Shown here: one piece after another, positions 1 to 32,164 of the stretch
How positions within the stretch are numbered: position 1 is the stretch's first letter
Layout of the letters: each line of letters begins with the position of its first letter
Origin: Acidimicrobiales bacterium
GTDB taxonomy: Bacteria > Actinomycetota > Acidimicrobiia > Acidimicrobiales > SHLQ01
DNA: 32,164 nucleotides
Reading direction: 5' to 3'
Assembly: GCA_013002375.1 (NCBI GenBank)
Contig: JABDJW010000252.1
Coordinates: forward strand, 1 to 32,164
Position numbers and translations under genes: made by a program
The notes under the pieces: generated by a model
The model's database searches: none
The model's input: only the letters and a program-made list of their open reading frames with translations
Told to the model about the DNA's origin: nothing

Positions 1-1
1 G

Positions 2-346
2 GTGCGGGTGGTTACGGCCTACCGAGCGCCGGCGGTCGCGACCGATAGCGCCGGCGCCTATTTTCGGGCGTTCGAAAAGGCAGAGGCGACCGCCCGCCGG
101 CGGGTGGCCGACGCCATCGACCGAAGCGGTGGTGGGCTGGTGGTCGATCACGTGGTCGCGCTGGGGCCGATCGACAAGATCTTGCTCGAGCACAGTGCGG
201 ACGCCGCCATGATCGTGGTTGGCGTCCGGCCCAACGACAGCTGGATCGATCGCCTACGCCCGTCGTTGACCAGTCGCTTGGTCGAACGGGCGCGAGTACC
301 GGTCGTCGCGGCCCCACCCCGCATGGCCCCGGCCCACGCCGCTTGA
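2..346 (+). CDS. Universal stress protein (UspA) family, C-terminal part, 5' truncated by window edge
   Basis: 114 aa; 'ILLEHSADAAMIVVGVRPNDSWIDRLRPSLTSRLVERARVPVVAAPP' matches the Usp C-terminal pattern (A-D-.-IVVG...S...L......PVVvvP). Confidence 0.75.
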   Translation: MRVVTAYRAPAVATDSAGAYFRAFEKAEATARRRVADAIDRSGGGLVVDHVVALGPIDKILLEHSADAAMIVVGVRPNDSWIDRLRPSLTSRLVERARVPVVAAPPRMAPAHAA

Positions 347-375
347 GTCGCACTTTCCCGAAATTCTTGTGGGGG

Positions 376-395
376 ACCACCCTGACGGTGGTTTT
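376..395 (+). terminator. Putative intrinsic terminator between convergent genes
   Basis: ACCACC-CTGAC-GGTGGT stem-loop followed by TTTT, extendable with G-T pairs; lies between the stop of the Usp ORF (346) and the stop of the minus-strand MBL gene (416). Confidence 0.5.
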
Positions 396-415
396 CCGCA
401 AGAAGAACGATCGAG

Positions 416-1288
416 CTACATGTCACCCATGCGGTCGACGAGCTGGTGGAGCAGCGTGTTGAACTGGGCTGGGTCCATGTCGTGGTTCCAGCCGTGGCCG
501 CAGAACAGGCGCCGGAAACGGTAGTCGCTGTCGGCGAAGCGGCCGAGCGAGGCGGTCTGCTCGGGCCACGAGTACCAACAGGCGTTGCGGAACGCACGGA
601 GCTGCTCCCGTCGCGGGTTCCAGGAGAGTGAATCGCCCGAGAACAACAACCCGTCGTCGACGAGGAAAAGCACGCTGCCCTCGGTGTGGCCGGGCACCGG
701 GAACCCGATGACGCCGTCGATGAGCTCGGCCGGCTCGGTGCCTTCGATCAGGTTGGTGGCGTACGGGGCCGCGTCGCGGTCGGTGGTGTGGATCCAGACC
801 TTGGCTCCGAAGCGCTCGGCATAGCGCTCGGCGTCGGCCACGTCGTCGCGGTGGCTGAGCAGGATGTGCGCGATGCCGCCGAGCTCGGCTACCGGCTCGT
901 AGACCTCGCGAGTCCAGCGGGGCGAGTCGATCATCAGGTTCCCGCCCGGCCGGCGCACCAGGTACGAGTGCGCGCCGAACGAGTCGCGGCTGTTGTGGCC
1001 CAGCCGGTAGACGCCGTCGCCGAGATCCTGGGGGAACACCGGTGTCTCGGGCCGCTTGAGCGTGACGTGGCCGACCGACCGGGTCGGGCACACCATCACC
1101 GCCCGCCACGCCATCTCGATCTCGTCGGGGGTCTCGGGCTGATGCACGAACAGCGAGACCCCGTCGTCGGGGTTGCGCTCGATCAGCCCCGGCGCCACCT
1201 GCCGCGCTGCATCGCAGTCGATGCACCGGCGATCGACGTACCAATCACCCGGTGCCCCGCCCGGGTGCCGCTCATCAGGCCTCGCCAT
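416..1288 (-). CDS. MBL-fold metallo-hydrolase with N-terminal ferredoxin-like segment
   Basis: 290 aa; 'CIDCDAARQVAPGL...VMVCPTRSVG' ferredoxin-like N-terminus, then 'LSHRDDVADAERYAERFGA', 'PGHTEGSVLFLVDDGLLFSGDSL', 'CGHG' metallo-beta-lactamase motifs. Confidence 0.8.
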   Translation of the reverse strand: MARPDERHPGGAPGDWYVDRRCIDCDAARQVAPGLIERNPDDGVSLFVHQPETPDEIEMAWRAVMVCPTRSVGHVTLKRPETPVFPQDLGDGVYRLGHNSRDSFGAHSYLVRRPGGNLMIDSPRWTREVYEPVAELGGIAHILLSHRDDVADAERYAERFGAKVWIHTTDRDAAPYATNLIEGTEPAELIDGVIGFPVPGHTEGSVLFLVDDGLLFSGDSLSWNPRREQLRAFRNACWYSWPEQTASLGRFADSDYRFRRLFCGHGWNHDMDPAQFNTLLHQLVDRMGDM

Positions 1289-1396
1289 GGGTGGAGTTTA
1301 GTTGGCTCGTCGGGCTCCCAACCCGAGGCTCGGGGATTCGGCGTGATGCCTCAATTCGACACGTTTGGGATGAGCTGCTCGATAGATTGACCGGCC

Positions 1397-2365
1397 ATGA
1401 GTGCGGTTGTGGCCGAGGGCCTGAAGAAGCATTATGGCGACACCAGGGCCCTGGACGGGCTCGACATGGAGGTCGCCCAAGGAACGGTCTACGGGCTGCT
1501 CGGGCCCAACGGGGCCGGCAAGACCACGGCGGTCAAGGTGATGACCACGCTCGTCAAGCCAACCGATGGTCGGGCGTGGATCGACGGTATCGACGTGGCC
1601 GAGAACCCGCGGGTGGTGCGCACCCGCATCGGTCTCACCGGCCAGTACGCCGCCGTCGAGGAGCGGCTGACCGGACGTGAGAATCTCGAGCTGATCGGCC
1701 GGTACTTTCATCATGCCGGCACCGAACGGTCGGCTCGCGCCATTGAGCTGCTCGCCATGTTCGATCTGACCGAGGCCGGCGACCGAGTGGCGAACACGTA
1801 CAGCGGCGGCATGCGAAGGCGGCTCGACATCGCCATGAGCCTGGTGGCCCGCCCGTCGGTGCTCTTCCTCGACGAACCCACGACCGGGCTCGATCCCCGC
1901 AGCCGCCTGGCCATGTGGGATTTCATCGAACGGTTGGGCGACGAGGGCACTACCGTGTTGCTGACCACCCAATACCTCGAAGAGGCCGATTACCTCGCCG
2001 AGCAGATCATGGTGATCGACCGAGGCCGCAAGATCGCCGAGGGGACGTCCGACCAGCTGAAGGATCAGATCGGCGGCGACAAGGTTCGGGTCACGATCGT
2101 GAAGCCCGAGAACATCCAACGGGCCAAGGAAGCCATCGCTCCACTGTGCGTGGGTACGGTCGAGCAGGATCCCCAATCCGCGCTCACCCTCACCGCGCCG
2201 ATCAATGCGGGTGGGGGAGTGGTGCCGGGCATCATTCGGGCGCTCGACGACGCCGGTGTCGACGTGGTCGATGTCGAGGTGCGTCGACCGACCCTCGACG
2301 ATGTGTTCCTCGTGCTCACCGGTCACGCCGCCGAAGCGGCCGGCGGCGACGGCGAGGACGGCTGA
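1397..2365 (+). CDS. ABC transporter ATP-binding protein, daunorubicin-resistance (DrrA)-like
   Basis: Walker A GPNGAGKTT, signature YSGGMRRRLDIA, Walker B VLFLDEPTTGLDP; C-terminal extension typical of DrrA family. Confidence 0.92.
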   Translation: MSAVVAEGLKKHYGDTRALDGLDMEVAQGTVYGLLGPNGAGKTTAVKVMTTLVKPTDGRAWIDGIDVAENPRVVRTRIGLTGQYAAVEERLTGRENLELIGRYFHHAGTERSARAIELLAMFDLTEAGDRVANTYSGGMRRRLDIAMSLVARPSVLFLDEPTTGLDPRSRLAMWDFIERLGDEGTTVLLTTQYLEEADYLAEQIMVIDRGRKIAEGTSDQLKDQIGGDKVRVTIVKPENIQRAKEAIAPLCVGTVEQDPQSALTLTAPINAGGGVVPGIIRALDDAGVDVVDVEVRRPTLDDVFLVLTGHAAEAAGGDGEDG

Positions 2366-3177
2366 TGGCCATTGCGAGGAGCACGGCCGCGATCGGCGAC
2401 GACGTCATCGGTCTGCGCAACGTCATCACCGATTCCATGACCGAGGCGGGCCGGCACCTGCGGATCCTGCCCCGAAACGTGGAGCTGCTGATCTTCGCCA
2501 CGATCCAACCGGTCATGTTCGTGCTGCTCTTCAGCTACATCTTCGGCGGGTCGATCCAGATCCCCGGCTACGACGACTACGACCAGTATCTGATGCCGGG
2601 CATCTTCGCCCAGTCCGTCGTCTTCGGGTCGGCCTTCACCAGCATCGGGATCGCCGAGGACCTGAGCAAGGGGCTCATCGATCGGCTGCGGTCGCTGCCG
2701 ATCGCGCAATCGTCGGTGCTGATCGGCCGCACGATCTCGGATCTGCTGCGGAACATCATCACCTTCGTGATCATGCTCGTCGTCGCATTCCTCATCGGTT
2801 TCCGATTCGAAGGATCACTCTGGGCCGCGCTGCTGGCAACGCTGCTCCTGCTCTTCTTCAGCTACGGGCTGAGTTGGGTGCAGGCGCTGATCGGTCTCAG
2901 CGTCAGCTCGGTCGAGGCGGCGAACTCGGCCGGATTCATCTGGATGTTCCCCATGACCTTCGTGTCGTCGGCCTTCATCGACACCTCGACCCTGCCGGGA
3001 TGGTTGCAGGAAGTCGCCGACGCCAACCCCTTCACCCATCTCACCAACGCGGCGCGAGCGCTCTACAACGGGAACCCGGTCGGCAACAGCGTGTGGTTGT
3101 CGCTCGCCTGGTCGGTCGGCCTCGTGGCCGTCTTCGCCACGCTGTCCATCCGCAAGTTCAACGAGACCAGTTCCTGA
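2365..3177 (+). CDS. ABC transporter permease (ABC-2 / DrrB-like)
   Basis: Start MAIARSTAAIGDDVIGLRN at ATG 2365 overlapping the upstream stop (TGATG); multiple TM segments; 'IQPVMFVLLFSYIFGGSI...YLMPGIFAQ' ABC-2 pattern. Confidence 0.9.
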   Translation: MAIARSTAAIGDDVIGLRNVITDSMTEAGRHLRILPRNVELLIFATIQPVMFVLLFSYIFGGSIQIPGYDDYDQYLMPGIFAQSVVFGSAFTSIGIAEDLSKGLIDRLRSLPIAQSSVLIGRTISDLLRNIITFVIMLVVAFLIGFRFEGSLWAALLATLLLLFFSYGLSWVQALIGLSVSSVEAANSAGFIWMFPMTFVSSAFIDTSTLPGWLQEVADANPFTHLTNAARALYNGNPVGNSVWLSLAWSVGLVAVFATLSIRKFNETSS

Positions 3178-3227
3178 CCCTAGGCCGTTCGACTCATATC
3201 CCGATCCGATCGGCCGACTGGAATCCC

Positions 3228-3614
3228 ATGTCGGGACTCAAAGAATCTGCCGCGGTGCCTGATCACGGAAAAGCCGGTGAGGCGGGCGAAGGCTCGAGCG
3301 CCGAATCGATCATGGAAGCGCTCTATGCGCAGGCCGCGGCCGATGACCATATTCGCCTCGATCTGATCGAGAAGGCCAGAACGCTGGAGCACCACCACCC
3401 CGGTGCCCGCGACGAGTCGGCCCCGGTTCGTGCCACCGACTGGTCGACGCGCCTGTTGGCCGTCGCCCAGATCGTGATGATCTTCGTGCTGGCCGGTCTG
3501 GTTCTGTTCGGTTCCCGGTTGGGCGACATGGGCGCAGCGCTCACCGTGGGTGGGCTCTCGATCGCCCTCGGATTGGCCTTCCACAGTGGCCGACGCCTTC
3601 TGACGCCGTCCTAA
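3228..3614 (+). CDS. Hypothetical small membrane protein with two predicted TM segments near the C-terminus
   Basis: In-frame ATG at 3228 within the longer ORF 2205..3614; MSGLKESAAVPDHGK...; TM-like 'LLAVAQIVMIFVLAGLVLFG' and 'GAALTVGGLSIALGLAF'. Confidence 0.65.
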   Translation: MSGLKESAAVPDHGKAGEAGEGSSAESIMEALYAQAAADDHIRLDLIEKARTLEHHHPGARDESAPVRATDWSTRLLAVAQIVMIFVLAGLVLFGSRLGDMGAALTVGGLSIALGLAFHSGRRLLTPS

Positions 3615-3693
3615 CAGAATTTGGCGAGGAAAATGTTCGCCTCCCGCATCGCAGGCTCGCCAGATCCGGACAAGGAGCTGCTACAACGAACAC

Positions 3694-4914
3694 ATGGACC
3701 CGACCTATTCCGAAGAAGCCGAAGCGTTCCGTCAGAAGATCCAGGCGTTCCTGGCCGAGAAGCTGCCGGCGAACTGGGCTGGCGTCGGCGCGCTGAGCGA
3801 AGAGGAATATCACGAGTTCGTGGCCAAGTGGCGGCCGGTGCTGGCCGAACACCGCTTCCTGGCCCCGGCCTGGCCGGCCGAGTACGGCGGGGGAGGGCTC
3901 AGCGAGCTCGAGCAAGTGATCCTGGCCGAGGAGTTCCAGGCCGCCGGCGTGCCCATGGGTGGCTCCAACGACACGTTCAGCATCCAGATGGTCGGCAATA
4001 CGATCCTGCACTGGGGCACCGACGAGCAGAAGGCCCACTTCCTCCCCCGGATCATCTCCGGCGAAGACGTGTGGTGCCAGGGCTACAGCGAGCCCGACGC
4101 CGGCAGCGACCTGGCCGGCTTGGGCTGCAAGGCGATGCTCGACGGTGACGAGTGGGTGATCAACGGCCAGAAGATCTGGACGTCGGCCGGCCAGTACGCG
4201 AACTGGATCTTCGTCCTGTGTCGCACCGATCCCGACGCCCCGAAGCACCGTGGCATCAGCTTCTTGTTGTGTCCGATGGATCAACCCGGCATCGAGGTCC
4301 GCCCGATCGAAATGCTCTCGGGTACCGCCGAGTTCAACGAGACCTTCTTCGACAACGCCCGCACGCCGAAGGAGAACGTCGTCGGCGAGGTCAACGGCGG
4401 CTGGGCGGTGGCCATGACCTTGCTCGGCTATGAGCGGGGTGAGAACGCAGCCACGATGCCGATCATGTTCCGAGGGGAAGTCGACAAGCTGATGGCCCTG
4501 GCCAAAGACCGCGGTCGCACCGACGATCCCGTTGTTCGCCAGCGCTTGGCCCAGGCCCACATCGATGTCGAGGTCATGCGGTTTCTCGGGCTCCGCAGCC
4601 TCACCGGCTTCCTGGCCGGCCGGCAGCCGGGCCCGGGCGAATCGTCGTTCAAGCTCTACTGGAGCGAGTACCACAAGAAGATCACCGAACTCGCGGTCGA
4701 CGTGCTGGGCGCCGATGCCATGGTGCCCGGCGATCGCGTGCCGTGGACGTCGTTCCACGCCGACCTCCCCGGGGCGCCCAACGACGCCGCGTCGTGGGTC
4801 GGCATCTTCTACAACGCGCGGGCCGGCACGATCTACGCCGGAACCTCCCAGGTGCAGCGCAACATCATCGGCGAGATGGTGCTCGGGCTGCCCAAGGAAC
4901 CCAAGCCCACCTGA
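3694..4914 (+). CDS. Acyl-CoA dehydrogenase family protein
   Basis: 406 aa; 'WCQGYSEPDAGSDLAGLGCKAMLDGDEWVINGQKIWTSAGQYANWIFVLCRTD' and 'GTSQVQRNIIGEMVLGLPKEP'. Confidence 0.95.
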   Translation: MDPTYSEEAEAFRQKIQAFLAEKLPANWAGVGALSEEEYHEFVAKWRPVLAEHRFLAPAWPAEYGGGGLSELEQVILAEEFQAAGVPMGGSNDTFSIQMVGNTILHWGTDEQKAHFLPRIISGEDVWCQGYSEPDAGSDLAGLGCKAMLDGDEWVINGQKIWTSAGQYANWIFVLCRTDPDAPKHRGISFLLCPMDQPGIEVRPIEMLSGTAEFNETFFDNARTPKENVVGEVNGGWAVAMTLLGYERGENAATMPIMFRGEVDKLMALAKDRGRTDDPVVRQRLAQAHIDVEVMRFLGLRSLTGFLAGRQPGPGESSFKLYWSEYHKKITELAVDVLGADAMVPGDRVPWTSFHADLPGAPNDAASWVGIFYNARAGTIYAGTSQVQRNIIGEMVLGLPKEPKPT

Positions 4915-4982
4915 CCCACCAAGCGGCGGGCGACGACTTGTGACTACGGTCGGGTCATGGAGTTGCCCGGTCCCATCCCGAC

Positions 4983-5915
4983 ATGCTGACCCCGCGCCAA
5001 CGGTCGTATGCCCTGCACGGGGTCTGCGCCGCACTCACCCTCGGCTCGAATCCGCTCGACCGCCACCTCCAGGCGCGCGGTGCGGGGCCGGGGTCGTCGC
5101 TGCTGGTCAACACCACCGGTTGGTACGCGCTGCTGTTCGGGCTCGAACGGCTGAAGCCGGCCGATGCGGGGTGGAACCCGGATGGCGCCGAGGCCCGCAC
5201 CGACGGTGCGTTCTTCGTCACCACCGCCGTGGCCGCCCTCGGCGGGCAGGCCCTCGGCGCCAAGATCCTCCAATGGCTTCGGCCCGATCTCGTGCGACAC
5301 GGCGGTGCGATCGGCAGACTCGGCGTCGTCGGAGGGGTCGTCGTCAGTGTGCTCACCTCCGACTTCGTCCACTACTCGCTGCACCGCCTGAGCCACCAGT
5401 GGGGGCCGGCCTGGCGGGTGCATTCGGTGCACCACAGCCCCGAGGGTTTGCACATCCTCAACGCCAGCCGCTTTCATCCCATCGATGCCGCGGTCGAAGG
5501 CGTGCTCGAGGGTATCGCCCTCGGTCTGTTCGGATTCTCCGAGCGCCAGCACCTGGCGCACCTCACCATGCGCTCGACCTATGGCCAGCTCCAGCACTGC
5601 AACATCGAACTCGACAGCGGGCCGATCGACTTCGTCATGGCCACCCCCGACCTGCACCGCTGGCATCATTCGGAGGTCTATGCCGAAGGCGACAACAACT
5701 ATGGGGCCATCGTGTCGGTGTGGGATCGCCTCTTCGGCACGTTCTTCCGGCCCGAGCGTCCGCTCGATTCACCGCTCGGTGTGGGTCGCATGCCGTCCTT
5801 CCCCCAGCGGTTCAAGAACCTGTTGGCGGTACCGTTTCGATGGGGGGCGATCAAGGAACGCAACGCCGAGACGTGGTACGCGCCCGACAACCCGATCCTG
5901 GAATCTCGATCATGA
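4983..5915 (+). CDS. Sterol desaturase / fatty acid hydroxylase superfamily membrane protein
   Basis: Histidine clusters 'HYSLHRLSHQW', 'HSVHHSPEGLH', 'HRWHHSEVY...NNYGAIVSVWDRLFGTF'. Confidence 0.9.
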   Translation: MLTPRQRSYALHGVCAALTLGSNPLDRHLQARGAGPGSSLLVNTTGWYALLFGLERLKPADAGWNPDGAEARTDGAFFVTTAVAALGGQALGAKILQWLRPDLVRHGGAIGRLGVVGGVVVSVLTSDFVHYSLHRLSHQWGPAWRVHSVHHSPEGLHILNASRFHPIDAAVEGVLEGIALGLFGFSERQHLAHLTMRSTYGQLQHCNIELDSGPIDFVMATPDLHRWHHSEVYAEGDNNYGAIVSVWDRLFGTFFRPERPLDSPLGVGRMPSFPQRFKNLLAVPFRWGAIKERNAETWYAPDNPILESRS

Positions 5916-6700
5916 CCGATGCATCGGGTCGTTACGCGACGGCCGAAGAGGAGGTCGACATCGAGCGGGTCCGGCTCGACATGTTGGCGGCGGTTCGCGA
6001 CCCGTCGACCTTCGAGGTACTCGACCGAGTCGGGATCGGGCCAGGGATGCGCGTGCTCGAAGTCGGGGCGGGTGCGGGCACGGTGAGCGCGTGGATGGCA
6101 GATCGCGTCGGCGGCCCCGGCCAGGTGCTCTCCACCGACATCGATCTGCAGTTTCACGCCGAGATGCCGTCCAACGTCGAGGTGCGCCGGCACGACATCG
6201 AGCGCGATCCGCTTCCCGACTCGACCTTCGACATCGTGCACGCCCGAGCCGTGTTGCAGCACGTGCCCGAGCGCGAGGCGGTCATCCCCAAGCTGATCGC
6301 GTCGCTCAAACCGGGTGGCTGGTTGGTGCTCGAAGACGGGCAGTTCACGGGATTCGGCGCGCAGGGGCTCGCCGAGCCGTACCGGTCGATCCACCAGATC
6401 ATGGCGGCCGGCAGCCAACAGGACTGGCGCGATCCGGACTTCGGCCTCCAGCTCCTCGACCGGATGCGAGGGCATGGGCTGGTCGACCTCGATGTGACGG
6501 GCGACGTGTGGGCGATGCGAGCGGGCGAGCCCTCGGGTGAGTGGTGGTTCCTCGCGCTGGAGCGGGCGATACCCCGCTTGGTCGCGGCTGGCATCACGAC
6601 CGAGGCCGACGCCGCTGCCGCGCTCGACCAGGTTCGGGCGCCTGGTTTCGTCATGATCAGCCCGGTGTCGATGGCCACGGTGGGGCGAAAGCCCGCGTAG
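5912..6700 (+). CDS. Class I SAM-dependent methyltransferase
   Basis: ATG at 5912 overlaps the upstream stop (ATGA); 'MRVLEVGAGAGTVSAWMADRVGGPGQVLSTDID' motif I; 'FDIVHARAVLQHVPER'. Confidence 0.88.
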   Translation: MTDASGRYATAEEEVDIERVRLDMLAAVRDPSTFEVLDRVGIGPGMRVLEVGAGAGTVSAWMADRVGGPGQVLSTDIDLQFHAEMPSNVEVRRHDIERDPLPDSTFDIVHARAVLQHVPEREAVIPKLIASLKPGGWLVLEDGQFTGFGAQGLAEPYRSIHQIMAAGSQQDWRDPDFGLQLLDRMRGHGLVDLDVTGDVWAMRAGEPSGEWWFLALERAIPRLVAAGITTEADAAAALDQVRAPGFVMISPVSMATVGRKPA

Positions 6701-6742
6701 CGCTTCTCGCGCCGCGGGCCGACCCGATACGCTCGGGCGCTC

Positions 6743-7315
6743 ATGGCCGATCAAGCGACCTTTGCCGAACAGGCGATGCCCCTCATGGACTCGCTGTATT
6801 CGGGTGCGTTGCGCATGACCCGCAACCCGGCCGACGCCGAGGATCTCGTGCAGGAGACCTACCTCAAGGCGTATCGAGCCTTCGACAGCTTCGAGGACGG
6901 CACCAACCTCAAGGCGTGGCTGTACCGAATCCTGACCAACACGTACATCAACACGTACCGCAAGAAGCAGCGGCGCCCGCAAGAGACCGATTTCGAAGAC
7001 GTCGAGGATCTGTACCTCTACCGCCGGCTCGGGGGCGGTGAGCTGGCCAGCCGGTCGCGGAGTGCCGAAGACGTCCTGATGGACGGCTTCACCGAGTTCG
7101 AGGTCAAGGAAGCGCTCGAGAGCCTGCCGGAGAACTTCCGGATGCCGGTACTGATGGCCGATGTCGAGAACTTCTCGTACAAGGAGATTGCCGACATCCT
7201 CGATGTGCCGATCGGAACGGTGATGAGCCGTCTCCATCGGGGAAGAAAAGCGTTGCAGAAGGCGTTGTATGAATTCGCACGCGACCGCCGACTTCTGCCC
7301 GAGAGCCAATCATGA
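6743..7315 (+). CDS. sigR: ECF RNA polymerase sigma factor, SigR/SigH type
   Basis: 190 aa; region 2 '[50 protein letters not shown]', region 4 '[27 protein letters not shown]'; followed by an RsrA-like ORF. Confidence 0.85.
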
Positions 7316-7584
7316 CCGAACAAAGTCCTGATCCCCGTGCCGCCGAGCCACTGTGCGGCGACGACCCGTGTTCCGATGCGCTGGGTCGGTTGTACAACTA
7401 TCTCGACCAGACGCTGACCGACGACGTGCGGACCCAGATCCGTGGGCACCTCGACGATTGTGGAAGCTGCCTCGACGCGTTCGATTTCGAAGCCGAACTG
7501 CGCATCGTCGTCGCCCGGAAGTGCCAGGACTCCGTGCCGGAGTCACTGCGCGAACGCATCGCTCGCGAACTCGGCATCGAATAG
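7312..7584 (+). CDS. rsrA: Zinc-containing (ZAS) anti-sigma factor, RsrA-like
   Basis: 90 aa; ATGA overlap with the sigma gene; '[38 protein letters not shown]' with HxxxCxxC motif. Confidence 0.8.
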
Positions 7585-7594
7585 GCGCCCCGCG

Positions 7595-7747
7595 TCAGTC
7601 GAGGATCTTGCCCCGCATGCGTGGCACGACCATCGGTGCGTGCAGGGCGCAGTAGTCCATGTCGTTGTATCGGCTCAGGACGGCGCCGCATCCCGGCTCC
7701 TCGCAACAGCGCTGCGAGCCCCAAGTCACGTGGTCAGCATCACTCAT
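7595..7747 (-). CDS. Small zinc-ribbon-like protein (50 aa)
   Basis: Protein from the internal ATG: MSDADHVTWGSQRCCEEPGCGAVLSRYNDMDYCALHAPMVVPRMRGKILD; CxxxxC...CxxH arrangement. The longer track ORF start (7873) lies in the palindromic repeat and is probably wrong. Confidence 0.6.
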   Translation of the reverse strand: MSDADHVTWGSQRCCEEPGCGAVLSRYNDMDYCALHAPMVVPRMRGKILD

Positions 7748-7787
7748 GACTGAGCAACCCCGACCGGCCCGCCATTCATTCCCCTCC

Positions 7788-7876
7788 GGGGTCAGACCCC
7801 CATCCCAAGGAGTCTGACCCCAATCCGGCAAATGGGGTCTGACCCCATTTGCGAAAATGGGGTCAGACCCCATTTT
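7788..7876. repeat. Array of GGGGTCAGACCCC-type palindromes including a perfect 21-bp inverted repeat
   Basis: GGGGTCAGACCCC (7788-7800); GTCTGACCCC (7812-7821); AAATGGGGTCTGACCCCATTT (7830-7850) - GCGA - AAATGGGGTCAGACCCCATTT (7855-7875). Confidence 0.9.
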
Positions 7877-8037
7877 GACGGAGCGCGCGAATGTGCTGGT
7901 CAGCGAGGTGCCGGACTCGCGCGGAGGGTGGTTGCGGGGGAAGGAACGCGCCGACGGGTGGAGCGCGACGGGTGGCGAGGACTACGGTGCGCGCGAAGAC
8001 CGGACCGATCGGGGCCGGGCACCACAGGGGGAGCACC

Positions 8038-9837
8038 ATGAAACGGGTACTCGTAGTTCTGGTCGTCTTGGCGACCCTGATGACCGCGTTGGTCACCGCG
8101 CCGGCCGCCGGCGCCAGCGATCGTTCGTCGCCGAGACCGGGTCGGGCACCGGCCGAGGAGCTCGGCCCGTGGGCGATCGGCTACGAGACGTTCGAGCTCG
8201 TCGATGCCGCCCGCGGCGACCGCACCCTGCCGGTCGATGTCTGGTACCCGGTCGATGCCGACGATGCCGTTGGCGTTCCCAAGGCCCAACTCGACCTCTT
8301 CGTCGCCGACTACGAGCTCGAGTACGCCCTCGACGCTCCCGAACCCGCTGGAAAGGGCCGCTTCCCCCTCGTGGTCTTCTCCCATGGTTCGGGTGGCTTC
8401 CGCTCGCAGTCCTGGTTCTACATGCAGCACCTCGCCAGTCACGGCTACGTCGTCGTGGCGCCGGATCATGTCGGCAACACGGCGCTCGACGGCTTCTTCG
8501 GCACCCAGATCCCGGGTTCGGAGATGGTGACGCTTCGGCCCCAGGACATCAGCTTCGTCATGGACGAAATCCTCGCGATGAACGAGGACGACGATCATCG
8601 GTACGACAACCTCATCAACGAGCGCCGCATCGCGGTGGCCGGGCACTCGTTTGGTGGTTACACCGCCCTGGCCATCGCCGGTGGCGTAGAAGCGCTCGGC
8701 CTCGAGGCCGACGAACGCGTCGATGCGATCATTCCCCTGGCCGGCGCGTCGAACGGCATGAGCGACGTCGATCTGGAGAACATCGACATCCCGACCTTGT
8801 TCCTGTCGAGCACCGACGACGTCACCGTTCCGCTCGATCCCGGCACGGTGCGGCCCTTTGACCTGATCTCTTCCCGCCGCGCCTACCGGGTCGATATCTT
8901 GTCCGGTGGCCACAACTCCTTCGTCAACATCTGTGACCTGGTCGATGTCCTGCTCGAGGCCGGGTTGCCCGATGTCCTGCTGGCCCAGCTGATCTCCAGC
9001 GCCGAGGAAGGGTGCGGCGCCGACCTGATCAATATCGATGAGGCGCATCGCTTGACCAACCTGTACTCGGTGGCGTTCCTGAACGACGTGTTCAACCGGC
9101 CGGGCCGCAATGCTCGTTACCTGACCGACGACTATGCCGAGGCCAACGAGCTGCCCGTCGATCTCTACGACCTTCGCCGCGGCGAACCCCGGCTTCGGTT
9201 CTCCGGAGTCGATCCGGTCGGCCCGCTACGCGACTTCCGCTACTGCGAGATGATCACGCTGGCCGGCCTGCCCAATGCCGACGGCTTGATCGAGGCCACC
9301 GTGTGGAACTCGATGTTCCTCAACGACTGTCCACAGGACGCATTCGACGCCATCGACACCGCAGAGGTGGCCGCCGATCTCGGCGTGACCGCGGCGGTGA
9401 AAAACGGCCCCCGTTACTGGGTGCTCGACGCGATCGCGGCCGAGGGTGCGACGGCCGGCGGTGAGATCTACGACTTCGGCGGCATCGAGATGCGCAGCTC
9501 GGCCACCGTGCTGGTCAACCCGGCCAACCGCGCGCCGTATAGCCAGACCAGCGTCGAACGCGACACGGTCTTCAGCTTTTTCGCCGGTCGCGAGGTGCCG
9601 ATCCTGACCGACCCGCACGGCAACGAGTACGTCATGCAGTCCTACAGTCTCGAGGTCGATCCCGAGCTGGGATTGGCCGACGTCACCGAAATCGGCGGTG
9701 ACCTCGGGCTGCCCCCGGGCTGGACCTTCGAGGCCCGGTTCCTCGACCAGCAGCTCGACGTGGTGGATCAGGACGGCATCGCCACCGTCGTGCAGGACGA
9801 TCTGCGCAACACGTACCAGCTGATCGCGCCGGCCTAG
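8038..9837 (+). CDS. Secreted alpha/beta hydrolase, PAF-acetylhydrolase-like, with long C-terminal extension
   Basis: ATG 8038 after GGGGGAGC; signal peptide MKRVLVVLVVLATLMTALVTAPAAGA; 'DVWYPVD', 'FPLVVFSHGSGGFRSQSW', 'AVAGHSFGGYTAL' nucleophile elbow, 'SGGHNSF'. Confidence 0.85.
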   Translation: MKRVLVVLVVLATLMTALVTAPAAGASDRSSPRPGRAPAEELGPWAIGYETFELVDAARGDRTLPVDVWYPVDADDAVGVPKAQLDLFVADYELEYALDAPEPAGKGRFPLVVFSHGSGGFRSQSWFYMQHLASHGYVVVAPDHVGNTALDGFFGTQIPGSEMVTLRPQDISFVMDEILAMNEDDDHRYDNLINERRIAVAGHSFGGYTALAIAGGVEALGLEADERVDAIIPLAGASNGMSDVDLENIDIPTLFLSSTDDVTVPLDPGTVRPFDLISSRRAYRVDILSGGHNSFVNICDLVDVLLEAGLPDVLLAQLISSAEEGCGADLINIDEAHRLTNLYSVAFLNDVFNRPGRNARYLTDDYAEANELPVDLYDLRRGEPRLRFSGVDPVGPLRDFRYCEMITLAGLPNADGLIEATVWNSMFLNDCPQDAFDAIDTAEVAADLGVTAAVKNGPRYWVLDAIAAEGATAGGEIYDFGGIEMRSSATVLVNPANRAPYSQTSVERDTVFSFFAGREVPILTDPHGNEYVMQSYSLEVDPELGLADVTEIGGDLGLPPGWTFEARFLDQQLDVVDQDGIATVVQDDLRNTYQLIAPA

Positions 9838-9903
9838 CCGGTCACGGCCGCATCTGGGCCATTCGGCCCTTCGATACCCCGAACCGGTGTCGGAGGGCCT
9901 ACG

Positions 9904-10050
9904 ATGGCGCCCATGTACGGAGTGATTCTCGCGGTCGTTTGGCATTTCTGGTTGGCGGTGGCTCTGGCCTTCCCCGCCGTGCTGCTGATCGTCGCCACCA
10001 TCGTTGGGTATGTCACGCAAGTGACCCGCACGAGGTATCCGAAGCAGTAG
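9904..10050 (+). CDS. Small (48 aa) single-TM membrane protein
   Basis: MAPMYGVILAVVWHFWLAVALAFPAVLLIVATIVGYVTQVTRTRYPKQ*; hydrophobic core with basic tail; ends 2 nt before the GTG of the downstream gene; below the ORF-track size cutoff. Confidence 0.6.
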   Translation: MAPMYGVILAVVWHFWLAVALAFPAVLLIVATIVGYVTQVTRTRYPKQ

Positions 10051-10052
10051 CT

Positions 10053-11129
10053 GTGACCGAGCCTGTCGACTGGGATCTCGCCCGCCGCGTCGCCACCCGG
10101 GTGGCCGGCCGCGAGCCGTTCAGCGTCAGCTACCACGCGCACTCACTGCTGCCGGACTTCAACGAGTTCACCGCCCAGGCCGAGGAACTGGTCGCCGAAA
10201 CGACCGGCCTGCGATCGATGGCCGGCGACGCGCGGGCCCGGGTCGCCGACCGCGAACAATGGGTCGATGCCAACCTCGCCTCGTTTCAGCGCCTCTTGCG
10301 GCCCCTGCTCGATCGCATCAGCGAGAAGTCGAGCGGCAGCAGCCTGGCTGCCCCGATCGGCCGCCGGCTCACCGCGCTCGAACTCGGCGGCCTGCTCGGG
10401 TGGATGTCGACCCGAGTGCTCGGTCAATACGATCTGCTCGTCATCGAGGACGAGAACCCCGACGATCAGGACATCGTCTACTACGTGGGCCCGAACGTCC
10501 TGGCCCTCGAGAAGCGCTACGCCTTCCCGCCCCAGGAATTCCGGCTTTGGCTCGCGCTGCACGAGGTCACCCATCGGGCCCAGTTCACTGGCATCCCCTG
10601 GATGCGCGAGCACTTCCTGGGCCTCGTCAACCAAACCCTCGATGCCGTCGATCCCGATCCGCAACGCTTCCTCGATGGCCTGAAGCGCATGGTCGAGATC
10701 AAGAAGGCGGGCGGTGACCCGCTGGCCGACGGTGGCATCGCCGCGTTGCTGGCCAGCGAGGAACAGCGTGAGATCCTCGATCAAATCGCCGGGCTGATGA
10801 GCCTGCTCGAAGGCCATGGCGATGTCACCATGGATCGGGCCGGTGCCGATCAGATCCCCAGCGCCGAACGCTTCGGCCGGGTGTTGCGCGATCGCCGCTC
10901 CTCCACCAAGGGCCTGATGAAACTGTTCCAGCGGATCGTCGGGATCGACGCCAAGATCCAGCAGTACGCCCAGGGTGAGCACTTCATCGAGATCGTCGAA
11001 AAGGCCGGCGGAACCGAGCTGCTCGATCAGGCCTGGATCGGCCCGGAGATGTTGCCCTCCATCCAGGAGATCCGCGACCCCGAGCTGTGGATCACCCGAA
11101 TGCAGCCGGTCGAGGCCCAACCGGCGTAA
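10053..11129 (+). CDS. Zinc-dependent metalloprotease, DUF2342 / 'coenzyme F420 biosynthesis-associated' family
   Basis: GTG start at 10053 (VTEPVDWDLARRVATRVAG); HExxH in 'LALHEVTHRAQFTGIPWMREHF'; position upstream of tilS-hpt-ftsH as in other actinobacteria. Confidence 0.85.
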   Translation: MTEPVDWDLARRVATRVAGREPFSVSYHAHSLLPDFNEFTAQAEELVAETTGLRSMAGDARARVADREQWVDANLASFQRLLRPLLDRISEKSSGSSLAAPIGRRLTALELGGLLGWMSTRVLGQYDLLVIEDENPDDQDIVYYVGPNVLALEKRYAFPPQEFRLWLALHEVTHRAQFTGIPWMREHFLGLVNQTLDAVDPDPQRFLDGLKRMVEIKKAGGDPLADGGIAALLASEEQREILDQIAGLMSLLEGHGDVTMDRAGADQIPSAERFGRVLRDRRSSTKGLMKLFQRIVGIDAKIQQYAQGEHFIEIVEKAGGTELLDQAWIGPEMLPSIQEIRDPELWITRMQPVEAQPA

Positions 11130-11148
11130 GGCCGCCGGTGAGCGCCCG

Positions 11149-12138
11149 GTGATCTCCTCCGCTCTCGAACGGTGCACGTTCCCCGCGGCCGGCTCGCCGC
11201 TGGCCTGCGCAGTGTCGGGAGGTGCCGACTCGCTGGCGATGTTGGCCTTGGCCGCTGCGGCGGGATGCAGGATCACCGTCTGGCACATCGATCACGGACA
11301 GCGGCCCGACGGTCCTGCTGAAGCGGCCCTGGTCGAAGCCGCGGCGGCTCGCTACGGAGCGGCGTTCGAGGCTCGATCCGTCGCCGTGCCCGACGGCCCG
11401 AACCTCGAGGCGCGGCTCCGGCGGGCCCGGTACGAGGCGTTGCCCGGGGTGGTTGCGGTGGGCCATACCGCAGACGATCAGGTCGAGACCCTGCTGTTGA
11501 ACATGATGCGCGGCGCCGGCCCTGACGGCTTGAGCCCGATGGCGGGCCTCGTGGGGGCGGTGGGTCCCGACGGCGTGGAGGGAGTGCAGGTCTGCGCCGA
11601 CGGTTCGACGCGTCCGATCGAGCGGCTGCGGCCCATCCTGGCCCTCCGCCGACGCGACACCGAGGCGATCTGCGCGGCAGAGGGATTGGACTTTGCCAAC
11701 GATCCGACCAACGCCGATCCCCGCTTCCGGCGCAACCGGGTGCGGCACGAGCTCCTGCCGCTGCTGGCCGACATCTTCGAACGCGATCCGGTACCGGTGC
11801 TGTTGCGCATGATCGAGCAACAGCGCGAGCTGGCCCAGGCCTTGCACGAGCGCACCGATGGGCTCGACCTCGCCGATGCCAAGGTCGTCGCGGCGCTGCC
11901 AGCCGCGATCGCCACGAGCGCGGTACGTCGGTGGTTGGTCCGGCAGGACATCCGGTTGCTCGATGGATTGAACGCCGCCGCGCTCGAACGGGTCGTGGCT
12001 GTCGCCCGAGGTGACGCGGTGGCGACCGAACTCGAAGGCGGCTTCCGCGTCGAACGTTCGAAGCAGCGGCTCCGTTTGATCGGCCCGTCCACGGATTCGG
12101 ATGCGCCGCCGGACCGAGCCGGTCCCGAATCGGGGTAG
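11149..12138 (+). CDS. tilS: tRNA(Ile)-lysidine synthase
   Basis: PP-loop 'LACAVSGGADSLAMLALA', 'VWHIDHGQR', 'AVGHTADDQVETLLLNMMRGAGPDGLSPM', 'NRVRHELLPLL'. Confidence 0.95.
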   Translation: MISSALERCTFPAAGSPLACAVSGGADSLAMLALAAAAGCRITVWHIDHGQRPDGPAEAALVEAAAARYGAAFEARSVAVPDGPNLEARLRRARYEALPGVVAVGHTADDQVETLLLNMMRGAGPDGLSPMAGLVGAVGPDGVEGVQVCADGSTRPIERLRPILALRRRDTEAICAAEGLDFANDPTNADPRFRRNRVRHELLPLLADIFERDPVPVLLRMIEQQRELAQALHERTDGLDLADAKVVAALPAAIATSAVRRWLVRQDIRLLDGLNAAALERVVAVARGDAVATELEGGFRVERSKQRLRLIGPSTDSDAPPDRAGPESG

Positions 12139-12208
12139 GCTCGCCCCTGTTTGTCGGCCGGGCTCGTCCGGGCCGGCCTGTCGTGGCGGAGCCTCAAAGG
12201 AACCGATC

Positions 12209-12754
12209 TTGTCCAACGAATACGACCTGGCCGAGTGCCAGGAAGTTGTGGTCAGCGCCGAACGGTTGCAGCGGCGGATCACCGAACTCGGTGCCCAGAT
12301 CACCGCCGACTATCAGGGTCGGCCCCCGCTGCTGGTCGGCGTGCTCAAGGGCGCCTTCATGTTCATGAGCGACCTCGCCCGAGCCATCGAGCTCCCGGTC
12401 GAGTTCGACTTCATGGCGGTGGCTTCGTACGGCAACGCGACCAAGACCAGCGGCGTGGTGCGCATCGTCAAGGATCTCGACATCGACCTGGGCGGCCGTG
12501 ATGTCCTGCTCGTCGAGGACATCATCGACAGCGGGCTCACCCTGAAGTACCTGCGGACGAACCTGCTGGCCCGCCAGCCGGCCAGCCTCGAGGTCTGCGC
12601 GCTGCTGGTGCGGGAGGGGCTGCAGGAGAGCGATCCCGATCTCAAGTACGTCGGCTTCCACATCCCGCCGGATTTCGTGGTCGGGTACGGGCTCGACGTG
12701 GCCGAACGATTCCGCAACCTGCCCGACATCCGTCGTTTCACCGGCACCGCCTAG
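12209..12754 (+). CDS. hpt: Hypoxanthine phosphoribosyltransferase
   Basis: TTG start after AAAGGA; 'LVGVLKGAFMFMSDLARAI', PRPP loop 'VLLVEDIIDSGLTLKYL', 'YVGFHIPPDFVVGYGLDVAERFRNLPDI'. Confidence 0.95.
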   Translation: MSNEYDLAECQEVVVSAERLQRRITELGAQITADYQGRPPLLVGVLKGAFMFMSDLARAIELPVEFDFMAVASYGNATKTSGVVRIVKDLDIDLGGRDVLLVEDIIDSGLTLKYLRTNLLARQPASLEVCALLVREGLQESDPDLKYVGFHIPPDFVVGYGLDVAERFRNLPDIRRFTGTA

Positions 12755-12832
12755 CCAAACGGCGCCCTATCGGGCCGGGTGCGGCATCAAGTCCCCGCCA
12801 ATTCGGTCGATGGGAAGCGGCCGAGTCGCGGG

Positions 12833-12860
12833 TTCGCAGGACCTCGGCAAGCGATAGGAT
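12833..12860 (+). promoter_or_regulatory. Candidate promoter of ftsH
   Basis: TTCGCA-N16-TAGGAT (-10 at 12855-12860), 10 nt upstream of GTG 12870. Confidence 0.35.
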
Positions 12861-12869
12861 TGAGGCAAC

Positions 12870-14807
12870 GTGAAACGACTGAACCGTAGTCTGGTCATCT
12901 GGGCGCTCTTGGTGCTGTTGCTCGGCGTGCTCGCCGGATCGATCTGGCGCGGCGGCGATGACGCGGAAGAGCTGTTGCTCAGCGAGTTCCGGGCCCGAAT
13001 CGCAGCCGAAGAGGTCGAAACCGCCACCTTCCACGATCGCGACAGCTTCGTCGACGGCGAGCTCAGCGACGGCACCAGGTACACGGTCGCCTACCTCGAG
13101 GAACAAGGCGATGAACTCATCGCTGCCGTCGAGGAAGCCGGCGTCCAGGAGATCGAAGTCGATCAGCAGAGCGAGTCGTTCTGGGTCAGCCTCCTCCTGA
13201 ACCTGCTGCCGATCGTGTTCCTCGTCGCCGTGTTCCTGTTCTTCATCAACCAGATGCAGGGCGGCGGCCGTGGCGTCATGCAATTCGGCAAGGCCAAGAC
13301 GCGCCAGATGTCGAAGGACCAGCCCAAGGTCACGTTCGCCGACGTCGCCGGCTCCGACGAAGCGGTCGAGGAGCTGCGCGAAATCAAGGACTTCCTCGAA
13401 GCACCCGGCAAGTTTCATGCCATCGGCGCCAAGATCCCCAAGGGGGTGCTGCTCTACGGCCCTCCCGGCACCGGCAAGACCCTGCTGGCCCGAGCGGTCG
13501 CAGGCGAAGCGGGTGTTCCGTTCTTCACGATCTCGGGTTCCGACTTCGTCGAGATGTTCGTCGGTGTCGGTGCGAGCCGGGTTCGCGATTTGTTCGAACA
13601 GGCCAAGGCCGCGGCGCCTTCGATCATTTTCGTCGACGAGATCGATGCCGTCGGGCGCCATCGCGGTGCCGGTCTCGGCGGCGGCCACGACGAACGCGAG
13701 CAGACCCTCAACCAGCTGTTGGTCGAGATGGATGGCTTCGACGTCACCAGCGGCGTCATCTTGATCGCTGCGACCAACCGTCCCGACATCCTTGATCCCG
13801 CCCTGCTGCGCCCAGGTCGCTTCGATCGTCAGATCGTGGTCGATCGGCCCGATCTCGAAGGCCGGAAGGCCATCGTCGAGGTCCATCGCAAGGGCAAGCC
13901 CCTGCTCGAAGAGGTCTCGAGCGAGGTCATCGCCCGCCGCACTCCCGGCTTCACCGGCGCCGACCTGGCCAACCTGATGAACGAAGCCGCCCTGCTGGCG
14001 GCTCGGATGGACGAGCAACAGATCAGCGCGTCGCACATCGATGCCGCGATCGATCGTGTCATCGCCGGCCCGGAACGCAAGGGCAAGCTGATGACCGACA
14101 AGCTCAAGCACGTCATTGCGTACCACGAGGCCGGGCACGCGCTCGTCGGTCATGTGCTGCCCAACACCGACCCGATCCACAAGATCACGATCATTCCCCG
14201 CGGCCGAGCGTTGGGCCTGACCTTGGCGCTGCCGACCGAGGACACCTACCTCGTCAGCCGAGCCGCCTATCGCGATCAGATGGCGATGATGCTGGGCGGA
14301 CGCACCGCGGAGGAAATCATTTTCGGCGAACCGACCACCGGCGCGGCCGACGACATCAAACGGGCGACCGGCATCGCCCGCTCCATGGTCACCGAATACG
14401 GCATGAGCGACGCGCTCGGCCCCCAGCAGTTCGGCGAGCCCGAAGGTGAAGTCTTCCTGGGCAAGACCCAAGGGCATCGCCAGAACTACTCCGATGACAT
14501 CGCATCCCAGATCGACGCCGAGGTGCGGAGCCTGATCGACAGTGCCCATGACGAGGCCCGCGAGGTGCTCTCCCTCCACCGCAGCACGCTCGACCTCCTG
14601 GCCGAGCGGTTGATCGAACACGAGACGCTCGACGACGATGCGCTCAACGCGCTGTGGGACGAAGTCGACCTACCCAAGGGTGGGGCTGATGCCGAGTCCG
14701 ATGCGGCGAGCCCCGCGACCCCGTCAGCCAACTCTCCCGAGTTGACCAATCCGAACGCGGCGCAACCGACGTCGTTCGAGCCGCCGCGCGGCGGCGAAGA
14801 CGACTAA
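12870..14807 (+). CDS. ftsH: ATP-dependent zinc metalloprotease FtsH
   Basis: N-terminal TM; AAA '[46 protein letters not shown]', '[15 protein letters not shown]'; protease '[10 protein letters not shown]'. Confidence 0.98.
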
Positions 14808-14846
14808 AACAATAGCGCTGGATCGCGACACAAAAGGGCGCTCTCG

Positions 14847-15485
14847 TTGAGTAACAACTCGTCCCACTCCACCGACGACGACATTGATGGCGCGCGGCTG
14901 AAGGCCATCCACGCCTCCGAGGTTGATCAACCCCGCATCGAGGCCGCGGTGCGCGAGATCCTCGCCGCCATCGGCGAGGACCCGAATCGCGATGGTCTGC
15001 TCGATACGCCGGGCCGGGTGGCTCGCATGTACGCCGAAACTTGCTCGGGACTGCACATCGACCCGGCCCAGCATCTGCACAAGACCTTCGATGTCGACCA
15101 CGACGAGATGGTCATGGTGCGTGACATTCCGCTCTATTCGTTGTGCGAGCACCATCTGTTGCCCTTCATCGGCTCGGCCCACTGCGCGTACATCCCCCAG
15201 AAGAACGGGCGCATCACCGGCCTGTCGAAGCTGGCCCGGCTGGTCGACGGCTACTCCCGGCGCCCCCAAGTCCAGGAGCGTCTGACGCAACAGATCGCCG
15301 ATGCGATCGATGAGATGCTCGAACCGCAGGGCGTGCTGGTGGTGATCGAGGCCGAGCACCTCTGTATGTCGATGCGGGGCGTCCGCAAACCCGGCTCCTC
15401 GACCGTCACGTCCTCGGTCAAGGGCATCTTCCGCGAGCAGAGCTCCACTCGCTCCGAGGCCATGCGCTTCCTCGAGCGTCGCTGA
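14847..15485 (+). CDS. folE: GTP cyclohydrolase I
   Basis: TTG start; '[51 protein letters not shown]', '[24 protein letters not shown]'. Confidence 0.97.
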
Positions 15486-15523
15486 ACGCCGGTCACTCGC
15501 CGGCGACCGTTCTGCTTCACGGT

Positions 15524-16375
15524 TTGGGAATCGCTACTAGGGTGGCGGTCGTGCCTTTGTCCTTCCCGCTGCGCCCCCGGACGACGGGCCCTGTCGTCAT
15601 GGGAATCGTGAACGTCACACCGGATTCATTCTCCGATGGTGGCCGTTTTCTCGATGCCGATGCCGCGATCGAGCACGGGCGAGCCATGCTGGCCGACGGG
15701 GCGGCGTGGCTCGACGTCGGCGGTGAATCGAGCCGGCCGGGCGCCGAGCCGGTCTCGAGCGAAATCGAGCTCGAACGGGTGATTCCCGTGGTCGAAGCAC
15801 TGGCCAACGACGGCCTGGTCTCGATCGACACCGTCAAGCCCGAGGTCGCCCGGGCCGCCGTGGCCGCAGGCGCCACCATGATCAACGACATCTCCGCATC
15901 CTTGGCGTCGGTGGCGGGCGAGTTGGGCGTGGCCTGGGTCGCCATGCACTGTCAGGGAACCCCCCGCACGATGCAGGATGCGCCCCGCTACGACGACGTC
16001 GTCGCCGAAGTCACCGCCGATCTGGCCGCCGCCATCGAGGCCGGCCAGGCGGCCGGCGTGTCGCAGATCTACGTCGATCCCGGCATTGGCTTCGGCAAGA
16101 CCACGCAGCACAATCTGACGCTGTTGGCGCACCTCGATCGGTTCGTCGCGCTCGGCTTTCCGGTTCTGGTCGGTGCCAGCCGGAAGCGATTCATCGGTGA
16201 AATCCACAGTCGAGCCGACCATCGATCAGAACCGGGATCCCAACTGGCCGCGATCGACGATCGTCTGGAAGGGTCATTGGCCGTCGCCACCTGGGCCAGC
16301 GCGCAGGGGGCGGCAATCGTCCGGGTCCACGACGTGCGAGCAACCGTGCAAGCGGTGCGCGTCGTGGCCGCTTGA
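15524..16375 (+). CDS. folP: Dihydropteroate synthase
   Basis: 'VMGIVNVTPDSFSDGGRF', 'WLDVGGESSRPGAEPVS', 'VDPGIGFGKTTQHNLTLL', 'VGASRKRFIG'. Confidence 0.96.
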   Translation: MGIATRVAVVPLSFPLRPRTTGPVVMGIVNVTPDSFSDGGRFLDADAAIEHGRAMLADGAAWLDVGGESSRPGAEPVSSEIELERVIPVVEALANDGLVSIDTVKPEVARAAVAAGATMINDISASLASVAGELGVAWVAMHCQGTPRTMQDAPRYDDVVAEVTADLAAAIEAGQAAGVSQIYVDPGIGFGKTTQHNLTLLAHLDRFVALGFPVLVGASRKRFIGEIHSRADHRSEPGSQLAAIDDRLEGSLAVATWASAQGAAIVRVHDVRATVQAVRVVAA

Positions 16376-16384
16376 GAGGAACAC

Positions 16385-16903
16385 ATGAAGGGTAAGTGGG
16401 CCCGGGGTATCGAGCCTCGGAACTTCACATGGATCATCAAGGATCGACTGGCCGTCTGCGAGCGGCCGGGCGGCTACGGCGCGAACCATCGCAAGGTCCG
16501 GCGCCAGGAGGAGATCATCTGGATCCGTGAAAACGCCTTCGACATCGTCTTCTCGTTGATCCAGTCGCCCCACAACCTCCACAACTACGACGCCCTCGGC
16601 GTGGCCTATACCCATCAACCGTTCAACGGTCCCGAAGACGGCGTCGAACGACTCGATCAGCTCTACAAGAACCTTCGCACGCTGCTCGACAACGGAGCCA
16701 AGGTCCTCGTCCATCGCGAAGAGCTGGCCGATCACGTCTCGGGAATGCTGGCCGGGTACCTGTTGTGGGCCGGCTTCATCGAGACCGGCCCCGACGTCAT
16801 CGTCGCGATCGAGCAATTGGTCTCGCGACCGCTCGGTCCCGTCGGCCGCGAGATCGTGTCGCTCGCCATCCGGGCGCGCGACGGGGCCGAGGCCTCTTCG
16901 TGA
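16385..16903 (+). CDS. Dual-specificity-phosphatase-like protein lacking the canonical CxxxxxR loop (putative pseudophosphatase) in folate operon
   Basis: 'NFTWIIKDRLAVCERPGG', 'IIWIRENAFDIVFSLIQSPHNLHNYDALGVAYTHQPFN', 'NGAKVLVHREELADHVSGMLAGYLLWAGFIETGPDVIVAIEQLVSRPLGPVG' align by eye to DSP motifs (VHCxxGxxRS...aYL...g...A......RP). Confidence 0.6.
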   Translation: MKGKWARGIEPRNFTWIIKDRLAVCERPGGYGANHRKVRRQEEIIWIRENAFDIVFSLIQSPHNLHNYDALGVAYTHQPFNGPEDGVERLDQLYKNLRTLLDNGAKVLVHREELADHVSGMLAGYLLWAGFIETGPDVIVAIEQLVSRPLGPVGREIVSLAIRARDGAEASS

Positions 16904-17262
16904 CCGACGTCCTCGAATTGCGCGGGCTGCGGGTCATGGCGCTGTGTGGGGCGTTACCCGAAGAGCGCGAGCGGGCCCAACCCTTCGAACTCGACATCGA
17001 CGTGCACACCGACCTTTCGGTGGCCGGCAAATCGGACAACCTCGACGACACGCTCGACTACGGCAGCCTCACCGAGGCGATCTCGATCGTCCTCCATGGC
17101 GAGCAATACACCTTGCTCGAACGCATGGCCGAGCGGGTGACCGAGATCGTCCTCGACGCTCCGACGGTCGAGAAGGTCGTCGTGTCGGTCCACAAGCTCC
17201 GGCCGCCGGTGTCCGAGCACCTGGCGACCGCGGGTGTCCGGATCGAGCGCACCCGCTCCTAG
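16900..17262 (+). CDS. folB: Dihydroneopterin aldolase
   Basis: GTG start overlapping the previous stop (GTGA); 'LELRGLRVMALCGALPEERERAQPFELDIDVHTDL', 'LDYGSLTEAI', 'TLLERMAERVTEIVL'. Confidence 0.93.
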   Translation: MTDVLELRGLRVMALCGALPEERERAQPFELDIDVHTDLSVAGKSDNLDDTLDYGSLTEAISIVLHGEQYTLLERMAERVTEIVLDAPTVEKVVVSVHKLRPPVSEHLATAGVRIERTRS

Positions 17263-17274
17263 GGCGAGCACGCC

Positions 17275-18459
17275 ATGGTCACGACCCGCGCCCTGCTCGG
17301 CCTCGGTTCGAACCTGGGTGACCGTTGGAAGCTGTTACGCGACGCGGTTGGATCGATTCCCGATGTCGTCGCGGTGTCATCGGTGTACGAGAGCGACCCG
17401 GTCGGTGGGCCCGAGCAGGGGCAGTTCCTGAATCTGGTCGTACGGCTCGAGACCGAGCGGTCGGCCCGGGAGCTACTCGAGGTGTGTCAGCGTTGCGAAG
17501 AAGCCGCGGAGCGGGTGCGGGTCGAGCGCTGGGGGCCGCGCACGCTCGACGTCGACGTGCTGTGGGTCGATGGCGAGACGGTGGACGAGCCGGATCTGAT
17601 CGTGCCGCATCCCAGGACCTTCGAACGGGCCTTCGTGGTATTGCCGCTTCGCGACGTCGCACCCGATGTCGCGCCCGACGACTGGGAACACCCCAGCGAC
17701 CAACAACTCCGGCGGGTCGGAACGCTCTTCGCCGGCCCCGACGAGGGCCGGTCGGTCGCCATCGTCGGCCCCGGCCGCGCCGGTCAGGCCATGGGCCAGG
17801 CCATCGAGCAGATCGGGTGGGCGTCGGTGCGTTACTTCGGCCGCAATGACGATCTCGACGGCATCCGATCCGACGAGCTCGTGATCATCGCCACGCCCGA
17901 TGCCGCGGTGGCCGACGTGGCCACCGCGATCCCGGAGGTCGAGGATCGTCCGGTTCTGCACGTGGCCGGTTCCCTCGGGGTCGACGTGCTCGCCGGTCAT
18001 CGCCGCGCCGCCGCTCTCCACCCGGTGCTGGCGATGCCCACGCCCGCCATCGGTGCGCACCGGCTGCTCGATGACGCCTGGTTCGCGATCTGCGGCGATC
18101 GAGCGGCCGACGAACTCGCGGTCGCCATGGGGGGACGATCGTTCTGGGTCGAGGACCACGATCGCGCCGCGTACCACGCCGCCGCAGTGGTGGCGTCGAA
18201 CCACGTCACTGCGCTGCTCGGCCAGGTGTGGCGCATCACCGGGTCGATCGTCGTGCCGCGCGAGCCCTTCTTCCGCCTGGCCCGGAGTGCAATCGACAAC
18301 GTCGCGACGCTGGGGCCACAGAAGGCCCTGACCGGCCCGGTGGCACGGGGCGATCACGAGACCATCGAACGCCACCGGGCCGCGCTCGACCCGAGTGAGG
18401 TCGAGCTGTACGACGCGCTCGTGGCCGCCGCGCTTCGGGTCAAGGACAACCGGCCATGA
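17275..18459 (+). CDS. folK: Fusion protein: FolK (HPPK) N-terminal domain + Rossmann/DUF2520-like C-terminal domain
   Basis: 'ALLGLGSNLGDRW' and 'ERWGPRTLDVDVLWVDGETVDEPDLIVPHPRTFERAFVVLPL' (HPPK); 'RSVAIVGPGRAGQAMGQAIEQIGW...VIIATPDAAVADVA...AALHPVLAMP...AAYHAAAVVASNHVTALL' (Rossmann + DUF2520). Confidence 0.88.
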   Translation: MVTTRALLGLGSNLGDRWKLLRDAVGSIPDVVAVSSVYESDPVGGPEQGQFLNLVVRLETERSARELLEVCQRCEEAAERVRVERWGPRTLDVDVLWVDGETVDEPDLIVPHPRTFERAFVVLPLRDVAPDVAPDDWEHPSDQQLRRVGTLFAGPDEGRSVAIVGPGRAGQAMGQAIEQIGWASVRYFGRNDDLDGIRSDELVIIATPDAAVADVATAIPEVEDRPVLHVAGSLGVDVLAGHRRAAALHPVLAMPTPAIGAHRLLDDAWFAICGDRAADELAVAMGGRSFWVEDHDRAAYHAAAVVASNHVTALLGQVWRITGSIVVPREPFFRLARSAIDNVATLGPQKALTGPVARGDHETIERHRAALDPSEVELYDALVAAALRVKDNRP

Positions 18460-19319
18460 CCGCCGAGACCACCATCGTCACCAGTATCGCCGAGCTTCGC
18501 GCCACCCTCGATGCCGAGCGGGCCGCCGGTCGTTCGGTGGGCTTCGTGCCGACGATGGGGTACCTCCACGACGGCCACGGATCCCTCATCGAGGCCGCCG
18601 CGGCGGCCAACGACGTCACCTTCGTCTCGATCTTCGTCAATCCGTTGCAGTTTGCGCCCGGCGAAGACCTCGAGGCGTATCCCCGTGATCTCGAGGCCGA
18701 CGCGGCGTTGTCCGTCGCGGCGGGCGCCGCGCTGATTTTCGCCCCGTCGGTGGAGGAGATGTACCCGGAACCGATTCTGACCAGCGTGCATGTGAACACG
18801 GTGTCCGATCCGCTCGAGGGACGGCACCGGCCCACGCACTTCGACGGCGTGTCGACGGTGGTGAGCAAACTCTTCGCCATCGCCGGACCGTGCCGCGCCT
18901 ATTTCGGCGAGAAGGACTGGCAACAACTGGCGATCGTGCGGCGCATGGCCTCGGATCTCTCGTTCCCGGTGGAGGTCGTGGGTTGTCCGATCGTCCGCGA
19001 GCCCGACGGTCTGGCGATGTCGAGCCGGAACGTCTACCTGACCTCGGAGGAGCGCACCCAGGCCCTCGTGTTGAACCAGGCGCTGCGGCACGGCATCGAG
19101 CTGATCGAAGCCGGCGAGCGTGATCCCGACATCGTCGAGCGGGTGGTCAGCGCCATGATCGAGACGCAGCCGGCGGCCGAGATCGACTATGTCGGTGTGG
19201 TCGATGCAATGACGTTGCTCGAGCCGGCCCCGCTGGCCGGCGAAGTCCGGCTGTTGACGGCAACCCGGTTCGGCAAGGCCCGCTTGCTCGACAACATGGG
19301 CGTGGTGGTACCGGACTGA
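18456..19319 (+). CDS. panC: Pantothenate synthetase (pantoate-beta-alanine ligase)
   Basis: ATGA overlap with folK::DUF2520; 'VGFVPTMGYLHDGHGSLIEAA', 'SIFVNPLQFAPGEDLEAYPRDLEAD', 'FGEKDWQQLAIVRRM', 'MSSRNVYL'. Confidence 0.97.
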   Translation: MTAETTIVTSIAELRATLDAERAAGRSVGFVPTMGYLHDGHGSLIEAAAAANDVTFVSIFVNPLQFAPGEDLEAYPRDLEADAALSVAAGAALIFAPSVEEMYPEPILTSVHVNTVSDPLEGRHRPTHFDGVSTVVSKLFAIAGPCRAYFGEKDWQQLAIVRRMASDLSFPVEVVGCPIVREPDGLAMSSRNVYLTSEERTQALVLNQALRHGIELIEAGERDPDIVERVVSAMIETQPAAEIDYVGVVDAMTLLEPAPLAGEVRLLTATRFGKARLLDNMGVVVPD

Positions 19320-19374
19320 CCGCTTGGGGGCGTTCCCAGGCGGCAAGCTCCTCGGCTCGCCGTACGATCGTGGC

Positions 19375-20196
19375 ATGAACATGCCAGCAGCCAATTGGTA
19401 TCCCGACCCCTCCGGGAAGCACGAGCACCGGTACTGGGACGGTGCCGGGTGGACCGAGCACGTCAGCGACCACGGTCGGCAGTCGATCGATCCGATCGGC
19501 TCGGCCAAACCGGTGCCGACCACCAACGACGATTCCGATCGGATTCGGCGCCAGGTGCAAGAGCGAGCTCGGGTGGACGTTGCGGAGGCCGGCGGGGGCA
19601 CGCTGTTCACCGAGCCGGTTCTGGTGGTCAATCAAAAGGCCAAGCTGATCGAAATTCACAACGAGTACGCGGTGTTCGATCAGCACGGCAGCCAGGTCGC
19701 CGCCGTTCGGCAGGTGGGGCAGAGCGCGGCCAAGAAGGTGCTGCGGGTGCTCACCAGCCTCGATCAGTTCATGACGCACAGCCTGCAGATCGTCGACATG
19801 GGCGGGAACGTGCTGCTGACGGTCACCCGGCCGGCCAAGTTCTTCAAGTCGACGGTCGAGGTCGGCGGGCCGCACGGTGAGACGATCGGTCGAGTGGTGC
19901 AACAGAACATGTTCGGCAAGATCCGATTCGCCTTTGAGGTCGACGGCGAAACGATCGGCTCGATGCATGCGGAGAACTGGCGGGCTTGGAACTTCAGCCT
20001 GCAGGACCGCTCGGGCACCGAGGTTGCTCGCATCACCAAGACGTGGGAGGGGTTGGCCAAGACGTTGTTCACGACCGCCGACAACTACGTGCTGCAGATC
20101 GACCAGCCCGTCGCAGGCCCGCTCCGAACGTTGGTGGTGGCGTCAGCCTTGGTGGTCGATACCGCGTTGAAGCAGGACCAGCGGGGATTCGGCTAG
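19375..20196 (+). CDS. DUF2510 + LURP-one/phospholipid-scramblase-related domain protein
   Basis: N-terminal 'NWYPDPSGKHEHRYWDGAGWTEHV' (DUF2510); C-terminal beta-rich 'YAVFDQHGSQVAAVRQ...FFKSTVEV...WNFSLQDRSGTEVARITKTWEGLAKTLFTTADNYVLQI' LURP-one-like. Confidence 0.8.
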   Translation: MNMPAANWYPDPSGKHEHRYWDGAGWTEHVSDHGRQSIDPIGSAKPVPTTNDDSDRIRRQVQERARVDVAEAGGGTLFTEPVLVVNQKAKLIEIHNEYAVFDQHGSQVAAVRQVGQSAAKKVLRVLTSLDQFMTHSLQIVDMGGNVLLTVTRPAKFFKSTVEVGGPHGETIGRVVQQNMFGKIRFAFEVDGETIGSMHAENWRAWNFSLQDRSGTEVARITKTWEGLAKTLFTTADNYVLQIDQPVAGPLRTLVVASALVVDTALKQDQRGFG

Positions 20197-20223
20197 GCGT
20201 TGTTCCCTGGGTTGGGACTGGCG

Positions 20224-20862
20224 CTAGGGCTTGATGAGGGCGGCCCGCATCACGACCGGATCCTCGCCCTGGAATTCGGCCAGGCCGTTGCCCTCGTGGA
20301 AGAAACGGAGCAGATAGCCGCGATCGATCTCTTGGTGGATGAACGCCTGGGCGTCGATGTGCCGGCGGAAGTGGTCGGTGACGAACGCATGTCGGCCGAC
20401 CTCCTGGCCCTTGCCGTACAAGGGATCGAGGATGGTGCGAGCCTCGATCAGGAACTGACCCCCCGAGGGCAGCATGTTCCAGACCGATTGGACCAGCCGC
20501 TCTTCGGCTTCGTCGTCGATCGAGTGCAACGTGAATCGTGAGTAGACGGTGTCGATCCCAGGGAAGTCGGCCGGGTCCAGCCGGGTGAAGTCGCCAACCT
20601 CGAATCGGACGCGCTCGGGGTTGCGGGCCCCCTCGACGCGCTCGCGGCACAACTCGATGGCCTGGCTCGACTGATCGACACCGACGAGTTGGTGCCCGTG
20701 CTCGAAGAAGAACGCGGCATCGCGGCCATTGCCCGGCCCGAGCTCGAGGATGGACGAGGCATCGTGCAGGAGGTGCTCGCGGGCGAACACCGCGAATGGG
20801 CTCGGATACGAGACGGCGGCTCGATGCTCGTAGAACTCGTTCCAGAAACCGGTGTCAGCCAT
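20224..20862 (-). CDS. Class I SAM-dependent methyltransferase
   Basis: 'SSILELGPGNGRDAAFFFEHGHQLVGVDQSSQAIELC', 'DTVYSRFTLHSIDDEAEERLV'; start likely MADTGFWNEFYEHRA (20862), alternative M at 20874. Confidence 0.85.
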   Translation of the reverse strand: MADTGFWNEFYEHRAAVSYPSPFAVFAREHLLHDASSILELGPGNGRDAAFFFEHGHQLVGVDQSSQAIELCRERVEGARNPERVRFEVGDFTRLDPADFPGIDTVYSRFTLHSIDDEAEERLVQSVWNMLPSGGQFLIEARTILDPLYGKGQEVGRHAFVTDHFRRHIDAQAFIHQEIDRGYLLRFFHEGNGLAEFQGEDPVVMRAALIKP

Positions 20863-20931
20863 GGCGGGTCGCATTCTGTCGATGTCCGAACCATGCTACC
20901 GGTCACCGACCCCGCGTCCTGTCATCGTCAG

Positions 20932-20981
20932 TACCCTCGGGTCGCGCCGGTCGCAATACCCTCGGGCCGCGCCGGTCGCAA
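20932..20981. repeat. 25-bp tandem duplication upstream of nadC
   Basis: TACCCTCGGGTCGCGCCGGTCGCAA / TACCCTCGGGCCGCGCCGGTCGCAA (24/25 identical), followed by TAC. Confidence 0.9.
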
Positions 20982-20994
20982 TACACTGCCCCTC

Positions 20995-21864
20995 GTGAGT
21001 CGATTGTTGCATCCACCCCGACTCGACGTGCGGGCAGCCGTCGAACGGGCCTTGGCGGAAGACCTCTATCCGTTCGGTGATCTCTCGGCCACGTTGTTGC
21101 CCGAGGGCGCCGCAGCCATCGCCAAGTTCCGGGTGCGGGAGGCCGGCGTGTTGGCCGGCACCGCCTGTGCTGACGAGACGTTTGCCCAGGTCGACCCGGC
21201 GTTGCCCATCACCTGGCTCTCCCAAGAGGGTGATCGAGTCCAGCCCGACCAGGTCATCGCGACCGTCGAAGGCTCGCTCGAATCGATACTGATCGCCGAG
21301 CGCACCGCGCTCAACTTCATGGGCCACCTGTCGGGCATCGCCAGCCGGGTGGCGCAATTCGTCGACGCCGCCGCCGGCGGGTGCCGGGTCTGGGACACCC
21401 GCAAGACCACTCCAGGGCTTCGATCGCTGGAAAAGGCAGCGGTACGAGCGGGCGGTGCATGGAATCATCGCGGCAACCTGTCCGACTGGATCATGTTGAA
21501 GGACAACCACTTGATGGGCGTGTCGATCACCGACGGCGTGGCCATGGCGCGCGATCGCTGGCCGGGCCGCACCGTGCACATCGAGTGCGACCGCGAGGCG
21601 CAGGTTCGTGAGGCCCTGAACGCCAAGGCCGATGCACTCTTGCTCGACAACATGAGCCCGGCCGAAGCCAAAGCCTGTGTCGACCTCGTCGACGAGCACG
21701 AGGCGGCCACCGGCCACCGGCCGCTGGTGGAGGCATCGGGTGGCATCACGCTCGACACCATCGCCGGCTACGCCAAGACCGGTGTCGATCTGGTTTCCAG
21801 CAGCTCGTTCATCATGTCCGCCGCGGTGCTCGACATCGGGCTCGACATCGACCCGGTCACGTAG
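20995..21864 (+). CDS. nadC: Nicotinate-nucleotide pyrophosphorylase (carboxylating)
   Basis: GTG start 20995; 'ALAEDLYPFGDLSATLLP', 'AERTALNFMGHLSGIASRVAQFV', 'WDTRKTTPGLRSLEKAAVRAGGAWNHRGNLSDWIMLKDNH', 'VEASGGITLDTIAGYAKTGVDLVSSS'. Confidence 0.95.
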   Translation: MSRLLHPPRLDVRAAVERALAEDLYPFGDLSATLLPEGAAAIAKFRVREAGVLAGTACADETFAQVDPALPITWLSQEGDRVQPDQVIATVEGSLESILIAERTALNFMGHLSGIASRVAQFVDAAAGGCRVWDTRKTTPGLRSLEKAAVRAGGAWNHRGNLSDWIMLKDNHLMGVSITDGVAMARDRWPGRTVHIECDREAQVREALNAKADALLLDNMSPAEAKACVDLVDEHEAATGHRPLVEASGGITLDTIAGYAKTGVDLVSSSSFIMSAAVLDIGLDIDPVT

Positions 21865-22656
21865 ATGCTGTTCGCGATCGATGTCGGCAACACCAATACC
21901 GTGTTCGGGCTGTACGACGCCAACAGCGATGTCGGCGACGGGGCCGAGCGGGGTCTTGTCGATCATTGGCGGATCGCGACCGATTCGAATCGGATGGCCG
22001 ACGAACACGCCGTCCTGGTCCGCAATTTCCTGACATCGGCCGGCTACGACCTCGAAGGCGAGATCGACGGCATCGCCATCTGCTCGGGTGTACCGCGCGT
22101 CACCGTTGCCCTTCGTGACATGATCGCCCGGACATTTCGGGTCGAACCGATCGTCGTCGGTCCCGGGGTCAAGACCGGCATGCCGATCCAATACGAGAAC
22201 CCGCGCGAGGTTGGGGCCGATCGCATTGCCAACAGCGTGGCCGCGTTCGATCTCTTCGGTGGCCCGACCGTGGTGGTCGACTTCGGCACCGGTAACAACT
22301 TCGACGTCATCAGCGCCGATGGCGAGTTCCTCGGTGGTGCGATCGCTCCCGGTATCGAGATCAGCCTCGATGCCCTGTTCGGCCGAGCGGCGGCCTTGGG
22401 CGCGGTCGAAATGACCGAACCCCGTAGTGTCATCGGCAAGAACACGGTCGAGGCGCTGCAGTCCGGCGCCGTCTACGGCTTTGCGGCGCAGGTCGACGGT
22501 ATGCTCGGTCGCTTCCGGGATGAACTGGGCGAAGTCACCGTCGTCGCGACCGGTGGCCTCGCAGACCTCATCGCGCCGGTGAGCAAATCGATCGAATACG
22601 TTGAGCCGTTCCTGACCCTGCATGGCTTGCGCTTGGTGCACGCCAAGAACACGTAG
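21865..22656 (+). CDS. coaX: Type III pantothenate kinase
   Basis: '[18 protein letters not shown]', '[56 protein letters not shown]', '[13 protein letters not shown]'. Confidence 0.96.
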
Positions 22657-22688
22657 CCCTGACCCCTCGGCCTAGCGAGTACCTGACT

Positions 22689-24095
22689 GTGACCGACCTG
22701 CCCTATCGATATGAAGTCACCGCCACGGCGGCCGCGCTCAACGAGAGCCACGCCGAGCTGGGCGATGGCGACGAGACCGGCCTTTTCGTCACCGTCGCCG
22801 GCCGGCTCATGCTTCGGCGCGGCCAGGGAAAGCTGGTGTTCGGCGACCTGCAGGATCGCACCGGCCGCATCCAGCTTTTTGCGTCGGCCAAGGTGTGCCC
22901 CGACTTCCACGAATTCGCCGCGCTGAACCTCGGCGACTGGCTCGGCGTGACCGGCGAGATCATCAAGACCAAGCGGGGCGAACTCTCCATCCGGGTCACC
23001 GCGTGGGATGTCCTGGCCCGGTGGGGTGGCACCTTCCCGGACAAGTGGCATGGCCTGACCGACACCGACGCTCGCTACCGGCAGCGATACATCGATCTGT
23101 GGGTCAACGATGGTTCTCGTCAGGCCTTCGTCGACCGAAGCCGCATGGTATCGGCCACTCGTCGCTGGCTCGAGGAGCGTGATTTCCTCGAGGTCGAGAC
23201 GCCGATCCTGCACCCGATTCCCGGTGGCGCCCTGGCTCGCCCGTTCGAGACGCATCACAATGCGCTCGACACCGAGATGTTCCTACGGATCGCGCCGGAG
23301 TTGTATCTGAAGCGCCTCACCGTCGGCGGCTTCGACAAGGTCTACGAGATCGGGCGGGTGTTCCGGAACGAGGGCATGTCGACTCGGCACAATCCGGAGT
23401 TCACCATGCTTGAGCTCTACTGGGCGTACGCCGACTACCACGACGGCATGGAGCTCACCGAGCAGCTGATCGCCCACCTGGCCGAGCAGATCACCGGCTC
23501 GACGACGATCACCTACGACGGCCGGGAGGTCGATCTCAGCACCCCGTGGGAACGACGAACCATGACCGATCTCATCAGCGAGCATGTCCAGCTCGACCTG
23601 TCGATCGAGATGGACCGAGACGAGTTGGCCAAGATCGCCGAGGACGTCGGCGTCCAGGTCAAGGGCTACTACGGCCCCGGCAAGCTGATTCTGGAGATCT
23701 ACGAGAAGACGGTCGAAGCCCACCTGTGGGGTCCGGTGTTCGTGACCGACTACCCCAAGGAGGTCTCGCCGCTGTCGCGTGTGCACCGGGACAAGCCGGG
23801 CTTCACCGAGCGATTCGAGGCCATCGTGGCCGGCCGTGAGCTCTGCAACGGCTTCAGCGAGCTCATCGATCCGGTTGAACAGCTCGCCCGGTTCGAAGCC
23901 CAGGCCGCCGACCGAGATGCCGGCGATGCTGAAGCGATGCCGATCGACCGCGACTACGTCCGGGCCCTCGAGCATGGCCTCCCGCCGACTTTTGGTCTGG
24001 GCATCGGCATCGACCGACTGGTCATGTTGCTGACCGACACCCAGACCATCCGCGACGTCGTGCTGTTTCCCACCCTCCGCCCCGAGCAGGAGTAG
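22689..24095 (+). CDS. lysS: Lysyl-tRNA synthetase (class II)
   Basis: GTG start; '[29 protein letters not shown]', '[27 protein letters not shown]', '[33 protein letters not shown]'. Confidence 0.96.
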
Positions 24096-24099
24096 CTCG

Positions 24100-26112
24100 T
24101 CAGCCGGCTTCGGAGGCCTGCCACGCGAACGTGACCGCGATCGGCGGGTGATCGCTGAGCGGCTGACCGGCCTCATCGACGAAGACGTCGGTTTCCGGCG
24201 ACCATGCGACCGGTGTCAGGGTGACGGCGTCACTGCTTCGGAACAGGAATCGATCGATCTCGTCGGCGTCGTCGCACCCCAGCGCGTCGCAGGCGCTGGT
24301 GAGGCCGGTCGCGGCGAACAACGTGTCGTACAAGGGGGCATCGAGTGGGTCCGACGGCCGCAGATTGAAATCGCCACCGACGATGACGGCTCGGCCGGAC
24401 GAGTTCGCGTTGATGTACGCGGCCAGTTCGGCCAGGTCCTGGGCCTTCAACGCTTCGTCGGCGGCATCACCTCCGGCTTCGACATGGAGGTTGTACACAT
24501 CGACTTCGGTTCCCCCGCCGAGGCCGAGCACACTCTTGCTGAAGCCCTTGAAGGCCAGGCAGTCGCTGGCCCCGTCCAGGACACCGTTGCACTCGGTCCA
24601 TGCCACCCGTTCGACCGGGTCGCTCCAGAACCTGGTGAACCGGTTGAGACCATCGGCCAGCTGCGCGGTCGGCCGGCTGGGATCGGTGCCCAGCGGCTGT
24701 TCGGCCGGCACCGACTGGAAGGAGTGGGTCGAGGCTGCGGCCAGAATCTCGTGGTACACCCGCAACGGGTCGAGACCGTTGGGTTCGGGGGTCTGCCAGG
24801 ATTCCTGGAGCAGGACCAGCTCGTAGTCATTCAGAAGCGGGCCGATGATCGGGGTGTTGGCCTCCGGGTCGCTGCCCGACAACGGCGCCGGCAAGCCGGC
24901 GACGTTGTAGGTGAGGGCGGTGAACTCGCCACCCGGCGGCGGCAGGAAGCCGTCGCATTCGCCGGCGGTGAGCAGCGAGACCAGCTGGACCGAGCCGGCC
25001 AGGAGGCTGTTGGCCGCCGCGGTGTCGAACGAACTCGGGCCGTTGTTCACGATCGCTTCGATCTGCGCGCCGACGGTCAGGAAGGTCTGTTGTTGAGCCG
25101 GAGTGAAGCGGTCGAGATCGGCCAGGCCCAGCTGCACGACGGTGTTGATCGCGACCGCGTCCTCGTAGACGGCGAGGGGCGCCGCCGTGAGCGAGGGGGT
25201 GACCGAGCCGTTGGTCAGCTGGAGGGCGAGATCCAGTGCGATGGCGGTCTGTTGCTGGAGCTTGGCGAAATCGACGATGCCGAGCTCGTCATCGGTGGTG
25301 TGGTAGCAGGGCCCGGTGCTGTCGGAGAAGAACACCGACGGAACGCCCGCGTTGATCAGGGTGGCGTAGTCGCTTCGGAACTGGCCGAAGATCGAGCTGA
25401 CCCGCTGGGTCTGCAGTGGCTCGGCACCGATCGCGGCGTCGACGGCCGCCTCGAAGGGCGGCCCACCGGTCTCGGCGGCGATCGCAAAGCTGGTCGTGCG
25501 CAGACTCGGCAGCAGGTTCGAGCCCAGGATGTCGAAGTTGATGTAGGCGACGGTGTCTTCGAGCGGTACGAGCGGGTCGGCGACGTACTGCTCGGAACCC
25601 ACCAACCCGTCCTCCTCGCTGTCCCAGAAGGCGAAGACCACCGATCGGCGCGGCGCGTTGTCCGGCTCGGCCAACGCCCGGGCGATCTCGAGAGCCGCGG
25701 CCACCCCCGCCGCGTTGTCGGTCGCTCCGTTGCAGATGACGTCGGTGGGATCGGCGGTGCTGCAGGATGCGAGGTGGTCGTAGTGCGCGCCGATCATCAC
25801 GTACTCGTCGGCGAGGTCGGTGCCGGGCATGATCGCGATGACGTTCGTGCCCGGCGCCCCGCCGCCGGTGTAGGTCTGGAGATAAGGCGTGGCCGAGCCG
25901 GTGTTGGCACCGACCGTGAAGTCATCGAGCACGCTGATCAGGTACTGCTGGGCGAGTTCCGAGCCGTCCGATCCGTTGTTGCGGCCGGCCAACGCGTCGC
26001 TGGAGAGATAGGCGACGTCGAACCAGGCGCACGACGACGCCAGCAACATCAGGGCCAGCAGGCCGGCGATCCGGCGCGGCGATACCGGCCCGTTGTTGTT
26101 CCTCTTGCTCAT
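24100..26112 (-). CDS. Secreted/lipoprotein-like fusion of M28 zinc peptidase (N) and endonuclease/exonuclease/phosphatase (C)
   Basis: Signal 'IAGLLALMLLASSCAWFD'; M28 'GAHYDHL', 'NGATDNAAGVAAALEIARAL', 'WDSEEDGLVGSEQYV', 'NFDILG', 'CYHTTDDELGIVDF'; EEP 'LTYNVAGLP', 'LLQESW', 'YNLHVEAGG', 'IVGGDFNLRPSDPL', 'DEIDRFLF', 'LSDHPPIAVTF'. Confidence 0.88.
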   Translation of the reverse strand: MSKRNNNGPVSPRRIAGLLALMLLASSCAWFDVAYLSSDALAGRNNGSDGSELAQQYLISVLDDFTVGANTGSATPYLQTYTGGGAPGTNVIAIMPGTDLADEYVMIGAHYDHLASCSTADPTDVICNGATDNAAGVAAALEIARALAEPDNAPRRSVVFAFWDSEEDGLVGSEQYVADPLVPLEDTVAYINFDILGSNLLPSLRTTSFAIAAETGGPPFEAAVDAAIGAEPLQTQRVSSIFGQFRSDYATLINAGVPSVFFSDSTGPCYHTTDDELGIVDFAKLQQQTAIALDLALQLTNGSVTPSLTAAPLAVYEDAVAINTVVQLGLADLDRFTPAQQQTFLTVGAQIEAIVNNGPSSFDTAAANSLLAGSVQLVSLLTAGECDGFLPPPGGEFTALTYNVAGLPAPLSGSDPEANTPIIGPLLNDYELVLLQESWQTPEPNGLDPLRVYHEILAAASTHSFQSVPAEQPLGTDPSRPTAQLADGLNRFTRFWSDPVERVAWTECNGVLDGASDCLAFKGFSKSVLGLGGGTEVDVYNLHVEAGGDAADEALKAQDLAELAAYINANSSGRAVIVGGDFNLRPSDPLDAPLYDTLFAATGLTSACDALGCDDADEIDRFLFRSSDAVTLTPVAWSPETDVFVDEAGQPLSDHPPIAVTFAWQASEAG

Positions 26113-26843
26113 TGGCTCGAACCTTCGTGGTTGGCGGGTCCTCGGGCTGACTCGACTGTGTCGAGGGCCCGGGCGTACAACAGAACGTCGAGGGCGTTGT
26201 CTTCGGCGATGCGGTCGCGAAGGCCCTCCGGGGTCGGTGCCGGTTTGGAGACGTTGCCCCGACCGATCTCGCCGACCGTCCAGCCGAATCGGGACTCGAG
26301 CAGGGCGCCGAACCCGGCCAGGTCGCGTTGGAAGCCGACTGCGCCCATCGAGGCCAACCGATGGAGCGCGACCTCGACATGGTGCTCGTTCAGGTCGACC
26401 GGCGACAACAGCCCGGCCGGCATTTCGGCCAGCGTGGTGCCGAGCATTCGAGTCATGTGATTCGGGAACAGTGGATTCGACGCGAAATCGTCGGCATAGC
26501 GTTCGTCCAGCGGACGGTCGTCGTCGGCCTCGTCCCGCATCGAGCGCAGGAGCGAGAGCACCCGGTCGACGGGATCACGCAGGACCGTGAAGGTCGAGAT
26601 GTCGGCGTCGAGCTTCTCGACCGTGCAGTAGGGGAAGTGGCCGGCGAGAAGGGTGACTCGCGACCGAAGCTCCGGCCACCGGTCGATCACCGCGGCCATG
26701 TCGATCTCGGCAAACGGGGGCGAATCGAATGCCGGCCCCGGGTACACGACATCGCGTCCGAGCGCTCGCTGGAGCGCCAGCGTGACGACGGTGCCGCCGG
26801 TCTTCATGAGGTGCACGAAGAAGTACCGCTGCCGGTCGTCCAT
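26109..26843 (-). CDS. P-loop sulfotransferase family protein
   Basis: 'YFFVHLMKTGGTVVTLALQRAL' PAPS-binding 5' loop, 'FTVLRDPVDRVLSLLRSM' 3' phosphate motif; ATGA coupling to the downstream fusion gene. Confidence 0.85.
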   Translation of the reverse strand: MDDRQRYFFVHLMKTGGTVVTLALQRALGRDVVYPGPAFDSPPFAEIDMAAVIDRWPELRSRVTLLAGHFPYCTVEKLDADISTFTVLRDPVDRVLSLLRSMRDEADDDRPLDERYADDFASNPLFPNHMTRMLGTTLAEMPAGLLSPVDLNEHHVEVALHRLASMGAVGFQRDLAGFGALLESRFGWTVGEIGRGNVSKPAPTPEGLRDRIAEDNALDVLLYARALDTVESARGPANHEGSSQ

Positions 26844-26883
26844 ACCGCTCCCTGCACCCCTCGAAACTGCGGCCCGGAGGGCT

Positions 26884-26913
26884 ACGATATGGGTGGAAAT
26901 ATGCCCGTGTCTA
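26884..26913 (-). promoter_or_regulatory. Candidate promoter for sulfotransferase - M28/EEP operon
   Basis: On minus strand TAGACA-N18-TATCGT ending about 40 nt upstream of the sulfotransferase ATG. Confidence 0.35.
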
Positions 26914-26972
26914 TTCTGGTTGTCGCTACTCGATGCCGTATTCGAGGGTGGCGCGGAGCGCGTCGGCTGCAG

Positions 26973-28565
26973 TCATGAGGATCGGCTCGGGACGATGCGG
27001 TTCAGGAGCTGGTCGAGTCCGAAGAACTCGCGGCGGCCGATCGCCCATCCCGCGGTCAGGAGCCCGGCGACAACGGTGGCCATGATGGCGATGACGAAGC
27101 TGGGATCGGTGGCCAGGTGGGCGACCGCGGCGACGGCACCGAAGGCCACGCTGGTGATCAGGATCGCCTCGATCGTCGCACTGCCGAACGGCTGCAGACC
27201 GGTCGAGCGCCTCACCTGCACGTAGGGACCGAGGTTGGTCACCATGATCGACGCCACCCAGGCCACGGCTGCGCCCTCCAGGCCCCACTGGGGTACCAGC
27301 ACGAGATTCAACACGATGTTCACCACCAGTGCGCTGGTGTGCATGGCCAAGTTGTGTGAGGTCTGGCCCGACATCACCAGCACTGATTCGACCGGACCGA
27401 CCGCGGTCGACACGAGCCGGCCCAAGGACAAAATGGTGAGCGCGGCGGCACCCTCGCCGTACTCCGCACCGAAGACCGCAACGGTGAGTGGTTCGGCGAA
27501 GAACGCGGTGGTCAGGTAGATCGGGAAGGCCAACAGCACGAGCCACGATGTGGCGGTCTGGTAGATCTGGCGGCCTCGTACCAGGTCCCGGGATGCGAAG
27601 GCCTCGGCCATCTGTGGCCCCGTCACCTCGACGATCGCTTGGTTGACCATGGCCGCCAGCTTCACGAGCCGGGTGACGACCGAATAGATCGCCGCTTCGC
27701 GCAGACCGAGCAAGATCGCGATGAGGATCGTGTCCTGCCAGCGAACCACCGCCCGCAGGATTTCGACGCCGCCTTGGGGAGCCGTGAAACGCCAGAACTC
27801 GCGACCCTCGACCGGGTCGGTCCATCGGTCCTTGCTCCGGCCACCGGTGCGGTCGAGTTCGCGCCGGTAGAGCCGCCGCGACACGATGGCGCCCATCACG
27901 GCCGGCACGACGTAGGCCGCCATCCAGGCTGCTGCGATCAGCGCGGTGTTCCTGGTGAAGGCCAACGCGATCGCCACCGCGGCGAGCTGGGCCAGGGGGC
28001 GGCCGATGCCGTTGTAGAGCGCGGTGGGTCGGATGACGCCGAAGCCTCGGGTCGTGGCCATCAGCGCGATGGCCAAGGCGGCGACCGGCAGGAACGGGCC
28101 CGCGCCGCGCAGCGCATCGGTGAGGCCATCCATCGAGGCCGAGCTGCTCTGCTTCGAAAGAAGGTCGGCCAGCTGAGGAGCGGCCAGGACCATGAGCAAC
28201 GACAAGCCGAAACCGACGAGGAAGACCGGTACCAGTCCGGTGCGCAGGAGTTGGGGAACGACCGCGACCCGGCCCTCGACCCGAAGCTGGCTGATGTGGC
28301 GCACCATGCCGGCGCCGACGCCGAAGATGGCCACCTGCATCAAGATGTTGAAGAACGCCACCGCAACATTGACCGCTCCGACGCTCTCCGCCGACAGATA
28401 CTCGGTGATCAGCTTCAGTACGACCAGCGCACTGGCGGCGGTCACCACCGAGCCGACAAACGACAATGCGCTCTGCCGGCCGAGGCGCCGCACCGATGCA
28501 GCTTCTGGAGTTTGCGGATTCACGGGTTCCAGTCGGCGGGTAGTACGCGTTTGCGAGCATCGCAA
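26973..28565 (-). CDS. Oligosaccharide flippase / MATE-like polysaccharide biosynthesis membrane protein
   Basis: 530 aa with many hydrophobic segments; 'LGRQSALSFVGSVVTAASALVVLKLITEYLSAESVGAVNVAVAFFNI' Wzx-like start; alternative GTG start at 28523 (VNPQTPEAASVRR). Confidence 0.82.
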   Translation of the reverse strand: MRCSQTRTTRRLEPVNPQTPEAASVRRLGRQSALSFVGSVVTAASALVVLKLITEYLSAESVGAVNVAVAFFNILMQVAIFGVGAGMVRHISQLRVEGRVAVVPQLLRTGLVPVFLVGFGLSLLMVLAAPQLADLLSKQSSSASMDGLTDALRGAGPFLPVAALAIALMATTRGFGVIRPTALYNGIGRPLAQLAAVAIALAFTRNTALIAAAWMAAYVVPAVMGAIVSRRLYRRELDRTGGRSKDRWTDPVEGREFWRFTAPQGGVEILRAVVRWQDTILIAILLGLREAAIYSVVTRLVKLAAMVNQAIVEVTGPQMAEAFASRDLVRGRQIYQTATSWLVLLAFPIYLTTAFFAEPLTVAVFGAEYGEGAAALTILSLGRLVSTAVGPVESVLVMSGQTSHNLAMHTSALVVNIVLNLVLVPQWGLEGAAVAWVASIMVTNLGPYVQVRRSTGLQPFGSATIEAILITSVAFGAVAAVAHLATDPSFVIAIMATVVAGLLTAGWAIGRREFFGLDQLLNRIVPSRSS

Positions 28566-28614
28566 GTGTAGGTCCGGCGGTTGCTACGGTCTTGGGCGCG
28601 ATGAGGATATCCAT

Positions 28615-29403
28615 ATGCGGGTGCTGATCTTGGGCGAGCCCAAGTCGGGTACGACCGCCCTGTTCCAGTCGGTCGTCGATCATCTCGGTACGCCGGAGGT
28701 TCGGTTCGAGCCCGAGGACCTCCGGACCGAGGATCTCGCCCCCCCGACGTTGGTCGTGAAGAAGCTCATGACCAGCTTTCAGTTCGGTGAGGCCGACCTC
28801 TTCGATCGGTTCGATCTCCGGCTGCTCCTCGTCCGCGACCCTCGCGACCGGTTGGTCTCGTCGCTGTTGTTCGACATTTCGGGCCGCAACGTCACCGTGC
28901 GAACCGCGTTCATCGACAACTTCGTGCAACTCCTGCGCGAGAAGGAGGCCGACCCGCGCAGCACGCCGCTGATCAAGCTGCTCGATGCCTATTTTCATGC
29001 CACCCGCATCGATCTGCTCTCGGCGTTCGCTCGCTCGAACCACCGCCACCTGCAGGTGCTGCACAACTTCGCCGATCGGTTTCAGCTCGTTCGGTACGAG
29101 GACATGGTCCGCGACGGAATGGCCAGGTTGGGCGGGCAGTTCGGCATGCCGGGGCTGGCCGAGCCGGTGATCACCGGTGATCTCACCCGGGTGCAGCGCA
29201 ACCAGACCTCGGGCGACTGGCGGCACTGGTGTGGCCATGCCGACCTCTGGGTTCTGCGGCCGATGTGCACCAACCTGCTCGATGCCTTGGGCTACGCCGT
29301 CGACTGGGATCTCGCCGAGCAACCGACGATCGACCCGGCCACGGCCTCGGCGTACGTACTCGATCTCATCGAACGCCGGCGCCTCGAACTCACCGGGGAG
29401 TGA
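28615..29403 (+). CDS. Sulfotransferase family protein
   Basis: ATG 28615; 'MRVLILGEPKSGTTALFQSVVDHLG', 'LRLLLVRDPRDRLVSSLLFDISG'. Confidence 0.82.
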   Translation: MRVLILGEPKSGTTALFQSVVDHLGTPEVRFEPEDLRTEDLAPPTLVVKKLMTSFQFGEADLFDRFDLRLLLVRDPRDRLVSSLLFDISGRNVTVRTAFIDNFVQLLREKEADPRSTPLIKLLDAYFHATRIDLLSAFARSNHRHLQVLHNFADRFQLVRYEDMVRDGMARLGGQFGMPGLAEPVITGDLTRVQRNQTSGDWRHWCGHADLWVLRPMCTNLLDALGYAVDWDLAEQPTIDPATASAYVLDLIERRRLELTGE

Positions 29404-29421
29404 GCGCTTGACCGAGCGACA

Positions 29422-30441
29422 CTAACCGGCGACGGCGGCGACCCGCTCGAGCAGATGGTCGGTGGCGGCCCGCAGTGGTGCCGAAGCCGCAGTTGCCGCG
29501 ACGGGGTCGAGGGCGGCGACCGCCTGGGACGCGAACTCCTGGGCGACGGCCAGCGAGGCTTCGACCGCGCCGCTCGCTCGAACGAGTGCACGGGCTTCGT
29601 CGCGGGTCCGCAGATCGATCACCGGGGGTGTGCCGCCGAACTCGGCCTCGCGGGTGAGGAGCTGGCGGAGGCGGGGGCCGGCTTCGGTCTCCAGAGCGCG
29701 CAGCACCGGGAGGGTGAACACCCCTTCGACCACGTCATTGCCGGCCGGCTTGCCGAGCTGTTCGTCGGTGGCGGTGATGTCGAGGATGTCGTCGACCACC
29801 TGGAAGGCCATGCCGTAGCTGTGCCCGAAGGTGGTGAGCGTATCGATCAGGTCGCGGGGGAGGTCGGCCACGATGCCGCCGATCCGGCACGAGGTCGCCA
29901 GCAGCGATGCGGTCTTGCCGTCGATGGAGACGAGGTAGTCGGCTTCGGTGCGATCGATGTTGTAGGTGTCCTGGAGTTCACGCACCTGACCCTCGCACAG
30001 CCGAGCGATGGTGTTGGCCAGCAGGCCGGCGACCTCGGTGCCGAGCGATGCCGCGATTTCGGACGCGCGAGCCAGCAGGTAGTCGCCGGCCAGGATGGCC
30101 CGCAGGTTGTTCCACCGGGCGTTGACCGAATCGGCGCCCCGCCGGGTGGCGGCCTCGTCCATGACGTCGTCGTGGTACAGCGAGCCGAGGTGCACGAGCT
30201 CACAGGCGACGCCGCCCATCACCGCCTCGATCGGGACCGGTTGTTCGCTGACGTGGACGGCGAGGGCCGCGGCCATGCTGAAACCGGGACGCACCCGTTT
30301 GCCGCCCGCCAGGATGAGATGCCCCGCGACCTCGGTCAGAAACGGGTCGTCGGTGCGGACCGAAGCGCGAAGTTCTTCCTCGACTTGGCTGAGCCCGGCC
30401 GCGAGATTGGGGAAGGCCAGCAGTGGGTTTCCCGAACTCAT
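29422..30441 (-). CDS. Polyprenyl synthetase (trans-isoprenyl diphosphate synthase)
   Basis: Start MSSGNPLLAFPNLAAGL at 30441; 'GGKRVRPGFSMAAA', 'LVHLGSLYHDDVMDEAATRRG' (DDxxD), 'GDYLLARA', 'YGMAFQVVDDILDI' second Asp-rich motif, 'GNDVVEGVFTLPVL'. Confidence 0.94.
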   Translation of the reverse strand: MSSGNPLLAFPNLAAGLSQVEEELRASVRTDDPFLTEVAGHLILAGGKRVRPGFSMAAALAVHVSEQPVPIEAVMGGVACELVHLGSLYHDDVMDEAATRRGADSVNARWNNLRAILAGDYLLARASEIAASLGTEVAGLLANTIARLCEGQVRELQDTYNIDRTEADYLVSIDGKTASLLATSCRIGGIVADLPRDLIDTLTTFGHSYGMAFQVVDDILDITATDEQLGKPAGNDVVEGVFTLPVLRALETEAGPRLRQLLTREAEFGGTPPVIDLRTRDEARALVRASGAVEASLAVAQEFASQAVAALDPVAATAASAPLRAATDHLLERVAAVAG

Positions 30442-30558
30442 GATGCAAAGCGTATGGGCAGAGAATGCGCCGCGGGAAACCCAGGACGCCTGGATTATTT
30501 TCCCGATTCGAACGCCCACCGTGCTCGGGCGAGCATTTTCCGTGCTCGCGCCCAGCTT

Positions 30559-30586
30559 TTGCAGCACTTTTGTCGAGGAATATTCT
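30559..30586 (+). promoter_or_regulatory. Candidate promoter of clpC
   Basis: TTGCAG-N16-TATTCT in a locally AT-richer intergenic segment about 95 nt upstream of GTG 30680. Confidence 0.35.
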
Positions 30587-30679
30587 GCCGATGGGAACGG
30601 GCGATGGTTCGACCGATTCTCTGGGGCGCGACGCCGATAGACTGCACCCACGAAACTCCAGCCCCATGGAGGCAATGAC

Positions 30680-32164
<1,485 letters not shown>

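Follow-up and report, generated by a model that had tools for sequence, protein, structure and literature searches.

A DSP-fold protein family lacking the catalytic cysteine, encoded among the folate genes of Acidimicrobiia

Pseudophosphatases that evolution has conserved after the loss of their catalytic residue are best illustrated by STYX, a dual-specificity phosphatase (DSP) relative of animals which has Gly in place of the catalytic Cys and regains activity when that one Gly is changed to Cys (PMC8269279). The conserved pseudophosphatases that we found described are eukaryotic; our search of the open-access literature found no case of a bacterial one, and two reviews (PMC8269279, PMC9464862) do not contain the word bacteria. 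Here we analyse orf X, which encodes a 172-residue protein of an Acidimicrobiales bacterium (GCA_013002375.1) on contig JABDJW010000252.1, of which positions 1 to 32,164 were studied (32,164 nucleotides; the window). An earlier reading made from the sequence only had proposed that X is a catalytically dead DSP embedded in the folate operon.

Genomic position and predicted fold

Orf X occupies positions 16385..16903 of the forward strand, with an ATG start at 16385, a ribosome-binding-like GAGG 7-10 bases upstream and a TGA stop at 16901-16903. It lies among fol genes on the same strand: folE (GTP cyclohydrolase I, 14847..15485; PF01227, E = 5.8e-77), its upstream neighbour folP (dihydropteroate synthase, DHPS, 15524..16375; TIGR01496, E = 1.9e-89), folB (dihydroneopterin aldolase, 16900..17262; PF02152, E = 7.2e-30) and folK (HPPK, 17275..18459; PF01288, E = 6.6e-36 over 17296-17664). 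The GTG start of folB at 16900 and the end of X share the four bases GTGA; the sequence and the family models thus confirm both the coordinates and the neighbours given in the sequence-only reading. The folK ORF continues in frame into a Rossmann-like C-terminal domain, which is a separate ORF in other loci, and overlaps panC by four bases. After panC comes a conserved scramblase-like ORF (named by eye, 19324-20196), which is often directly 3' of X in one family of the class, f7. The window's genome also encodes a second DHPS paralogue on another contig (G000:C92:12764-13522); a folP2 near cell-wall genes has been described for high-GC Gram-positives (PMC1971073).

Searches with the single X sequence gave hints of a DSP relationship (Pfam PF22785, E = 0.069; PDB 25xa, E = 0.034), and a profile built from 66 X orthologues matched the bacterial DSP 25xa with an E-value of 1.2e-7. 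An AlphaFold2 model, computed with the 66-orthologue alignment as input, reached a pLDDT of 92.2 and a pTM of 0.88, and with this model Foldseek retrieved 231 PDB matches at E ≤ 1e-3. Those listed were almost all of the PTP/DSP fold (DUSP23, KAP, Cdc14, baculovirus RNA 5'-phosphatase), the best being DUSP23/VHZ (2img, E = 3.1e-8, TM 0.70/0.79). Because the AlphaFold2 and Foldseek matches and the profile match to 25xa all point the same way, the DSP resemblance of X is not due to chance; the predicted models and the profile place X in the PTP/DSP superfamily (DSP alpha/beta fold), and within the limits of prediction the DSP fold can be taken as established. The DSP pattern that had been read along the ORF is therefore borne out, and the structure check proposed with it returned fold similarity. 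X is not assigned to any existing family in the searches run. None of Pfam DSPc (PF00782), PF22785 and PF22784 scored above its gathering cut-off, with PF22785 alone listed for the window protein (14.1 bits against 27), and no real family match was found in NCBIfam. The nearest profiles are those of two bacterial DSP-PTPase families, Tc-R-P (PF22785) and PTP-SAK (PF22784), to which the other X-family members listed also gave weak E-values below curated cut-off, the best of any being 9e-4. No Nudix match was found in Pfam and the fold is that of a DSP, so X does not belong to FolQ, the Nudix DHNTP pyrophosphatase.

The former catalytic loop and the conserved lid

The degenerate P-loop of the window protein (16709..16735, forward strand) reads V109-H110-R111-E112-E113-L114-A115-D116-H117: the His is kept, the catalytic Cys is replaced by Arg, and acidic residues stand at Cys+1, +2 and +5. 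Across 120 distinct X orthologues the loop follows H-x-[DE]-E-[LV]-x-D-[RH], and neither a Cys at position 111 nor a CX5R motif was present in any of them (0/120 for each). When 28 homologues from another class were added, HCX5R or CX5R[ST] was found in 0/148 distinct homologues, while H110 was found in all 148. At position 111 the residues counted were G, R, Q, A, N, H, S, M and V, Gly being the commonest (35/120). Of the acidic positions, residue 112 is Asp or Glu in 115 of the 120 X proteins and Asp or Asn in 28/28 other-class homologues, residue 113 is acidic in most of the 120, and residue 116 is acidic in 117/120 and 27/28, respectively. In the region of the WPD-type loop P79 is conserved and residue 84 is Asp or Glu in 105/120, its register to the catalytic general-acid Asp being uncertain.

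The replacement of the expected Cys by Arg had been noted from the window alone, and we find the Cys gone without exception among the 120 distinct orthologues, which rejects a recent isolated lesion; an intact CxxxxxR had been named as the finding to look for in sister taxa, and no orthologue carried one. The accompanying claim that the P-loop Arg is absent holds for the window protein (His117), as for the other X proteins that make up the 20/120 with His, but fails for the family, in which 81/120 have Arg at this position and the remainder have other residues. Because no Cys-bearing HCX5R loop was found in any of the homologues compared, the catalytic lesion is ancient and predates the diversification of the Acidimicrobiia. 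Pseudogene decay was rejected on the evidence of open reading frames and of 27 invariant columns in the alignment of 66 orthologues. Rather, the P-loop appears to have been rebuilt with acidic residues, not merely to have decayed, and this acidification would disfavour phosphate binding at that site.

Conservation in X peaks outside the P-loop, at residues 26-46 (ERPGGYGxNHRxVRRQEEIIW; 16460..16522, forward strand), the hallmark of the family, which is predicted to comprise a loop and the beginning of a helix above the ancestral active site. In the 66-sequence alignment 10 of these 21 positions are invariant, compared with 17 of the other 151 (Fisher p = 2e-4), and across the homologues R27 and R40 are invariant (148/148) and H35 nearly so (146/148). 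In DSPs the region between strand 2 and helix 1 borders the active site, and the lid of X, modelled between the second strand and the first helix, probably does the same. Few internal segments are modelled with less confidence, both in X (pLDDT 71, residues 31-40) and in an other-class homologue (pLDDT 77, residues 21-30); low pLDDT in the most conserved segment suggests ordering by a ligand or partner. Over the protein as a whole, the median identity to the window proteins at the same 57 loci is 58.8% for X, 58.5% for folP, 52.9% for folB and 63.1% for folK, so that X is as conserved as DHPS.

With its predicted DSP fold conserved and its catalytic residue lost across orthologues, X is a probable STYX-like pseudophosphatase, and the proposal of a catalytically dead fold kept by evolution is supported by the predicted fold, the lack of CX5R in every orthologue and the widely conserved place in the fol locus. 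We favour, with a probability of roughly 0.6, the reading that X uses its DSP fold for binding or scaffolding without catalysis, as an ancient and vertically inherited pseudophosphatase. A DSP-fold ancestor would have lost its catalytic Cys before the Acidimicrobiia diversified and the Cys-less protein would have been repurposed as a non-catalytic binding module, where we infer 'non-catalytic' solely from the loss of Cys-based chemistry. The phosphate-binding P-loop would have become an acidic H-x-[DE]-E-x-x-D turn over which the invariant basic ERPGGxGxxHRxxRR lid may fold, turn and lid together forming a putative binding site whose small ligand or partner protein would be sensed or scaffolded.

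The main rival to this reading, which we consider rather unlikely, is that the DSP scaffold carries a new enzymatic chemistry, in which His110, Asp/Glu112, Glu113 and Asp116 with the Arg and His residues of the lid would form a non-Cys active site, perhaps metal-dependent. The constancy of H110, of the acidic positions 112 and 116 and of R27 and R40 would fit such an enzyme, as would conservation as high as that of DHPS; a protein serving only as a scaffold would not usually keep such a set of His, Arg and acidic residues invariant, and the clustering of these residues in one region is what a new active site would lead one to expect. However, the other-class branch has not retained three residues that hardly vary in X (N64, H66 and H77), and it carries Arg in place of E113. 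We give similarly low odds to the reading that in this core family, near-universal to the class, the P-loop was remade into a His-containing acidic site beneath the Arg/His lid and now carries out new chemistry or senses a new metabolite, independently of folate. Less likely again is a STYX-type binder, competing with an active phosphatase for a phosphoprotein: the lesion is of the same kind as the Gly-for-Cys change of STYX (PMC8269279), Gly being the commonest residue at 111, and Arg117 is kept in most X proteins, but phosphate binding there is disfavoured by the P-loop's two or three acidic residues and by the absence of Arg117 from the window protein and from other lineages, and no partner kinase or phosphoprotein was linked to X.

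Distribution and the folate operon

X was found in 57/60 relatives and in 208 of 219 Acidimicrobiia genomes (at least 95% complete, with the window's own genome included at 86%), and is thus near-universal in the class. Outside the class, a phylum sample of 298 genomes held only three clear X homologues, all from one family of another class (f62), and 149 genomes searched from that class yielded 27 matches, nearly all in f62. Of the weak matches elsewhere in the phylum, the three whose sequences were read (G344, G288 and G701) are ordinary DSPs with an intact HCxxGxxR, and the one short match inspected, in G175, was rejected as a homologue, lying by eye in a citrate-synthase-like ORF. A phage or plasmid origin was likewise rejected, tblastn having found no match in the phage or plasmid collection. 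The f62 homologues (L146-L170), about 23-31% identical to X proteins, share with them the ERPGGxGxxHRxxRRxE lid, H110, the acidic residues 112 and 116 and the DSP fold, the last seen in a predicted model of an f62 protein itself. In place of the P-loop, however, they have VHCDRxxEWL, with Cys in 21/28 but no Arg at +6, and they adjoin a thioesterase-like ORF, not fol genes. This hotdog thioesterase-like ORF (named by eye) is just upstream of the homologue in most f62 loci, e.g. L134:5186-5596.

The usual gene order around X in the class is tilS-hpt-ftsH-folE-folP-X-folB-folK-R18-panC-lysS, and the folP-X-folB-folK linkage is widespread across the loci compared, so that the fol-locus position holds up well beyond the window; no stable neighbour of X beyond the general syntenic block was found in these loci. 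Two genomes (L131 and L133; G116 and G104) have two HPPK copies, of which the first adjoins X and the second is grouped with folE and folB at a separate locus.

The presence of X, however, does not track the de novo folate pathway. All 13 class genomes without HPPK have X (13/13), and 12 of these, from four families, also lack a DHPS over cut-off, among them the single-contig genome G543. At one locus the fol genes are gone from both sides (hpt-X-panC-lysS; G647, L176), and at two others the flanking fol genes are gone and X stays (hpt-ftsH-X-R18-panC-lysS; G548 and G539, L185/L186). Conversely, X is absent from 11 genomes that have HPPK, and the family f32 lacks it in 10/10 sampled genomes with HPPK and folE kept; in its single-contig genome G049, folE, DHPS, folB and HPPK are clustered without X. 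In families f7 and f41 X lies away from the fol genes even where those exist, for instance at 4.26 Mb as against 1.88 Mb for folB-folK in G171, an arrangement also seen in named records including Ilumatobacteraceae; tilS beside X in f7 was identified by its PP-loop motif SGGxDS read in ORFs. Classical folE (PF01227) is absent from G024, G171 and other f7 genomes though folB and folK are present. The absence of HPPK and DHPS from draft genomes could partly reflect incompleteness, but G543 is a single contig and incompleteness cannot easily explain losses in both directions.

Because X persists without HPPK and DHPS and is missing from f32, where the fol genes are retained, its operon position is best read as inherited synteny and not as evidence of folate function, and the function of X is probably not folate synthesis. 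The sequence-only reading had suggested a pterin-phosphate binder or folate regulator and had thought a link to the missing dihydroneopterin-triphosphate step conceivable; the same presence/absence profile, with the loci that lack fol genes around X, speaks against both. A folate-pathway protein, whether binder, regulator or missing dihydroneopterin-triphosphate hydrolase, would suit the translational overlap with folB and a DHNTP pyrophosphatase gene that in 2007 was said to be unaccounted for in most genomes (PMC1971073), but the phylogenetic profile, the unlinked loci, the lost nucleophilic Cys and an acidic P-loop that would disfavour phosphate leave it largely refuted and the least probable of the explanations. 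Outside the few families concerned, the class-wide linkage could still reflect a dispensable regulatory link to folate. Operon position can therefore mislead, since natural losses on both sides separate X from the surrounding fol pathway.

Comparison with known DSPs and pseudophosphatases

The pseudophosphatase reading is best placed beside the known members of the fold. X shares its whole-domain fold with DUSP23/VHZ and other atypical DSPs (PDB 2img, 4erc), and its N-terminal strand region aligns with the bacterial DSP 25xa, but it differs from all of these in having no HCX5R, an acidic P-loop and the conserved ERPGGxGxxHRxxRRxEE lid. With the animal proteins STYX, STYXL1 and STYXL2 (PMC8269279, PMC9464862) it shares both the DSP fold and long conservation after loss of the catalytic Cys. 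However, the active-site motif of the STYX proteins retains G, I, S and R (PMC8269279), whereas X is bacterial, has an acidic loop that often lacks Arg, and adds a dedicated conserved lid. The reading that fits X best is a STYX-like pseudophosphatase family of bacteria, with its conserved function in the ERPGGxGxxHRxxRRxEE loop over the former active site. Set beside the eukaryotic cases, this family is retained throughout a bacterial class and is as conserved there as a core biosynthetic enzyme.
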